Part shown: positions 1 through 64,000 of the stretch, piece after piece
Layout of the letters: each line of letters begins with the position of its first letter
Numbering within the stretch: the stretch's first letter is position 1
Source of the DNA: Microvirga lotononidis
GTDB lineage: Bacteria; Pseudomonadota; Alphaproteobacteria; Rhizobiales; Beijerinckiaceae
Reading direction: 5' to 3'
DNA: 64,000 nt
Assembly: GCF_034627025.1 (NCBI RefSeq)
Contig: NZ_CP141049.1
Coordinates: 868,001 to 932,000 of the forward strand
Position numbers and translations under genes: made by a program
Notes under the pieces: generated by a model
The model's input: only the letters and a program-made list of their open reading frames with translations
Databases searched by the model: none
What the model was told of the DNA's origin: nothing

Positions 1-2
1 CC

Positions 3-653
3 GAACAGAAAGCGGTGCCCCTTACCTTTGCCTTCTGCCACGCGCATGCGCGACGGAAATTCTTTGAACTGGCCGATATCGAGAAAAGGGCTCGGGATCG
101 CAAAAGAAACGGCAAGCCGATCTCCCCGATCGCGTTGGAGGCCGTCAAGCGGTTCGACGCGCTGTTTGACATCGAGCGTCAGATCAACGGCTTGAGCGCC
201 GCGGAACGACTGGCTGTGCGGCAGGAGAAGAGCAAGCCGCTGTTCGATGACATGCACGAGTGGCTGAAGCGGGAGCGTGCCACGCTCACGCGATCGTCCG
301 AGGTGATCGGCGCCATCGACTACATGCTGAAGCGCTGGGATGGCTTTGCCCGGTTCCTGGAGGATGGCCGGGTGTGTCTGACGAACAATGCCGCCGAACG
401 GGCCTTGAGAGGGATCGCCCTGGGGCGCCGCAACTGGACCTTCGCCGGGTCCCAGCGCGGGGCGGATCGTGCCGCCGTCATGCTCACCCTCATCACGACC
501 TGTCGTCTTAACGACGTCGATCCAAAAGCCTGGCTCGCCGACGTACTGGCCCGGATTGCCGATCTTCCTGTCGCCCGCCTGCACGAATTGCTTCCCTGGG
601 AATGGAAAAGGCTACGGCAGGCCGAGAACCCGGCCTCCCAGCTGGCCGCGTGA
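3..653 (+). CDS. IS66-family transposase (TnpC), C-terminal part, cut by window edge
   Basis: The reading frame is open from the window edge, so the GTG at 15 is not a true start. The protein shows the IS66 TnpC C-terminal half: the AHARRKFFEL motif near the start, the TNNAAERALRGIALGRRNW block about residues 125-145, and the usual PWEW tail before the stop. This part carries the last catalytic acidic residue region of the DDE transposase. The N-terminal half lies outside the window, so completeness cannot be judged. The small gene that follows is a frequent type of IS66 companion. Confidence 0.9.
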   Translation, partial: EQKAVPLTFAFCHAHARRKFFELADIEKRARDRKRNGKPISPIALEAVKRFDALFDIERQINGLSAAERLAVRQEKSKPLFDDMHEWLKRERATLTRSSEVIGAIDYMLKRWDGFARFLEDGRVCLTNNAAERALRGIALGRRNWTFAGSQRGADRAAVMLTLITTCRLNDVDPKAWLADVLARIADLPVARLHELLPWEWKRLRQAENPASQLAA

Positions 654-671
654 CAGAAAAGGGACCGACGA

Positions 672-920
672 ATGGGATATCGCAACTCAACGCTGTACAC
701 GCTGAAATACGTGGCTGACATGCTCGGCGAAGACGAGGACGTCCTGCACGAGTGCTCGATCGAAATGTTCCCGGAAGACGGCCGCCTCAGTGCCTACGAC
801 AACTACCCAGCCTCCGAATTGACCGAGCACATTGTCCTCTTCACCGAGGATGGCATCGAGAACCTCAAGTACATCATCGAGGCTCGCAGGACCGTCGCAT
901 CACAAAAAGCCGCCCCTTAA
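672..920 (+). CDS. Small conserved-looking protein downstream of IS66 TnpC
   Basis: An 82-aa acidic protein starts 18 nt after the IS66 transposase stop, in the same direction, suggesting translation from the same transcript. It has no membrane segment or recognisable motif; the central part is rich in Asp/Glu and Tyr. I do not recognise the family. Short hypothetical genes in this position are common in rhizobial IS66 elements, so I infer it is an IS passenger or accessory gene. A purely spurious ORF is possible. Confidence 0.5.
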   Translation: MGYRNSTLYTLKYVADMLGEDEDVLHECSIEMFPEDGRLSAYDNYPASELTEHIVLFTEDGIENLKYIIEARRTVASQKAAP

Positions 921-1484
921 ACCTGCACCAACGTTAGCCACGATCCCATCGACGCGCGAGGCCTGATCCTGCGGTCTTCCTCGGATGCGTACCCTTCGTG
1001 ATCGACGCCTTCGCTCGCAAGATCGTGGGCTGGCGCGTGTCGCGCTCAGCCCGGGCCGCGTTCGTGCTCGATGCCCTGGAGCAGGCTCTCCACGAGCGGC
1101 GACCTCTCCGGCAAGCCAACCTCATTCACCACAGCGATAGAGGGGGTCAATACGTGTCATTTAAGTACACCGAGCGCCTCGCCGAGGCGAGGATTGAGCC
1201 ATCCGTCGGCAGTGTCGGCGACGCGTACGATGCTCTGGCGGAAACCGTCATCGGCCTCTTCAAGACTGAGGTGATCCATCGGCGTGGTCCGTGGCGCTCC
1301 TTTGAGGCCGTCGAATTCGTCACCCTCGAATGGGTCGATTGGTACAACAACCGGCGCCTGCTCGAGTCCATCGGCAGCATTCCGCCCGCCGAGGCGGAAG
1401 CCACCTACTATGCCCAGCTTGAGCTCACGCCGATGGCCGCATAGAATCCAAGCCAATTAGCCTCCGGAAAATCCGGCGCGGTTC
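921..1484 (+). mobile_element. IS3-family remnant, right part only
   Basis: The right end near 1455-1484 reads, on the minus strand, TGAACCGCGCCGGATTTT, typical of an IS3-family terminal repeat. It cuts directly into the serine recombinase gene beyond 1483. The left part of the element including orfA is absent; 921-990 carries no recognisable gene. Confidence 0.6.
992..1444 (+). pseudogene. IS3-family transposase OrfB, C-terminal fragment
   Basis: The frame reads FVIDAFARKIVGW, then HHSDRGGQYVS, then the DWYNNRRLLESIG region ending about 20 residues before the stop: the second Asp and C-terminal part of an IS3 rve (DDE) domain. The N-terminal half of OrfB is missing upstream of about 990, where the frame becomes unrelated. 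This IS3 differs from the three large IS3 copies elsewhere in the window. Its HHSD codons (1128-1140) match exactly a guide-like motif in the IS110 elements. Confidence 0.8.
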
Positions 1485-2109
1485 AAAGCAGCACCTGCCG
1501 GATTGTCTGGAGCTCAGCGAATTTACGGAAGACAAGCAGGATGCCGTCCTGGACGCGCCGATCAGGGTCCTTCTCGATACGGTTGTCATCCGTCTTCACG
1601 TAGCCGACGGCGACGGTCAAATGGAGCTCGCCCCGCCGCGCCTTTTGGCGCATGGCCTCGACGGACCGCTGTCGAAAGATTGACAACTCCATCTCGCTCA
1701 TGGTGCCCTTCATCCCAAGCAACAGCCGGTCATTGGGGGAGCGTGGATCATAGATTGCTTCCTCGTCGACAATCAATGTGCCGACCAGGCCGCAGAACTC
1801 CAGCAAAGTGTGCCAATCGCGGCCGTTCCGGGCAAGGCGTGATGCCTCCAGCGATACCACGGCGCCAACCCGCTCTTCGCAAATCGCTGCCAGCAGCTTC
1901 TCGAAGCCTGGTCGGACCGTTCCGCCACCGGATCGGCCGAGATCATCGTCGACGAGTTGGACATCGTCCCAGCCGAGCTGCCGCGCGCGTTCGACTAGAC
2001 CATACTGACGGCGCTGGCTCTCGAGATTGTTGATGACCTGATATGCCTTGGACTGACGGACATACACGAGAGCGGCACGAGCAAGGTGCGTGGGCGTGAT
2101 CTTACTCAT
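1483..2109 (-). pseudogene. Serine site-specific recombinase (resolvase/invertase), N-terminal part
   Basis: Residues 13-170 form a serine recombinase catalytic domain: ALVYVRQS with the nucleophilic Ser at about 20, the SLEASRLARNGRDW block, and LLLGMKGTMSEMEL. Large serine recombinases of this group run well over 500 residues; here the frame stops after RQVLL where the IS3 remnant begins, so the DNA-binding C-terminal region is gone. The start overlaps the stop of the upstream gene by 4 nt (coupled translation). It is probably inactive as a recombinase. Confidence 0.85.
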
Positions 2110-2609
2110 TGCGTGCTCCCTTTTTGCCGTTGGCTGGAGGCTCTTTGGCCGGCTTCGTCGCCGCCTCCATCAGCAATGCTTGCAGAAGAGCCACTGCCTT
2201 CTGGCGGTCGGCGCCGCTCAGGTCGCCGGGTTGGGTGAGTGGAAGGAACAGATCCATTTGCACGCGACACTGCCGTCTCATTGCCGAATCCTCCGGGGCT
2301 TTCTTCCTCCAGACGACAGACTACGAGACGATCAACCAGATGGCGCAATTGAAGGAGTTGGCTGACCGGAAGGCGCGGAACTGTTACGATCTCTATCGAA
2401 TAGGCTGCCGGATCGAACATCCAGGCCGGCACTTGGAAGGAGCCGCCCTGCGGTTGCCGGATCAGGAAATAATGAACACCATCATACTCATGGTCGCCGA
2501 TCACCAGCACGGGTCGGCCAGCCAGCGGATGGTACGGATAGGCGATAACGGCTTCGAACGTCAGGAACCCGGCACTATGTCCCCGGCTCGGATGGTGGCG
2601 GCCGCACAT
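2106..2609 (-). CDS. DUF5372-like protein coupled to the serine recombinase
   Basis: A 167-aa protein containing FEAVIAYPYHPLAGRPVLVIG and a VPRLPVSQLLQLRHLVDRLV segment. I recall this arrangement, a small YPYHPL-type protein directly upstream of a large serine recombinase, from rhizobial elements; the family name DUF5372 is from memory. Its stop overlaps the recombinase start by 4 nt, so the two form one operon. The C-terminal 50 residues are polar and low complexity. The true start is uncertain because an IS66 remnant abuts at about 2610. Confidence 0.6.
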   Translation of the reverse strand: MCGRHHPSRGHSAGFLTFEAVIAYPYHPLAGRPVLVIGDHEYDGVHYFLIRQPQGGSFQVPAWMFDPAAYSIEIVTVPRLPVSQLLQLRHLVDRLVVCRLEEESPGGFGNETAVSRANGSVPSTHPTRRPERRRPPEGSGSSASIADGGGDEAGQRASSQRQKGSTQ

Positions 2610-2611
2610 GG

Positions 2612-2755
2612 GCAGCTATCGCGAGCCTTCTGGCCACGGCCAAAATGAACAACGTCGATCCGCACGCTTGGCTGACCCAGACCCTTGAGCGCATTGCCAA
2701 CGGGTGGCCCGACCGCGAGATCGAAGCCCTCATGCCGTGGAACTACCGTCCCTGA
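2612..2755 (+). pseudogene. IS66-family TnpC, extreme C-terminal fragment
   Basis: The frame reads AAIASLLATAKMNNVDPHAW, then TLERIANG and ends LMPWNYRP-stop, the characteristic last ~47 residues of IS66 TnpC. No upstream part is present: the frame joins the DUF5372-like gene region at 2611. It marks a deletion or recombination breakpoint. Confidence 0.75.
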
Positions 2756-2756
2756 G

Positions 2757-2871
2757 CGGCATCAGCTGCCCGCATACAGTCGAAGCCCTTCCAGGCCCGA
2801 TAGTCATCGTGCAGCGTCAGCCACAGCAGGGCGAGCACGGTCTCGTCGATCTTGTCGTGGTCGATCTCCAT
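2757..2871 (-). pseudogene. DUF6429-like small protein, N-terminal fragment
   Basis: Translating the minus strand from the ATG at 2871 gives MEIDHDKIDETVLALLWLTL, followed by HDDYRAWKGFD. This matches the N-terminus of a short IS-associated rhizobial protein (DUF6429, from memory). The frame then runs into the IS66 remnant at about 2757, so the C-terminal half is lost. A second damaged copy lies at 50232-50366. Confidence 0.6.
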
Positions 2872-3129
2872 GCCGCCAATCTACCATGCCGCAGTCGAAA
2901 TTCCGCGGTCCTCGGCGGCTTGCAATTACCCACAATTCTGGCGTTGAACGGCAGCGCTTGCCTGGCTGAAACCGGCATGATTCCCTGTCTGGCTCCTCAT
3001 CCCTGGAGAGAGGTGCCCCATGGACTGGGTTCTATCTCATCCCTCCCGTAATCATGCTCAGACCCGCAGGCCGGGATCATGTCAGGTGATCTCTGGCCCG
3101 CGAAGCTGCGGCTGTGCGGGTGCCACACC
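2872..3129. other. Intergenic stretch before the IS4-like gene
   Basis: No supported gene. The last part (about 3000-3129) is probably the left end and leader of the IS4-like element; no clear terminal repeat partner survives because the right half of that element is missing. Confidence 0.4.
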
Positions 3130-3864
3130 ATGACGAGGGCCTCGCTCCCGGCACCCCACTCCATTGACGATGCTGCGGATGTCGTCGCCTGGGTCGATCG
3201 GGAGCTCGCCGGCTGCAGCTTGCCCGATCAACGTCTCGGCCGGCGCCTCCGCAAGCTTCTCGTCCAGATTGCCGGCGCCGTCGGAGGCAGCCTTCCGCTG
3301 GCCTGCCAGGACTGGGCCAACACCAAAGCAGCCTATCGCTTCCTGTCCAATGCCAAAGTCTCCGAGCACGCGATCCTTCAGGGCCACTTCCAGGCCACCC
3401 GCAGCCGCTTTGCTGCGGTCGATGGCCCGATCCTGGTCATTCAGGACACTACGGAACTGCCCTACCAGCGCGCACAGCCCCGGCGGATTGGGTCCATCTG
3501 CCGGGTCAACAGCGGGCGCGACAAGGAAGGCCGCTACAGGATGCACACGGTGTGCGGGCTGCTGATGCACTCCTGCCTGGCCGTAACCGCAGAGGGGCTG
3601 CCACTCGGGCTGTCGGCGATCAAGTTCTGGACGAGAGCTCAGTTCAAAGGCACCAAGGAACTCAAGCGCAGGATCAACCCGACCCGGGTGCCGATCGACC
3701 AGAAGGAGAGCATCCGCTGGCTCGAGTGCATGAAGCAGTCCGTGGCGCTGTTTGGCGCGCCGGAACGCTGCATCCATATCGGCGACCGCGAGAACGACAT
3801 CTACGGGTTCTTCTGCACGGCTCAGGCTTTGGGCACGCACTTCCTGGTGCGGACCTGCGTGGAT
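3130..3864 (+). pseudogene. IS4-family (Tn5-type) transposase, interrupted by IS3
   Basis: The frame opens upstream, but MTRASLPAPHSIDDAADVVA from the ATG at 3130 is the likely start. It has the Tn5-type N-terminal domain (LPDQRLGRRLRKL, WANTKAAYRFL), the first Asp in ILVIQDTTEL, then IHIGDRENDIYGFF. The frame enters the IS3 left repeat at 3865 and the catalytic Glu region is absent. The sequence right of the IS3 copy (7947) belongs to a different IS, so the missing half was removed by rearrangement rather than simply displaced. Confidence 0.8.
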
Positions 3865-3917
3865 TGGACTTGTTTCGGGAAAGTGGAGAGCACTTCTTAT
3901 CATCCAGGAGGTGCTCC

Positions 3918-4208
3918 ATGCCCCACACACGCTTTACGAGAGAGTTTCGGGATGAGGCGGTGCGGCTCGCTCTGACCAGCGGCCGCAGCCGACGGGCGAT
4001 TGCTGAGGATCTCGGCGTCGGCCTGTCGACCCTGCGCAGCTGGCTCGACCGTCGCCGTGAGCACGAGATCGACGCTCCGCCCGAGGAGCGGCAGGAGGAC
4101 ATGGCGACCGAGCTGAAGCGGCTGCGGCGCGAGAACGAGATCCTGCGTCAGGAGCGGGAGATCCTCAAACGGGCCACCGCTTTTTTCGCCAAGGAGGGAA
4201 GTCGATGA
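3918..4208 (+). CDS. IS3-family OrfA (copy A)
   Basis: A 96-aa protein beginning MPHTRFTREFRDEAV with a helix-turn-helix (SRRAIAEDLGVGLSTLRSWL, about 25-45) and a leucine-zipper-like tail (ELKRLRRENEILRQEREILK) typical of IS3 OrfA. The start has an AGGAG-type ribosome site. The stop overlaps the orfB ATG by 4 nt (ATGA), with the run of T/C before it typical of IS3 frameshifting into OrfAB. It appears intact, unlike the copy at 49865-50180. Confidence 0.9.
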   Translation: MPHTRFTREFRDEAVRLALTSGRSRRAIAEDLGVGLSTLRSWLDRRREHEIDAPPEERQEDMATELKRLRRENEILRQEREILKRATAFFAKEGSR

Positions 4209-4785
4209 AGCTCCGGTTCATCGATGCGGCGAAAGAGAGCTTCCCCGTCACCCGTCTGTGCCAGGTCCTCGGTGTCAGCCAGAGTGGCTACTTTGCCTGG
4301 AGATCGCGTCCAGCCAGCCCGCGCCAGCGGGAGGATCTGGTGCTGTTGGCCCACATCCGCTCGGCCTTCACCCGCTCGCATGAGACCTACGGCAGTCCAC
4401 GCATGACCCGCGAGCTGCAGGATGAAGGACTGCAAGTCGGTCGCCGTCGGACCGCCCGGCTGATGCGGGAGAATGGCCTCAAGGTGCGGCAGAAGCGGCG
4501 CTTCAAACGCACCACTGACAGCCACCACGCCTTTCCGATCGCACCCAACCTGCTCGAGCAGGATTTCTCAGCCACTCGTCCGAACCAGAAATGGAACGCC
4601 GATATCTCATACGTGTGGACGAACGAGGGCTGGCTGTATCTGGCCGTGGTCCTCGATCTGTTTGCTCGCCGGGTGGTTGGTTGGGCGGTGAGTGACCGGC
4701 TGCACAAGGAACTCGCGCTCGAGGCGCTGCGCAAGGCTCTGGCGATCCGAAGACCCGGCGAGGGGCTGACCCACCACGCGGACAG
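4205..4785 (+). pseudogene. IS3-family OrfB, N-terminal part (copy A)
   Basis: Starts MKLRFIDAAKESFPV. It has the HTH_21 region (ETYGSPRMTRELQDEG), then NQKWNADISYVW with the first catalytic Asp and VVLDLFARRVVGW. The frame reaches THHAD, the equivalent of the HHSD second-Asp motif, and is then replaced by IS110 sequence. The remainder of OrfB is at 7640-7936, beyond the IS110 and IS30. Confidence 0.9.
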
Positions 4786-5069
4786 TAAGTATGCTTAGGC
4801 CAGTGTTCCTGGGCGGCCTGACCCTCACGGCGATAGACCGGCTAACATCACTGGTATCGCAAGGCGCCGGTGTGGCCTGACCCACACGCTGATCGACCAC
4901 AACCCGTGTCTTTCCTCGGACCTGTCGGCCGCCCGGGAGCCTTGCGGTGAGGTTTGCCTCACCGGTGCATGTGACCCAAGAAGGGCCTGACATCCTGTCG
5001 CATTACTGTCCTGTCCAGGCATGCGGTCGTGGTGAACCGTCGATCCACGGTCGAACCAGGAGAGCCGGT
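4786..5069 (+). ncRNA. Putative IS110 bridge RNA region (copy A)
   Basis: IS110-group elements characterised so far encode a structured bridge RNA in the 5' noncoding end, whose loops pair with donor and target DNA. This 284-nt region has two repeated segments that each begin GCCTGACCC (about 4818 and 4876) and many self-complementary stretches. Segment one carries CTCACGGCGATAG (4824-4836), resembling the HHSD codons where the element is inserted. Exact RNA ends are unknown. Confidence 0.45.
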
Positions 5070-6152
5070 ATGGAAGTTGGTCAGGACGTTGTCTTACATC
5101 CCGTTGTCGGCGGGGTCGACACGCACAAAGATCTTCACGTCGCCGCTGTTGTCGACGAACACGACCGTGTTCTCGGGACCCAGTGCTTTGCGACAACCCG
5201 ACAGGGATATCGGCAGATGCTCGCCTGGATGCGCTCCTTCGGACAGCTCCGGTGCGTTGGCATTGAGGCCTCAGGCACCTATGGCGCCGGGTTGCTGCGC
5301 TCCATGCAGAATGCCGGTGTCGAAGTTCTGGAGGTCACGGCTCCGGATAAACCGGACCGGCGCAAGCGGGGCAAGAACGATGATCTCGACGCTCAGAACG
5401 CCGCGCATGCCGCCTTTGCCGGCAAGCGCACCGTCACGCCCAGAAGCCGGGATGGCATGATCGAATCCTTGCGCGTTCTCAAGGCGTGTCGAAAGACAGC
5501 AGTGGTGGCGCGGCGCATCGCGTTGCAGATGATCCAGAACACCATCGTCTGCGCGCCGGACGGGTTGCGGGAGGCGCTGCGCCAGATGACCCGCATGCAG
5601 CTGGTCAGGACCTTGGCGGCATGGCGGCCTGACCTGACTGACTACCGCAATGTGGATTCCGCCTATAGGATCAGCCTCAAGTCGCTCGGCCGCCGCTATG
5701 TCGAACTGCACGATGAGATTGCCGACTTGGACGTTATGATCGGTGCCATTGTCGATGAACTTGCCCCCAACCTCGTGGCCCGGAACTCGATTGGTCACGC
5801 AGGGGCGGCCCAGTTGCTCCTGACAGCGGGGGACAATCCGGAGCGCTTGCATTCCGAGGCCGGCTTTGCCGCACTCTGCGGTGTCAGCCCGGTCCCAGCC
5901 TCGTCCGGCAAGACGACGCGCCACCGTCTCAACCGGGGTGGTGATCGAGCCGCCAACAGTGCTCTGCACATCATTGCGATCGGGAGGCTTCGGACCGATC
6001 CGCGAACCAAGGCCTACATGGCTAAACGCGTCGCTGAAGGCCACTCCAAGCTTGAGGCGATCCGGTGCCTGAAGCGCTACATCGCGCGCGAGGTGTTCAC
6101 CCTAATCAGCCAGCGGCAAAAGGAGATCAACCAGGCTCGGATCACCGCTTGA
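5070..6152 (+). CDS. IS110-family transposase (copy A)
   Basis: A 360-aa DEDD transposase. The start at 5070 ([20 protein letters not shown]) has an AGGAG site 8 nt upstream; the frame is open further upstream but that part lies in the noncoding region. The N-terminal RuvC-like domain shows [22 protein letters not shown] and the [11 protein letters not shown] block; the C-terminal Tnp domain shows [40 protein letters not shown] with the catalytic Ser region, and RRGGD-like NRGGDRAAN. Full length and free of frameshifts; identical in protein to the copy at 47921-49003. Confidence 0.93.
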   Translation: MEVGQDVVLHPVVGGVDTHKDLHVAAVVDEHDRVLGTQCFATTRQGYRQMLAWMRSFGQLRCVGIEASGTYGAGLLRSMQNAGVEVLEVTAPDKPDRRKRGKNDDLDAQNAAHAAFAGKRTVTPRSRDGMIESLRVLKACRKTAVVARRIALQMIQNTIVCAPDGLREALRQMTRMQLVRTLAAWRPDLTDYRNVDSAYRISLKSLGRRYVELHDEIADLDVMIGAIVDELAPNLVARNSIGHAGAAQLLLTAGDNPERLHSEAGFAALCGVSPVPASSGKTTRHRLNRGGDRAANSALHIIAIGRLRTDPRTKAYMAKRVAEGHSKLEAIRCLKRYIAREVFTLISQRQKEINQARITA

Positions 6153-6180
6153 CAAACAGAAGGGCGTCCGCGGCAGCCAG

Positions 6181-7639
6181 GACGGATTCAAGCAGTCGTC
6201 GCAACACGTATTCTGTTGCCTTCTCGCAGCCACTCGTCAAGCCCCTCGGCAGGGGTTCTCCAGCTCAGCGTCTTTCTCGGCCTTGCGTTGAGGGCGGCTG
6301 CCACGGCAGCGATCTCCTCGGCGCTGTGCACACTCAGATCGGTGCCTTTCGGGAAGTACTGACGCAGCAGTCCGTTGGTGTTCTCGTTGGTGCCCCGTTG
6401 CCAAGGGCTGTGGGGATCACAGAAGTAGACTTGGATGCCCGCATCGATCTTGAGACGAGCATGCTGGGCCATTTCGGCGCCCTGATCCCAGGTCAGCGAT
6501 CGGCGCAATTCTTCGGGTAAGGTGATGATGGTGCGCGTGATCGCGTCGCGCGCAGCCTCGGCCCCATGGCCTGCCAGCGCCGGCCCGTTCTTGAGGCGCG
6601 GCGCGTCACCGTGGCCCGCGAGGCGAGGAAGATGCAGCAGCATCGTGAACCGGCTTGTGCGCTCGACCAGGGTGCCAATCGCCGAGCTGCCAAGACCCAG
6701 GATGAGGTCTCCTTCCCAATGACCTGGTACCGCCCGATCGGCCGCCTCAGCAGGACGCTGGCTGATCATGATCTCAGGCGCGACAAAACTCTTACCGCGC
6801 CGGCGGACACGTGCCCGCGGCACCCGCAATACCCGCCCGGTTCGCAAGCAGGCCGTGAGTTCACGGCGCAGCGCTCCTTTGCCTTGGATGAAGAGGGCCT
6901 GATAGATCGCTTCGTGGCTGATGCGCATGGTCCTGTCGTCCGGAAAGTCGATCGGCAGGCGTCGGGCAATCTGCTCCGGGCTCCAGGCTCTGGCCCACCG
7001 CCGATCCTGTCGCTTGCCATGCCGGCGGCTCTTCCAGGCGACGGGAGGGCCGGGAATGGCAACGCCGTTCGAAGCAACGACGACGCCAGCCAATCTCTCC
7101 TCCACATAAGTGCGCAAGGTCGCGTTGAGGGCAAGCTTCGTCGGCTTCGGGCGACGGGCTGATCGCTCGGCATGCCACTGGGCGGTCGTCGCGCGATACT
7201 CCAGTCCACCGCTGCGGGTGGCTGCGTTGCGCCGCAACTCCCGGGAGATCGTCGAGGCAGATCACCGAGCCGGCGCCCGATCTCCTGCATGGACTGGCCC
7301 TGGACCCGCAGAAGCGCAATCTCCTCGCGCTCCAGCAGCGACAGGTACCGCCCGGAGGGCGGCTTGGCTGAAGATCTGAACATCGCTGGGGGCATGCCAC
7401 CTGCCTTTCGGAACCACCTGTACCCGACAGGGTGTGACACACCGGCCTCGACCGCAGCATCCTCGCTGCTCATCCCCGTTGCGATCGCAAGCCAAAACCG
7501 ACGCCCTTCATCGCGTCCCGCCACAGGGGGCCGACCTGGCGACGGTAGCGGCGCTCGTCCAGATCGATCCGACCGCCGCTTTCGAATGCTCATCGCAACC
7601 TCCTCCTTCAGGGTGTTGCGACGACCGTTTGAATCCGTC
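6181..7639 (-). mobile_element. IS30-family element inserted in IS3 copy A
   Basis: The terminal inverted repeats are GACGGATTCAAGCAGTCGTC at 6181 and its near match GACGGATTCAAACGGTCGTC read inward from 7639. It is flanked by a CAG duplication (6178-6180 and 7640-7642). It splits the IS3 OrfB codons GSQ/YC. IS30 elements usually make 2-3 bp duplications. Confidence 0.88.
6188..7593 (-). pseudogene. IS30-family transposase, one frameshift
   Basis: The N-terminal part (from 7593) has the helix-turn-helix LSLLEREEIALLRVQGQSMQ and EIGRRLG. At about 7255 the frame shifts by one base, and the rest continues in the other frame as TISRELRRNA, WSPEQIARRL, ISHEAIYQALF, the DDE segments GHWEGDLILG, LTWDQGAEMAQH and NENTNGLLRQYFPKGTDLS. 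Joined, the protein would be about 450 aa, a little longer than usual. I see no slippery run at the shift, so this is more likely a mutation than programmed frameshifting. Confidence 0.85.
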
Positions 7640-7936
7640 CAGTATTGTTCGATCGCGTATCAGGCCGAGCTGAGGAAGCACGGCATCCGGATCTCGATGT
7701 CGGGCAAGGGAAACTGTTACGATAATTCGGTGGTCGAGACCTTCTTCAAGACCTTGAAGTCCGAGTTGGTCTGGCGCACCGTCTTCCAGACGAGAGCTGA
7801 GGCGAAGGCGGCGATTGGGCGTTATATCGATGGCTTCTACAACCCGGTCCGGCGTCATTCGACCCTGGACTATGTCAGTCCGGTTCAATTTGAAAGGCTG
7901 GCCGGACCGCTACAAAACCGCTCTCCACTAAACTGA
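7640..7936 (+). pseudogene. IS3-family OrfB, C-terminal part (copy A)
   Basis: The frame resumes as QYCSIAYQAEL, then [20 protein letters not shown] with the catalytic Glu, and YIDGFYNPVRRHSTLDYVSP. It completes the OrfB begun at 4205. At IDG/FYNP this copy has no intron, which fixes the insertion point of the group II intron seen in copies B and C. Confidence 0.88.
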
Positions 7937-7946
7937 AGCAAGACCA

Positions 7947-8364
7947 CAGAAGTCCTATCCCAATACCCTGGATGGCATTGAGAGAGCAGCCGCTTGGGTG
8001 ATGAAGGTTTCCAACGCCTCAGCCTTGGCAGTTCATGCGATTCTCGAGCCTACAGCGGCCTACCAAGAACTGGGTGCCGCTAAAGGCATCCCGGTTTCCC
8101 TTGTCAGCTCTGCCCAAATCCGCAACTTCGCCAAGGGCATGGCAGTCTTGAGCAAGACCGACCAGATCGATGCGCTGCTCTATGAGGCAGCCCAGGTGCT
8201 GCTGACCCGGGTGCAGAAATGGTCGTGGCTGAAAGCCTGGGCCGTGAATGTGGCCCGACGGCGCGGCCTGCAAAAGGCCATCGTGGCTCTGGCGCGCCGT
8301 ATGGCTGTGATCATGCACCGCCTCTGGAGCGATGACACCGAGTTCCGCTGGGCCAAGGAGGGTC
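7947..8364 (+). pseudogene. IS110/IS1111-family transposase, internally deleted
   Basis: The frame reads NTLDGIERAAAW, ILEPTAAYQELGAAKGIPVS, FAKGMAVLSKTDQIDA (the DEDD N-terminal domain), and then jumps within a few codons to a C-terminal piece, NVARRRGLQKAIVALARRMA. The middle including the catalytic Ser region is missing, as is the very N-terminus, cut by the IS3 right end. Confidence 0.75.
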
Positions 8365-8422
8365 TCTCGCCCTCTTCGGCTGATCGCTCAGAACAATCGC
8401 CTGTCAGCCGAAGAGGGCGAGA
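8365..8422. repeat. Perfect 19-bp inverted repeat with 20-nt loop
   Basis: TCTCGCCCTCTTCGGCTGA at 8365-8383 is perfectly repeated in reverse at 8404-8422. It follows the IS1111 fragment, whose relatives carry subterminal inverted repeats, and there is no T-run after it. It may be an IS1111 end structure or a transcription barrier upstream of the effector promoter. Confidence 0.6.
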
Positions 8423-8695
8423 TCCAAGATCCGCCCCCGGTGAGAGACGTCACTCGCGGGGGGATGGATGAGGTGATTTCACTCGGGCACTTGTGTAGAT
8501 CGTGTTTTGTGCGATCAGAACGCGCAACTGATCGGGCCACATCATTCTTCTGATCCCAAACTGGGAGAGCCACAGAGCAGATCCCGAAGAGAAGCAAGAA
8601 CACGCGAGTGACATCAGACATCGGAGCGGTAAAGCAGCCCGAAAGCGTTTGACCTTGAACCGCCGAATAGAGAAGTGCAGGAAAAACGCCCTTCG
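8423..8695. other. Promoter-side intergenic region of the effector gene
   Basis: No gene supported. It separates IS debris from the tts box at 8696; no -35/-10 pair could be called confidently. Confidence 0.4.
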
Positions 8696-8713
8696 TCAGC
8701 TACTCGTCAGCTA
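8696..8713 (+). promoter_or_regulatory. Degenerate tts box (TtsI site)
   Basis: GTCAGCTACTCGTCAGCT matches the tts-box core (GTCAGCTTNTCGAAAGCT) at all but three positions, with correct spacing. The site lies 51 nt upstream of the ATG at 8765. The same TCGTCAGCT second half occurs in the site upstream of nopB. Confidence 0.65.
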
Positions 8714-8764
8714 CCCAGCCTATCCAGGCAGACTAAGCATTCTCAATCTGATTGGACGTGGGAT

Positions 8765-11008
8765 ATGACAGGCATTGGCGGAGCTGGGAAATCGCACGTT
8801 GGGGGTTCTGGAGCCGACACCACGTCAGAATCGAGCAGTTCGCGCTCGGAGACACGTCTTGCCCCTAGGGAAGGCAGCCAATCGTTCGACTCCGTCGTGG
8901 AGCGGATGCGCTCCCGACCTCAAGATAGAACGGCGCCGCTCGTGAGCCAGCCACCAATTTCGGGTGTGGCAGTCCCACGAGGCGACGAGATCAAGGCAGC
9001 AAAACGAAAAATGCGCCGCCTATTTGAGGAACTTGACGCTCGCCGCAATGCGGCTATGCAAGCCCAGAACTCGACGGAGGAGGCGCAGGAGCGGATTGAT
9101 CAGCTCATCGGTGCAGTCTCAACAGTTCTCGACTACTACGCGAGCCTGCCCCCGCAGGTGGCGCGTAGCATTCTGTCCGATGATCAAGTTCGTCGACTCC
9201 GCGACGAGGCGGTCAATGCAGCGGGCCAATGCAACAACCTGGCTTCCGCGACTATCTACGAGTTGGAGGCGCGCAGGAAGGGTGCAGCAGGCGTGCTCGA
9301 CAAGCTGCGAGCTGACAAGGCTTCGCCCGACCAGCTGAACCGGGCCGCTTCAAGTGTGGCGAAGCACTACGTAGCCTGCATGGAGTGGTGGGGAAAGAAG
9401 GCATGGCGCATGGAACGGATGCAGTCCGTCTGCGCCGCCACTGCCAACTTGCCAAGCGCCACGCCCGAGATGCGGAAGGCCGAAGCGGCGGCACTGCGCC
9501 ATAGTACCGGCTGGGCACTTAATACGAAGGTCATGTATCTGCACTCGCGGATCGCTCTCGCGCAACTTAAGATCGAGTCTCAGGCGAGTACGGTCGGACC
9601 AGCCGTGAGGCACATCCTCATGGGTGAGGACGGGCGGGTGCATCTGCTGGGAACCTTTATCAAGGATACACTTCCGGCATTCGTTTCGACGAAAGATGCT
9701 GTTATGAACAGCAAAGGACAAGCACTCGACGCAGAGCACTGCGCCGTTCTGGAAGGAGTCATGGAGCGGCTTTCGGAATTTGCATCAGAGGTGCATGGCA
9801 TTGTTACCGGGCTAAGGGATGCGGGAAAGGGCTCCGAACTTCCATTGGAACTGTTGGACCAGATCGTCGAAGGTGCTTGGGGCACCGCGCACGAAGTCAC
9901 GCAACTCCTGGCAGCGCAGCCAAAGACGCCAGCCATGATTGAACTGCCGGCCCGGGCTGCGATACTGGAGAATTCTCCCGTAATGGCTGAGGGCCACGCG
10001 GCGCGCAGGAAGGGAAAAGGCAAGCGCACACCAGCCGCAGGCGAGGGGAGTTCGACGGCTGGGCTGCCCGAGTCCAAACTCGCCAAGCGCGACGCGGACA
10101 CTGCCCCGACAGCCAAGATTATCGTACTCTCGGATCTGGGTACGAAGAAACTCGCGAGCGCGGAGGAGGCACACGCGAGGGCGTCAGCGTCGGCAGTCGG
10201 ACATCTGGAGATGTGGCAGGCTCCACCCTCCAGGGAAGCACTGACCGGATTACTCGAGCGATTGGACGAGCTGCTGCAGTTCGATCTGCCGGCTCAGCAA
10301 AGCGCCGTCTCGCAAGCGCGCCAGATGAAGCCCGAGAACGCCGACCACGTCGTGGATCTCGTCGTTAAGCGCCTGCAGAAGCAGTCCGCCGAGATTGAGG
10401 CCTGTGTGGCCGCGCTGGAGGACCCTCGCCGACGCGTCCTCCTCACGCCCGTGCAAGTGCGCGAAGTGCACGACAAAACAGTCCGGCTCAAGGCGATGTT
10501 GTCCCAAGCGCAGGGACAGGCAAACTCTTTGAACGCCCGAAAGACAGCGATCATGATAGATTGTATGAAGACCTACGCCTTTCCGTCGCAGAAGTACCTT
10601 GAACAGCTCCGGGCGGCCGAGGAACTGGCGCCCGTGGACCGACCGCGCGCCTTGAAGAGCGAGCCAGGGACACTGTTCGAGATCAGGCTGCAGCCCAAAG
10701 CGCTGCGCAACGGTGCGACGCCAAGCCCGATGTGGGTGCACATCCATACGAATCGGCCGGTATATGCGGGGCAGTTGGCGACGCTGGATGATGCCGACTT
10801 CGCCGCCTGCCACGTGAAGTCCAATGAACAGCGCGGCCACAATCGGCAGTGGCAGAACGCCCGGGCTGCGATGGGTCACGAGAATGTCGTGATTCACCGT
10901 GGCAAGCTCACGCCCACGTTCTGTAAGTCCTTGTTGAGCATCTCCGCACGGTATCCCCTTCCCGAGGCGGAGCACGCGTCGATACAGTTCGCGCGCCTCG
11001 GGATGTAG
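8765..11008 (+). CDS. Candidate type III effector (XopP/HLK-like C-terminus)
   Basis: The frame is open from 8675, but that would place the tts box inside the gene; the ATG at 8765 (MTGIGGAGKSHVGGSGADTT) is therefore chosen, giving 747 aa. The first 60 residues are rich in Ser, Thr and Gly with few acids, as in T3SS export signals. Much of the rest is predicted helical (for example residues about 65-130 and 500-600) with a Lys-rich linker near 425-450. The C-terminal ~120 residues (PSPMWVHIHTNRPVYAGQLA, DADFAACHVKSNEQRGHNRQ, FCKSLL) resemble, from memory, the XopP/HLK effectors of Xanthomonas and Ralstonia. There is no signal peptide or membrane span. An effector role is inferred from promoter, N-terminus and neighbourhood; biochemical function is unknown. 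Confidence 0.65.
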   Translation: MTGIGGAGKSHVGGSGADTTSESSSSRSETRLAPREGSQSFDSVVERMRSRPQDRTAPLVSQPPISGVAVPRGDEIKAAKRKMRRLFEELDARRNAAMQAQNSTEEAQERIDQLIGAVSTVLDYYASLPPQVARSILSDDQVRRLRDEAVNAAGQCNNLASATIYELEARRKGAAGVLDKLRADKASPDQLNRAASSVAKHYVACMEWWGKKAWRMERMQSVCAATANLPSATPEMRKAEAAALRHSTGWALNTKVMYLHSRIALAQLKIESQASTVGPAVRHILMGEDGRVHLLGTFIKDTLPAFVSTKDAVMNSKGQALDAEHCAVLEGVMERLSEFASEVHGIVTGLRDAGKGSELPLELLDQIVEGAWGTAHEVTQLLAAQPKTPAMIELPARAAILENSPVMAEGHAARRKGKGKRTPAAGEGSSTAGLPESKLAKRDADTAPTAKIIVLSDLGTKKLASAEEAHARASASAVGHLEMWQAPPSREALTGLLERLDELLQFDLPAQQSAVSQARQMKPENADHVVDLVVKRLQKQSAEIEACVAALEDPRRRVLLTPVQVREVHDKTVRLKAMLSQAQGQANSLNARKTAIMIDCMKTYAFPSQKYLEQLRAAEELAPVDRPRALKSEPGTLFEIRLQPKALRNGATPSPMWVHIHTNRPVYAGQLATLDDADFAACHVKSNEQRGHNRQWQNARAAMGHENVVIHRGKLTPTFCKSLLSISARYPLPEAEHASIQFARLGM

Positions 11009-11059
11009 TTACCTGAGTGTCTCGCGACAGAGTGTCGCTGTGGTGACGCCATCAAGTAG

Positions 11060-11671
11060 ACCGTTATCACCGAGAGGAAATCGTTGACCAGCGTTAATGT
11101 CGCCCAGAAGTCAGGGGAAGAACTCGCGATCAATGATCCTACTTTCTTTGCCAAACGCACTTTGATTGTCGTGCCGGACGAGAGATGGCCGGCTGCCTAC
11201 GCTGGCCGCGGGCTGGTGACATCCGCTGAGGTCGTCAAGTCCCATTCGGACTTGACGACAGGTAAGGATCGTGAAGGAGGACACGCCGCTCGACTGCTTG
11301 GGCATCCTGCAGGTCACCCGGGTGTTTGCCCCCGGCTCTTTGGTTGCCGTCCCGACCGGCGAACAGAAAATGCCTGATGGTAACTTCGACGGCGACACCG
11401 TCATCACCGTCGCGGACCGACCGCAGCTCTATGAGCAAGTGCGCGAGTTTGATGAAAAGGGGCACGCTCTCGGGCTTTCGTCGCTGAAGCCGCCAAGGTC
11501 GCGTACCCTGGCCCTGGACGGTGACAACGACCAGTTTGGTCACGCTAGCCAGATCCGGGCTGCGACGCGAAATGTCCTAGAGACCTACAGCGGCCTGCAG
11601 CGAAACTCTCTGGCTCAGTCCCGTGAAACACGATGCTGGTTTGCTGAGCGCGTCGTCTTTGGCACCTAATG
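11060..11671 (+). pseudogene. Degraded large effector-like gene with DFDGD-type motif
   Basis: Two overlapping frames give parts of one protein. The first (from about 11060) reads FFAKRTLIVVPDERWPAAYA; the second (11271-11669) reads LDCLGILQVTRVFAPGSLVA, VPTGEQKMPDGNFDGDTVIT and RNVLETYSGLQRN, ending abruptly at 11669 against an IS630 fragment. A frameshift near 11265 separates them and both ends are missing. DGNFDGD (11376-11396) is like the catalytic DFDGD of double-psi-barrel RNA polymerases. From memory, very large Xanthomonas/Ralstonia effectors (XopAD/Skwp) carry a comparable region. It may once have been a symbiotic effector. Confidence 0.5.
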
Positions 11672-11675
11672 ATCT

Positions 11676-12190
11676 TCACGGAAGGCCCGCAACGGAAAGG
11701 CCTGCGTGCCGAAAGAAGCTGGTGATCATCTTGGGTCGGCGTTTCAGGCGGCTGAACTCGCGACGGGCCAGACGATGCAGGTCGTCGACTGAGCCAGGCA
11801 GAGCGTTCGCCATGGCACGCTTGACGAGCGCATTGCATTGCTCCTCGGGATCGAGCTCTGGTGCATAGGCCGGCAGATAGGCCGCGGCATAATCCTGCGG
11901 TTGGGCCGCAAGGGAGGCGATGGTTGCTCGTGAGCGGTGGGCATTCAGCCGATCCCAAACCAAAAGCAGCGTCGTGCCGACCTTCTGGCGGAAGAAGCGC
12001 AATGCCTGGATGACACAGCGGCTCGAGGTGCTCGTGCGGACGTGGCGCGCATAAAGCCTCCCATCCGGCGTGATCGCCACGATGCTCGACACCTCCCGCC
12101 GTTTGCTCACCCGCCGCAGCACCGGGGTCAGCCCGCGCCGCGCCCAGGTCGTGCCCTGCGGATACCGACGCAATCCGTCCATGTGTACCG
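11676..12190 (-). pseudogene. IS630-family transposase, C-terminal half
   Basis: The minus frame gives GTTWARRGLTPVLRRVSKRR, LLLVWDRLNAHRS, and YAPELDPEEQCNALVKRAMA: the DDE segments of an IS630 transposase. The N-terminal half is absent beyond about 12190, where the IS21 left end begins, and does not reappear on the far side of the IS21. The 3' end abuts the broken effector gene. Confidence 0.8.
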
Positions 12191-12350
12191 ACTTGAAGTC
12201 GTCCCCGGTTCCGATTTGATCCCGTCCACCCTTCCGACTTGAAGCCGTCCCTCCTTCCGATTTGATCCCGTCCAGGGATCGGTCTGAAGAACCCTGCTGC
12301 ACCGGGTCATCCGATTGGGGCATTGCGACCTCTCCACCAGAGAGGACGCG

Positions 12351-13883
12351 ATGCCAGCAAACAGAGAGATGACCATGCGACAGATGCGGCAAGTGCTGCG
12401 GCTCCACGCCAGCCAAACCAGCGATCGCGAGATCGGCCGGATTGTCGGTGCGGCGCGCTCGACCGTGCGCGATGCCATCCAGCGGGCCAAGGCGGCCGGG
12501 CTGGCCTGGCCCCTGCCGGAGGACCTGACCGACGCGGCCCTGGAGGAGAAGCTGTTCGCCCGGGCGGGCACCCGGGTCGGAACGCGCCGCCGGCCGGAGC
12601 CGGATTGGGCTCACCTGGTCCAGGAACTCAAGCGGCCCGGCGTCAGCATCGCCATCCTGCATGAGGAGTACCGGGCAGACCATCCGGACGGCTACGGCTA
12701 TTCGCGTTTCTGCGACCTGGTCCGCTCCTTCGAGCGCCGCCTGACGCCGACCATGCGTCAGCATCACGTCGCCGGCGACAAGGTGTTCGTGGATTACTCG
12801 GGCAAGAAGCTGCCGATCGTCGATCCACTCACCGGCGAGATCCGCCAGGCCGAGATCTTCGTCGCGGTGCTCGGCGCCTCCAACCTGACCTATGCCGAAG
12901 CCACCTGGACCCAGACCCTGCCGGATTGGATCGAGGCGCATGTGCGCATGTTCCGGTTCCAGGGTGGCGTGACCAAGCTCGTCGTGCCGGACAACCTGAA
13001 GAGCGGCGTCCACAAGGCCTCGTTCTACGATCCCGAGATCAACCGCAGCTACGGCAAGATGGCGGCCCATTACGCGGTCGGCATTTTGCCAGCCCGACCG
13101 CGCCGGCCGAAGGACAAAGCCAAAGTCGAGGCCGGGGTGCGCTTCGCCCAATCCTACATTCTCGGTCGCCTGCGCCACCGCACCTTCTTCTCGCTCCAGG
13201 AGGCCAATGCCGCGATCGCCGAGGCCGTCGAGCGGATGAACAGCGTACCCATGCGCCGGCTCGGCGTCAGCCGGCGCCAGTTGTTCGAGACGATCGAGAA
13301 GCCGGCCCTCGCACCCCTGCCGGCCGAGGACTACGTCTTCGCGCAGTGGCAGTTCGCCCGGGTCGGGCTCGACTACCACATCGAGGTCGAGGGCTTCTTC
13401 TACTCGGTGCCATTTGGCCTCATCGGCCAGCAGGTCGAGGTGCGCGTCACCCAGCGCACGATCGAGGCCTTCCACAAAGGCGGACGCGTCGCGGCCCACG
13501 CGCGGCGTTATGCGGGACGGGCGCATGGCACGCAGGCCGAGCACATGCCGAGCTCGCATCGCCGCTATGCCGCCTGGTCGCCCGAGCGCTTCCGCTCCTG
13601 GGCGGCGTCGATCGGCCCCAACACCGAGGGGCTGATTGCCGCCATTCTGTCCGCCCGCCGCCATCCCGAGCAGGGCTTTCGCACCTGCATCGGGGTTTTG
13701 CAGCACATGCGCGGCATCCCGCAGGAGCGTGTCGAGGCGGTCGCGGCCAAAGCCCTGGCGATCCAGGCGCTGACCTACAAGAGCATCGTGTCGCTTCTCG
13801 ACACCTACCGCGAGCGCGCTCCCGCCGCCGATACGCCCGTTCTCACCCACCCCAATGTCCGCGGACCGGGGTATTTCCACTGA
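12351..13883 (+). CDS. istA: IS21-family transposase IstA (element 1)
   Basis: A 510-aa protein. The ATG at 12351 (MPANREMTMRQMRQVLRLHA) has a GAGAGGA ribosome site; an upstream in-frame GTG at 12315 lacks one. There is an N-terminal helix-turn-helix (SDREIGRIVGAARSTVRDAI), an rve/DDE core with KVFVDYSGKKLP and LVVPDNLKSGVHKA, and KAKVEAGVRFAQSYI carrying the Glu. The C-terminal Mu-type barrel region follows. Full length with no frame damage; istB follows after 13 nt. Confidence 0.93.
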   Translation: MPANREMTMRQMRQVLRLHASQTSDREIGRIVGAARSTVRDAIQRAKAAGLAWPLPEDLTDAALEEKLFARAGTRVGTRRRPEPDWAHLVQELKRPGVSIAILHEEYRADHPDGYGYSRFCDLVRSFERRLTPTMRQHHVAGDKVFVDYSGKKLPIVDPLTGEIRQAEIFVAVLGASNLTYAEATWTQTLPDWIEAHVRMFRFQGGVTKLVVPDNLKSGVHKASFYDPEINRSYGKMAAHYAVGILPARPRRPKDKAKVEAGVRFAQSYILGRLRHRTFFSLQEANAAIAEAVERMNSVPMRRLGVSRRQLFETIEKPALAPLPAEDYVFAQWQFARVGLDYHIEVEGFFYSVPFGLIGQQVEVRVTQRTIEAFHKGGRVAAHARRYAGRAHGTQAEHMPSSHRRYAAWSPERFRSWAASIGPNTEGLIAAILSARRHPEQGFRTCIGVLQHMRGIPQERVEAVAAKALAIQALTYKSIVSLLDTYRERAPAADTPVLTHPNVRGPGYFH

Positions 13884-13896
13884 CAGGAGACCGACC

Positions 13897-14643
13897 ATGT
13901 TGATCCATCCCACCCTCGACCAGCTTCACGCGCTGGGCCTGCACGGCATGGCCAAAGGCTTCAAGGCGCTCAGCGCCACTCCCGAGGCTGACGCGCTCGG
14001 CCATGCCGAATGGCTCGGCCTGATCCTCGATCATGAAGTGACGACGCGGCAGCAGAAGCGCTGCGAGACCCGGGCCAAAACGGCCAAACTGCGCCATCCC
14101 GCCAGCGTCGAGGATGTTGACTTCCGGGCCGCACGCGGCCTCGACCGGGCGCTGTTTCTCAAGCTGGCCACCTGCGACTGGATCCGCGAGCGGCGCAATC
14201 TGTTGATCACCGGCCCGTGCGGGGTCGGGAAGAGCTGGCTCGCCTGCGCCCTGGGACACCGGGCCTGCCGGGAGGACCTGTCGGTGCTCTACCATCGTGT
14301 GCCACGGCTGTTTGCGGCGCTCGATCTCGCCCGCAGCGATGGCCGCTACTCTCGCCTGTTACGCAGTCTTGCCCGGGCCAAGCTGCTGATCCTCGACGAC
14401 TGGGGTCCTGAGGCGCTCACCGGCGAGCAGCAGCGCGATCTGCTGGAAATCGTCGAGGACCGCTACGATGCCGGTTCGCTGCTGATCACGAGCCAGGTGC
14501 CGGTCGAGAACTGGTACGCGATGATCGGCAGCGTTCCGACGCTGGCGGACGCCATCCTCGATCGGGTCGTGCACAACGCCTACCGGATTAATCTGACCGG
14601 CGAGAGCCTGCGCAAGACCCGCCACACGCCAGCCGACGCTTGA
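13897..14643 (+). CDS. istB: IS21-family helper ATPase IstB (element 1)
   Basis: A 248-aa AAA+ ATPase. The start at 13897 (MLIHPTLDQLHALGLHGMAK) has a GGAGA site. Walker A GPCGVGKS is at about 106-113, Walker B LLILDDWG at about 162-169, and SQVPVENWYAMIG the sensor region. IstB organises target DNA for IstA. Intact. Confidence 0.93.
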   Translation: MLIHPTLDQLHALGLHGMAKGFKALSATPEADALGHAEWLGLILDHEVTTRQQKRCETRAKTAKLRHPASVEDVDFRAARGLDRALFLKLATCDWIRERRNLLITGPCGVGKSWLACALGHRACREDLSVLYHRVPRLFAALDLARSDGRYSRLLRSLARAKLLILDDWGPEALTGEQQRDLLEIVEDRYDAGSLLITSQVPVENWYAMIGSVPTLADAILDRVVHNAYRINLTGESLRKTRHTPADA

Positions 14644-14949
14644 CCAGCGTCACCACCTCAACCACCATCCATCACTGACCCGAAGAGCGGCGCTCAGGTG
14701 GACGACTTCACCTCGGACCCATGGACGGCTTGAAATCGGAATGCCTGGACGGCTTCAGATTGGACGAAGTGGACGGCTTCGTCGGTATCCTCAGTGCCCG
14801 GCCGGATCCGGAAGCTGTGGCCCGTCTCATCCATGAGCAGGAGGGTCCGGTGCTCCCGCTGCGCCTTTTTTTCTAGGACGGCAAAGCTAGCTGGCAGGCC
14901 TGCTGTTCGAGAGCTGCCAGGTAAGCGATGCGGTGAAATCCGTGCTCAC
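14644..14949. other. IS21 right end and unassigned debris
   Basis: 14644-14790 is the noncoding right end of the IS21. From 14771 a frame reading VDGFVGILSARPDPEAVARL runs to a stop at 14874-14876 and looks like the tail of an unidentified protein. 14877-14949 holds no recognisable gene. Confidence 0.4.
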
Positions 14950-14968
14950 GATCACGCGAAACGCGCAC
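14950..14968 (+). repeat. 19-bp breakpoint motif, site A
   Basis: GATCACGCGAAACGCGCAC lies exactly where unidentified sequence meets the group II intron reverse transcriptase fragment. Near-identical motifs occur at 16931-16949 (same orientation) and 50049-50067. Confidence 0.55.
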
Positions 14969-14969
14969 C

Positions 14970-15305
14970 TTGAAACATCCGACAAGATCAGGTCCCTTCA
15001 GAGAAAGCTCTATCGGAAGGCGAAGGCGGAGCCCGCTTTCCGCTTCTACATCCTCTACGACAAGATCTGTCGCCAGGACATTCTGCGCCAGGCCTACGCG
15101 CTGGCCCGCTCCAATGCGGGAGCGCCGGGGTGGACGGTGTGACCTTCCAGCAGATCGAAGCGTCGGGGGTAGAGGCGTGGTTGGCGGGCTTGCGCGAGGA
15201 TCTCGTCTCGAGAAGGTACCGGCCCGTTCCAGTGCGGCGGGTGACGATCCCGAAGCCGGGGGCGGCGAACGTCCGCTCGGCATCCCGACGTGGAAGGCAT
15301 AATGC
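14970..15305 (+). pseudogene. Group II intron reverse transcriptase/maturase, N-terminal fragment
   Basis: The frame reads [40 protein letters not shown] and ARSNAGAPG, then a one-base deletion at about 15125 shifts to [20 protein letters not shown] and RRVTIPKPG. A second deletion at about 15262 shifts to GGERPLGIPTWKA followed by a stop. These are the first ~120 residues of an LtrA-type protein (RT-0 to RT-1). The catalytic YADD region and ribozyme are absent. It cannot be active. Confidence 0.8.
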
Positions 15306-15308
15306 ACC

Positions 15309-16930
15309 TCATGCGGTAAGCGTTGGGGGTGTCGGATGAAGGTGTCCTGATTTGGCAATCCAGGTCCGGAGGCGTTGATCCAAGGCGGCATCGATCGTGA
15401 TCGCGTACGGGCCTTTCGGCCTGCTTCGCGTAGGGGAGATAATACCGCGTGCGATCCAATAATGAACGACCCAGAGGCTGACGCCATAGCGTTCCCCCAC
15501 TTGGCGCACGCTGAGGCTGCCGGCCGGCGGTTTGGGCGCAGAAATCCGGTGCTTGTAGCGGATCCATCGGATGGCGCCGACCGTGAAGGGCTTGCCTGTC
15601 GCACTGCGCTGACCTTCCGCGCGCAACAGGGCGACAATGTCACCATCAAGGTGATCGATTGACAGCCCGCGAATGCGCGCGACAAAGGCCTCGGGATACC
15701 GGATCGCCTCAGCCCGGTTCTGTGGCAGCCGGAGTGGCAGGATTTCCGTCTCGCCCCCTTGCCAGCGAACGTGCAAGCGGACGATCTTCGGCTCCGGTCC
15801 CCGCGTCACGGTGATGTCGCGCACCAGCAGGCGCAGGATGCGCTTGCGGTCCCGTGCCGTCGTGGTTGGCGCCGACCACAGGCGAGGAAAGTTCTGGGCC
15901 AGCGCGAGGATCTGGCGCTTTTGCTCGGCGGTGACGGCGCGCATCGTCTTGTGTTCAAAGGCCGCGAGCTCGGCTTCGAGATCATGCAGGCGCTGCAGGG
16001 CGTCGTTCCAACGTGTTTCGAGCGTCGCGGCGATCAGCCGGTTGGCGGGATCGACAGCTTCGTAGCGCCGCTCCGCCAGCTCGGCCTCGTAGCGCGCCCG
16101 CTCGATCCGCATCCGCCACTGCGCGCCGACCTCGCGAGCTCGATCGTTACCGGCGTGATGGCGCTGACCAGGCGATCGGTGATGGCCTGATCGAGCGGCG
16201 CTGACGGGACACTGAGGCAAGCGCGGGGTGCCAAAGCCTCGCGGTGCTTCCACACACATTGATAAATCGGGTAGATCCCGCCATTGCCGGTATATCGGAC
16301 GCCGAGACGGCGACCGCACACGCCGCAGAGGAGCAAACCTTGCAGGAGGCACAGGCCTTCGCGCACGGGACCAGGAAGCTCTTCGCCATTGGTGCGATTG
16401 GCCGCCAGACGCTCCCGGTTGACGACGAACCGGTCGGCACAGATATAGCCCTCGTGATGATCGGGGATCACGATGCGCCAGGCGTCCTGCGGCATCAAGC
16501 GCGACCGCGAGCGGATCTCCCCGGAGGGCTCGACCTCTTTCGACGATTGGTATCGCCCGAAGACATACATGCCGGCATAGGATGGATTGGCCAGGACGCC
16601 GAGCACCCGCGAATGGGTCAGCCGGCCCCAAATCAGCTTGCCATCCCAGGCGCCGCCATACGCCCGGCGTGGGAAGCGCAACCCGAGTTCATTAAAGCGT
16701 TGGACGACGCCAAAGGCCGTGCTCTCGCGGGCGAACAGATCGAACACCATGCGCACGGCACCCCTGACCTCCTGGTCGGGGTCGATCACAATCTGATCAC
16801 CGTTCCAAACCAGCCCGACCGGCAAGGCGAAGCGCAGCTCACCCTTGGCAGCCTTGTTGAGTTTACCGCCGTGGAGGCGCGCGCGGATGATGTGCAATTC
16901 CGCCTGGGCGAAGGTCCCCTTCATGCCGAG
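15309..16930 (-). pseudogene. Large serine recombinase, truncated and frameshifted
   Basis: Starting against site B, the frame reads ILGMKGTFAQAELHIIRARL (end of the resolvase domain), then LANPSYAGMYVFGRYQSSKE (recombinase domain) and a zinc-ribbon LLLCGVCGRRLGVRYTGNGG. Near 16140 the frame shifts by one; the rest continues as REVGAQWRMRIERARYEAEL, a coiled coil and a C-terminal HTH-like segment to 15309. The catalytic Ser region is missing. It is not simply the other half of the recombinase at 1483, which also contains GMKGT. Confidence 0.82.
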
Positions 16931-16949
16931 GATCACGCGAAACGCGCAG
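16931..16949 (+). repeat. 19-bp breakpoint motif, site B
   Basis: GATCACGCGAAACGCGCAG separates the recombinase pseudogene from the IS1182 fragment and belongs to neither reading frame. With site A it brackets the 14969-16930 block as direct repeats. Confidence 0.55.
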
Positions 16950-16950
16950 C

Positions 16951-17205
16951 TACTGGACCACCGCCTGTCAGAATTGCCCGCTCAAGAGCCGCTGCACCAC
17001 CGCTCCGCAGCGGCGGATCACGCGCTGGGAGCATGAGGATGTGCTGGAGGCGGTGCCGCGCCGGCTCGATCTGAACCCAGGCGCGATGCGCCAGCGGCGG
17101 ATGGTGGTCGAGCATCCGTTCGGCACGATCAAGCTGCGCATGGGTGCGGTTCACTTTCTCCTGAAGCGGCTGCCGAAGGTGAGGGGCGAGATGGCCCTGA
17201 ACGTG
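16951..17205 (+). pseudogene. IS1182-family transposase, C-terminal fragment
   Basis: The frame reads YWTTACQNCPLKSRCTT, RRITRWEHEDVLEAV, MRQRRMVVEHPFGTIKLRMG and FLLKRLPKVRGEMALNVL. This is the Cys-rich segment and final catalytic block of an IS1182 transposase. It is cut by an IS5 at 17206; the last codons may continue after 18070. It differs from the intact IS1182 at 61868. Confidence 0.75.
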
Positions 17206-17240
17206 CTAGAGCGCGTTGACATTCATTTGGTCCAGATGAA

Positions 17241-17699
17241 TCATTTGGTCCAGATGAATGCGCTGACGAGGCAAAGGAGTGACATGAACGCCCGTGGGGT
17301 CTGTTCGTAGCGGGTGGCGATGCGCCTGAAGTGCTTGATTTTCAGGAAGAAGCGCTCGACGAGGTTGCGCTCGCAATAAAGGGCATAGTCGCAGGCGACT
17401 TGCGGCGATGTTGTCCTGGGCGGGATGACCGGCACTGCATCCTGGCTCTCGATGGCCTCCCGCAATGGCTTGGCATCGTAGCCCTTGTCGCCCAAGACAT
17501 GCCCGGCGGGAAGATCAGCGATCAAGGCTTCAGCCTGAGTGATATCGCTCACCTGTCCCGGCGTCAGGATGAAGCGGAGCGGATTGCCCAAAGCATCGAC
17601 GACGGCATGGATTTTGGTGGTCAGCCCGCCGCGGGAGCGTCCGATCGCACGAGCCTCACCCCCCCTTTTTGCCCGCCGCATGCTGGTTCGCCCGGACAA
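17241..17699 (-). CDS. IS5-family (IS427 group) transposase, ORF B
   Basis: The C-terminal half overlaps ORF A. GRSRGGLTTKIHAVVDALGN, VLGDKGYDAKPLREAI with the second Asp, and CERNLVERFFLKIKHFRRIA with the Glu are present. Made as a fusion with ORF A by frameshifting in this group. Intact. Confidence 0.87.
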   Translation of the reverse strand: MSGRTSMRRAKRGGEARAIGRSRGGLTTKIHAVVDALGNPLRFILTPGQVSDITQAEALIADLPAGHVLGDKGYDAKPLREAIESQDAVPVIPPRTTSPQVACDYALYCERNLVERFFLKIKHFRRIATRYEQTPRAFMSLLCLVSAFIWTK

Positions 17700-18060
17700 T
17701 GGTTGAGTCGATCATGACGTATTCGAAGTCAGGCTCATCGGCCATGGCGGCAAAAAGCCGATCCCAGACGCCACTCTTGGACCAGCGCGAGAAGCGAACA
17801 AAGGCGCTGTTCCAGTTGCCGAAGAGATCCGGCAGATCTCGCCACGGTGACCCAGCTCGAGCCAGCCAGAGCACGGCTTCCACGAACAGCCGGCTATCGA
17901 CCGCCGTTCCGCCAGGATCCATGCGCTTGCCCGGCAAGTGCGGTGCCATTCGATCCCACTGGTGATCCTTCAAAATCAGACGAACTCCGCGCACCAAAGC
18001 CTCCGCTCCTAAAAAGAGCTTGAACCAGAGTTGCGAGTCCGTGGGAATCCTGAATGTCAA
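17656..18060 (-). CDS. IS5-family (IS427 group) transposase, ORF A
   Basis: A 134-aa N-terminal half with the DUF4096-type region (LILKDHQWDRMAPHLPGKRM, WLARAGSPWRDLPDLFGNWN) and the first catalytic Asp in FEYVMIDSTIVRANQHAAG. It ends in AGKKGG, where the run of G before the stop is the site of the usual -1 frameshift into ORF B. The start codon close to the inverted repeat is uncertain. Confidence 0.85.
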   Translation of the reverse strand: MTFRIPTDSQLWFKLFLGAEALVRGVRLILKDHQWDRMAPHLPGKRMDPGGTAVDSRLFVEAVLWLARAGSPWRDLPDLFGNWNSAFVRFSRWSKSGVWDRLFAAMADEPDFEYVMIDSTIVRANQHAAGKKGG

Positions 18061-18098
18061 CGCGTTCTAGCTTTGCCATCCAATTTTTTCTAACACCC

Positions 18099-18132
18099 GT
18101 CAGCTTATCGAAAGCTGGCGGCTTTAGCTTGC
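18099..18132 (+). promoter_or_regulatory. tts box upstream of nopC operon
   Basis: GTCAGCTTATCGAAAGCT (18099-18116) is a perfect match to the tts-box core, followed by the expected further conserved bases GGCTTTAGCTTGC. It lies 80 nt before the nopC start and should direct nopC-nopA-sctD-rhcV-y4yS in response to TtsI. Confidence 0.92.
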
Positions 18133-18196
18133 GGAGGTGGATGCCTACACGGCATCGCCGCCCGTCGACAAGTGAAGATAAACGCCGGAGTACCTG

Positions 18197-18454
18197 ATGG
18201 TCTCAGCAATTGGAAGTTTTGGCCGCTTCGGTGGATGCTTGGCCCGTGCAGGAGGCCATGGAACGTCTGATCCTAACGGGCCGGCCCGAGGGCACGGACC
18301 GACTGCCAACCCGTCCGCTTCTGGTGACTGCTCGCAAGCTGCATCTGAACAAGAAGCTTTTGAACTAGCTCTCAGTTCCGTTGCGCTCACTACAATAAAC
18401 GATGTCATGGCTGATGCCGAGGAGGCTATGGCAGAGACCGAAGAGGATACCTGA
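18197..18454 (+). CDS. nopC: NopC-like secreted protein
   Basis: An 85-aa small protein, Gly/Ser-rich at the N-terminus (MVSAIGSFGRFGGCLARAGG) and acidic-helical at the C-terminus (INDVMADAEEAMAETEED). Position first after the tts box and immediately before nopA, and its size, match nopC of rhizobial T3SS clusters. NopC is a T3SS-secreted protein reported to reach host cells. The identification rests mainly on gene order, as the sequence itself is low in distinctive motifs. Confidence 0.7.
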   Translation: MVSAIGSFGRFGGCLARAGGHGTSDPNGPARGHGPTANPSASGDCSQAASEQEAFELALSSVALTTINDVMADAEEAMAETEEDT

Positions 18455-18523
18455 CGCTGGATAGTCGTCGTCAGGAACCAGCGTGCCGTTGATGACGGCA
18501 CAATTCGAAGAAAGGAAAGCAAT

Positions 18524-18742
18524 ATGTCTAAGGTTGGACGTGGCAATGGTGGCGGTGGTAATAATACCATTTCGACTTCTGGGAGCAAAGAAACCTCATC
18601 TTCTGGGGCTGCTGCGTTTCAGGGCCAACTTAAGGAGCTGGCGAAGGTTAGCGCGGAGGCTACGTCTAGGAGTATGGACCTGCGCGTTCTTACGACGCAG
18701 CTCACGACAATCAAGAAGGTGGCGGACGAACGCGTTTCGTAA
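18524..18742 (+). CDS. nopA: NopA, T3SS pilus subunit
   Basis: A 72-aa protein, MSKVGRGNGGGGNNTISTSG at the N-terminus, then an amphipathic helical part (LKELAKVSAEATSRSMDLRV). This size and layout fit the rhizobial NopA pilin, the major component of T3SS pili. A strong AAAGGAAAG ribosome site lies 6 nt upstream. Two strong hairpins follow it, suggesting that it is made at higher level than the membrane genes downstream. Confidence 0.85.
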   Translation: MSKVGRGNGGGGNNTISTSGSKETSSSGAAAFQGQLKELAKVSAEATSRSMDLRVLTTQLTTIKKVADERVS

Positions 18743-18770
18743 TGCCAAGAGCGGTCCTCAGGTAGTCTCG

Positions 18771-18793
18771 ATCGCACCACTTGGTGGTGCGAT
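18771..18793 (+). terminator. Stem-loop 1 after nopA
   Basis: ATCGCACCAC and its perfect reverse complement are separated by 3 nt. There is no T-run, so it is more likely an RNA stabiliser or attenuator than a full terminator. Confidence 0.55.
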
Positions 18794-18806
18794 GTGGAAC
18801 TGAAAT

Positions 18807-18834
18807 GAGCCGCACGGCAATTGCCGTGCGGCTC
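18807..18834 (+). terminator. 28-bp perfect palindrome after nopA
   Basis: GAGCCGCACGGCAA is followed directly by its exact reverse complement and then TTCTCC. The GC-rich stem could terminate part of the transcripts after nopA and cover a false ATG at 18805 for sctD. Confidence 0.6.
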
Positions 18835-18858
18835 TTCTCCCTGTTCGGAAGAATATCT

Positions 18859-19749
18859 TTGAACGACGCGGTTTTCCTGCATTTCGAAGTTCTATCGGGC
18901 CTCTATTGTGGGCTGACCGGACAGTTGGCTCCAGGAACGAACGTAATTGGTAGTAGCTTTGATGCCGACATAGTCTTCGTCGAGCAGGGACTCGCGCCGC
19001 ATCATCTTAGTATCACTCTTCGTGTCAATTCGATCGAGGTCGAGGCCCTTGCAGCCGGATGCAATGTGGAGAGCAGCGGGAACATTGCCGCGGGCGAGTG
19101 TAGTGTTGTTCCTCTTCCAGCTGTCACTGACCTAGGCGCGATGTCGATACTTTGGTCAGTACAGGGTGCAGAGCCAGCTGGTTCAAGCATTGCGCCCCGC
19201 CTCTCGATCCCTGTGCCAGCCTTGGTGTTACTGGGTTCGATCGGGATCGGAGCGGTCTCAGCGATTCTCTCCTACTACGGCAGCGCCGGGGCATTGAGCG
19301 CCAATTCACCTGATGCCAGACCTGAATCCAAACTGACCTACAACCTAGGTGATAATCAGACTATAGTCGCGGCGGCCAGAGACATGCAACAGGAAGTTGA
19401 CAAAGCAGGCCTGCTCAACATTAAGATCGGCTCCGCAAAGGGTGTTGTTACCGCTGAAGGCACCGTCACGTCTGCATCCGCCACGAGTTGGCAGCAGGTT
19501 CAGCAGTGGTTTGATCAACGCACGGAGGGCGCTCTAACACTGGTCAATAGAGTGATAACCAAAGAGGAGAAGTCGCCGTCCGCAATCGCAATTGAAGCGG
19601 TTTGGCGCGGGCCCTCGCCGTATGTTGTCGTCAAGGGCGAGAAGTATTTCATCGGGGCTCTTTTGGACGATGGATGGACAGTCGATCGGATCGAGGACAG
19701 GCGCGTGCTGCTGAGCCGAAATGGCCGTCTCGCTTCTCTCGCGTATTAA
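18859..19749 (+). CDS. sctD: SctD (Y4yQ), T3SS inner-membrane ring protein
   Basis: The TTG at 18859 is chosen: it has a CGGAAGA site 9 nt upstream and gives LNDAVFLHFEVLSGLYCGLT, the usual SctD start. The ATG at 18805 lies inside the palindrome. The 296-aa protein has a cytoplasmic FHA-like domain (about 1-95), one membrane span (ALVLLGSIGIGAVSAILSYY, about 115-135) and a periplasmic part with BON-like repeats (residues about 160-230). SctD forms the outer of the two inner-membrane rings. Matches y4yQ by position between nopA and rhcV. Confidence 0.82.
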   Translation: MNDAVFLHFEVLSGLYCGLTGQLAPGTNVIGSSFDADIVFVEQGLAPHHLSITLRVNSIEVEALAAGCNVESSGNIAAGECSVVPLPAVTDLGAMSILWSVQGAEPAGSSIAPRLSIPVPALVLLGSIGIGAVSAILSYYGSAGALSANSPDARPESKLTYNLGDNQTIVAAARDMQQEVDKAGLLNIKIGSAKGVVTAEGTVTSASATSWQQVQQWFDQRTEGALTLVNRVITKEEKSPSAIAIEAVWRGPSPYVVVKGEKYFIGALLDDGWTVDRIEDRRVLLSRNGRLASLAY

Positions 19750-20318
19750 AACTTTCCGGGCTCTCAGGAAAAATTAAAGGAGAACTCCGATGGCCAAGCG
19801 GCCACACCGACCCTGTCGCCTTCGGAAAATCGGGCAGTGCGTGAGGGCGTTGTCGTCCTGCGGAGCCAGATGCGGCGGGTGCTCTCGCCCCGTCAGAACC
19901 GGAAACAGTTTGGCCGGAGGCAAGCCAATGGCGGGACGGAACCCAGCGCAACGCTCCAATGGAACCGGCCGCGTCTCCAACACCGGTGGTGTCGTGCTTA
20001 TACCCAAGCCGCAGCGCAATTTGCTCGGCACCCTTTCCTACCTCCACCTTGCATGCCTGCGGAGTGCGCGAAACCTGCTCCTGCTACGGTTCGCTACTCA
20101 TGCTGAGTTCCGGGTTGTTCAACTGTTGCAGTTTCTCGCCTATGCGATCATCTCGGACGGCTTCGGCGGTGGGAGCCTCACGGTCCTGGACAGAATGAAT
20201 GCACCCGGGGACCAGCCGTTTTCGCGACCTTTCAGTCTCAAGCGTAGTAATGCGTGGTGAGTCTTCGAAAGCTGCGAAGCAGAATAGCGATCCTCAAACG
20301 ATCACGAAGGGAGCCTCC
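19750..20318. other. Unassigned stretch between sctD and rhcV
   Basis: NGR234-type clusters have y4yQ next to rhcV, so this 569-nt gap is unusual. A plus-strand ORF at 19790-20260 (156 aa) follows a good AAAGGAGAA site but is Arg/Cys-rich and unlike a structured protein. A minus-strand frame over about 20230-19760 looks more protein-like (VGKGAEQIALRLGYKHDTTG) but holds a stop near 20100. It may be a decayed gene or foreign insertion; no function is proposed. Confidence 0.35.
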
Positions 20319-22430
20319 ATGGCCAACATCATGCGTAACCTGATCGAGCGCGTGCCGGCCCGCCCGGACCTAGCGGTCGCTCTGATGCTGCTCCTGGCCA
20401 TAGCTATGATGGTAACGCCAATACCTGTTGTAGTGATCGACGCCCTGATCGGATTCAATATGGGATTGGCCATACTGCTGCTAATGGTTGCTTTGTATAT
20501 CAGCACGCCACTTGAATTTTCCTCTTTGCCCGGCGTCATCTTGATTTCAACGGTATTCCGTCTGGCGCTCACCATCGCGACGACGCGAATGATCCTAGCG
20601 GAAGGGGAGGCAGGTAGCATCATCCACACGTTCGGTGAATTCGTGATCTCAGGCAATATCGTGGTGGGTATTGTCATATTTCTAGTCGTGACCATGGTGC
20701 AGTTTATCGTCCTCGCGAAGGGCGCCGAACGGGTGGCAGAAGTGGCAGCGCGCTTCACGCTCGACGCTCTGCCGGGCAAGCAAATGGCGGTCGCCGCTGA
20801 GTTACGGAACGGCCAAATCGATGCCGACGAGTCGCACGCACGGCGCGGCGCACTGGAGAAGGAAAGCCAACTTTACGGCGCTATGGATGGGGCGATGAAA
20901 TTTGTGAAGGGCGACGCCGTCGCCGGGCTGTTGATCATTTTCATCAACATGCTGGGTGGGATCTCGATTGGCCTGCTTTCGAAGGGTATGCCCTTCGGCG
21001 AGGTGCTGCGTCATTATACCCTGCTGACCATAGGTGATGCGCTAATCTCGCAGATTCCCGCCCTGCTGCTCTCAATCACCGCGGCGACCATCGTAACTCG
21101 TGTAATCGGGGCAGGGAGCCTCAACCTTGGGACCGACATAGTCAATCAACTCACGGCCAGTAAACGAGCATTGCGGCTTGCGGCCGCCGTCTTGGTTGCG
21201 ATGGGGTTCGTTCCTGGTTTTCCTCTGCCAGTCTTTCTTATCTTGGCCGCGATCTTCGCAGCGGTAAGCCTCGTTAAGGGTAATATCTTAGGCGTGGGAA
21301 ACGTCGATGCCACAACTGCAGCGCCAGTGGAGCGTCAGAACCAAACCATGCCTGCGGAGGCATGTCCGATCGCCATCTTCCTTGCGCCGAACCTTATGCA
21401 TGCGATCGACCAAGTCGAACTACAACAGCACATTGCACGCGTTTCGCAGCTAGTCTCGGCCGATCTCGGCATTATCGTTCCCCGCATCCCTGTCGCTGCT
21501 GATCGTCAGTTGCCAGAGTCACAGTTCAGGATAGATATCGAGGGTGTGCCGGTCGAGCAAAACTCGACTAGTCCGACACAGTTAACGCTTCAAGACGATC
21601 TTGCGAACGTTGAATTGAGCGGCATTCCCTTTCAGCATGATTCACAAACTAACGTTACCTGGGTCGAACAAAGCCATGCACCGGCTCTCAAGGCTGCGGG
21701 CATCGGGCATCACCAACCTACCGAACTCCTCGCGTTACGTGTCCAAGCGACGTTGACCCGCTATGCACCGCGCATGATCGGCATCCAGGAGACCAGCCAG
21801 CTGTTGGGCCGGATGGAGCAGGAATATGCTGATCTGGTGAAGGAGGTGCTGCGGACGACACCGATACCTCGGATTGCCGATGTACTGCGCCGCCTGCTTG
21901 ATGAAGGTGTCCCGATCCGCAACCTCCGCGCCGTCTTGGAGGCACTTGCCGAATGGAGCGAACGTGAGCAAAGTGCCGCCCTTCTAACGGAATATGTGCG
22001 ATCTTGTATGAAGCGCCAGATCTGTCACCGCTATGCCGGCAGACATGGAATCTTGGCCGCCGTCATCATCGAACGTGAGACTGAGGATGTGGTGCGCAAT
22101 GCGGCTCGGGATTCGGCTGCAGGCCCCAATCTCGTACTAGAGGACCGGCAACGCGAAGCGCTGCTGTCACAGATGCGTCAGGTTCTTTCCAGCACGGCGC
22201 CGGATCAGACTAGCCCTGTCGTATTAACTTCGATGGATGTCCGACGCTTCGTCCGCGGTTTTCTCATCCAAAACGGGATCAATCTCACTGTGCTATCTTA
22301 CCAGGACCTTGCGCCCGACTTCACGATCCATCCTGCCGGATCCGTTACGCTCCGCCTGGAGACACTAGTAGACCGTGAGGGGAAGCTCGCGATGTCCGCA
22401 TTGCCGTCAACTGATGGCCAAGGCACTTGA
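20319..22430 (+). CDS. rhcV: RhcV (SctV), T3SS export gate protein
   Basis: A 703-aa FlhA-family protein. The ATG at 20319 has AAGGGAG 6 nt upstream; the frame is open earlier without one. Eight membrane spans lie within residues 15-330, with the conserved FHIPEP-type signature region (LPGKQMAVAAELRNGQIDAD, KFVKGDAVAGLLIIFINMLG). The cytoplasmic C-terminal domain (about 350-700) forms the nonameric ring that docks export chaperones (LRVQATLTRYAPRMIGIQET). Full length for the family. Confidence 0.96.
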   Translation: MANIMRNLIERVPARPDLAVALMLLLAIAMMVTPIPVVVIDALIGFNMGLAILLLMVALYISTPLEFSSLPGVILISTVFRLALTIATTRMILAEGEAGSIIHTFGEFVISGNIVVGIVIFLVVTMVQFIVLAKGAERVAEVAARFTLDALPGKQMAVAAELRNGQIDADESHARRGALEKESQLYGAMDGAMKFVKGDAVAGLLIIFINMLGGISIGLLSKGMPFGEVLRHYTLLTIGDALISQIPALLLSITAATIVTRVIGAGSLNLGTDIVNQLTASKRALRLAAAVLVAMGFVPGFPLPVFLILAAIFAAVSLVKGNILGVGNVDATTAAPVERQNQTMPAEACPIAIFLAPNLMHAIDQVELQQHIARVSQLVSADLGIIVPRIPVAADRQLPESQFRIDIEGVPVEQNSTSPTQLTLQDDLANVELSGIPFQHDSQTNVTWVEQSHAPALKAAGIGHHQPTELLALRVQATLTRYAPRMIGIQETSQLLGRMEQEYADLVKEVLRTTPIPRIADVLRRLLDEGVPIRNLRAVLEALAEWSEREQSAALLTEYVRSCMKRQICHRYAGRHGILAAVIIERETEDVVRNAARDSAAGPNLVLEDRQREALLSQMRQVLSSTAPDQTSPVVLTSMDVRRFVRGFLIQNGINLTVLSYQDLAPDFTIHPAGSVTLRLETLVDREGKLAMSALPSTDGQGT

Positions 22431-22449
22431 TGGAAGGTAAGAAGCAGAC

Positions 22450-22995
22450 ATGAATTGGCATGGGAATAGAGGCTCTGCGACATTGCTTTCCTTTCGCTTG
22501 AAATCAGTTCTCTTCGCCGTACTCGCCATCCTGCCTCTGGGCGGTTGCGCGAGCTTGAATAAGCCAGATCTTTCAGTTGAGGAGACGTCATCCCCAGCGT
22601 TGCTTGGCGCCGATCACATCGATCCGGCTATGCGCGAACGCATTATGCGCGCAGTCGTTCAGAAGTCTCAAGTGCCGACTTCGCGGAATTTGGAGCAGCA
22701 TCCGGATAGTGTCGATGCGGCGATCAGTCTTACGAATGACCTGCTGGCGCAGAAACGCCAGCAAGAGGCGCTTCAGGTACTCGATAGCGTCTTAGTTGCG
22801 GACCCGGATAACTTGCGCGCGTTGAATGCGAAAGGAGTTGTCTTGGATACTCAGGGGCGGCATGACGCGGCACAAGCGCTATATCGGCAAGCCCTCAAAC
22901 GGGAACCAGGAAATCAGATGGTGCGACACAATCTTGACCTGTCCCTGACGTCTGACGGGAAGTCTGAACCGAGCGCGTCGGCACCGTCGCAATAG
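22450..22995 (+). CDS. Y4yS-like TPR lipoprotein
   Basis: A 181-aa protein starting 20 nt after rhcV. The signal peptide (LKSVLFAVLAILPLGG) ends in a lipobox LGGC with Cys at about 36, so it is anchored to the outer membrane. Two or three TPR-like helices occupy about 95-160 (AQKRQQEALQVLDSVLVADP, ALYRQALKREPGNQMVRHNL). Position matches y4yS of NGR234; pilotin-like or assembly role is inferred only. A run of IS sequence follows directly. Confidence 0.78.
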   Translation: MNWHGNRGSATLLSFRLKSVLFAVLAILPLGGCASLNKPDLSVEETSSPALLGADHIDPAMRERIMRAVVQKSQVPTSRNLEQHPDSVDAAISLTNDLLAQKRQQEALQVLDSVLVADPDNLRALNAKGVVLDTQGRHDAAQALYRQALKREPGNQMVRHNLDLSLTSDGKSEPSASAPSQ

Positions 22996-23041
22996 CTGTG
23001 CACTGCACCAGACGCGATGCGCCTGGACTTGCTTCGAAAAA

Positions 23042-23184
23042 GATACTGCTGGCGAATTCGCTTTGGAGCTTCCGAGACGGCTGCCAAGCTTCCAGAGCGG
23101 ACCACCGGCGCTCTGCATTCGAGCGCTGCAGATCAGCTCTCTGGCTGCGAATGAAGCGGCAACATGCAATTCGCCAGCAGTATC
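23042..23184. mobile_element. 143-bp MITE in the left repeat of IS3 copy B
   Basis: The ends GATACTGCTGGCGAATT and its reverse complement AATTCGCCAGCAGTATC enclose 143 bp without coding capacity, flanked by GAAAAA duplications (23036-23041 and 23185-23190). The ends match the inner terminal repeat of the intact IS1182 element at 61868-63715, which could supply the transposase. Confidence 0.7.
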
Positions 23185-23223
23185 GAAAAAATGGAGAGCC
23201 TCTCATGAAGCAGGAGGACTTCC

Positions 23224-23514
23224 ATGCCCCACACGCGCTTTACGAAGGAGTTCCGGGACGAGGCTGTGCGGCTCGCCCTGACCAGCGGCCGCAGCCGGCG
23301 CGAGATCGCTGCGGATCTCGGCATCGGCCTGTCGACCCTGCGCCACTGGCTCGATCGCCGTCGCGAGCGTGCGATCGACGATCCACCCGAGGAGCGACAG
23401 GAGGACATGGCCGCCGAGCTGAAGCGGCTGCGGCGCGAGAACGAAATTCTGCGCCAGGAACGGGAGATCCTCAAACGGGCCACGGCTTTTTTCGCCAAGG
23501 AGGGAAGTCGATGA
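23224..23514 (+). CDS. IS3-family OrfA (copy B)
   Basis: A 96-aa protein nearly identical to the copy A OrfA: MPHTRFTKEFRDEAVRLALT, helix-turn-helix SRREIAADLGIGLSTLRHWL, and the leucine-zipper tail. A GGAGG-type site precedes it. Intact, but orfB downstream is not. Confidence 0.9.
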   Translation: MPHTRFTKEFRDEAVRLALTSGRSRREIAADLGIGLSTLRHWLDRRRERAIDDPPEERQEDMAAELKRLRRENEILRQEREILKRATAFFAKEGSR

Positions 23515-24090
23515 GGTTCCACTCATCGATGCGGCGAAAGAGAGCTTCCCCGTCACCCGTCTGTGCCAGGTGCTCGGAGTGAGCCAGAGCGGCTACTTCG
23601 CCTGGAGATCCCGTCCGGCCAGTCCGCGCCAGAGAGAGGACTTGGTGCTGCTGGCTCATATCCGCTCGGCCTTCGCGCGTTCGAAGGAGACCTACGGCAG
23701 TCCCCGTATGACTTGCGAGTTACGGGGTGACGGGCTGCAAGTCGGTCGCCGTCGGACCGCTCGGCTGATGCGGGAGAATGGGCTCAAGGCCCGGCAGAAG
23801 CGCCGCTTCAAGCGCACCAACGATAGCCACCATGCCTTTCCGATCGCGCCCAACCTGCTCGAGCGGGACTTCTCGGCCGAGCGCCCGAACCAGAAGTGGG
23901 CTGCGGATATCTCCTACCTGTGGACGAACGAGGGCTGGCTGTACTTGGCGGTGATCCTCGATGTCTTCGCCCGCAGGGTCGTCGGCTGGGCGGTGAGCGA
24001 TCGCCTGCACCAGGAGCTGGCTCTCGAGGCGCTGCGCACGGCTCTGGCGGTCCGGCGACCGGGCAAGGACCTGATCCACCACAGTGATAG
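23511..24090 (+). pseudogene. IS3-family OrfB, N-terminal part (copy B)
   Basis: The ATG at 23511 leads into a frameshift within eight codons (MRFHSSM instead of the expected FIDAAKES), after which the good frame runs from about 23525: SFPVTRLCQVLGVSQSGYFA, WAADISYLWTNEGWLYLAVI. It ends at IHHSD, where the IS110 begins. Confidence 0.85.
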
Positions 24091-24376
24091 TAAGTATGCC
24101 CTTACCAGTGTTCCTGGGCGGCCTGACCCTCACAGCGATAGACCGTTTAGAGTGGCTGGTGCCGCAAGGTGTCCCGGCGTGGGCCTGACCCACACTCTGA
24201 TCGACCAGATCCGTGTCTTTCCCCGGACCTGTCGGCCGCCCGGGAGCCTTGCGGTGAGGTTTGCCTCACCGATGCATTTGACCCAAGAAGGGCCTGACTT
24301 CCTGTCGCGTTGCTGTCCTGTCCAGGCACCCGGTCTCGGTAAACCGTCGGTCCAAGGTCTGCCTGGGAGAGCCGGT
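24091..24376 (+). ncRNA. Putative IS110 bridge RNA region (copy B)
   Basis: Same architecture as in copy A: two segments starting GCCTGACCC at 24121 and 24183. The first contains CACAGCGATAG (24131-24141), which matches the target flank CACAGTGATAG (24080-24090) at 10 of 11 bases and an unoccupied IS3 HHSD site (about 1130-1140) at 11 of 11. This is what a left target guide would look like. Confidence 0.5.
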
Positions 24377-25425
24377 ATGGAAGTTCAGGAGGTTACACCG
24401 CATCTCGTCGTAGGTGGCGTCGACACGCATAAAGATCTTCATGTCGCCGCTGTTGTCGACGAACACGACCTGTTCTCGGGACCCAGTGCTTTGCAACAAC
24501 ACGAAAGGCTATCGGCAGATGCTCGCCTGGATGCGGTCGTTCGGACAGCTGCGGTGCATCGGCGTTGAGGCCACAGGCACCTACGGCGCCGGGCTGCTGC
24601 GCTCCATGCAGAACGCCGGTGTCGAGGTTCTCGAGGTGACGACCCCGGAGAAACAGGACCGGCGCAAGCGTGGAAAGAACGATGATCTCGATGCTCAGAA
24701 CGCCGCCCATGCGGCCTTTGCCGGCAAGCGCACCGTCACGCCCAAAACCCGTGACGGGATGATCGAGTCCCTCCGGGTCCTCAAAGCCTGCCGAAAGACA
24801 GCGCTCGCCGCCCGCCGTGTCGCGCTGCAGATGATCCACAACACGATCATCTGCGCACCCGATGATCTTCGGGACACCTTGCGCAAGATGACCCGCATGC
24901 AACTCGTCAGGACCTTGGCGGCCTGGCGGCCGGATCTGACAGATTATCGCGACGTCATCTCCGCCCACAGGATCAGTCTCAAGTCGTTGGGTCGCCGATA
25001 CCTTGAACTGCACGATGAGATTGCTGACCTGGATGCTATGATCGGTGCCATCGTCGATGAACTCGCCCCCAACCTCGTGGCCCGGAACTCGATTGATCAC
25101 GCAGGGGCGGCCCAGCTGCTCCTCACAGGCCGGCGACAATCCGAAACACTTACACTCTGAGGCCGGCTTTGCCGCCCTTTGCGGTGTCAGCCCGGTTCCG
25201 ACCTCGCCCGGCAAGACGACGCGCCATCGCCTCAGTCGAGTGGGCGACCGAGCCGCCAACAGCACCCTGCACATCATTGCCATCGGCAGGCTCCGGACCG
25301 ACCCGCGAACCAAGGCCTACATGGCCAAGCGCATGGCTGAGGGCCATTCCAAGCTTGAGGCGATCCGGCGTCTCAAACGCTACATCGCTCGCGAAGTGTT
25401 CACCCTAATCGGCCAGCGGCAATAG
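24377..25425 (+). pseudogene. IS110-family transposase (copy B), two frameshifts
   Basis: From [20 protein letters not shown] at 24377 the frame breaks after DEHD (deletion near 24470), resumes as [20 protein letters not shown], breaks again near 25130 after AAQLLLT, and resumes [20 protein letters not shown] to the stop at 25425. All catalytic regions can be recognised across the frames but no full protein can be made. Confidence 0.88.
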
Positions 25426-25461
25426 GAGATCAACCAGGCTCGTATCACCGCTTGACAAACA

Positions 25462-26438
25462 GAAGGGCGTCCGCGGCAGCCAATATTGTGCGACGGCCTA
25501 TCAGGCGGAGCTGGAGAAACATAACATCCGGATCTCCATGTCCGGAAAAGGCAATTGCTTCGAGAACGCCGCTGTCGAGAGCGTCTTCAAGAGCTTGAAA
25601 TCTGAGCTGATCTGGCGCACCGTCTTTGAGCTGAGAGCCGAGGTCAAGCAGGCGATCGGCTGGTGCATCGATGGCGTGCGCCATATCACCTGGCGCTGGA
25701 TCCCTTTCGCAGAAAGGAGGGGTTTGGAAGAAATGACCCTTGGGCCAACGGCTTACCTGGCGGTCAAAACCAAAGGGGACAGTAGCATGCCGTCGAAGCG
25801 GAAATGGTCCGAAGACGCTTACGGCCATGGTCTGCAAGGCCCGCGCGATAAGGTGAGAGCCGCATTGCTCGAACCTCAGCCTCCAGTGATGCAAATGTAC
25901 ATCCCTCGACACAGCGTCTGAGGTCGGGGCCACCGCGATGGAGCGGCAAAGCCGTCGTCGCTCGAACCTTCCACGCGATGGACGATGGGGAATAACCCCA
26001 TTCAAGGAGACGGACGAGGCACCTACGTCGCGCTCGGGACGTCCAGCATCAAGGGAATATGGGATCGCCCACCGCGCCGCGAGGCGCAGGGCGACGGAGC
26101 CACCGTAGTACTCTGAGGACGGGAAAGCCGTCCACATGGGGAAGGGTGGCAGGTGTCCTGAAACCCGAACGGCGAGGTACGCGAGATGCGAAACGCCAAA
26201 ACCGTGTTGGGAATCATCCACAACCGCTCTGCGGTTGTGGAGGACACTGGAGAGCCGGGTGCTCCTAACAGCGCAAGCCCGGTTCGGGGAGAGGCGGTTG
26301 GAAAAGTGCCGGCGACGGCAACTCGCTAGCCGCCTACTCTACTTTTACAACCCGCCCACCGCCATTCGACACTCGATTATGTCAGTCTGGTTCAGTTCGA
26401 AAGGCCGGCCGAATAGCAAACAAACCGCTCTCCATTAA
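25462..26438 (+). pseudogene. IS3-family OrfB, C-terminal part split by group II intron (copy B)
   Basis: Exon 1 reads [40 protein letters not shown] and ends in CIDG at 25675. Exon 2 starts FYNP at 26343, but one extra C after about 26356 puts HRRHSTLDYVSLVQFER-like sequence out of frame. Even perfect splicing would not restore this gene. Confidence 0.8.
25676..26342 (+). mobile_element. ORF-less group II intron (667 nt), copy 1
   Basis: The 5' end is GTGCG, matching the group II consensus, and the 3' end is AC. A 34-nt domain V lies at 26252-26285: the GAGCCGGG/CCCGGTTC stem, a 2-nt bulge AG and a UAAC-containing loop. Domain VI follows with an unpaired A region. Domain IV is only a hairpin (CCACAACCGC/GCGGTTGTGG, about 26218-26240), so no reverse transcriptase is encoded. 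Boundaries follow from the intron-less IS3 copy A. An apparently identical copy is at 42955-43621. Confidence 0.75.
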
Positions 26439-26453
26439 ACTGAAGCAAGTCCA

Positions 26454-26790
26454 GACGCGGGGTGCACCCCTGGGAGGTCGATTTGCCCTTGGGTTCTGAT
26501 CGTCTCCGCCGACCAATGCGCAATTCGAACGGCTGCGCAGCGGAAGCACCGGTCAGGGCGATGCTCAACCACCGCATCCAGCCTGGAGTTGAGGATCCGG
26601 CTGTGGCCGTCGCGGCCGGGTTTGAATCCGCCCGGTTTGGAGCGCTCAGGCTGCTCCTCGCGACCCGTCGAGGGCGGTTCGGAGGATTTGCGTGGGGTCT
26701 TTTGCAGTGCCTGCAGTCGCGCACAAGCTCGATCTGCTCTTCCTTGATCAGACGCTCAAGATCGCTGCGGCCCATAAAGACATGGGATCA
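26454..26790 (-). pseudogene. IS66-family TnpC, N-terminal fragment
   Basis: The minus frame starts MGRSDLERLIKEEQIELVR (about 26775), then one-base shifts lead through RPPSTGREEQPERSKPGGFK-like codons to the zinc-finger-like region CFRCAA. It is cut by the right end of IS3 copy B at 26453. TnpC N-termini carry just such a leucine-rich and zinc-finger region. Confidence 0.65.
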
Positions 26791-26870
26791 GCGAAGCCCG
26801 ACTTGTGCAGGGGAATGGCTAACTACAATATGACTGCGGCCTGCGCGGCCGTCCGGCGCTGTGGTCACAT

Positions 26871-27908
26871 CTATACTAAGCGTGCAGCGTAGAGCGCTTT
26901 CGCGACAGGCGCGAAGTATTGCGCAGGAATGGCGTCGCCCAGCTTTGTTGCGCTGAAGAGCTTATGCGCAAGCACATCATCACGACCGATGTGGACACGT
27001 AGCGCCCGCGCTTCAGTTAACATCTTTGAAGCAGCCTCGCCCTCGGCGCGGCAAACCAAGATCGGTACACCAATCTCGCCACGAATGTAACGCAGACCGA
27101 CGAGTACAGCCTTCCCGGTCACGAGCAATGTGGCCCGCTGCACCCCCAGCGCAGGCTCGTGCGCAGCCTCGTCTCGGAGGCGACGTCTTTCACTCTTTAG
27201 TTCCGGGGTACCTTCCTGATCCTTGGACTCGCGCATCACTTCGGTCCTGGTCATGCGCATTTCGCGCAGAAACAAAGCACGCTGCACCAGGAGATCGGTC
27301 AGTCCACCGACAAGAAGGGCAGCGGCTCCGATTTGGCTCAGCAGCTTCGCTCGCGTAAACACGAGGCTGATACAGCCCATGCCGCAGATCGGAAGATAGA
27401 CCATCGTCTTCCACGTGCCGAGAAGGAAGAGTAGAAAGGTTGCGCTCAGGACCATTGCTTTGAACAGGGTCTTCCCAACCTCCACTGCAGAACGCGCCGA
27501 CGCCATGCGCTTCAGTCCATGGAACGGATTGATTTTGTCGAGATCGAGCGTCATCGCCTCCAGCGAGAAGACAAAACCACCGTTGGACATTAATCCGGTT
27601 ACTATTACCGCAGCCATGAGCGTCCCAAGCAACGGGCCAACAGTTTCCAACGTGAGTTCGATGAGCAGGATCAATGCCTGCCGGACCGCTATACTGAAGG
27701 GGAGATTCTGCAGTTTGTCTACCAACAGTAGCGCCTCGTGGCATTTGTCTTGTATCAAGCTGCCTCTTAGCCAGATGTAGCCGAGCCCAGCGCATGTGGC
27801 GGCCGCACGGACGAAATCGGAGCTGCGCGCAATCTGCCCTCTTCGGCGCGCTTCGTTTAGCTTGTGCGGGCTTGCGGCCTGTGTCTTCTCCTCACTCGTC
27901 TCGCTCAT
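26871..27908 (-). CDS. rhcU: RhcU (SctU), T3SS export gate/switch protein
   Basis: A 345-aa protein. The ATG at 27908 ([20 protein letters not shown]) overlaps the rhcT stop by 4 nt. Four membrane spans lie in about 30-210, then a cytoplasmic domain ([20 protein letters not shown]) and [20 protein letters not shown]. The autocleavage motif NPTH expected before this segment is replaced by TGKA ([14 protein letters not shown]). FlhB-family proteins normally cleave themselves at NPTH to switch substrates, so this protein may not do so. It is the last gene of the operon. Confidence 0.93.
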
Positions 27909-28723
27909 TTCAGCAGCTTGCCCAACCACTCAAGCGCGCCACTAGCTGGTTTGATCTCCAGTCTCATTCCCACCACCAGATACGCAGTATAGGCAGTCAT
28001 AATAAAGGGGAATGCGATATTCTTGATGACCGGAGACAGTTGGCTCGACTTGATTTGCGGCGCAAAGCGCAGAAGTATCATCACCGATATGTCAACCAGC
28101 AACAGGAAGGACACTACAGGCCCGGAGACCAACAAGGTCGTGAGCATGATGTGGTCGAGGAGCCCTAACAACTCCATTGCTGCCTGGGCGGTCCGTATGG
28201 GCTGAAACCGATACACAGGCCAGATCTGAAAGCTACCATAAAGGGCGCTGGCCACAACCTCCAACCCTTCCGAAGCGACGAAGATCGTAATAGCCATGAT
28301 CCCAAGAAACATTCCCATCACGGAAGCCTGACTGTTCGTTGAGGGATCGGACGGAACGGACGGGCTGGTGATGCCACGTTGGTTGTCGATAAACTCACCG
28401 GCCGCCTGGAGGCTCCATAAAGGAATGCCGAGGAAAGTGCCAAGTAGTAGGCCGACAAAGATCTCCTTCACGCCGAGCAGAGTTAACTGGATCAGACGTG
28501 TTTCAGGATCCAGTGCCTGCAACCCGTCACTGACGAACGGCAAGCATGGGAGCCCAAAGGCAACAGCAAACGAGCCGCGGATCAGCCCGCTGATCTGAGC
28601 CCGCGCAAATACAGGAAGCACCACCATAATGCCTGTCGCCCGAGCCGCGCCAAGTCCGGCTGCAGCGACGAGCTCGATAGCCGCATGGATCAGGTTTTGC
28701 ATCTCGGCCGATGACGCAGTCAT
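27905..28723 (-). CDS. rhcT: RhcT (SctT), T3SS export gate protein
   Basis: A 272-aa FliR-family membrane protein with about six spans ([60 protein letters not shown]). The conserved [10 protein letters not shown] segment is present at about 110-119. It overlaps rhcS by 4 nt and rhcU by 4 nt. It forms the export gate core with RhcR and RhcS. Confidence 0.95.
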
Positions 28724-29013
28724 GGTGGAGGCTGGTAGCTAGGAGCGATTGCGGGAAATTCCGCAAAGATTTGGTCGGCCAGCCCTATCAGCGGGGCGCT
28801 CAGCACAGGGGCAAACAGGCCAATCACCGCAACTACAACCAGAAGCTTTACGGTGAGGGGCAAGCTTTCATCCTGGATTTGCGTCGCCGCCTGGATGATC
28901 CCAATGACCAGGCCAACAATCACCGACGCGATCAGCGGTGGCAGAATCCAGATCATGAAAACCATCAACGACTGGCTCACAAGAGTAACAATGCTGGACT
29001 GAGTAATAATCAA
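28720..29013 (-). CDS. rhcS: RhcS (SctS), T3SS export gate protein
   Basis: A FliQ-family protein with two membrane spans ([20 protein letters not shown] and [20 protein letters not shown]). The start is taken at TTG 29013, overlapping the rhcR stop as TTGA; the ORF is open to 29064 but inside rhcR. This gives 97 aa, slightly longer than the usual 88-91. Confidence 0.93.
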
Positions 29014-29675
29014 CCTCCCGGTGCGGCGTAACTCAATACAAGTCCCTGCATCAACCTCGACCACCCATCAATAGCGACAAACAAAAAGAGCTTGAAGGGA
29101 ACAGATATCACTGTCGGGGATACCATCGACATGCCCATCGCCATCAGAATTGCCGTTACAATTAGATCAATGACGATAAACGGAAGATAGAGAAGGAAGC
29201 CTATTTCAAATGCGCGCTTGAGTTCTGAGAATAAAAACGACGGCACGAGAACGGCAATATCATCGGGTGTGGTTCTGGCGCGCATTTCCTCAGGCCACAG
29301 TTTTTCTGTCGAGGACTGGAAGAAACGGCGCTGCTCTAGATTGGTAAACTTCTTGAGATACTCACGTACGGGCTCCCGCCCCTCTTTAGCGGCGGTTACC
29401 CAGTCGTCTAGTGTTTGATAGCGGAGCCTCGAGTCGGTCATACGATTATAGGTCTGTTCAATAACAGGTGCGCTGACGAAAATGGCGAGGATGAGTGCCG
29501 CAGCGTACAGCACTACATTCGGTGGGATCGTCTGGGTCCCGAGCGCATTGCGGACGAGGAACAGAACAACCGAGATCTTTACAAACGCCGTGGTTGTGAC
29601 GACTGCTAAAACCAAAAGGCCGAGACCGGCTGTCACCGCAAGAAGCGATAGAATCGGCGGCTGAAACTCAGTCAT
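29010..29675 (-). CDS. rhcR: RhcR (SctR), T3SS export gate protein
   Basis: The start at 29675 (MTEFQPPILSLLAVTAGLGL) overlaps the end of rhcQ by 8 nt; the frame is open to 29816 but that part lies inside rhcQ. A 221-aa FliP-family protein with spans at the N-terminus and after residue 150, and the conserved VPSFLFSELKRAFEIGFLLY and DLIVTAILMAMGMSMVSP signatures. Full length. Confidence 0.95.
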   Translation of the reverse strand: MTEFQPPILSLLAVTAGLGLLVLAVVTTTAFVKISVVLFLVRNALGTQTIPPNVVLYAAALILAIFVSAPVIEQTYNRMTDSRLRYQTLDDWVTAAKEGREPVREYLKKFTNLEQRRFFQSSTEKLWPEEMRARTTPDDIAVLVPSFLFSELKRAFEIGFLLYLPFIVIDLIVTAILMAMGMSMVSPTVISVPFKLFLFVAIDGWSRLMQGLVLSYAAPGG

Positions 29676-30747
29676 TGCTTGCCAACCTGCTGCGGAGTCT
29701 GACGCCCAGCTCGTCTCCGACCCGCACGATGTCGCCCCGACCGATGAGCCGACCGTTGGCCAGTATGTCGACGGGACCATCGATCGGCCGTCCGAGCTCG
29801 AAGACATGCCCTTCACCCGCGCTCCTCAATTCCCCTAGAGACATAGGCCAGCGGCCGCATTCAAACACAAGCACGATTTCGACATCGTCGAGATCGGCTT
29901 CCGATCGTTCTTGCCAGGATTCGGGTTGTGTCGTCATATCCACATTCTCCAAAGGGTGCGATCGCGGGCGGAAGGGCCCCCGCAGTATTAAGTTGTCGCC
30001 CTCAATGTCTGCTCCGGCCCATGACCGGCCCACGGACAGGATGATCTGGCCGCGGCCAAACGGCGATATGTCTGGCAACAGAGCATCGCCGATACATGCT
30101 TTGCGAATAAGCGCTACCGGAACGCAGAGCGTACCGATTACTCCTGCAACTATGGCCGGCAGCTCCGGGGAGACCTCGCGCGGCTGTCGCGGCAACTGGC
30201 CGACCAGTTCGCCTAACGCGCGGAAGGCAGACGGCACCAAGCTGTCAAGAGGAGAGAACAGGAACAGACGGCCCTTGCCATCGACTGGGCCGAAGACGAG
30301 ATCAAGCTCTAGATAAGGAGCCAGTGTCAGGGCTTCACCCACGCCTACAAGCTGTATGTTCAGCTGCGTCTGATCCTCCAGTCGTGTCAAAAGCGGCTCG
30401 AGCGCGAGTTCGAGAACGAGCGAAGCAGTTGGCTCGGAAGGCAAAGCAAGGCCGCTCTGTACTGTTGAGACGAGCGCCTGTACAAGTCGTTGTGACAGTG
30501 ACAAGACGATCGTTTCAGCTCCAACGCGCCAAACGCAGTCAAGCATCGGAACAGCGGGAGATTTCTGCTGCCAAACAAGCCCTTGTATCCGCACCGACAG
30601 GGGCGTGTCGCTGATCCGGCTCTGAAAGGCCCGCCGGGGGGATGCTATAGCATTGAGCCACGAGACGACCTCGTGGGACAGTCCCAGCGCTGGTTCGAAG
30701 ATAGCGGGTCTGACCAAAGCAATTACCAAAGTGGCTCTAAGCTGCAC
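29668..30747 (-). CDS. rhcQ: RhcQ (SctQ), T3SS cytoplasmic ring (sorting platform) protein
   Basis: A 359-aa protein. The N-terminus is poorly conserved; the C-terminal SpoA/FliN-like domain (about 280-350) shows VEIVLVFECGRWPMSLGELR and ANGRLIGRGDIVRVGDELGV. A middle SpoA-like part lies near 190-260. The GTG at 30747 is the first plausible start, 36 nt after y4yJ, without a strong ribosome site; an alternative start is possible. It forms the sorting platform with NolV and NolU. Confidence 0.9.
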   Translation of the reverse strand: MQLRATLVIALVRPAIFEPALGLSHEVVSWLNAIASPRRAFQSRISDTPLSVRIQGLVWQQKSPAVPMLDCVWRVGAETIVLSLSQRLVQALVSTVQSGLALPSEPTASLVLELALEPLLTRLEDQTQLNIQLVGVGEALTLAPYLELDLVFGPVDGKGRLFLFSPLDSLVPSAFRALGELVGQLPRQPREVSPELPAIVAGVIGTLCVPVALIRKACIGDALLPDISPFGRGQIILSVGRSWAGADIEGDNLILRGPFRPRSHPLENVDMTTQPESWQERSEADLDDVEIVLVFECGRWPMSLGELRSAGEGHVFELGRPIDGPVDILANGRLIGRGDIVRVGDELGVRLRSRLASND

Positions 30748-30782
30748 AATCGCATCATTCAGGAACCTTGGGCTTATCGGAT

Positions 30783-31310
30783 CTAGTCGCGCAAAAGTTG
30801 AGCGAGCGAAACCCTTCCATACCGAAGAGATACCTCGTCGTCAGCCTCTATCTCACCTGCGGCCTCTGCATGAATATCAGCGCAGCGTCGGACGTCTTCC
30901 TCGATTAGCTTCCATTTGTGCGTTGCGGTCGAACGTTTGACCCACAGCTCCCTCATTTCAGACGCCGCTGCCTCGGCCTCTTCATGAGCGATGCGGGCAT
31001 CATCGAGCACGTGGCATCTAGAAGCGACCTCAGCCGAAATCCGTTCAATTCCAAGATGGTGACGGTCGAGCGCAGCGCTAGTCAATGTCTCGAGCGACAT
31101 CAGCTCTCCGTAGAGTGTCGCTTCGACCCGTGCGCGATGTTGCTGTGCGACTGCAAGCTCCTGGAAGGCATTCTGTACAGCAAAGGTGGCCGTGTGCCGC
31201 TCCGCTTCCTTCAACGAAAGCTCCCTAAGTGCATTACGCTCATGCATATCCTTTAGAAGCAATAGCTTCAAAACGTGAACCTGATTCACGCGGTCAGACG
31301 CGACATCCAT
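30783..31310 (-). CDS. SctO (Y4yJ), T3SS stalk protein
   Basis: A 175-aa, strongly helical, Glu/Arg-rich coiled-coil protein (LLLLKDMHERNALRELSLKE, ARIAHEEAEAAASEMREL). It overlaps the end of rhcN by 25 nt, as in other Rhc clusters where y4yJ follows rhcN. SctO/FliJ proteins sit in the centre of the ATPase ring and link it to the export gate. Assignment is by position, size and coiled-coil character. Confidence 0.85.
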   Translation of the reverse strand: MDVASDRVNQVHVLKLLLLKDMHERNALRELSLKEAERHTATFAVQNAFQELAVAQQHRARVEATLYGELMSLETLTSAALDRHHLGIERISAEVASRCHVLDDARIAHEEAEAAASEMRELWVKRSTATHKWKLIEEDVRRCADIHAEAAGEIEADDEVSLRYGRVSLAQLLRD

Positions 31311-32647
31311 GCAACCGTTTCCTCAAAATCCGACGCCTCACCTTCGCTCTGGCGCAAAAAATCCCTCAGGTCGCCAATCGTGGCGACTGCCCGGTCAGTC
31401 AACGGATCGCCGCCCTGCTTATACTCACCGACCTTGAGCAAAAACTCGGTCTCGGCATAGCGCGAAAGGAGATCACGGAAGAACGCTGCTGCCTCTCGGT
31501 GGGCTTCAGAAACGACCGCATCCATCACGCGGCTGCGACTCTGGAGCACGTCGATAGCCGGGAAATGTGATCGTGCCGCAATAGCGCGCGAGAGGACGAC
31601 ATGGCCGTCGAGAATGCCGCGCGATTCCTCCGCGATTGGATCCCCGGCGCCATCACCTTCGACAAGCACCGTATAGAACGCCGTGATCGAGCCGCGCTCA
31701 CCCATTCCGGCACGTTCCAGCAAACCTGGCAGCATGGCAAAAACGGAGGGAGGGAAGCCCCGCCGGGTCGGCGGCTCGCCCGCAGCAAGACCTATTTCGC
31801 GCATGGCGCGGCAGAAGCGCGTCAGCGAATCCAACATGAGCGCTACACGTAGCCCTTGTTCGCGAAAGTATTCCGCCACTGCGGTCGCCATAGGAGCACA
31901 CTGTGCCCGTTCCACCGCCGAGCGGTCGGAGGTTTCAACGACGACGATCGTACGGCGGAGGCCCTCCTCCCCAAGATGCCGCTCGATGAATTCACGAACC
32001 TCACGTCCACGCTCGCCTATGAGCGCGACGATGAAGACGTCGGCAACAGCACCCCTTACGATTTGCGACATTAATGTCGACTTGCCGCAACCAGGCTCGC
32101 CATAAATTCCGATCCGCTGGCCCTCGCCACATGTGAGGAGACCGTCAAGGGCGCGGACGCCCAGCCGGAATGGCAGCTCAACAATGCGCCTTTTCATTGG
32201 ATTGGGCGCTTTGCCGTGCAGGGGACGAGTTTCGGAAGCTTTGATTTCGCCTTTGCCGTCGAGTGGTCGGCAACGACTGTCAATCACACGGCCAAGTAAA
32301 TCGGGGCCCACTGGTACTTCACGCATTCGCCCGGTGGATACGACCTCTGCGCGGCTGGACAGGCCCAATAAGTCACCGATCGGCGTGAGTAGTACCCCAT
32401 TATCCGACAAGCCGATCACCTCGGCTTCGAGCGACAGGCCGGTTCGCGTATCCTGTAGCAGACAAAGTTCGCCAATCCGAGTATCCGGCAAGACAGCGTG
32501 GACAAGGGTACCCACGGCGCGCGTGATTCGGCCGCGCACGGCACGCGTGTCGATTTGCTTTACTATAGACCTCAAAGACGAGATCGTCGGATCGGGAGCC
32601 AAGCTACGGGTGAGATTAGTATGCTGTGGCATCGGGGGGATCACCAT
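31286..32647 (-). CDS. rhcN: RhcN (SctN), T3SS ATPase
   Basis: A 453-aa FliI/YscN-type ATPase. Walker A GEPGCGKST is at 183-191, followed by VALIGERGREVREF; Walker B VALMLDSLTRF at about 275, and the T3SS signature PPSVFAMLPGLLERAGMGER at about 305-325. Hexameric; it unfolds and feeds substrates to the gate. The start overlaps nolV by 7 nt. The first 25 residues are variable, so a start downstream is possible. Confidence 0.96.
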   Translation of the reverse strand: MVIPPMPQHTNLTRSLAPDPTISSLRSIVKQIDTRAVRGRITRAVGTLVHAVLPDTRIGELCLLQDTRTGLSLEAEVIGLSDNGVLLTPIGDLLGLSSRAEVVSTGRMREVPVGPDLLGRVIDSRCRPLDGKGEIKASETRPLHGKAPNPMKRRIVELPFRLGVRALDGLLTCGEGQRIGIYGEPGCGKSTLMSQIVRGAVADVFIVALIGERGREVREFIERHLGEEGLRRTIVVVETSDRSAVERAQCAPMATAVAEYFREQGLRVALMLDSLTRFCRAMREIGLAAGEPPTRRGFPPSVFAMLPGLLERAGMGERGSITAFYTVLVEGDGAGDPIAEESRGILDGHVVLSRAIAARSHFPAIDVLQSRSRVMDAVVSEAHREAAAFFRDLLSRYAETEFLLKVGEYKQGGDPLTDRAVATIGDLRDFLRQSEGEASDFEETVAWMSRLTA

Positions 32648-33264
32648 TCGCTCACTTCCGGATCGGATCGAAAGCCGAGGCGCAGCGCGCGCATCTGTGC
32701 GTCAAGTCCAAGCTCGACATTGCCATACTCGCTCCAAAGCACGCATTGTTGCGGTGACAATGTCGGATCCGGATCAACTCGGACCCTCGGCCGGCCCTCC
32801 CGTCCGTCACATTCAACAAACGCGCGCGCGAGCAAGTCGACCTGCTCGGGATGCACATGAAGGCAAACTTCCGCGCCGCTATAGTTACGTTCGATTGCGT
32901 GACGGACAGCCGTCACCAACAGCTCGCTCTGATCGAAGGCGCCTAGAAGATCGCCTATTATCTCTAGCACCAGCTGTGGCAACTCCTGCTCCAGAACCGC
33001 CTTGCGTCGCGCAACTTCGGAGACCGCCCGCGCGATCAGCCGGGCCGTTTCCTCGGCGCCTGTGTTCAAGCCCTCGGCATGGCCCCGTGCCCGCTCACGC
33101 TGATAAGCGGAGCGCGCCCATCTGCGGACCCGCTGCCGATGCCGTTCCGCGGCGTCACGCGCTTTTGCGGCGCAATGCCAGATCTCGAGCTCACTCGCTG
33201 GTATCAGTGGTCCCATTGGGCGCATCTGCGGCGCGAGGGGAGGTGCGTAGACATCGGCTATCAT
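32641..33264 (-). CDS. nolV: NolV (RhcL/SctL), T3SS ATPase stator
   Basis: A 207-aa protein with an N-terminal coiled-coil region (about 35-100) and a C-terminal FliH/HrpE-like domain (LVLEIIGDLLGAFDQSELLV, EVCLHVHPEQVDLL, GNVELGLDAQMRALRLGF). SctL binds the ATPase and connects it to SctQ. It overlaps nolU by 4 nt and rhcN by 7 nt. Confidence 0.92.
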   Translation of the reverse strand: MIADVYAPPLAPQMRPMGPLIPASELEIWHCAAKARDAAERHRQRVRRWARSAYQRERARGHAEGLNTGAEETARLIARAVSEVARRKAVLEQELPQLVLEIIGDLLGAFDQSELLVTAVRHAIERNYSGAEVCLHVHPEQVDLLARAFVECDGREGRPRVRVDPDPTLSPQQCVLWSEYGNVELGLDAQMRALRLGFRSDPEVSEW

Positions 33265-33893
33265 GTAGCCCGGTTCTCCGTCTCAAGATGAGCTAGTACA
33301 AACGGGAGCAGCTGGCCAGAGGCCTTACTGTGTTCGGGCGCGGGATTCTCGGCGGTCGTCCCGAGGGGCAACCGAAGGAGCACGCGGTTACGGGCAAGCG
33401 CTGTACTGCCATTGAGCCAAGCACCAAGGCAGGCGTGTCCATCGTGGTCGATTTGCTGCGCTAGTTGTGCAGGATCAGAACTCCAGCTGGTTGCGATCGC
33501 ATGCGCGACATGTCGGATGCCAAACGCGTGGACATCGGCGCCGATATGCTCGATGAGCGCGGCAAGGTGAGACTTCGAAACAAGCTTCAGCAGCGATCGT
33601 GCATGCCAGACACTACCGGCAAGGAGGGCAACCCGCCGCGGGTCACGCCCGTCAAGAAGATCCGGCCCCCAGCCGCTTCCGCTCAAATGCACTTCATCGC
33701 CCAGCAGCAGCTCTGCCAATCTTGGTTGCAGCCTATGGCGCTTCTGCAACTGCATCAACGTCGCAGCGGACAACGTTGGATCAAGACGCGCAGCAAGACG
33801 AGTTGAATGGGCGGAAGCGGCAAGATCGCTAAGGCACGCGGAGCGCATTTGGAGCGACTGATCGGGTTCGGCAGTCAGTGTCGGCACTGGCAT
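33261..33893 (-). CDS. nolU: NolU (SctK-like) T3SS accessory protein
   Basis: The frame is open to 34037 but inside nolT. The ATG at 33893 (MPVPTLTAEPDQSLQMRSAC), 8 nt after the nolT stop, is chosen and gives 210 aa. Soluble helical protein with LSAATLMQLQKRHRLQPRLA and GRDPRRVALLAGSVWHARSL. Position between nolT and nolV identifies it; SctK-type proteins are sorting-platform pods. Confidence 0.88.
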   Translation of the reverse strand: MPVPTLTAEPDQSLQMRSACLSDLAASAHSTRLAARLDPTLSAATLMQLQKRHRLQPRLAELLLGDEVHLSGSGWGPDLLDGRDPRRVALLAGSVWHARSLLKLVSKSHLAALIEHIGADVHAFGIRHVAHAIATSWSSDPAQLAQQIDHDGHACLGAWLNGSTALARNRVLLRLPLGTTAENPAPEHSKASGQLLPFVLAHLETENRAT

Positions 33894-33901
33894 CGGGAAT
33901 G

Positions 33902-34771
33902 TTAGCTCCGCACCGTAGTCGATGATCTTTTCGTGAATGGGTTCGACAGCGCAAGCACCGAGCGGCCCTCGGGCTTGGAAAGTGTGCCCGAGGGTTGCCT
34001 GTGCCGACGCCTTAGAATACTGGCTAAGAAATAGCACGTTGCTGCAAGTGCAGCCGCGGCACCACCCACCACGATGGCTAGATGTGGCGCCGGAACGAAC
34101 GTAGGTGCTCGGGCCAAAACAGTCTCTGGATCGGACCGTTGCTCGCGCGCGGAGGGCTCGACTGGCACAAAGACCACTTCGACCTTTTCGTAGGACAGGC
34201 CTTCAATGCTGTCGGCGACGAGCATCTTTATCTTCGGCAGTAGAACTGAAAGGTTTGCTTTGGCGTCGTGCCGGATGAAAACTGCCGCCGAGGATGGCGT
34301 ACCACCTGATCGCAACAGGTCGTTATTCGGCAGAACGACATGGACACGTACTGAGAAGACCCCATCGATGTCGTTGATGGTACGCGACAACTCCTCGCTC
34401 AGGGCATACACGTAACGAGCGCGCTCCTCAGTCGGTGAGGCAATCAGGCCTGATCCGCTGAAAATGTCGCCAAGATTCTTGAAAGACTGGCGTGGCAGCC
34501 CTTTGGCGTTCAGGAGTCCGATCGAGAACGCAAGCTGCCTTTCGTCAACCTGGAGCGTGCTGCTGCCATCCTTAGCGGCGACTCTGACTGCGTCAAGCCC
34601 GCTATCCATCAAAAGCGCGAGCATCTCATTCGCCTCGCGCTCCTTCAACCGCGTGTAAAGGTCCACCTTGCAACCACTCAGACCGAACAGAAGTGGCAGC
34701 ACGACGAGACACAACGATCGCCGACCGAACGAGCGGCTATGCAGGATTCTGTCCTGTGCCAAGCGAGTCAT
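33902..34771 (-). CDS. nolT: NolT (RhcJ/SctJ), T3SS inner-ring lipoprotein
   Basis: A 289-aa protein. The signal peptide ends in lipobox LSGC (Cys at about 34). YscJ/FliF domains follow: YTRLKEREANEMLALLMDSG, ARYVYALSEELSRTINDIDG, VRVHVVLPNNDLL and SIEGLSYEKVEVVFVP. A C-terminal membrane span (LAIVVGGAAAALAATCYFLA) lies at about 230-250. It forms the inner ring of the basal body with SctD. Ten nt after nopB. Confidence 0.95.
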   Translation of the reverse strand: MTRLAQDRILHSRSFGRRSLCLVVLPLLFGLSGCKVDLYTRLKEREANEMLALLMDSGLDAVRVAAKDGSSTLQVDERQLAFSIGLLNAKGLPRQSFKNLGDIFSGSGLIASPTEERARYVYALSEELSRTINDIDGVFSVRVHVVLPNNDLLRSGGTPSSAAVFIRHDAKANLSVLLPKIKMLVADSIEGLSYEKVEVVFVPVEPSAREQRSDPETVLARAPTFVPAPHLAIVVGGAAAALAATCYFLASILRRRHRQPSGTLSKPEGRSVLALSNPFTKRSSTTVRS

Positions 34772-34780
34772 GTCTACCGT

Positions 34781-35275
34781 TCATCCCTGTTTTATGAGCG
34801 TATTCACAGACGATGTTATGCCGCTGACACCCTTGGAAATGAGAGCAACCTCGGTGACGCCATAGTAGAGATCCCGTAGTTCCGCAATAACCGCGCCGAA
34901 ATCCTGCCCTATCGGCGTTCCCGGCGCCGCACCTTCGGCAGGGAGCTTCTGCGCCGGCCCAGACAGAGCGCTCTTTTCGAGGCCTAGCTGATTGTCATGC
35001 ACGGCAGCAGTAACTGAATCGAATCGGGAGATGGAAGAAATCATCTCGAACACGCGGTCGCCCCAGGGGTTTGTCTGCGCAGTCGTGCGTTGAACATCCA
35101 GGTGCGGAGAAACTGACGCCACACTTTCTGGGCGCGATATGGTGTCGTTCTTCGTAGAGGCGGCTGCCTGCACTAGTGCGCGCTCAAATTGTGCCAGCTC
35201 GCCCAACGACGGCGATGCTGGTGCGGGACAAAACTCGGACGGACTGGCAGAGATTGACGAAACAGGCATCATCAT
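34781..35275 (-). CDS. nopB: NopB (NolB), T3SS pilus-associated secreted protein
   Basis: A 164-aa protein if started at 35275 (MMMPVSSISASPSEFCPAPA). The best ribosome site, AAGGAG, is 7 nt before a TTG at 35287, so a four-residue longer form is possible. The N-terminus is Ser/Pro-rich; the C-terminus helical (EMISSISRFDSVTAAV, GVTEVALISKGVSGITSSVN). NopB is secreted and part of T3SS pili. First gene of the core operon, 85 nt after a tts box. Confidence 0.88.
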   Translation of the reverse strand: MMMPVSSISASPSEFCPAPASPSLGELAQFERALVQAAASTKNDTISRPESVASVSPHLDVQRTTAQTNPWGDRVFEMISSISRFDSVTAAVHDNQLGLEKSALSGPAQKLPAEGAAPGTPIGQDFGAVIAELRDLYYGVTEVALISKGVSGITSSVNTLIKQG

Positions 35276-35359
35276 GCAAGGACTCAATTGGTTTCTCCTT
35301 CGCGTGAAGTCAGTCCAGCCGGTTGTCACCCGCTGTTGGTTCAATACCTAGAGAGGTGA

Positions 35360-35377
35360 GCTGACGACCAGCTGACG
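35360..35377 (-). promoter_or_regulatory. tts box upstream of nopB operon
   Basis: On the minus strand GTCAGCTGGTCGTCAGCT matches the tts core except at three positions and has the same TCGTCAGCT half as the box at 8696. It lies between the divergent nopB and rhcC1 genes. Confidence 0.78.
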
Positions 35378-35458
35378 AGAGCGCGTTTATGACAAAAAGG
35401 GGTGCCTTCGCGACTTTAGCGCATTTGAGCGTTTAAGCCCTTGATTTGTCAGGACGCC

Positions 35459-36154
35459 ATGTCAAGAACTCTGATCCCATCTACCATTCTGCGCAACCTG
35501 AAGAGAATTCTTTGGGTCGGTTTTGTCCTCTCCGTTGGGATCGACTCAACTCTCGGTTCCCCACTATCGCTTCCCTCGACACCCTATAGGTATACGGTTC
35601 TGGATCAGGATCTCTCTGCCGCGCTGCGGGAATTCGGAAATAACCTGAAGATCAGCGTTAACGTCAGCGCCGAGGTAAAGGGGCGGGTTCGCGCGCGGAT
35701 GCCGGACCTGCCGCCGCGTGAGTTCCTCGACCGCTTGACCGAGCTATACGATTTGCAATGGTACTTTGATGGCCTTGTGCTTTACGTATCTGCTGCCAAG
35801 GAGGCACAGACTCGGATGCTTGTGTTGGCCCCGATTCGCTTCGAAGCAGTTAGGACAGCTCTCGATGACCTTGGCATATCCGATGACCGCTATGTTGTGA
35901 GGCCTGCGCCGGGGAATGGCCTCATCTTGGTTTCCGGTCCACCTCGCTTCGTCGCGCTTGTGGAACAAACGTTCAACAGCCTCGTGGCGGAGGCGCAAGC
36001 ACAGCTTCAAGCAGCGGCGCCGACGAGACAAACCGTTCTGATATTGTTTCGGGGCTCCTCCGCCACAGTCGTGCGTGATGGACAACCGGAGGCCTCGTAT
36101 TTTTCTAACGGGCAGCAACAGGACGGCGTGAAGCGTGAGCCGAGCCAGAAGTGA
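35459..36154 (+). CDS. rhcC1: RhcC1 (NolW), N-terminal secretin subunit
   Basis: A 231-aa protein. The ATG at 35459 (MSRTLIPSTILRNLKRI) has a CAGGA site; the signal peptide (LWVGFVLSVGIDSTLGSP) ends near residue 36. Mature part: DQDLSAALREFGNNLKISVN, PREFLDRLTELYDLQWYFDG and PAPGNGLILVSGPPRFVALV, the N0 and N1 domains of a SctC secretin. Rhizobial T3SS have a split secretin, the membrane pore being RhcC2 (58253-59707). Divergent from nopB. Confidence 0.93.
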   Translation: MSRTLIPSTILRNLKRILWVGFVLSVGIDSTLGSPLSLPSTPYRYTVLDQDLSAALREFGNNLKISVNVSAEVKGRVRARMPDLPPREFLDRLTELYDLQWYFDGLVLYVSAAKEAQTRMLVLAPIRFEAVRTALDDLGISDDRYVVRPAPGNGLILVSGPPRFVALVEQTFNSLVAEAQAQLQAAAPTRQTVLILFRGSSATVVRDGQPEASYFSNGQQQDGVKREPSQK

Positions 36155-36252
36155 CTGGGTACCCGCAGCTTCCGGAGAGACACTAAGTGGTGCATCCGGC
36201 ATGTTCAGGGGGTATAATCGCGGCTTGCTGGCCTGCGGGCGGGAGGTGACCC

Positions 36253-36795
36253 ATGACACCGATCTGCTTACGGGATTTGACCGTTGAGGAGTGTGCACGG
36301 GTCCAGACTTTGGCTCACGCGCGCACCGCTCCGGCTCAGATGGTGCAACGGGCTCAAATCATCTGGCGCGCCCGTCACGGCGAGAGCGCATCCGCCATTG
36401 CCTCTCGCCTGGGCCTGGATGTCGAGACGGTGCGAAGGCGCATCCACCGCTTCAATGCAGAAGGAGTGGAGGCCCTGAAGGATCGGCATCGCTCCGGACG
36501 CCCGCCCACCTATCCGCCTGAGCAAGCCGCCACCGTGATCGCCACGGCGCTCACGAAACCAGAGACGCTCGGGCTGCCGTTTGCCGCCTGGACGCTCGAC
36601 CGACTGGCCGCCTACCTGCACGAGGTCAAAGGCATTGCGATGCAGCGCAGCCGCATCGACGAGATCCTGCTCCAGGAGGGCTTGCGCTGGCACAAGCATG
36701 AGACCTGGTTCGGCGAGCGGGTCGATCCGGCCTTCGCGGAAAAAAGGGGGCGATCGAAACGCTCTACACCGCACCGCCTGCGGGCAGTTGTGTGA
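36253..36795 (+). CDS. IS630-family transposase, ORF A (element 1)
   Basis: The N-terminal half: helix-turn-helix HTH_32-type (ARHGESASAIASRLGLDVET, RRRIHRFNAEGVEALKDRHR) and winged region to AFAEKRG. At 36740-36750 the run A6G5 is a strong slippery sequence; a -1 shift continues as AIETLYTAPPAGSC into ORF B. The natural stop at 36795 gives a short alternative product. Confidence 0.88.
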   Translation: MTPICLRDLTVEECARVQTLAHARTAPAQMVQRAQIIWRARHGESASAIASRLGLDVETVRRRIHRFNAEGVEALKDRHRSGRPPTYPPEQAATVIATALTKPETLGLPFAAWTLDRLAAYLHEVKGIAMQRSRIDEILLQEGLRWHKHETWFGERVDPAFAEKRGRSKRSTPHRLRAVV

Positions 36796-37367
36796 TCTGC
36801 CTCGACGAGATGGGACCGGTGAGCGCCAAGAGCTATGCCGGCCATGCCCTGGTGCAGAACCGGACGCGACCAGCCGAGCGGGCGAGACAGGAGATCGACT
36901 ATGGCCAGCGCGCCAAGGGTTATGTCTTCGGGGCCTTCTGTCCGGCCACGGGCGCAGCGTTCACGCATCCCTATCCTGGTCGCGGCGGCGCGCACTGGAT
37001 CGACTTCCTGGAGCACGTTGAGACTTGGGTCCCGAGGACGACCGAGCGGGTGTACGCGATCATGGACAACCTGAGTTCGCACCGCACGACCGACGTGTTG
37101 CTGTTTCTGCTCGCCCATCCACGCTGGGAGATGGTGTTCCAGCCCAAGTACGCGGCTTATCTCAACCTGATCGAGCCGTGGTGGAAGATCCTGCGCTCGC
37201 TGGCGTTAGCAGGCCGGCGCTTCGAGAGCTGGGACGAGATCATCGATGCGATCGACCGCGCCACGATCTACTGGAATGCGCATCGCCATCCCTTCGTCTG
37301 GGGTCAACGCCGCCGCCATCGGACCCGCCGCTCGCCTGGAATTGCCCTGCTGCCGAGGGCGGCATGA
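36792..37367 (+). CDS. IS630-family transposase, ORF B (element 1)
   Basis: The DDE half: VICLDEMGPVSAKSYAGHAL with the first Asp, RVYAIMDNLSSHRT with the second, and YAAYLNLIEPWWKILRSLAL with the Glu. It overlaps ORF A by 4 nt but would be expressed as a fusion by frameshifting. The protein is complete. Confidence 0.88.
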   Translation: MICLDEMGPVSAKSYAGHALVQNRTRPAERARQEIDYGQRAKGYVFGAFCPATGAAFTHPYPGRGGAHWIDFLEHVETWVPRTTERVYAIMDNLSSHRTTDVLLFLLAHPRWEMVFQPKYAAYLNLIEPWWKILRSLALAGRRFESWDEIIDAIDRATIYWNAHRHPFVWGQRRRHRTRRSPGIALLPRAA

Positions 37368-37440
37368 CTTCCCGGATGCACCACTAAGTAGGTCTTCATA
37401 AGACTTGCAACGCAAGCACTGCGGGTGTTCCCTGGAGAGC

Positions 37441-37934
37441 ATGCAACACCATGATCACTCTCCCGAAACGTGGCTCGACGAGGCGGATCGCAAGCGGCTT
37501 ACTGCCGCGCTTTCTGGTGCCCGTGAGGCCCGGGTGTATCGCCGCCTCGAGGCGCTGCTGCTGGTGGCCGAGGGCCATCCCGTCGCCGAGGCGGCCCGCC
37601 GCTGCCGGGTCAACCGCTCCAGCGTGCACCGCTGGCTCGTCCAGTACCGAGCCGAGCATGAGGCCACGGCCCTGATCGACCGGCCGCGCAGCGGACGTCC
37701 CCGCCGTCAGCCGAGGCTCACGCCGCAGCGGCTGGCGGCGGCCCTGGCGCGCGACCCGCGCCGCTGCGGCTACCAGGCTACGAGCTGGACGGTGCCGCTG
37801 CTGGCCCACGACCTGGCCGCGAAGGGCCTCGCGGTCAGCCGCCAGACGCTGCGGCGGCGGCTGCACGAAGCCGGCTATCGTTGGAAGCGGCCGCGCTATG
37901 TCTATGTCGCGCGCGCGGCTCACCTGCCGCAGAA
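37441..37934 (+). pseudogene. IS630-family transposase, N-terminal half (element 2, copy A)
   Basis: Starts MQHHDHSPETWLDEADRKRL, with helix-turn-helix EAARRCRVNRSSVHRWLVQY and the winged-helix RRCGYQATSWTVPLLAHDLA. The frame ends HLPQKK at the A5G slippery site, where the IS110 is inserted. Confidence 0.88.
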
Positions 37935-38008
37935 AAAGATCTCATGGGCCAGCGACCGCCGAACTGGTGAAGTAAGGCGGTCACCTCACCTCACCCTGGA
38001 GGCCGCTC

Positions 38009-39160
38009 ATGTTCTCCTCTCCCTCAGCCGACGCTTCAGTCTCGGACAGCACCCACACGATCTATCTCGCCCTTGAACTCAGCCGCCGCTCCTGGCTGGT
38101 GGCGCTGCATGCCCCCGATGCCGCGAAGATCGAGCTGCATCGGCTTCCCGCCGGTGATGGACAGGCGGTGCTCGACCTGCTTGCCCGCATCCGGACCCGC
38201 GTGGAACGACGCACCGGCGTGAGCCCACATGTATCGTGCTGCTACGAGGCCGGCCGCGACGGGTTCTGGCTGCACCGCCTTCTCGAGGCGCACGGCGTCA
38301 GCAGCCATGTCATGGACCCGAGTTCGCTGCAGGTCGACCGCCGGGCCCGGCGGGCCAAGACGGACCGCCTGGATGCCCAGGCTCTGCTGCGGGCGCTGAT
38401 GGCCTGGTCCCGCGGCGAGCCGAAGGTCTGCTCCATGGTCCGCCCACCGTCCCCGGACGAGGAGGATGCGCGTCGTCCGAGCCGCGAGCGGGCCACGCTG
38501 CTGCAGGAGCGCATTCGCCTGGTCAACCGGATCAAGGGGCTGTGCGCGACGCAAGGGATCGACGACTACGAGCCGCTGCGGCCGGATCGCCGCTCGCGCC
38601 TGGCGCAGCTGATCACGGGGGATGGCCGGCCGCTGCCGCCGCGGCTGTCGGCGGAGATCGCGCGTCAGCTCGACTGGCTCGAACTGGTCCTGCGGCACCT
38701 GGCCGAGGTCGAGACGAGGCGCGATGCCGACGCGGCGGCGGCACGAGCCGCGTCCTCGTCCAAGCTTGGGACCTTGCTGCATCTGAGGGGGATCGGCTCT
38801 GAGATTGCAACTGTCCTCGCCAAGGAGGTGTTCTACCGATGCTTTGCCAGCCGGCGCCACGTGGCTGCCTATGCGGGACTGACCCCCAGCCCGTTTGCGA
38901 GCGGCCGCCGCTCGCGCGAGCAAGGGATTACCAAGGCGGGCAACGCCCGCGCCCGCAAGGCGCTGATCGAACTCGCCTGGCTGTGGTTGCGCAACCAGCC
39001 TGACAGTGCACTCGCGGTCTGGTTCCGCAGCCGTGTGGGGTCGGCCACCGGGCGGGTCAGACGCATTGCAATTGTGGCGCTCGCCCGTAAGCTGCTGATC
39101 CTGTTGTGGCGCTATGTCGAAACAGGCGCCCTGCCAGCCGATGTGGCCGTGAAGCCCTGA
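38009..39160 (+). CDS. IS110-family (IS1111 group) transposase in IS630-2, copy A
   Basis: A 383-aa protein with a CTGGAGG site 8 nt before the ATG. DEDD domain: YLALELSRRSWLVALHAPDA, CCYEAGRDGFWLHRLLEAHG and RAKTDRLDAQALLRALMAWS. C-terminal Tnp domain: LLHLRGIGSEIATVLAKEVF, HVAAYAGLTPSPFASGRRSR with the catalytic Ser region, and KAGNARARKALIELAWLWLR. Intact; the inverted copy at 54139-55290 differs by one residue (LVNR/LVNQ). Confidence 0.93.
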   Translation: MFSSPSADASVSDSTHTIYLALELSRRSWLVALHAPDAAKIELHRLPAGDGQAVLDLLARIRTRVERRTGVSPHVSCCYEAGRDGFWLHRLLEAHGVSSHVMDPSSLQVDRRARRAKTDRLDAQALLRALMAWSRGEPKVCSMVRPPSPDEEDARRPSRERATLLQERIRLVNRIKGLCATQGIDDYEPLRPDRRSRLAQLITGDGRPLPPRLSAEIARQLDWLELVLRHLAEVETRRDADAAAARAASSSKLGTLLHLRGIGSEIATVLAKEVFYRCFASRRHVAAYAGLTPSPFASGRRSREQGITKAGNARARKALIELAWLWLRNQPDSALAVWFRSRVGSATGRVRRIAIVALARKLLILLWRYVETGALPADVAVKP

Positions 39161-39681
39161 ACCCGCTTGCGCACTGGCGCGGGAGTGTCAGCGCGTGATG
39201 TCTGAGGGGAGTGCGACCGCGTTGTCCCCCCTGGCTGGAACAATGCCGCGAAAAAGAATGGTCGCGCTCACCCCGGAGCCCGTTCCCGACGCATGCGGGA
39301 TTATGGTCAGGGCTTGGGCCCAACCGGATATAAGGTGATGCGGACGAACGGTTCGCATGAGCGCCATCGGGCTCAGCCTCGGAGGTCACCGCAAACTGTC
39401 GAATCCCGCCCTTGAGTAGACGGACAGTGTCGGAGCGAGTTGCCCTCGGGCAGTCTCCAGGATGGCTTGGAGCTTCGGCCGGCCCTCAAGCCCTGCGCCT
39501 GCGGCGCACCGCGAAGCGGCTGCGGGACTTGACCGCCCGCCTCGCCCAAGCTGAGAGCCGCCATGCCAGAATGGCAGGCTTTGAACTCGGCTTCCTTTGG
39601 TTCGACCCTGTCGGCCAGGTCAAACTCTGACTTCGATCCGGCACACCGCCTGCCAGCGCTTGACGGATCGGCCCATATAAG
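39161..39681 (+). other. Long 3' noncoding end of the IS1111-type IS110, copy A
   Basis: This 521-nt end has no convincing gene (a 72-aa ORF at 39412-39630 has no ribosome site). It contains many self-complementary stretches. In IS1111-group elements the long noncoding end lies on this side and may encode the guide RNA; that is inference here. Confidence 0.45.
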
Positions 39682-40277
39682 GGGGGATCACCCGACGCCT
39701 GAAGGCGGGCTGGCACAGGAGCGATCGGCTGCTGTGCCTCGACTGGACGCTGCTGCGGCTGTTTCCGCCGCTGCGCGCGACCTGGGCGCTCAAGGGCACG
39801 CAGGCCCTCGTGCCGATCACCGGCCGCAATGCCAAGCGGGTGCTGTTCGGGGCGATCGACTTGCAAAGCGCGCGTCGGGTGGTGCTGATCCGCACCCGTG
39901 CCGGTCAGGCCGATGCCCAGGCGTTCCTGCGTGCGCTGCGGCGCCGCTACCGCAAGGCTGGCTGGCTCTGGCTGCTCACCGATCGGGCGAGCGCCCACAC
40001 TGCCCCGCAGACCCAAGCCCTGGCCGACCGGCTGCGCATCCGGTTCGTGTGGTTGCCCCGGCAGGCGCCCGAACTGAGCCCGATGGATCAACTCTGGCGC
40101 GAGCTCAAGCGGCTGATCGCGGCCAACCGGCAGGCGGCTTCCATCGATGCTCTGGCCGCCGAGGCCGCAGCCTGGGTGCTGACGCTGACGCCGCAACAAG
40201 CGTTCCGCAAGGCCGGCATGCTGTCCAAACGCTTCTGGCTCAGAAAGCTGTTGCAGAACTTTTGGCGACCTACTTAG
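39682..40277 (+). pseudogene. IS630-family transposase, C-terminal half (element 2, copy A)
   Basis: The frame resumes GITRRLKAGWHRSDRLLCLD with the first Asp, ALVPITGRNAKRVLFGAIDL, WLWLLTDRASAHTAPQ with the second Asp, and PELSPMDQLWRELKRLIAAN with the Glu. It stops at 40275-40277 in the terminal repeat. With 37441-37934 it would give a complete transposase if the IS110 were removed. Confidence 0.88.
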
Positions 40278-40311
40278 CCGCAGCCGCCTCGTTAATGGAT
40301 TCTTTGAGTTC

Positions 40312-40329
40312 GTCAGGTTCTCGAAAGCT
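40312..40329 (+). promoter_or_regulatory. tts box upstream of nopX
   Basis: GTCAGGTTCTCGAAAGCT differs from the core at one base. It lies 36 nt after the IS630 end and 211 nt before the nopX ATG, so the IS insertion has left the promoter intact. Confidence 0.9.
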
Positions 40330-40540
40330 GAGCCGGCCATGATGAGAGTCAAGACCTGACGGATCGCCGCCCATTGTGCGCTGGAACGGGAGTTTGGAGC
40401 CGTCAACAAACTGAGCACTCAAAGCACGGTCATAGAGAGACGGAATTGATGACGCGGCTAATGCTCATAATCATCAATGCTGGTGAATCCATTTGGTGAC
40501 GCCCTTGTCGCGGATGCAACTTTACGTCTGAGGAGCCAGG

Positions 40541-42352
40541 ATGCCAATCAATAACGCCAATAACGCTTTCTTGCAGTTCGCTCAGACTTCGTCGGAGCCA
40601 GTATCCGCGTTCATCAAGACTCAGCAGAACGCATCTCCCTTGGAAGAGGTGCTGCTCACGTCACTGCTCGAAGACAGGGCCCGTCCGTTCAGGCTCCCAG
40701 ACCCGCTGCCGCGGGATCCCGCTTTATCGACGGGAGCATCTTCGCAGCAGTGTTCGGAATCGCTGTCGGATGTCGAGTCGGCGTTGGAGGACTTGGCGCA
40801 GAACCCATTGGACCTGCTGCCGCCAAATATGAGGGCAGCCATTGAGTCGATGGATCGGGACTGGCAAGCTTCCGAGGTCGCCAATCCTTCGGTTGCGCCG
40901 GCGCCCGTGGCAAGCGAGAGAATCACGTGGAATGGCGGCTCGCTGACCCAGGCCGAGTTGGAGATTGTAGCAGTGCTGAACCGCCACAAGGACCAAGCCC
41001 CACTCAGTTGGGAATCATTGGCGGAGAAAGCTAACGATCCCTCCACGCCCCCCGATTTGAAAGCGGCGATCGAGGGATTGCAGAAGGATCCAGAGCTGTT
41101 TTATGCGATCGGCTCGCAGGGCGATGGCCGCTGCGGCGGCAAGATCACGGCGAAGGACTTGTCCGGATTTTCCCGCCATCACTCCCAAGTTGCCGAATTT
41201 CAGGACAAGCAGGCGCAAAGCTACGTGCAGAACTACATTCCATCCGACAGCACTGGTGAACCGCAGCCGTCCGTCATGACCCGGAGCGATGCATTACGCG
41301 AGCTTTACCGGTACTCCGAAAACCTGCCCGAGAACCTGAGTCTGGCTGAATTCGAGAAGATCGTCGAAGGCGAAGCGAAGACTGGCAAGTGTCCGCCCCA
41401 GGTCATTGCTGCAGCTCAGTACTTCGTCAGCCACCCGGATCAATGGAAGCAGTTGTATGGTGGTGGAATAGACAAGGTGCACAAAGAGGACTTTCTTCAA
41501 GTCGCTTCATCGTCGATGAGCCTCACGCGTACTGAGCTTGAGACCTTAGAAACGATCAATAGCAATCAGGACGCCTTCTTTGGAAGCGGTGACCTGACGC
41601 GTGACAAGCTCGCGACGATGGCGGAAGACAAGAGCCTCACTCCGAAAGTACAGAAAGCGGCCTCTCAGCTGCTCTCAGATCCTCTACTGTTCAGTCAGCT
41701 TAACAATGCCATTACGGGCTATGAGACCGATAATTCGTTCTTCGACTTCGGCGGGGGCCACACCGTCGATTCCGGTGACATCAGCAAAAACGACTTTGCT
41801 CGGTTCTACCAAAGCATGTCGTCGGCGAACCGCACGGTCCAGCAGTCAAAGACCCATGTGCCCGAAACCACTGCGGAACAGGACGCGGTTTCGAATATGC
41901 TGGCGGGCCGGACGGACCAGCCTGACACCAAGTCACCGAAGAAAAACGGTGGGGCCTTTATCCACGCCGTCGGGGACGCGCTCAAGATCGTCTCGCCAGT
42001 TCTCGATTGGGCGGCGACGGCGGTGGGTTTATTGAGCTTCGTTCCAGTCCTTGGCCAAGTGGCCGATGCCGTTTCAATGGCGCTTTCGTGCGAGGCGCAG
42101 GCGGCAAATCTTCTCCGCACAGCCATTACCGGAGGCAACATGAAGCAGGCGCTGATAGAAGCTGGAATCAATATCGGAGCGCAAGCGCTCAGCCTTGTCG
42201 CAGGGCCGGAGGTAAAGTTAGCAATTCGCAATGGGCTCGTCAAAAAAGTGATGGAAGAGGCCGCGGCGGCTGGGATCGATCTGTCGATTTCCACGGCGCA
42301 AACTTATGCCGAAGACTATTTAAGCAACCTGGAAGCACGCCTTGCGGCCTGA
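40541..42352 (+). CDS. nopX: NopX (NolX), T3SS translocator
   Basis: A 603-aa protein with a GAGGAGCC ribosome site. The N-terminus is polar (MPINNANNAFLQFAQTSSEP). Repeated helical pairs follow (LTQAELEIVAVLNRHKDQAP, MSLTRTELETLETINSNQDA), each near EF-hand-like loops (GDGRCGGKITAKDL, SGDISKNDFARFY). A hydrophobic C-terminal region (AATAVGLLSFVPVLGQVADA, about 490-560) suits membrane insertion. HrpF/NopX proteins form the translocon pore in host membranes. Full length. Confidence 0.94.
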   Translation: MPINNANNAFLQFAQTSSEPVSAFIKTQQNASPLEEVLLTSLLEDRARPFRLPDPLPRDPALSTGASSQQCSESLSDVESALEDLAQNPLDLLPPNMRAAIESMDRDWQASEVANPSVAPAPVASERITWNGGSLTQAELEIVAVLNRHKDQAPLSWESLAEKANDPSTPPDLKAAIEGLQKDPELFYAIGSQGDGRCGGKITAKDLSGFSRHHSQVAEFQDKQAQSYVQNYIPSDSTGEPQPSVMTRSDALRELYRYSENLPENLSLAEFEKIVEGEAKTGKCPPQVIAAAQYFVSHPDQWKQLYGGGIDKVHKEDFLQVASSSMSLTRTELETLETINSNQDAFFGSGDLTRDKLATMAEDKSLTPKVQKAASQLLSDPLLFSQLNNAITGYETDNSFFDFGGGHTVDSGDISKNDFARFYQSMSSANRTVQQSKTHVPETTAEQDAVSNMLAGRTDQPDTKSPKKNGGAFIHAVGDALKIVSPVLDWAATAVGLLSFVPVLGQVADAVSMALSCEAQAANLLRTAITGGNMKQALIEAGINIGAQALSLVAGPEVKLAIRNGLVKKVMEEAAAAGIDLSISTAQTYAEDYLSNLEARLAA

Positions 42353-42858
42353 GCCTCCAAAGCACGAGGCAGATCGGTACAATACCCTTGTTCTTGGTTC
42401 GGCTTTTATTCGGCGGGCAAAGTACGTTCATGTTTGGCCTTTGAGAAGGTGGTGCAGCGCGACAAAGGGAGCCAGGAGACAAATTGCGCGGGTCAAAGCA
42501 TAGTGAACCGGCAACGCCCTACGATTGTGTTTTGGAAAGGCGAGTGCGGCAGAAAGTTGTGCGGCGCCGCCAACTCCATTGCACCCTGGTCGCCGGTTAT
42601 CGTGGATGCCGGCAATAGGCGAGCCAGCCCCGGATGGTTATGCGGTCTTTGAAGAGAGATGAGACTACCAGGCGCTACGCCGCTTGCTCTTCTGGGTCAG
42701 CCGCGGGTTCAATGGCCAGGCGGCTCCGATCCTGCCCTGTCGGGTCGCGCAAGGTAGCGTGGCCGCGCGCCCGCGGCAGGTGTTTCGCAGGTACAGGCGA
42801 GTGGCCATCGGAGAGGCCCCACCTTATGGGCACGGCACGTGATGGGATTTGCCCCGCA
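42353..42858. other. Unassigned stretch after nopX
   Basis: 506 nt without a supported gene in either strand. Short ORFs at 42434-42652 and 42634-42915 lack ribosome sites and are Arg/Cys-rich. The last bases run directly into a truncated IS3 right end. Confidence 0.4.
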
Positions 42859-42954
42859 TTAGTGGAGAGCGGTTTGTTTGCTATTCGGCCGGCCTTTCGA
42901 ACTGAACCAGACTGACATAATCGAGTGTCGAATGGCGGTGGGCGGGTTGTAAAA
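42859..42954 (-). pseudogene. IS3 OrfB, exon after the group II intron (copy C)
   Basis: FYNP and the following codons, with the same extra C as in copy B that shifts the RRHSTLDYVS segment. Identity to copy B on this side of the intron suggests exchange between the two copies. Confidence 0.75.
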
Positions 42955-43621
42955 GTAGAGTAGGCGGCTAGCGAGTTGCCGTCGCCGGCACTTTTCCAAC
43001 CGCCTCTCCCCGAACCGGGCTTGCGCTGTTAGGAGCACCCGGCTCTCCAGTGTCCTCCACAACCGCAGAGCGGTTGTGGATGATTCCCAACACGGTTTTG
43101 GCGTTTCGCATCTCGCGTACCTCGCCGTTCGGGTTTCAGGACACCTGCCACCCTTCCCCATGTGGACGGCTTTCCCGTCCTCAGAGTACTACGGTGGCTC
43201 CGTCGCCCTGCGCCTCGCGGCGCGGTGGGCGATCCCATATTCCCTTGATGCTGGACGTCCCGAGCGCGACGTAGGTGCCTCGTCCGTCTCCTTGAATGGG
43301 GTTATTCCCCATCGTCCATCGCGTGGAAGGTTCGAGCGACGACGGCTTTGCCGCTCCATCGCGGTGGCCCCGACCTCAGACGCTGTGTCGAGGGATGTAC
43401 ATTTGCATCACTGGAGGCTGAGGTTCGAGCAATGCGGCTCTCACCTTATCGCGCGGGCCTTGCAGACCATGGCCGTAAGCGTCTTCGGACCATTTCCGCT
43501 TCGACGGCATGCTACTGTCCCCTTTGGTTTTGACCGCCAGGTAAGCCGTTGGCCCAAGGGTCATTTCTTCCAAACCCCTCCTTTCTGCGAAAGGGATCCA
43601 GCGCCAGGTGATATGGCGCAC
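42955..43621 (-). mobile_element. ORF-less group II intron (667 nt), copy 2
   Basis: Reverse complement of the intron at 25676-26342, with the same length and same insertion point (IDG/FYNP of IS3 orfB). Its 5' exon differs (CGACGGC here, CGATGGC in copy B), so the flanking IS3 copies are distinct. The internal ORFs are identical in sequence to copy 1. Confidence 0.75.
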
Positions 43622-43745
43622 GCCGTCGATATAACGCCCAATCGCATCCTTGGCCGCAGCTCGTGTCTGGAACACCGTGCGCCAGACCAATTCGGATTTC
43701 AAGGTCTTGAAGAAGGTCTCGACAGCGGCGTTGATGCTCCTATAG
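43622..43745 (-). pseudogene. IS3 OrfB, middle exon (copy C)
   Basis: Reads NAAVETFFKTLKSELVWRTV, FQTRAAAKDAIGRYIDG, including the catalytic Glu. Bounded by IS110-E upstream and the intron downstream. Confidence 0.8.
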
Positions 43746-43748
43746 AGG

Positions 43749-44341
43749 TCAAGAGGTTGAAGAGACGGCCGCGAGAGGCCTGCTGGCGCGGCAGAGATAG
43801 CCGAAGATCTCCCGTGCAACAAAGCGCTTCAGACAGCGAATGATCTCCATCTTGCCCTTACCCTCTGCCGTTCGCTTTCGGACGTAGTCGCGGGTGGGAG
43901 AATGGCTGCGCATTCGGCTAATGACCACACGATACAGAGCGGCGTTGGCCTGACGGCGGCCGCCGCGGTTGAGCCGGTGCCGCGAGGTCTTGCCGCTCGA
44001 GGCGGGAATGGGACAGGCCCCGCACAGTTTGGCGAATGCCGCTTCGGAGCGAATACGCTCAGGATTATCGCCCACCAGGATCAACATCTCGGCGGCCGTG
44101 CCAGTCGCCATCCCATGAGCCTCCTTCAGAGCTGGGGCGTAGGCGGTGGTCAAAGCATCGAGAGCGGCATCGTGGCTCTTGATCTCAGCATCGAGCATCA
44201 GCCAGCGTCGGGCGAGAGCGCGCAATGTTGCTTTGGCGGAGGCTGTCGGGTCTGTCATCCCTCCTGGCCGCAGGGCTGGGAGATGCCGGATCAGCGCCAT
44301 CGTGCCGGTGAGCCCCTCAAGGCTCTCGCGCAAGGCAGTGG
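43749..44341 (-). pseudogene. IS110-E transposase, C-terminal part
   Basis: Reads LRESLEGLTGTMALIRHLPA, MATGTAAEMLILVGDNPERI, FAKLCGACPIPASSGKTSRH (catalytic Ser region) and RMRSHSPTRDYVRKRTAEGK. The frame continues from the N-part at 47134 when the IS256 and one copy of GGCAGTGG are removed. Confidence 0.85.
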
Positions 44342-44361
44342 AACTATACCGGAATGTGATG

Positions 44362-45745
44362 GAGTGGATGCCCCCTCCTGACGGCATCACAATGTGCCAA
44401 GGTGGTGATCTGAGGATCATTCACAAATGGAGAGGGCATCCGTGACAGACGTTAACATCATTGGTCTCGACCTTGCAAAGCGTGTCTTTCAGGCGCACGG
44501 CGCCCGCGCCGATGGGAGCGTGGCCTTTCGCCGGAAACTGACCCGCCAGCAGGTTCTGACGTTCTTCTCCAAGCAGCCACGTTGCATTGTTGCGATGGAG
44601 GCCTGCGCCACAGCGCATGACTGGGGCCGCGAACTTCAGGTTCTCGGGCATGAAGTGCGGCTCATCCCGCCGGTCTATGTAAAACCTTTCGTTAAGCGCC
44701 AGAAGAACGACGCGGCGGACGCAGAGGCCATCGCCGAGGCGGCGGCACGCCCGACCATGCGGTTCGTCACAGTCAAAACCGAGGAACAGCAGGCGCGAGC
44801 GATGGTCTTCCGCACGCGGGATCTTCTCGTGCGCCAACGCACGCAGCTGATCAATGCGCTGCGGGGGCATCTCGCCGAGCACGGCGTCGTCGCGCCACAG
44901 GGAACAGCCAAAGTGAAGCTGCTCAGCGATGTGATCGAGGACGTCAACACGACCCTTCAGCCACTGGTCGTCGAACTCGGTCGCCTCTATCTCGACCAGA
45001 TCGCAGCCCTCGACGGCAAGATCGCGGATCTCGAGAGGGTGTTGAAACGCGAGGCCGCGCGTGGGGTGACGACGTCACGCCTGCAGACCATGCCCGGGAT
45101 CGGGCCGATCACCGCAATGGCGATCGAAACCTTCGCACCGCCGATGGAGAGCTTCAGACGCGGACGCGACTTCGCCGCCTGGCTCGGGCTTGTCCCGGTC
45201 CAGCACTCCACCGGCGGCAAGCAGGTGCTCGGGCGCACCTCGAAGATGGGCCAGCGTGATATCCGACGTCTGCTCATCATCGGCGCGATGGCTGTCGTCA
45301 AGAGCGCAGGGCGCAAGAGCGCGCCGGAAGGCTCCTGGCTTGCCCGCATGCTGGCGCGCAAGCCGAGGATGCTCGTGGCCATTGCGCTGGCGAACAAGAT
45401 GGCGCGGTCCGCCTGGGCCATGCTGACGAAAGGCGAGGACTTCAGAGTTCCGGCAGCAACGGCGTCGTGATCGGGAGATCCGGCATCGATCCTGCCGGTG
45501 CGTCAGGCGTGTGAGGAGGTCGAGGAACAGTAAGGGCAAAACGATCGGTCAGATCGGGAGCAGGAAAAGCATTATCACCCAAAGAGCTTCGCGCTCGGGA
45601 ATTTGATCTGCACCTGCTCCGCGTATCTCCATACCGGCCAGCGGCATGATCATGGCCGCAACAGAAGGCCTGATACATGACCGCACCCGATCACATGCCG
45701 AAGCTGTTCAGAAATCCCTTGCGCGAACGGGGGCATCCATACATG
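44362..45745 (+). mobile_element. IS1111-type IS110 element inside IS256
   Basis: It sits in the IS256 left noncoding end. The 5' leader is short (~65 nt) and the 3' noncoding end ~270 nt. Subterminal matches GGATGCCCCC and GGGGGCATCC occur near both ends. Boundaries are approximate. Confidence 0.6.
44427..45470 (+). CDS. IS110-family (IS1111 group) transposase
   Basis: A 347-aa protein; start ATG 44427, or GTG at 44442. DEDD domain: IIGLDLAKRVFQAHGARADG, AMEACATAHDWGRELQVLGH and KNDAADAEAIAEAAARPTMR. C-terminal part: LQTMPGIGPITAMAIETFAP, FAAWLGLVPVQHSTGGKQVL and KMGQRDIRRLLIIGAMAVVK. Intact and full length. Confidence 0.94.
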   Translation: MERASVTDVNIIGLDLAKRVFQAHGARADGSVAFRRKLTRQQVLTFFSKQPRCIVAMEACATAHDWGRELQVLGHEVRLIPPVYVKPFVKRQKNDAADAEAIAEAAARPTMRFVTVKTEEQQARAMVFRTRDLLVRQRTQLINALRGHLAEHGVVAPQGTAKVKLLSDVIEDVNTTLQPLVVELGRLYLDQIAALDGKIADLERVLKREAARGVTTSRLQTMPGIGPITAMAIETFAPPMESFRRGRDFAAWLGLVPVQHSTGGKQVLGRTSKMGQRDIRRLLIIGAMAVVKSAGRKSAPEGSWLARMLARKPRMLVAIALANKMARSAWAMLTKGEDFRVPAATAS

Positions 45746-45824
45746 GGTGATGACGGATTGAGAAAGGCGACGTATCGAGGCGGGTGTCGAGCCTGCCAGA
45801 ACCTCTCCAGGAGAGCGATACGTC

Positions 45825-47093
45825 ATGAACGAGACTACCAGCATTGTCCGCCTTCGTCAGCCCGACACGATCGACGATCCCCTGACCGATCTTCTCCGAG
45901 CCGGCGCGCGCAAGCTGCTGGCCCAAGCCATCGAGAGCGAGGCCGAGGCTTATCTGGCCAGCATGCGCGATCTCAAGCTGCCGGACGGCCGCGAGCGCCT
46001 GGTCCGGCACGGGCATGGCCCCGAGCGCATGCTCCAGACCTGCATCGGCCCGGTGGCGGTCCGCCGGGTCAAGATCCGCGACCGCGGCGCCACGGATGAT
46101 GCCGACCGCATCCGCTTTACCTCGGCGATCCTGCCGAAATGGGCGCGGCGCACCAAAAGCTTGGATGCGCTGCTGCCGATCCTGTACCTGCGCGGGCTCT
46201 CGACCGGCGACTTCCAGGAGGCGCTCTCCGCCCTGCTCGGCCAGGATGCGCCCAACCTCTCGCCCTCGGTGGTCACCCGACTCACGGGCGAATGGCAGGG
46301 CGAGTACGAGCGTTGGCAGGCCCGCGATCTCTCGGCTCGGCGCTACGTCTATGTTTGGGCCGACGGCGTCTACCTGCAGGCCCGGATGGCGGACCAGGCT
46401 GAATGCATCCTGGTGCTGATCGGCGCCACCCCGGAGGGCAGGAAGGAGCTGATCGGCTTCCAGGCCGGCGTGCGCGAGAGTGCCCAGAGCTGGCGCGAGC
46501 TGCTGGTCGAGATCAAGCGGCGGGGTCTGTCGATTGCGCCTCACATTGCTGTGGGAGACGGAGCGCTGGGCTTCTGGAAGGCGCTCGACGAGCTCTTTCC
46601 CGGCACGCATCATCAACGCTGCTGGCTGCACAAGACCGCGAACGTGCTCAACAAGGTGCCCAAGTCCGTGCAGCCCGGCATGAAGGGGGCCCTGCGGGAG
46701 ATCTATCTCGCCCCGACCCGCGCTCAGGCCGAGGTCGCCCTCGATCTGTTCGAGGACGCCTATGGCGCACGCTATCCGAAGGCGGTGGAGTGCCTGCGCA
46801 AGGACCAGCGGGCGCTGCTAGCCTTCTTCGACTGGCCGGCTGAGCACTGGATCCATCTGCGCACGACGAACCCGATTGAGAGCGTGTTTGCGACCGTGCG
46901 GCACCGCACCGTGCGCACCAAGGGCGCGCTGTCTCCAACGACTGCTCGCCTGATGGTGTTCAAACTCATCATGGCGGCTGCGAAAAGCTGGCGCCGGCTG
47001 ATGGGCGAAAATCAGTTGCCGAAGGTGATTGCCGGTGTCAGGTTTAAGGACGGCGCCGAGATCACAACGACGCCAACACACAACGTCGCCTGA
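45825..47093 (+). CDS. IS256-family transposase
   Basis: A 422-aa Mutator-type transposase. YVYVWADGVYLQARM and VGDGALGFWKALDELFPGTH carry the catalytic Asp residues, HHQRCWLHKTANVLNKVPKS the zinc-like CxH segment, and RTTNPIESVFATVRHRTVRT the Glu. The ATG at 45825 has a CAGGAGAG site. Intact. Confidence 0.95.
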   Translation: MNETTSIVRLRQPDTIDDPLTDLLRAGARKLLAQAIESEAEAYLASMRDLKLPDGRERLVRHGHGPERMLQTCIGPVAVRRVKIRDRGATDDADRIRFTSAILPKWARRTKSLDALLPILYLRGLSTGDFQEALSALLGQDAPNLSPSVVTRLTGEWQGEYERWQARDLSARRYVYVWADGVYLQARMADQAECILVLIGATPEGRKELIGFQAGVRESAQSWRELLVEIKRRGLSIAPHIAVGDGALGFWKALDELFPGTHHQRCWLHKTANVLNKVPKSVQPGMKGALREIYLAPTRAQAEVALDLFEDAYGARYPKAVECLRKDQRALLAFFDWPAEHWIHLRTTNPIESVFATVRHRTVRTKGALSPTTARLMVFKLIMAAAKSWRRLMGENQLPKVIAGVRFKDGAEITTTPTHNVA

Positions 47094-47133
47094 TCGACCC
47101 CATCACCCACCTTCCGGTTTAACTCGGCAGTGG

Positions 47134-47611
47134 GAGCGTTGATGATGATCGTCTTGAGGGTGACCATCGCCTGGGTGCGGCTCTTCACGGCGGTGTCGCG
47201 CGCCACCTTGAGGTGGCGGATCATCTCAACCGAACTGGTGCCCGACTTGGGAGTTGCACGGGCTTGGCCACTGAGAACGGCACGAGCCGCGTTCTCGGCA
47301 TCCAGTGGATCAGTCTTGCCATGCTGGTGCCGGATCTGGCGATTAGGTCGGTTGACCTCAATGACGCGATGGCCCCTCTCCTGTAGGAAGCGCGACAAGC
47401 CAGCCCCATAGGACCCGGTTCCCTCAATGCCAAAGGCTCGGACGCGGCCCAATGAATGGGCCCAGGCCTCCAGCTCCTGATAGCCTCTACGGGTCGCCGG
47501 CAGAGTTATCGCGCCAAGGCGGCTCCCCAGTCCATTGATAGCAACAGCAGCATGGGCTTCATTGTGGGTGTCGATGCCGATAATGACCTCGGCGGGATCG
47601 GTGTCATGCAT
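47134..47611 (-). pseudogene. IS110-E transposase, N-terminal part
   Basis: Start ATG at 47611 (MHDTDPAEVIIGIDTHNEAH) with a GGAGG site upstream. FGIEGTGSYGAGLSRFLQER and KTDPLDAENAARAVLSGQAR complete the DEDD domain. The frame enters the IS256 repeat after IIINAPTA. Confidence 0.88.
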
Positions 47612-47815
47612 TCCTGGTCCTCCGCGGGTGAGGCCCTGGCGGGTTCCTGCGGGCGGACAGGACTGTGACAGGACAAGGTCCCTCAAGCTCCTATCAAGTC
47701 ACGCGACAGCAGACTGCCAGGTGCCGCCCGGAGGACCGACACGTCAACGCAATGACACGCGGTCAATCATAGCAAGGGTCAGGCCCTCCGAGCGGCTCTG
47801 ATATTCTCACGATCA
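47612..47815 (-). other. 5' noncoding end of IS110-E
   Basis: About 200 nt without a gene, in the position where IS110-group elements encode their bridge RNA. No target-like motif was recognised in it by eye. Confidence 0.4.
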
Positions 47816-47913
47816 TAACAGTTGCCTTTGCCGGACATCGAGATCCGGATGCTATGCTTCTTCAGCTCCGCCTGATACTCGATCGAACAATACTGGCTGC
47901 CACGGACGCCCTT
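47816..47913 (-). pseudogene. IS3 OrfB, segment between the two IS110 insertions (copy C)
   Basis: Reads [33 protein letters not shown], then IS110-E. It joins in frame to THHAD on the other side of IS110-C and to NAAVETFF at 43745. Confidence 0.8.
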
Positions 47914-47920
47914 CTGTTTG

Positions 47921-49003
47921 TCAAGCGGTGATCCGAGCCTGGTTGATCTCCTTTTGCCGCTGGCTGATTAGGGTGAACACCTCGCGCGCGATGTAGCGCT
48001 TCAGGCACCGGATCGCCTCAAGCTTGGAGTGGCCTTCAGCGACGCGTTTAGCCATGTAGGCCTTGGTTCGCGGATCGGTCCGAAGCCTCCCGATCGCAAT
48101 GATGTGCAGAGCACTGTTGGCGGCTCGATCACCACCCCGGTTGAGACGGTGGCGCGTCGTCTTGCCGGACGAGGCTGGGACCGGGCTGACACCGCAGAGT
48201 GCGGCAAAGCCGGCCTCGGAATGCAAGCGCTCCGGATTGTCCCCCGCTGTCAGGAGCAACTGGGCCGCCCCTGCGTGACCAATCGAGTTCCGGGCCACGA
48301 GGTTGGGGGCAAGTTCATCGACAATGGCACCGATCATAACGTCCAAGTCGGCAATCTCATCGTGCAGTTCGACATAGCGGCGGCCGAGCGACTTGAGGCT
48401 GATCCTATAGGCGGAATCCACATTGCGGTAGTCAGTCAGGTCAGGCCGCCATGCCGCCAAGGTCCTGACCAGCTGCATGCGGGTCATCTGGCGCAGCGCC
48501 TCCCGCAACCCGTCCGGCGCGCAGACGATGGTGTTCTGGATCATCTGCAACGCGATGCGCCGCGCCACCACTGCTGTCTTTCGACACGCCTTGAGAACGC
48601 GCAAGGATTCGATCATGCCATCCCGGCTTCTGGGCGTGACGGTGCGCTTGCCGGCAAAGGCGGCATGCGCGGCGTTCTGAGCGTCGAGATCATCGTTCTT
48701 GCCCCGCTTGCGCCGGTCCGGTTTATCCGGAGCCGTGACCTCCAGAACTTCGACACCGGCATTCTGCATGGAGCGCAGCAACCCGGCGCCATAGGTGCCT
48801 GAGGCCTCAATGCCAACGCACCGGAGCTGTCCGAAGGAGCGCATCCAGGCGAGCATCTGCCGATATCCCTGTCGGGTTGTCGCAAAGCACTGGGTCCCGA
48901 GAACACGGTCGTGTTCGTCGACAACAGCGGCGACGTGAAGATCTTTGTGCGTGTCGACCCCGCCGACAACGGGATGTAAGACAACGTCCTGACCAACTTC
49001 CAT
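47921..49003 (-). CDS. IS110-family transposase (copy C)
   Basis: A 360-aa protein identical to that of copy A (5070-6152): [33 protein letters not shown], and [20 protein letters not shown]. The start is set at 49003 by the same AGGAG site. Intact, so the element is a plausible active transposon. Confidence 0.93.
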
Positions 49004-49288
49004 ACCGGCTCTCCTGGTTCGACCGTGGATCGACGGTTCACCACGACCGCATGCCTGGACAGGACAGTAATGCGACAGGATGTCAGGCCCTTCTTGGGTC
49101 ACATGCACCGGTGAGGCAAACCTCACCGCAAGGCTCCCGGGCGGCCGACAGGTCCGAGGAAAGACACGGGTTGTGGTCGATCAGCGTGTGGGTCAGGCCA
49201 CACCGGCGCCTTGCGATACCAGTGATGTTAGCCGGTCTATCGCCGTGAGGGTCAGGCCGCCCAGGAACACTGGCCTAAGCATACTTAC
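49004..49288 (-). ncRNA. Putative IS110 bridge RNA region (copy C)
   Basis: Same sequence as the 5' noncoding region of copy A, with the motif CTCACGGCGATAG at about 49237-49249 on the minus strand. Confidence 0.45.
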
Positions 49289-49868
49289 TGTCCGCGTGGT
49301 GGGTCAGCCCCTCGCCGGGTCTTCGGATCGCCAGAGCCTTGCGCAGCGCCTCGAGCGCGAGTTCCTTGTGCAGCCGGTCACTCACCGCCCAACCAACCAC
49401 CCGGCGAGCAAACAGATCGAGGACCACGGCCAGATACAGCCAGCCCTCGTTCGTCCACACGTATGAGATATCGGCGTTCCATTTCTGGTTCGGACGAGTG
49501 GCTGAGAAATCCTGCTCGAGCAGGTTGGGTGCGACCGGAAAAGAGTGATGGCTGTCGGTGGTGCGCGTGAACCGCCGCTTCTGCCGCACCTTGAGGCCGT
49601 TCTCCCGCATCAGCCGAGCGGTTCGACGGCGACCCACCGTCAGGCCCTCATCCTGCAGCTCGCGGGTGAGGCGCGGGCTGCCATAGGTCTCATGCGAGCG
49701 GGTGAAGGCCGAACGGACATGGGCCAGCAGAACCAGGTCCTCCCGCTGGCGCGGGCTGGCTGGACGCGATCGCCAGGCGAAGTAGCCACTCTGGCTGACA
49801 CCGAGGACCTGGCACAGACGGGTGACGGGGAAGCTCTCTTTCGCCACATCGATGAACTGGAACTTCAT
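49289..49868 (-). pseudogene. IS3 OrfB, N-terminal part (copy C)
   Basis: Starts MKFQFIDVAKESFPVTRLCQ; the first ~115 residues differ from copy A at several positions (for example SPRLTRELQDEGLTVGRR), then become identical up to THHAD. This mosaic pattern points to gene conversion. Confidence 0.85.
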
Positions 49869-50180
49869 CGACTTCCCTCCTTGGCGAAAAAAGCCGTGGC
49901 CCGTTTGAGGATCTCCCGTTCCTCGCGCAGAATTTCGTTCTCGCGCCGCAGCCGCTTCAGCTCGGCCGCCATGCCCTCCTAGCGCTCTACGGGCGGATCC
50001 TCGATCGCGCGCTCGAGCCGGCGATCAATCCAGTGGCGCAGGGTCGACGATCATGCGAAACACGCAGGTCGACAGGCCAACGCCGAGATCCGCGGCAATC
50101 GCCCGTCGGCTGCGGCCGCTGGTCAGAGCAAGCCGTACCGCCTCATCCTGAAACTCTGTCGTAAAGCGTGTCTGGGGCAT
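49865..50180 (-). pseudogene. IS3 OrfA with stop codon and 25-bp insertion (copy C)
   Basis: From the ATG at 50180 the frame reads MPQTRFTTEFQDEAVRLALT and RRAIAADLGVGLST-type codons, then is broken by a 25-bp insertion (19 bp plus a 6-bp GTCGAC duplication) at 50049-50073. A stop replaces Gln after PVER at about 49980. The 3' coiled-coil part is otherwise normal. Confidence 0.8.
50049..50067 (+). repeat. 19-bp breakpoint motif, site C, with GTCGAC duplication
   Basis: GATCATGCGAAACACGCAG lies within IS3 orfA, flanked by GTCGAC on both sides (50043-50048 and 50068-50073). Copies A and B have a single GTCGAC and no insert here. It differs from sites A and B at two to three bases. Confidence 0.65.
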
Positions 50181-50231
50181 GGGGATCCTCCTGAGTTGTA
50201 AGAGTGCTCTCCATTTTCCGAAGCAGGTCCA

Positions 50232-50366
50232 GTCGCAGATTAAGCCCTTCTCAAGGAGCCTGTTCGTCGCCCGGTCGAAGCTCTTCCGAGCTTGGAATCC
50301 ATCGTGCCGCGTCAGCTACAGCAGGGCGATGACCGCCTCGCGGATCTTGTTCTGGTCGATCCTCAT
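50232..50366 (-). pseudogene. DUF6429-like small protein with internal stop
   Basis: The ATG at 50366 gives MRIDQNKIREAVIALL, then a TAG at 50316-50318 in place of Trp, then LTRHDGFQARKSFDRATNRL, LEKGLICDW. It is cut by the IS3 left end at 50231. Same family as the remnant at 2757-2871. Confidence 0.6.
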
Positions 50367-50440
50367 GCGGCTACTTTCCCACGACACGACCCTAGATTCC
50401 ACAGTCATCGGCGCATGCGTATGTAGCCTCTGGACGTGCA

Positions 50441-50581
50441 TGGCGTTCAAAGGCCGCCGATTCTCATCGGTCGGCAATCCTGCTCTGCGTGTGCTGGTAC
50501 CAGTCCTATAATCTCAGCCTGCGCAATCTTGAGGAGATGATGGCTGAACGCCGCATCTCGTTCGACCATGCAACCATTCAC
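50441..50581 (+). pseudogene. IS6-family transposase, N-terminal fragment
   Basis: Starts MAFKGRRFSS at 50441, then a one-base shift leads to SAILLCVCWYQSYNLSLRNL and EEMMAERRISFDHATIH, the typical IS6 N-terminus and helix-turn-helix. It ends at the IS630 insertion (50587). Confidence 0.65.
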
Positions 50582-50583
50582 CA

Positions 50584-51018
50584 CTAAGTAGGTCGCCAAA
50601 AGTTCTGCAACAGCTTTCTGAGCCAGAAGCGTTTGGACAGCATGCCGGCCTTGCGGAACGCTTGTTGCGGCGTCAGCGTCAGCACCCAGGCTGCGGCCTC
50701 GGCGGCCAGAGCATCGATGGAAGCCGCCTGCCGGTTGGCCGCGATCAGCCGCTTGAGCTCGCGCCAGAGTTGATCCATCGGGCTCAGTTCGGGCGCCTGC
50801 CGGGGCAACCACACGAACCGGATGCGCAGCCGGTCGGCCAGGGCTTGGGTCTGCGGGGCAGTGTGGGCGCTCGCCCGATCGGTGAGCAGCCAGAGCCAGC
50901 CAGCCTTGCGGTAGCGGCGCCGCAGCGCACGCAGGAACGCCTGGGCATCGGCCTGACCGGCACGGGTGCGGATCAGCACCACCCGACGCGCGCTTTGCAA
51001 GTCGATCGCCCCGAACAG
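50584..51018 (-). pseudogene. IS630-2 transposase, C-terminal end (copy B)
   Basis: Reads AIDLQSARRVVLIRTRAGQA to LLQNFWRPT and stops in the terminal repeat. The catalytic Asp in WLLTDRASAH and the Glu in WRELKRL are present. Separated from the rest of the gene by the IS21. Confidence 0.85.
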
Positions 51019-51133
51019 TGTGTTTCGGCATGCAATGTTGACCCTCTGAGACGGGGGATCGGCGTCCAAATTTGACCCCTGCGGCTGTCACGCGAGCACA
51101 CTGCCTGTCCTGGATCAGGATAGGTGGCAGGGG

Positions 51134-52633
51134 ATGAAGGGCGTGGACACGATTGCACGGATCCGACGCGAGTTCTTCGTGCGCGGCAAGACGATCAAGC
51201 AGATCGCCCGCGAGCTCCACATCGCTCGCAACACAGTCCGCAAGGTTCTGCGCTCGGGAGCCACTGAGTTCCGCTACGAGCGCGAACGCCAGCCTCTGCC
51301 ACGCATCGGCCCCTGGAGGGAGGATCTGGATCGCCTTCTGGCGCTCAATGACGCCAAGCCCACTCGGGAACGTCTGACCCTGATCCGCCTCTTCGAGGAG
51401 CTGCGGGGTCTTGGCTATGAGGGTGGCTACGATGCCGTGCGCCGTTATGCCAGAAGCTGGCGCCGGGAGCAGTCCACCTCTGCGACCGCCGTCTTCGTGC
51501 CGCTGAGTTTTGCACCGGGCGAGGCCTACCAGTTCGACTGGAGCCACGAGGCCATCCTGCTCAACGGCATGCCGGTGACCGTCAAAGTCGCCCATGTCCG
51601 GCTCTGCCACTCGCGCATGATGTTCGTGCGGGCTTATCCGCGTGAGAGCCAGGAGATGGTCTTCGACGCCCATGACCGCGCCTTCGCCTTCTTCAAGGGC
51701 GCCTGCCGGCGCGGCATTTACGACAACATGAAGACGGCGGTGGACACCATCTTCATCGGCAAGGAGCGCGCCTACAACCGTCGCTTTCTCCAGATGTGCG
51801 GGCACTACCTGGTCGAGCCGGTCGCCTGCACGCCAGCCTCCGGCTGGGAGAAGGGTCAGGTAGAGAACCAGGTTGGGCTCGTGCGTGAGCGCTTCTTCAC
51901 CCCGCGGCTGCGGGTGAAGAGCTATGACGAGTTGAATGCCTGGTTGCTCGATCAGTGTATCGCCTATGCCAAAGCGCATGCCCATCCCGAGCACCGCGAC
52001 CGGACGATCTGGCAGGTCTTCGAAGCCGAGCGCGTGAGTCTGGTGCCCTATCCCGGACCGTTCGACGGCTTCCACGCCATTCCGGCCTCCGTCTCCCGAA
52101 CCTGTCTGGTGCGCTTCGACTCCAACAAGTACTCGGTGGCCGCCAGCGCTGTCGGACGCCCGGTGGAGATCCGGGCCTATGCGGATCGGATTGAATGCCG
52201 CCAGGATGGCAGAGTTGTCGCGCAGCATGTCCGCTGCTTCGGCCGCGATCAGACGATCTTCGATCCCTGGCATTACGTGCCGGTGCTGGCCCGCAAGCCC
52301 GGGGCTCTGCGCAATGGTGCTCCGTTCAAGGACTGGATTCTGCCCGCTGCCCTTGAGCGCGTCCGGCGCAAGCACGCCGGCCGGGACGATGGCGACCGCC
52401 AGATGGTCAGCATCCTGGCGGCCGTGCTCAGCGACGGCCTGCCGGCGGTTGAGGCTGCCTGTGCCGAGGCTCTGAGTGAGGGCGTCTGGTCCGCTGATGT
52501 GATCCTCAACATTCTCGCCCGGCAGCGCGAGCCGGAACCGCCGCGGACGATTACGACCCCACAGGCGTTGCGGCTCCGGCATGAGCCGCAGGCCGATTGT
52601 GCCCGCTACGACAGTATCAGGAGGGCTGTGTGA
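51134..52633 (+). CDS. istA: IS21-family transposase IstA (element 2)
   Basis: A 499-aa protein, start ATG 51134 with an AGGGGATG-type leader ([20 protein letters not shown]). Helix-turn-helix [23 protein letters not shown] core [36 protein letters not shown] and [20 protein letters not shown] with the Glu. It differs clearly from element 1, so it is another IS21 subgroup. Its stop overlaps istB. Confidence 0.94.
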
Positions 52634-53361
52634 TGGAACGGACTGAGATCCTTGCTGCCATGGCCGACCTCAAGCTCTATGGCATGAGGTCGGCCTATGA
52701 CGAGATCATCACGACCGCGGTCAAGCGCAGTCATGAGCCGCAGCGGGTGGTGGGCGATCTTCTGTCTGCCGAGATCGCCGAGAAGCAGGCGCGCTCGATC
52801 AAGTACCAGATGACGATTGCCAAACTGCCCCTGGCCAAGGACCTTGAGGACTTCGTCTTTGCCGGCACGCCGATCAATGAAGGCCTCGTGCGGGATCTGG
52901 CCGGCGGGGAGTTCCTGACCCAGGAACGCAACGTCGTCCTGGTGGGAGGCACCGGCACGGGCAAGACCCATCTGGCGATAGGGATTGCGCGAGCGTGCAT
53001 TCGCGCTGGATCCCGCGGGCGGTTCTACAACGTGGTTGATCTGGTGAACCGGCTGGAGGCGGAGACTCGCGCGGGCCGGCAGGGCCGGATGGCGGACTAT
53101 CTCTCGCGGATGGATTTCGTTGTGCTGGACGAACTCGGCTACCTGCCGTTTGCCCAATCGGGAGGCCAGCTCCTATTCCATCTGGTCAGCCGTCTGTACG
53201 AGCAGACTTCTGTGATCGTCACAACCAATCTGGCTTTTGGGGAATGGCCGAGCGTCTTTGGTGACGCAAAGATGACCACGGCCTTGCTCGACCGGCTCAC
53301 CCACCACTGTGAGATCGTCGAGACCGGCAACGAGAGCTGGCGCTTCAAGAACAGAATCTAA
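52633..53361 (+). CDS. istB: IS21-family helper ATPase IstB (element 2)
   Basis: A 242-aa AAA+ protein, start overlapping the istA stop (TGATG). Walker A GGTGTGKT is at 105-112 and Walker [13 protein letters not shown] at about 166-177, followed by sensor residues in [13 protein letters not shown]. Intact. Confidence 0.94.
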
Positions 53362-53431
53362 TCACGCCACAGAATGGCGGAATTGCCTCTATGCCCGGAG
53401 GGTTAGAATTGGATGCTGATCGAGGGTCATA

Positions 53432-53617
53432 TTTGCAAGTCGATCGCCCCGAACAGCACCCGCTTGGCATTGCGGCCGGTGATCGGCACGAGGGCCTGCG
53501 TGCCCTTGAGCGCCCAGGTCGCGCGCAGCGGCGGAAACAGCCGCAGCAGCGTCCAGTCGAGGCACAGCAGCCGATCGCTCCTGTGCCAGCCCGCCTTCAG
53601 GCGTCGGGTGATCCCCC
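53432..53617 (-). pseudogene. IS630-2 transposase, middle part (copy B)
   Basis: Reads GITRRLKAGWHRSDRLLCLD to NAKRVLFGAIDLQ, between the IS110 and the IS21. Together with 50584-51018 and 55365-55858 it makes up the transposase. Confidence 0.82.
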
Positions 53618-55364
53618 CTTATATGGGCCGATCCGTCAAGCGCTGGCAGGCGGTGTGCCGGATCGAAGTCAGAGTTTGACCTGGCCGACAGGGTCGAACC
53701 AAAGGAAGCCGAGTTCAAAGCCTGCCATTCTGGCATGGCGGCTCTCAGCTTGGGCGAGGCGGGCGGTCAAGTCCCGCAGCCGCTTCGCGGTGCGCCGCAG
53801 GCGCAGGGCTTGAGGGCCGGCCGAAGCTCCAAGCCATCCTGGAGACTGCCCGAGGGCAACTCGCTCCGACACTGTCCGTCTACTCAAGGGCGGGATTCGA
53901 CAGTTTGCGGTGACCTCCGAGGCTGAGCCCGATGGCGCTCATGCGAACCGTTCGTCCGCATCACCTTATATCCGGTTGGGCCCAAGCCCTGACCATAATC
54001 CCGCATGCGTCGGGAACGGGCTCCGGGGTGAGCGCGACCATTCTTTTTCGCGGCATTGTTCCAGCCAGGGGGGACAACGCGGTCGCACTCCCCTCAGACA
54101 TCACGCGCTGACACTCCCGCGCCAGTGCGCAAGCGGGTTCAGGGCTTCACGGCCACATCGGCTGGCAGGGCGCCTGTTTCGACATAGCGCCACAACAGGA
54201 TCAGCAGCTTACGGGCGAGCGCCACAATTGCAATGCGTCTGACCCGCCCGGTGGCCGACCCCACACGGCTGCGGAACCAGACCGCGAGTGCACTGTCAGG
54301 CTGGTTGCGCAACCACAGCCAGGCGAGTTCGATCAGCGCCTTGCGGGCGCGGGCGTTGCCCGCCTTGGTAATCCCTTGCTCGCGCGAGCGGCGGCCGCTC
54401 GCAAACGGGCTGGGGGTCAGTCCCGCATAGGCAGCCACGTGGCGCCGGCTGGCAAAGCATCGGTAGAACACCTCCTTGGCGAGGACAGTTGCAATCTCAG
54501 AGCCGATCCCCCTCAGATGCAGCAAGGTCCCAAGCTTGGACGAGGACGCGGCTCGTGCCGCCGCCGCGTCGGCATCGCGCCTCGTCTCGACCTCGGCCAG
54601 GTGCCGCAGGACCAGTTCGAGCCAGTCGAGCTGACGCGCGATCTCCGCCGACAGCCGCGGCGGCAGCGGCCGGCCATCCCCCGTGATCAGCTGCGCCAGG
54701 CGCGAGCGGCGATCCGGCCGCAGCGGCTCGTAGTCGTCGATCCCTTGCGTCGCGCACAGCCCCTTGATCTGGTTGACCAGGCGAATGCGCTCCTGCAGCA
54801 GCGTGGCCCGCTCGCGGCTCGGACGACGCGCATCCTCCTCGTCCGGGGACGGTGGGCGGACCATGGAGCAGACCTTCGGCTCGCCGCGGGACCAGGCCAT
54901 CAGCGCCCGCAGCAGAGCCTGGGCATCCAGGCGGTCCGTCTTGGCCCGCCGGGCCCGGCGGTCGACCTGCAGCGAACTCGGGTCCATGACATGGCTGCTG
55001 ACGCCGTGCGCCTCGAGAAGGCGGTGCAGCCAGAACCCGTCGCGGCCGGCCTCGTAGCAGCACGATACATGTGGGCTCACGCCGGTGCGTCGTTCCACGC
55101 GGGTCCGGATGCGGGCAAGCAGGTCGAGCACCGCCTGTCCATCACCGGCGGGAAGCCGATGCAGCTCGATCTTCGCGGCATCGGGGGCATGCAGCGCCAC
55201 CAGCCAGGAGCGGCGGCTGAGTTCAAGGGCGAGATAGATCGTGTGGGTGCTGTCCGAGACTGAAGCGTCGGCTGAGGGAGAGGAGAACATGAGCGGCCTC
55301 CAGGGTGAGGTGAGGTGACCGCCTTACTTCACCAGTTCGGCGGTCGCTGGCCCATGAGATCTTT
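53618..55364 (-). mobile_element. IS110-family (IS1111-type) element inside IS630-2, copy B
   Basis: Position-for-position inverted copy of 37935-39681, including the 520-nt 3' noncoding end (53618-54138). Confidence 0.78.
54139..55290 (-). CDS. IS110-family (IS1111 group) transposase in IS630-2, copy B
   Basis: A 383-aa protein differing from the copy at 38009-39160 by one residue (LVNQIKG for LVNRIKG). All DEDD and Ser-region motifs are intact, so both copies could be active. Confidence 0.93.
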   Translation of the reverse strand: MFSSPSADASVSDSTHTIYLALELSRRSWLVALHAPDAAKIELHRLPAGDGQAVLDLLARIRTRVERRTGVSPHVSCCYEAGRDGFWLHRLLEAHGVSSHVMDPSSLQVDRRARRAKTDRLDAQALLRALMAWSRGEPKVCSMVRPPSPDEEDARRPSRERATLLQERIRLVNQIKGLCATQGIDDYEPLRPDRRSRLAQLITGDGRPLPPRLSAEIARQLDWLELVLRHLAEVETRRDADAAAARAASSSKLGTLLHLRGIGSEIATVLAKEVFYRCFASRRHVAAYAGLTPSPFASGRRSREQGITKAGNARARKALIELAWLWLRNQPDSALAVWFRSRVGSATGRVRRIAIVALARKLLILLWRYVETGALPADVAVKP

Positions 55365-55858
55365 TTCTGCGGCAGGTGAGCCGCGCGCGCGACATAGACA
55401 TAGCGCGGCCGCTTCCAACGATAGCCGGCTTCGTGCAGCCGCCGCCGCAGCGTCTGGCGGCTGACCGCGAGGCCCTTCGCGGCCAGGTCGTGGGCCAGCA
55501 GCGGCACCGTCCAGCTCGTAGCCTGGTAGCCGCAGCGGCGCGGGTCGCGCGCCAGGGCCGCCGCCAGCCGCTGCGGCGTGAGCCTCGGCTGACGGCGGGG
55601 ACGTCCGCTGCGCGGCCGGTCGATCAGGGCCGTGGCCTCATGCTCGGCTCGGTACTGGACGAGCCAGCGGTGCACGCTGGAGCGGTTGACCCGGCAGCGG
55701 CGGGCCGCCTCGGCGACGGGATGGCCCTCGGCCACCAGCAGCAGCGCCTCGAGGCGGCGATACACCCGGGCCTCACGGGCACCAGAAAGCGCGGCAGTAA
55801 GCCGCTTGCGATCCGCCTCGTCGAGCCACGTTTCGGGAGAGTGATCATGGTGTTGCAT
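55365..55858 (-). pseudogene. IS630-2 transposase, N-terminal half (copy B)
   Basis: Same protein as 37441-37934: MQHHDHSPETWLDEADRKRL to HLPQKK, ending at the slippery run occupied by the IS110. Confidence 0.88.
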
Positions 55859-55914
55859 GCTCTCCAGGGAACACCCGCAGTGCTTGCGTTGCAAGTCTTA
55901 TGAAGACCTACTTA

Positions 55915-56868
55915 GAGGCTGGTGAGCAATTATCTTTCTTTTCGCGTGAGGCGACGCAGCAGGATGCGGCTCATGGCGAGATAGAGCAGCATCTCGCCGG
56001 TCTCGACGAGCCGCTCATAGTCCTTGGCCAGCCGCCGGTTGGTGGTCAGCCAACCGATGGTCCGTTCCACCACCCATCGGCGTGCGAGCACCTGAAAGCC
56101 GCTCGGGCGCGGCGGCGGCTCCGCGTCAGCCCGCATCCAGACGCCGCCGCTCCACCAGTGCTGCGGAATGGACAGCTTCCATCCGAGCGCTCTGGACAAC
56201 CAGTCCTTTAATCCGCGATAAGCGGTGTCGGCCCACATCAGCTCGATGGCGGGGAAGAGATGGTGCAGCCCCTCCAACAGGAGCTCGGCCCCGGCGCGAT
56301 CGTGGATGTCGGCGGGATGCACGCTGTTCTTCAGCAGATTGCCTTGCGTATCAACGAGAAGATGACGCTTGCGACCCTTGATCTTTTTGCCGCCATCATA
56401 GCCGCGTGGTCCGCCCATCTCAGAGGTCTTGACCGATTGGCTGTCGATGATCGCGGCGGTCGGCTGCGGTGCGCGGCCGCTCTGACAGCGATAGCTCTCG
56501 CGCAGAACCTGGGTCACGTGTTCCCACGTGCCGTCGTCACGCCACTGGGCATAGTGATAGAAAACGGCACAGCGCGGAGGATACTCGTGTGGCAGCAGCC
56601 GCCACTGCGCTCCGGTGCGTAACAGATAGAAGATGGCATCGACGACGCGTCGGAGCGGATAAGTCTGCCGTCGCCCGGCCGGATGGCTGCGGGAGACAAG
56701 GGGCGCAAGCAGGGCCCATTCGGCATCAGTGAGATCGCAGGCGTAGGAACTGGCATCCATGGCGGGGCTCCCAGACCGTCAAACAGCCCACATCCGCCGC
56801 AGCAGTCAGCACCAAATCTATTCTGAATCAATGATTTACATTGAGCAATAAAATTGCTCACCAGCCTC
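55915..56868 (-). mobile_element. IS5-family (IS1031-type) element
   Basis: The inverted repeats GAGGCTGGTGAGCAATT (55915) and AATTGCTCACCAGCCTC (to 56868) are flanked by TTA (55912-55914 and 56869-56871). It is inserted right at the edge of the IS630 copy, whose terminal T and TA form the duplicated TTA. Confidence 0.88.
55930..56760 (-). CDS. IS5-family transposase
   Basis: A 276-aa protein. N-terminal DUF4096-type region (LTDAEWALLAPLVSRSHPAG, AIFYLLRTGAQWRLLPHEYP); PTAAIIDSQSVKTSEMGGPR with the first Asp, ELMWADTAYRGLKDWL with the second, and RRWVVERTIGWLTTNRRLAK with the Glu. Intact single ORF. Confidence 0.95.
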   Translation of the reverse strand: MDASSYACDLTDAEWALLAPLVSRSHPAGRRQTYPLRRVVDAIFYLLRTGAQWRLLPHEYPPRCAVFYHYAQWRDDGTWEHVTQVLRESYRCQSGRAPQPTAAIIDSQSVKTSEMGGPRGYDGGKKIKGRKRHLLVDTQGNLLKNSVHPADIHDRAGAELLLEGLHHLFPAIELMWADTAYRGLKDWLSRALGWKLSIPQHWWSGGVWMRADAEPPPRPSGFQVLARRWVVERTIGWLTTNRRLAKDYERLVETGEMLLYLAMSRILLRRLTRKER

Positions 56869-56871
56869 TTA

Positions 56872-56975
56872 GACGATCCACAGGCGCCTCCGGTGATCGT
56901 TGTAACGCCGCCGAAGCATAGCCGCGATATTCCAAGCGCTTCAGTGCATCGACCAATCGCTCTGACCGCGGCTGC
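56872..56975 (-). pseudogene. GlmS/NodM (glucosamine-fructose-6-phosphate aminotransferase) fragment
   Basis: The minus frame reads RSERLVDALKRLEYRGYASA, AL. This matches the N-terminal glutaminase segment of GlmS (LVDGLKRLEYRGYDSAGV). The catalytic MCGI start is lost upstream and the IS5 cuts the rest. In rhizobia a second copy, nodM, belongs to the nod regulon; that this remnant is nodM is inferred from the neighbouring nod box. Confidence 0.55.
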
Positions 56976-57153
56976 CACCCGGCGGCGCTAACAAACCTGT
57001 GATAGCTTGCGCCGGACGAACTACGGCAGTTAAGCTTATTGGCTCGGCAGATCCCCGGCCTTAGCTGAGCCCGCCCCAGTGTGTTGCGGTTTCGTTAAAT
57101 GTCGTGACAGCGTGTCGACTGTCAGATCACTCTGACATGGACTATGCGGGGTG

Positions 57154-57201
57154 CATCCATCGCGTGGATGTGTCCGATCAGAACTATGGATTTCTCCAGC
57201 C
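57154..57201 (+). promoter_or_regulatory. nod box (NodD-binding site) upstream of ttsI
   Basis: The site begins CATCCATCGCGTGGATG, then GATCAGAAC, then GATTTCTCCA, matching the nod-box layout ATCCA-N-GATG-N-ATC-N-GATTT-CCA. In NGR234 ttsI is under such a box. It lies 340 nt before the ttsI start. Confidence 0.85.
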
Positions 57202-57540
57202 AACTCCTCGACGTTAACCCTTCCATTCATCGAATCATCGGCGCGGGACACGCTGGGCTGATGAACACCGGGGAGTGGCACGCAGGGGAAACGATGCGCG
57301 GAGAAATGACAGTCAGAGCAGGTGGCATTCTGGGTCGGCAGACCGGCAGTTTCGATCCGCCACGGGTCGTCACAAGCTTCTATCCGCGACTGTTGCCATT
57401 GCTGAAATGCTCCTGCGAATACCTCTCCGAAAGAACGGCCAAGACTACTGACACGAGTTGCTTAACTTCTGCTGCTGTCCAGGATTCATAGCTGACGGTG
57501 ACGTGCCCAATTTACAACTCTATCTCGACTGTGAGACGAA
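57202..57540 (+). other. ttsI leader region
   Basis: No supported gene. An ORF at 57144-57491 overlaps the nod box, has no ribosome site and no recognisable product. The region is the untranslated leader between nod box and ttsI. Confidence 0.5.
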
Positions 57541-58227
57541 ATGCGAACGCTGCTCGTTGATCACCATACGAACTTTGCACGCACGGTGCGCGGTGCGCTG
57601 GCGGAAAGCGGCTTTGCCGTTGATATAGCTTGTACCCTGGAAGAGGCTTCGAGCATATTTCATTGCGCCAGCTACGAGATTCTCCTCCTAGAATTGGCTT
57701 TGCCGGATGGCAATGGCTTGGACTGGTTGAGGCAACTAAGGAGCGGGGGGCATTCGGTTCCCGCCGTAATTATGAGTTGCCTCGACGATTGCGAGAAGCG
57801 GATTGCCTCTTTCAACGGTGGGGCGGACGATTTTTTGCTCAAGCCGGTCTCTCCTGTTGAGCTCATCGCCAGGATGAGAGCCATTCAGCGCCGGGCAAGA
57901 CAGATGGCCGCCCCCATCCTTGTATTTGGCAACCTCAACTTCGACCCCATCAGCAGAGAGGTTTCCGTGGCAGGCGATCCGCTGACCATAGCACGCCGCG
58001 AGCTATGTATTCTTGAACATTTGCTTAGTCGCGCCGGCCGCGTCGTGCCGCGCGACCAGTTGGAAGATCACCTTTATCCGTTCAACGACGAGGTTTCTAC
58101 CAACGCACTTGAAGTTGGAATTTATCGCTTACGTGGACATCTGAATAGGTCAGGTGCGACGCCACGAATAAAGACCGTGCGTGGAATTGGCTACATTCTT
58201 CAATTGCCTGACGCGGCATCCGTATGA
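57541..58227 (+). CDS. ttsI: TtsI, T3SS transcription activator
   Basis: A 228-aa OmpR-type response regulator. Receiver domain about 1-115: the usual phosphoacceptor Asp is Glu51 (SYEILLLELALPDGNG), Lys101 is kept (DFLLKPVSPVELIA). Winged-helix domain about 130-222: RRELCILEHLLSRAGRVVPR, TNALEVGIYRLRGHLNRSGA and IKTVRGIGYIL. Glu at this position is known from TtsI and suggests activity without phosphorylation. It binds tts boxes. It is expressed from the nod box and heads ttsI-rhcC2-y4xK. Confidence 0.95.
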   Translation: MRTLLVDHHTNFARTVRGALAESGFAVDIACTLEEASSIFHCASYEILLLELALPDGNGLDWLRQLRSGGHSVPAVIMSCLDDCEKRIASFNGGADDFLLKPVSPVELIARMRAIQRRARQMAAPILVFGNLNFDPISREVSVAGDPLTIARRELCILEHLLSRAGRVVPRDQLEDHLYPFNDEVSTNALEVGIYRLRGHLNRSGATPRIKTVRGIGYILQLPDAASV

Positions 58228-58252
58228 TTGTTGACTGTGAAGGAAGACTGTC

Positions 58253-59707
58253 TTGAGAATGTTTACAACTCGCGATCCCAGCATCATTCAGCGGCCGCCC
58301 CTCGTCGACGGCTCGAGTGTTACGGATTGCTTCTGTTTGGGCCCTCTCCTCTGCACCCTACTGCTGCTTTTTCCACTTTCGGCCGCGGCTCAAAGTAACA
58401 GGGATGAAGGGAAGCAGCGTGCAGCTTCCAATGGCATCAATGCCACGCTGAAGCTTACCTCGTCGCTCGGCAAGACAGTTCATCTGCCCGCGCCAGCTGC
58501 CACAATCTTTGTTGCCGACCCGACGGTTGCGGATTATCAGGCACCTTCAAACAAAACCATCTTCGTCTTTGGCAAGAAATCCGGGCGGACCACCCTGTTC
58601 GCCTTGAACGACAATGGTGAGGCCCTCGCCGCGTTGCAGATCGTCGTCACAGAGCCGATTGAGGATCTGCGGGCGATGTTGAGGGATCAGGTCGGCGACT
58701 ATCCGATCCGCGTCAAGTATACTCCACGCGGCGCAATCCTTAGCGGCACGGCGCCCGACGCAGAAACTGTCCACACGGCGAAAGAGATCACCGAGCAATT
58801 TCTCGGAGACGGTGCTCAGGTCGTCAATAACATCAAAGTCGCTGGGTCCTTGCAGGTGAATCTGAGTGTGCGCGTAGCGGAAGTGTCTCGTGGGGCGATG
58901 AACGAACTCGGTATTAACCTGTCCGCCCTCGGTCAAATCGGCGGTTTCAAGGTGGGTTTGGTGAGCGGCGGCGGCAAACGTGCCGGCTCTGGCGCGGGGA
59001 AAGGTGGCGGTACAGCAGAAATCGGATACAACGATGGTAACGTCAACATCAGCGCGGTTCTTGACGCGCTCGCCAAAGAGAACATTGCTTCTATCTTGGC
59101 TGAGCCGAACCTCACGGCGATTTCAGGCGAAACCGCTCGCTTCCTCGTCGGCGGCGAGTTTCCCATTCCTGTGCTGCAAGAAAATGGGCAAGTCTCAATT
59201 GAATTTCGGCACTTCGGAGTCAGCCTGGAATTCTTACCTACCGTCCTCGGCAACAACCAAATCAATATTCGCGTAAAACCGGAAGTCAGTGACCTCACGT
59301 CACAAGGCGCCGTTCAAATCAACGGCATTTCAGTGCCAGCGATTTCAACCCGCCGCGCCGATACGGTCGTCGAACTCGCCAGTGGGCAGAGCTTTGCAAT
59401 TGGTGGGCTCATCAGGCGTACCGCCAGCAATAACATCAGTGCTGTTCCCGGGCTCGGCCAGATGCCGATCCTTGGCACCCTGTTCCGTTCTTCCTCATTT
59501 CAAAAGGAGGAATCAGAACTGGTTATTCTGGTTACGCCGTACATCGTAAGACCAGGGTCGAGCCCCGACCAGATGAGCGCGCCGACGGATCGGATGGCGT
59601 CGCGTTTGGATGGTGGGGGGGCCAGATCGAATGTGCCCAGTCGGCCGCGAGGCCGCGCGACTGTCCGCACAGGCGCCGAGAGCGGCATCGGCTATATTAT
59701 CAAATAG
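58253..59707 (+). CDS. rhcC2: RhcC2, C-terminal secretin subunit
   Basis: A 484-aa protein. TTG 58253 has an AAGGAAG site 7 nt upstream; ATG 58259 is the alternative. Signal peptide FCLGPLLCTLLLLFPLSAAA ends near residue 47. A CpaC-type N-domain (VADPTVADYQAPSNKTIFVF), BON-like middle, and the secretin domain: LQVNLSVRVAEVSRGAMNEL, ISAVLDALAKENIASILAEP, VELASGQSFAIGGLIRR and VPGLGQMPILGTLFRSSSFQ. It pairs with RhcC1 to make the outer-membrane ring. It resembles Tad-pilus secretins more than typical SctC. Confidence 0.93.
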   Translation: MRMFTTRDPSIIQRPPLVDGSSVTDCFCLGPLLCTLLLLFPLSAAAQSNRDEGKQRAASNGINATLKLTSSLGKTVHLPAPAATIFVADPTVADYQAPSNKTIFVFGKKSGRTTLFALNDNGEALAALQIVVTEPIEDLRAMLRDQVGDYPIRVKYTPRGAILSGTAPDAETVHTAKEITEQFLGDGAQVVNNIKVAGSLQVNLSVRVAEVSRGAMNELGINLSALGQIGGFKVGLVSGGGKRAGSGAGKGGGTAEIGYNDGNVNISAVLDALAKENIASILAEPNLTAISGETARFLVGGEFPIPVLQENGQVSIEFRHFGVSLEFLPTVLGNNQINIRVKPEVSDLTSQGAVQINGISVPAISTRRADTVVELASGQSFAIGGLIRRTASNNISAVPGLGQMPILGTLFRSSSFQKEESELVILVTPYIVRPGSSPDQMSAPTDRMASRLDGGGARSNVPSRPRGRATVRTGAESGIGYIIK

Positions 59708-59716
59708 CTGTGGTCA

Positions 59717-60283
59717 ATGATGTTGCGGATCAAAGTTTACTTGGTCGGTCTAACGGCAGGCCTAAGTTGCTGCGCAAGCCCGCCGTTCCATGTGGAGCCG
59801 TCGGCACCCATCCTTATCCGAGAGGAGACCTCCGTTCTGACTTTAGAGGGCGTTCGCGCTTCGGAACGGCAGCGGTTGCGAGTCTTTCTTGAGAGGGCCA
59901 GCCGCGGTCGGCCTGATGCGCTTCATCTGCTTATCAGCGGGTCGCCCCGGCTTAGCGCAGAGGCGGTCCATCAGGCGAAACAGATCGGGATCGACGCTTA
60001 CAATATTCAGTTGTTGAACCAACACGACGGCCGCGTAGCGCGAATAGAGGCGATCGTCTATCTTGCCCACCCTCCTGTCTGCCCGTCATTTTCCAGTCCG
60101 TTACCTGAGGACGAATCCGTCGATCAGACGCTTGGCTGTTCGACGCGCCATAACCTCGCCGTAATGGTGAACGATCCGCGCGATCTGTTCGGCAACATGG
60201 CTGTCAAGCCAAGCGACGGTGATCGTGCGGCCATACCAATTGCAAAATACAGGGAGTTTACAACAGACAAAAGTGGTGAATGA
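59717..60283 (+). CDS. Y4xK-like lipoprotein (CpaD-like)
   Basis: A 188-aa protein beginning 9 nt after rhcC2. The signal peptide ends in a lipobox region LSCC (Cys at about 18-19). VRASERQRLRVFLERASRGR and IDAYNIQLLNQHDGRVARIE resemble Tad-pilus CpaD lipoproteins, which partner CpaC secretins. Position matches y4xK of NGR234. Likely an outer-membrane helper of RhcC2, by inference. Confidence 0.82.
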   Translation: MMLRIKVYLVGLTAGLSCCASPPFHVEPSAPILIREETSVLTLEGVRASERQRLRVFLERASRGRPDALHLLISGSPRLSAEAVHQAKQIGIDAYNIQLLNQHDGRVARIEAIVYLAHPPVCPSFSSPLPEDESVDQTLGCSTRHNLAVMVNDPRDLFGNMAVKPSDGDRAAIPIAKYREFTTDKSGE

Positions 60284-60346
60284 TGCCATTGGAGTGCACC
60301 CTCGGCGCCGGCTTCATCTTGCTCGCACTGCCTAACGCAGACGCAC

Positions 60347-60895
60347 TCACTCGTTGCCCATAAGCTTTTGAGAAATGTAGCTGTATTCAAGCGCGTAGCG
60401 GCGGGCACCGTCCCACAATTTGGCGGCACCGGCGTGACCCCCCTCCAACTTTTCGAAATAGTAGAAGGGCAGGTCCATTTCTTCGAATAGAGCGACCATC
60501 TTGCGCGCATGCACCGGGCCGAGGACGTCATCGTTGGTCGAATCTTCGAAGAAAGGTTCCGGATAGGTCACGCCCGCCCTGACGTTATGATAAGGCGATA
60601 TCGAGCGCACGAAGCCGCCTTCGACCGGATCGTCGGGATTGCCATATTGCGGTGCTGACCGCTGCGGAATGTTATGTCCTCGATGGTATGGCGAGAAGAG
60701 GCTGATCTCCACCATCGGGAGATCTCCGGTTCGAAGTCTTGCTCTGAGATCCCTCCGATCCTTCCAGCCGTCGGGCCGCCGTTGCCACAGCTCCTCATAT
60801 GTGGAGCCGGCGGCGGCTTCGTTCAATCCTCTCGCAAGGACCCGGCTTCCGGCAAAACCCCACCTCATCATGCGACTTCCGGGAATGCAAATCAA
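60347..60895 (-). pseudogene. Prolyl oligopeptidase (S9) C-terminal remnant
   Basis: The last ~100 residues are clear: YGNPDDPVEGGFVRSISPYH, RAGVTYPEPFFEDSTNDDVL, GPVHARKMVALFEEMDLPFY and LEGGHAGAAKLWDGARRYAL, with catalytic Asp (NDD) and His (GGHAG). Upstream of about 60660 the frame is scrambled and the nucleophilic Ser segment is absent. NGR234 symbiotic DNA carries prolyl oligopeptidase genes of this type, which gives context. Confidence 0.7.
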
Positions 60896-61089
60896 AGCCT
60901 CGCCAGCCGGTTGTGCAGCGCCTGCCGACCGGCGACGAGGTTGTCAAGGTGCGGCCACAAGGGTGGCTCGTCTCCTGCGAGCGCCGAAGCCGGCAATCAA
61001 CCATGAGGGCGTCACATCGCCTTCTCGCACGATCTGGGTCCATCGCTCGGGATGAATGCGGGACCGTCGCTAGCCGCAATACCGTTGAC
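60896..61089. other. Unassigned short stretch
   Basis: No supported gene. Probably further decayed peptidase or IS sequence. Confidence 0.35.
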
Positions 61090-61867
61090 TTAGGTCTGGA
61101 CGGCTTCGTCGGTACCCTCATGGATTGCCTTTCTAGAGTGTCGGCGGGTGTTGCGCAGGCGGGCGACCCAAGCGTTAAAGGAGCGCAGCGCGAGACCCTG
61201 GCTCTGGCAGTAGGCGGGTCGTGACAGCCCGCTCATCTGCCAGGAGCGGATGTGGGCGCGCCAGACGGTCTCCGGCTTGGGTCCCGGAGCAGGCGTCGCG
61301 GCGGCTTTGGGCCCGGCCGCAAGAGGCACGGCTGCGGGCAAGAGCACGGGGTCAGGCGGTGGCGCGACAATCCGGATGTGGTCGGCTGCGATGATCCGGC
61401 CTGGGACGGCCGGGGCGGCGCGGGCCTTGGTCGGAAAGCCGCTCATCTTGCGCTTGACCACGCGCGGGTTGTGCCGCCCCCGGCTCTGTTCGGCCGGCAG
61501 CGCGATCAGCTCGATCAGCACGCACTCACCCATGCGCTGGCGTTGCCGAGGGGGAAAACGCGGCGTGGAATGGCAGGTGGCGCCGCACGATCCGCACCGC
61601 ATGCACAAAGGAGAGGCGGTCCGGATCGCAGCCGGCCCGCTGACTGGCCTCGTGCATCAGCCGCCGCAGCGCGAAATGCACGAGCAGCAGGCCATAGAGC
61701 TCCTGCTCGACGAGATCGGCCCGGCGCGAGCGCAGCATCAGGCGCTCCCCCGGCAACGTCACCTTCAGTTCGGCAAACGTCCTCTCGCTTTCCCAGCGCT
61801 CGTGGTAGAGCGCCGCCAATTCCGGCGCCGGCGCGGCGACCGTGTCGAGCAGCGTGGTGACCAGCCG
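61090..61867 (-). pseudogene. IS4-family transposase, C-terminal half, frameshifted
   Basis: From 61867 the frame reads RLVTTLLDTVAAPAPELAAL, YHERWESERTFAELKV with the Glu, and RRADLVEQELYGLLLVHFAL; near 61555 a one-base shift leads to PPRQRQRMGECVLIELIALP and NPRVVKRKMSGFPTKARAAP. The ORF continues ~90 residues to 61090 with a Pro/Ala linker and WRAHIRSWQMSGLSRPAYCQ, which looks like an IS66 TnpA-type helix-turn-helix. The N-terminal half was cut off by the IS1182 insertion region. Confidence 0.7.
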
Positions 61868-63715
61868 TGGACTTGTTTCGGGAAAGATACTGCTGGCGAA
61901 TGCCTCATGCTGGGATGGGAGCCATCATGAGCTTGGTGAATGCGGACTGCCGGGTTCGTGCGAGCGGCGTGTCCGCGAACCAAGCCCCGAGCCGAATGAG
62001 GTTCATGGCGGCGGCCGTCAGCACGTGTTGCAGATGCGTTTTGGCCAACCCAATGTAGCGGGAGCGCCGCAGGTGTAGGACCCGGACCCCGGCCGAGATC
62101 GTTCCCTCGATGCCGGCGCGCTTCTGGTACTCTTTGGCGAAGGCAGGCTGCGCCTCACGCTCGCGAGCCGCTGCAAGGGTCTCGTGCTCCTCTTGTGGGC
62201 GCAGCGTCAGAAGCCGCCGCTCGCTTCGGGTACACTGTGCCTTCACCGGACAGGGACGACAGTGGGTTGTCGAGAAGCGCACCTTGAAGGCTGTTCGTCC
62301 CTGCCAGTAATCGGGACGCCAGCTCCGGCTCTCGTGCCCGGCCGGACAGATCGCGACTTGCCGATCCCAATCGAAGATGAAGTCCTGCAAGGTGAAGCCA
62401 TCACCGGATTGGGTCTGCCACTGATAATTCTGGGGAGCCGGCCCCAGGAGCGTGACGCGATAGGTCCGGCGACTGGCGACGAGTTGATCGGCCGCGACGT
62501 AACCAGCATCGACAAGATGGGTGTCGGGCAGCAGACCTTTGGCTTCGAGCGCCGCATGGATGTCTTCGAGAGCGTCGCGATCCACGACCGGTGCCGGCGT
62601 AGTCTCCACATGCGTGATCAGGTGCGGGCCGCCCTCGTCACAAGCCTCGGTCAGATGAACCTTGTAGCCAATCCAGGTCGTCGTCCCCTTATTGGCATAG
62701 TGGACCTCTGGATCGTAGGGCGATCCGGCCATCAGCAGGGAGGGTGGAAATCCCTCATGCTCAGTCCGCCACCGCACCCGGGGAGTGGTCTCAGAGCATA
62801 GGCCATCCTCAGGTTCTCCGGTCTGAGCCGGGGCGGTGAGACAGAAATTCTGCACCCAGACCTGCCGCAGCAGCTCAACGGCCAGGATCTCGCGCAACCA
62901 TGCTGGTGCGTCAGGGGCTGTGATCGCCGCGAGCAACCGATGGCCATCGTGCCCGATCTGTTCAGCGTAGGCGCGCCGCTTCGCCTCGCCTTGCGGGACG
63001 TCATAGTCGTCAGCCCGCCTGCCATACCGCTCGATCCAGGCGGGATTGGCATGAGCGCGCAACCATGCGGGAGCCGCGGAGGCCAAGGCATTGAGGGCCG
63101 CCCGCATGGTCTCGGTCGCGCAGGCGAGACGGTTCAGGGAACGGACGGCTCCGAGCACATGCGTGGAGTCGGTGCGCTGGCGGCCTCGGGCGCCCAGCAG
63201 CTTGTGCTCCCGGCACAGAACCAGAAGCGTATCGAGGAGCTGCTCTTCCAAGCCTCCCGCCACCACACGACCGCGGAACTCGCTCAGAACAGAGGCATCG
63301 AAGCCAGGGTCGGTGAGTTCCAGGCCCAGCAGATACTTCCAATCAATGCGGCTGCGGACCGCATCAGCCGCCCGCCGATCAGAGAGGTTCTCAGCGAACT
63401 GCAGCAAGCTCACCAGCGCCAACCGCCACGGGCATTCGGCTGGCTGCCCGCAAGGGGCGAAGAGCGGCGCGAACTGGGCGTCGGAGAAGATCGTCCCGAG
63501 GCGGTCGCGCAAGTGCAGATAGGCATTGCCCTGGGGGAAGGCTGCACGGGCCACGGTTGCGGTCGAAGTCGGAACGTCAGCACTCACGGTCGGGCGGAGC
63601 GACATGGAACCCTCCAGATCTGGACCCAAGCCCCTACAGCCTGAACGCTGAGCTCACTTTAACCGCTCCACCGAATAACGAATTCGCCAGCAGTATCTTT
63701 CCCGAAACAAGTCCA
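61868..63715 (-). mobile_element. IS1182-family element, intact
   Basis: 34-bp perfect inverted repeats start TGGACTTGTTTCGGGAAAG at 61868 and inward from 63715, continuing ATACTGCTGGCGAAT. The 8-bp direct repeat ACCAGCCG flanks it (61860-61867, 63716-63723), although the outer sequences belong to different IS elements. Confidence 0.85.
61905..63605 (-). CDS. IS1182-family transposase
   Basis: The ATG at 63605 (MSLRPTVSADVPTSTATVAR) has a GGAGGG site; the frame is open 8 codons further. 566 aa: N-terminal LLQFAENLSDRRAADAVRSR and RTDSTHVLGAVRSLNRL with the first Asp, YKVHLTEACDEGGPHL, HLVDAGYVAADQLV with the second, a Cys cluster (CRPCPVKAQCTRSE), and KRAGIEGTISAGVRVLHLRR with the Glu. Intact. 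A candidate source of transposase for the MITE at 23042. Confidence 0.94.
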   Translation of the reverse strand: MSLRPTVSADVPTSTATVARAAFPQGNAYLHLRDRLGTIFSDAQFAPLFAPCGQPAECPWRLALVSLLQFAENLSDRRAADAVRSRIDWKYLLGLELTDPGFDASVLSEFRGRVVAGGLEEQLLDTLLVLCREHKLLGARGRQRTDSTHVLGAVRSLNRLACATETMRAALNALASAAPAWLRAHANPAWIERYGRRADDYDVPQGEAKRRAYAEQIGHDGHRLLAAITAPDAPAWLREILAVELLRQVWVQNFCLTAPAQTGEPEDGLCSETTPRVRWRTEHEGFPPSLLMAGSPYDPEVHYANKGTTTWIGYKVHLTEACDEGGPHLITHVETTPAPVVDRDALEDIHAALEAKGLLPDTHLVDAGYVAADQLVASRRTYRVTLLGPAPQNYQWQTQSGDGFTLQDFIFDWDRQVAICPAGHESRSWRPDYWQGRTAFKVRFSTTHCRPCPVKAQCTRSERRLLTLRPQEEHETLAAAREREAQPAFAKEYQKRAGIEGTISAGVRVLHLRRSRYIGLAKTHLQHVLTAAAMNLIRLGAWFADTPLARTRQSAFTKLMMAPIPA

Positions 63716-64000
63716 ACCAGCCGCTTGAGCTCGCGCCAAAGCTGATCCATCGGGCTCAGTTCCGGCGCCTGCCGGGGCAACCACACGAACCGGATGCGCA
63801 GCCGGTCGGCCAGGGCTTGGGTTTGCGGGGCGGTGTGGGCACTCGCCCGATCGCTCAGCAGCCAGAGCCAGCCGGCGCGGCGATACCGACGCCGCAACGC
63901 GCGCAGGAACGCCTGCGCGTTGGCCTGACCGGCGCGATGGCGTATCAGCACCATGCGGCGAGCACTTCCCAGATCGATGGCCCCAAACAGCACCCGCTTG
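63716..64000 (-). pseudogene. IS630-family transposase fragment, cut by IS1182 and window edge
   Basis: Reads KRVLFGAIDLGSARRMVLIR, WLWLLSDRASAHTAPQTQAL and PELSPMDQLWRELKRL, closely like the IS630-2 transposase but with substitutions (GSARRM for QSARRV). It ends in the IS1182 repeat and continues past the window. Confidence 0.85.

What the first reader, a model, noticed from the sequence alone, without database searches (positions are those of the whole stretch)
24091..24376. IS110 5' noncoding region carries a motif matching its own target (bridge-RNA guide candidate)
Three IS110 copies (4786, 24091, 47914) sit at the same IS3 orfB codons (HHSD-K/R). Their 5' noncoding regions carry CTCACRGCGATAG. 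In copy B, CACAGCGATAG (24131-24141) matches the occupied target flank at 10/11 bases and an unoccupied IS3 HHSD site (about 1130-1140) at 11/11. A second segment begins with the same GCCTGACCC and could be the donor loop. IS110 bridge RNAs are established; use of a guide against the conserved catalytic codons of IS3 transposases would make this a transposon that specialises in parasitising and inactivating other transposons.
Basis: partly seen in the sequence, partly recalled or inferred. Interest (0 to 1): 0.82.

Follow-up and report, generated by a model that had tools for sequence, protein, structure and literature searches.

The report
Transposon guide RNA with two aims
These are jumping genes that use a guide RNA to land in the catalytic core of other jumping genes; that habit was already published for a relative, but here the guide RNA appears to carry two alternative left-hand target guides sharing one right-hand guide, which would let one element hit two kinds of victim.

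Summary
Three IS110 copies (A 4784-6168, B 24089-25471, C 47905-49289) sit after the second catalytic Asp codon of IS3-type transposases, and their 5' noncoding region carries target-like sequence. What I did not find in print (eight searches) is the anatomy of this mainly alphaproteobacterial group (closest named member ISMch6): two left target guides in tandem, LTG1 and LTG2, each behind a copy of the same stem strand, with one right guide and one shared 3' stem strand. The donor loop is a third segment. At three informative bases, 33 of 36 insertions equal LTG1 or LTG2 (permuted mean 22.7): 18 LTG1, 15 LTG2. In Ferirhizobium, two copies identical over 1382 bp lie at an N-T-D target (fits LTG1) and an H-S-D target (fits LTG2). 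The right guide fits whichever left guide was used. Two mutually exclusive stems are both conserved with compensatory changes, though not every covariation measure stands out. Best reading: a two-target bridge RNA. That both guides are used is well supported; the folding switch is inferred, and there is no experiment.

The parts
4784..6168 (+). IS110 copy A (1385 bp), closest named relative ISMch6
   Evidence: junctions from comparison with relatives; 82.3% protein identity to ISMch6
4805..4818 (+). copy A S1, 5' stem strand for fold I
4826..4834 (+). copy A LTG1 (CACGGCGAT)
4857..4877 (+). copy A S2, 5' stem strand for fold II
4885..4893 (+). copy A LTG2 (CACGCTGAT), 7 of 9 to its own target CACGCGGAC (LTG1 6 of 9)
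4911..4918 (+). copy A right target guide (TTTCCTCG), proposed to be shared by both left guides
4927..4947 (+). copy A S3, shared 3' stem strand pairing with S1 or S2
4979..5007 (+). copy A donor-binding segment (LDG AGAAGGGC 4979-4986; RDG TTACT 5003-5007)
   Evidence: RDG base covaries with donor base 4 in 56 of 56 contexts that could be parsed, 4 of 60 not parsed
5070..6152 (+). copy A IS110 recombinase, 360 aa
   Evidence: PF01548 and PF02371 above cut-off
24089..25471 (+). IS110 copy B (1383 bp, 86% identical to A), recombinase reading frame broken
24110..24123 (+). copy B S1
24131..24139 (+). copy B LTG1 (CACAGCGAT), 8 of 9 to its target CACAGTGAT (LTG2 7 of 9)
24162..24185 (+). copy B S2
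24193..24201 (+). copy B LTG2 (CACTCTGAT)
24218..24225 (+). copy B right target guide (TTTCCCCG)
24234..24254 (+). copy B S3
24286..24314 (+). copy B donor-binding segment; its RDG reads TTGCT, one base off the donor complement
47905..49289 (-). IS110 copy C, identical to A
49239..49247 (-). copy C LTG1
47921..49003 (-). copy C recombinase
   Evidence: identical to A
4205..4783 (+). left half of the IS3-type orfB interrupted by copy A, ending H-H-A-D
   Evidence: PF00665 and PF13276 in ORF 4205-4798
1130..1140 (+). unoccupied IS3-type H-S-D site matching LTG1 of copy B
   Evidence: PF00665 in ORF 998-1444

Best explanation
The 5' noncoding region of this IS110 group encodes a bridge RNA whose left target arm is present twice in tandem. 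Each copy consists of a stem strand (S1 or S2) followed by a left target guide (LTG1 or LTG2) of about 9 nt that reads like H-x-D or N-x-D codons. There is one right target guide (RTG) pairing with the codon after Asp and the following GG, one 3' stem strand (S3), and a donor loop downstream. S1 and S2 are alternative partners of S3: when S1 pairs with S3, LTG1 faces the RTG; when S2 pairs, LTG2 does. One element can thereby insert into two classes of IS3-type transposase gene (for example N-T-D-Q-G-S-Q-F and H-S-D-R/Q-G-S-Q-Y), tolerating third-codon-position changes, and interrupts the victim gene at its second catalytic Asp. Shown by sequence: two guides, their agreement with targets, the shared RTG, two conserved exclusive stems. 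Inferred: that both folds form in the RNA-protein complex and that the switch selects the target. Whether the arm was gained in this group or lost in the single-guide group is not settled.
For: Target match at bases -9, -6, -5 (chosen after seeing the table, as the bases that separate codon classes): 33 of 36 dual-guide contexts equal one of the two guides (permuted mean 22.7, 0 of 20,000 reach it), 18 LTG1 and 15 LTG2; in 36 of 36 the two guides differ there. Over all nine bases: 269 of 324 against 244.6 permuted, same limit. LTG1 alone explains 73 of 108 informative cells and LTG2 alone 72, the better of the two 105. Same-organism pairs: L033 and L129, identical over 1382 of 1382 bp, at CATTCCGAC (LTG1 5 of 9, LTG2 7) and AACACCGAT (LTG1 9, LTG2 7); L145 and L147, 1381 of 1382, at AACACCGAT (8 and 7) and AACAGCGAT (7 and 8). 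Single-guide relatives match their only guide in 20 of 20. RTG: in LTG1-type insertions bases +1 and +2 pair in 31 of 32 cells (16 of 19 contexts usable; permuted 25.0, p 0.0005); a column scan finds the same RTG column best for LTG1-type, LTG2-type and single-guide insertions. Stems on 32 dual sequences: S1:S3 96.8% of cells paired, 28 cells changed on both sides against 8.6 shuffled; S2:S3 95.3%, 41 against 12.6; 0 of 500 shuffles for these measures, and both use columns 150-163. The dual/single label needs one change on the protein tree of 28 dual, 13 single and 6 outside rows.
Against: No RNA or transposition data. Permutations and shuffles do not remove relatedness, and the stem structures were written from one of the aligned sequences (L139). 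Two stricter stem measures are weaker: pairs with a double change (6 against 3.6, 8 of 500; 7 against 4.6, 24 of 500) and further pair types (64 and 197 of 500). Three dual contexts (L003, L097, L112) match neither guide at the informative bases. In L145 and L147 the margin between the guides is one base. LTG1 is odd in L068 and L116 (TACTGCGAT, TGCTGCGAT), which have largely lost fold I (about -33 against -62 kcal/mol). Computed fold preference does not predict the guide used: L094, L139 and L140 favour fold I yet match LTG2, while L034, L038 and L046 favour fold II yet match LTG1. In LTG2-type insertions alone the RTG +1/+2 test is borderline (23 of 28, p 0.053), and the RTG column's runner-up for LTG1-type insertions (column 171) is close in raw score, 3.94 against 4.29 of 5, though not in excess over permutation. 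L039, dropped from the RTG test, fits the RTG poorly.
Confidence: 0.72

Rival explanations
1. Two complete target-binding loops in series, each with its own left and right guide.
For: Segment 1 has its own hairpin with a GNRA-like loop after LTG1.
Against: No column of segment 1 is among the six best matches to the right target for LTG1-type insertions; the shared RTG column is the best. Similar hairpin sequence is present in several single-guide relatives, e.g. L052, L055, L063, L149.
Confidence: 0.1
2. Segment 1 is a relic of duplication or a structural 5' stem-loop; only LTG2 works and the matches to LTG1 are inherited from past insertions.
For: LTG1 looks odd and fold I is largely lost in L068 and L116, which match LTG2.
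Against: Element copies identical over 1382 bp lie at an LTG1-type and an LTG2-type target in one genome; 18 of 36 contexts match LTG1 at the informative bases.
Confidence: 0.07
3. Insertions at the second target class are directed in trans by the RNA of another IS110 element in the same cell.
For: Several genomes of the genus hold other IS110 elements.
Against: The element's own LTG1 already matches; guide sets and target classes agree in 33 of 36 contexts across many genera.
Confidence: 0.05
4. The shared site reflects composite duplication of one old IS110-in-IS3 insertion, not targeting.
For: A and L004 share 600 of 600 flank bases.
Against: Left flanks across genera are different transposase sequences, and identical elements sit in different ones.
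Confidence: 0.02

Closest known systems
ISEc21 (IS110 family) and its seekRNA, PMC11187229
   Same: Same target codons of IS3 transposases, same junction, RNA from the 5' noncoding region; its own single guide (CACAGCGAT) and right-guide sequence align with LTG2 and the RTG here (L040 is 1356 of 1374 bp identical to it).
   Different: One left guide only; no LTG1-S1 unit is seen in the ISEc21 copy fetched (L178).
ISMch6 (Methylorubrum), named in PMC11187229 as a naturally redirected ISEc21 relative
   Same: Closest named relative of the window element (82.3% protein identity); carries both LTG1 CACAGCGAT and LTG2 CACTCTGAT (L139).
   Different: The parts of the main text that I saw (sections 12 and 13 and passages) describe three altered bases in one target-defining region and no second left guide; its supplementary figures were not seen.
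IS621 bridge RNA, PMC11208160 and PMC11208158
   Same: Left guide identical to the target top strand, right guide complementary to it, separate donor loop, RNA in the left end.
   Different: IS621 is described with one target-binding loop holding one LTG and one RTG, preceded by a 5' stem-loop; here a second LTG lies upstream of the usual one, and the 3' stem strand has two possible partners.

Membership tests
IS110 family (IS110 group) | DEDD plus Transposase_20 recombinase | tested here: met
   PF01548 and PF02371 above cut-off; weak match to the IS621 recombinase chain 8wt6_A, E 1.4e-4
IS110 family (IS110 group) | long noncoding left end, short right end | tested here: met
   286 nt before the ATG and 16 nt after the stop in copy A (coordinates checked)
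IS110 family (IS110 group) | left-end RNA with target and donor guides agreeing with DNA | tested here: met
   sequence level only: target; donor
IS110 family (IS110 group) | RNA expressed and bound to the recombinase | not testable with these tools
   needs RNA sequencing
ISEc21 subgroup | inserts at the second catalytic Asp codon of IS3 transposases | tested here: met
   PF00665 in 10 of 10 left flanks tested, picked for an open frame out of 36 dual contexts
ISEc21 subgroup | single pair of target matches in the RNA | tested here: not met
   two left-guide segments in the 36 dual contexts, LTG1 atypical in L068 and L116
IS621-type bridge RNA | one target-binding loop with one LTG | tested here: not met

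The most novel reading that the evidence does not exclude
A natural bridge RNA is a two-state switch: one 3' strand and one right guide are shared by two competing left arms, so a single recombinase-RNA pair is multiplexed against two variants of a protein motif written in different codons. That would be the first natural multi-target guide in the bridge-recombinase family known to me (recall plus the searches named in the report).
Probability: 0.42. Interest if true: 0.87.

Novelty: new variant of a known kind. Interest (0 to 1): 0.74.

Why it matters
If two left guides share one right guide through alternative pairing, bridge RNAs can be naturally multiplexed. That gives a design idea for recombinases with two programmed targets, shows how a guide system can widen its range of targets by duplicating half a loop, and offers a clean case of RNA-guided parasitism of one transposon family by another, aimed at catalytic codons and tolerant of synonymous change.

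Tried and rejected
Donor loop in segment 2: rejected, because segment 2 matches targets and the donor base covaries with segment 3. A second right guide in segment 1 (the CTGGC.CC hairpin resembles the complement of GCCAGT): rejected after a column scan of target bases +1 to +5; more distant target bases were not scanned. Fold preference as a predictor of the guide used: no relation seen by eye. Rfam: only two group II intron matches at the gathering threshold. More data: searches of the genus (10 of 48 genomes matched, looser limit), then of families, an order and a class added few elements (2 of 298, 4 of 397, 3 of 385, 2 of 82, 1 of 2 and 2 of 297 genomes; the window's own genome is counted and the first three); viral contigs gave 4 loci, not used in the counts. 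Of the plasmid hits (1154 records, 60 listed), 18 were fetched.

Choices and slips. Which contexts are dual was decided by eye on the alignment. The junction script preferred candidates preceded by GAY or AAY, so the uniformity of the junction is partly built in; the element start AGT (AAT in L036) and the ISEc21 coordinates support it independently. In one search the group called single held 21 rows and by mistake included L004, a dual-guide copy; one search gives the corrected 20. In one search the printout of L006 came from the wrong strand and is void; one search repeats it. Four of 60 contexts were dropped before the guide counts: L002 (chimeric left flank; LTG2 7 of 9), L004 (same left context as L001; LTG2 7 of 9), L006 (antisense in an orfA; LTG2 7 of 9) and L041 (no transposase frame on the left; its guide 7 of 9, one informative base off). 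The RTG statistics used 46 of 60: besides those four, L039 (right flank unlike IS3; poor fit) and nine without a right flank or a parsed RTG were left out. L104 and L069 were left out of the tree because their matched stretch was too short. The second ISMch6 copy on its plasmid, L171, has lost its left end and was not counted.

Full report
What is there. The window lies in genome G000, whose genus appears to be Microvirga: a same-genus genome, G036, carries the same match at the same place as the named record of Microvirga sp. Mcv34 (inferred). The window holds three IS110 copies. A (4784-6168, +) and C (47905-49289, -) are identical over 1385 bp; B (24089-25471, +) is 86% identical with a broken recombinase frame. 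The genome has seven such copies, six identical plus B. The 360-aa recombinase has both IS110 domains and a weak sequence match to the solved IS621 recombinase.

Where it inserts. I compared 60 distinct insertion contexts of the element and its relatives. The left junction reads GAY|AGT in 58 of 60; L036 reads GAC|AAT and L094 AAT|AGT. The script preferred such places, so this is partly built in; but the same rule reproduces the published start and 1374-bp length of ISEc21. The right junction, where found (53 of 60), is GGGC(G/A)TC|NNN, NNN being the codon after Asp. The left flank is an open frame over all 100 codons examined in 46 of 60, and most of these read as IS3-type transposases ending H-S-D, H-A-D, N-T-D or N-S-D. 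PF00665 was found in 10 of 10 left flanks tested, picked for an open frame. Contexts without a clear transposase on the left include L002, L006, L041, L104, L148 and L154.

What was already known. Siddiquee et al. 2024 (PMC11187229; [quoted passage not shown] They mention ISMch6 as a redirected relative with three altered bases. Durrant et al. 2024 (PMC11208160; outline, sections 6 and 7 and passages read) and the structural paper (PMC11208158; passages read) describe one target-binding loop with one LTG and one RTG, and a donor loop.

What is new here. Aligned left ends show in one group of elements two consecutive segments, each with a guide-like stretch of the form NANNNNGA[TC] or close to it. 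Another group, which includes ISEc21, has only the second. The dual group is alphaproteobacterial as far as its hosts are named; the single group is mainly beta- and gammaproteobacterial, with one alphaproteobacterial exception (L104, Poseidonocella). In 36 of 36 dual contexts LTG1 and LTG2 differ at the three bases that separate codon classes. The units S1-LTG1 and S2-LTG2 are on average 70% identical (47 to 80%), against 52% for shuffled units, which fits an old tandem duplication. On the recombinase tree the label needs one change (support 87/94; 28 dual, 13 single, 6 outside rows; L104 and L069 absent); the tree does not settle whether the second arm was gained or lost, since L068 and L116 branch apart from the other dual rows.

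Do both guides work? At bases -9, -6 and -5, chosen after seeing the table, 33 of 36 dual contexts equal LTG1 or LTG2; the permuted mean is 22.7 and none of 20,000 permutations reached the observed value. Eighteen match LTG1 and fifteen LTG2; three (L003, L097, L112) match neither. Either guide alone explains 73 or 72 of 108 base matches, the better of the two 105; over all nine bases the better guide gives 269 of 324 against 244.6 permuted. The 19 contexts of elements with an N-T-D guide and an H-S-D guide split into 12 N-T-D targets, 6 H-S-D targets and one near miss. Strongest are near-identical elements in one organism. The Ferirhizobium copies L033 and L129 are identical over 1382 bp yet lie at H-H-S-D-R-G-S-Q-Y and F-N-T-D-Q-G-S-Q-F. 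The Antarctobacter plasmid copies L145 and L147 differ at one base of 1382 and lie at AACACCGAT and AACAGCGAT, each closer, by one base, to a different guide of the element. Single-guide relatives match their guide in 20 of 20. Mismatches concentrate at third codon positions: 50 of 55 in the 36 dual rows, and 22 of 22 in 21 rows of which one (L004) was misplaced. Rows are related to one another and the tests do not correct for that.

One right guide. The sequence TTTCC[NNN] in segment 2 pairs with target bases +1 to +5. In LTG1-type contexts (16 of 19 usable) bases +1 and +2 pair in 31 of 32 cells (permuted 25.0, p 0.0005); in LTG2-type (14 of 17 usable) 23 of 28 (permuted 19.0, p 0.053); over the 46 contexts used, 82 of 92 (permuted 65.1). 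In a scan of columns the same column is best for LTG1-type, LTG2-type and single-guide insertions; the runner-up for LTG1-type is column 171, in S3, and no segment 1 column is among the best six. The third base of the codon after Asp pairs in only 23 of 46, as at other third positions.

Two exclusive stems. S1 pairs with S3 over 14 bp (96.8% of cells on 32 dual sequences; 28 cells changed on both sides, 8.6 in shuffles) and S2 pairs with S3 over 19 bp (95.3%; 41 against 12.6). None of 500 shuffles reaches these values, and sliding the partner lowers pairing to 32-54%. Weaker: pairs with a double change are reached by 8 and 24 of 500 shuffles, further pair types by 64 and 197; and the structures were written from one of the sequences. 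Both stems use the same 3' columns, so they cannot form together in one molecule. RNAalifold picks the S1 stem. Forced-fold energies lie within 5 kcal/mol of each other in 18 of 32 (my count), fold I lower in 12 of 32; the preferred fold does not predict the guide used. L068, L116 and L154 strongly favour fold II and match LTG2, but L094 strongly favours fold I and also matches LTG2. The switch is thus a hypothesis that explains why both strands are kept; it is not shown.

Donor side. Base 4 of the element and the facing base in segment 3 covary in 56 of 56 contexts parsed (A with T 24, C with G 32; 4 of 60 not parsed), so segment 3 is the likely donor loop.

Own-genome copies. Of seven copies, L001, L004, L005 and B (L007) lie at clear IS3-type H-x-D sites, L003 at H-H-S-D with a degraded upstream frame, L002 at an H-A-D site with a chimeric left flank, and L006 antisense in what reads as an IS3-type orfA (recognised by eye, no family search) at a site matching LTG2 at 7 of 9.

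Literature limits. Searches naming IS110, bridge RNA, two target-binding loops, seekRNA, ISMch6, bridge recombinase, target-binding loop, left target guide, and two-guide or dual-target terms listed no paper whose title or shown abstract start describes two left guides. Lists were capped (one search showed 15 of 199), the library lacks most subscription journals and all bioRxiv preprints, and I read no supplement.

Noticed in passing
L001, L002, L003 right flanks (copy A: about 6178 onward): A similar sequence, perhaps the end of an IS30-type element (name from recall, no family search), begins about 10 bp right of the IS110 right junction in three own-genome copies; its reverse complement truncates the left end of L032.
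   Followed up: no
26250-26342 (+) and 42955-43047 (-): Group II intron ribozyme matches (Rfam RF00029) inside a 96% inverted repeat (25565-26452 / 42845-43732) just right of copy B.
   Followed up: no
37381-39867 and 53432-55918: A 2487-nt inverted repeat reported as 100% complementary.
   Followed up: no
G000:C2:974019-975035 and 1040573-1041589 (L030, L031): A second, distant IS110 (43% identical) in the same genome; its targets were not examined.
   Followed up: no
G000:C2:813244-814617 (L006): One own copy lies antisense in what reads as an IS3-type orfA at CAGGCTGAC|CGTGGC, an off-target site resembling LTG2 and the right guide.
   Followed up: partly
L143, L145, L147, L154, L155: Elements beginning AGTCAT have CATGACT in the donor loop; some elements with other starts (L036, L048, L066, L144) have it too, so it is not specific.
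   Followed up: partly
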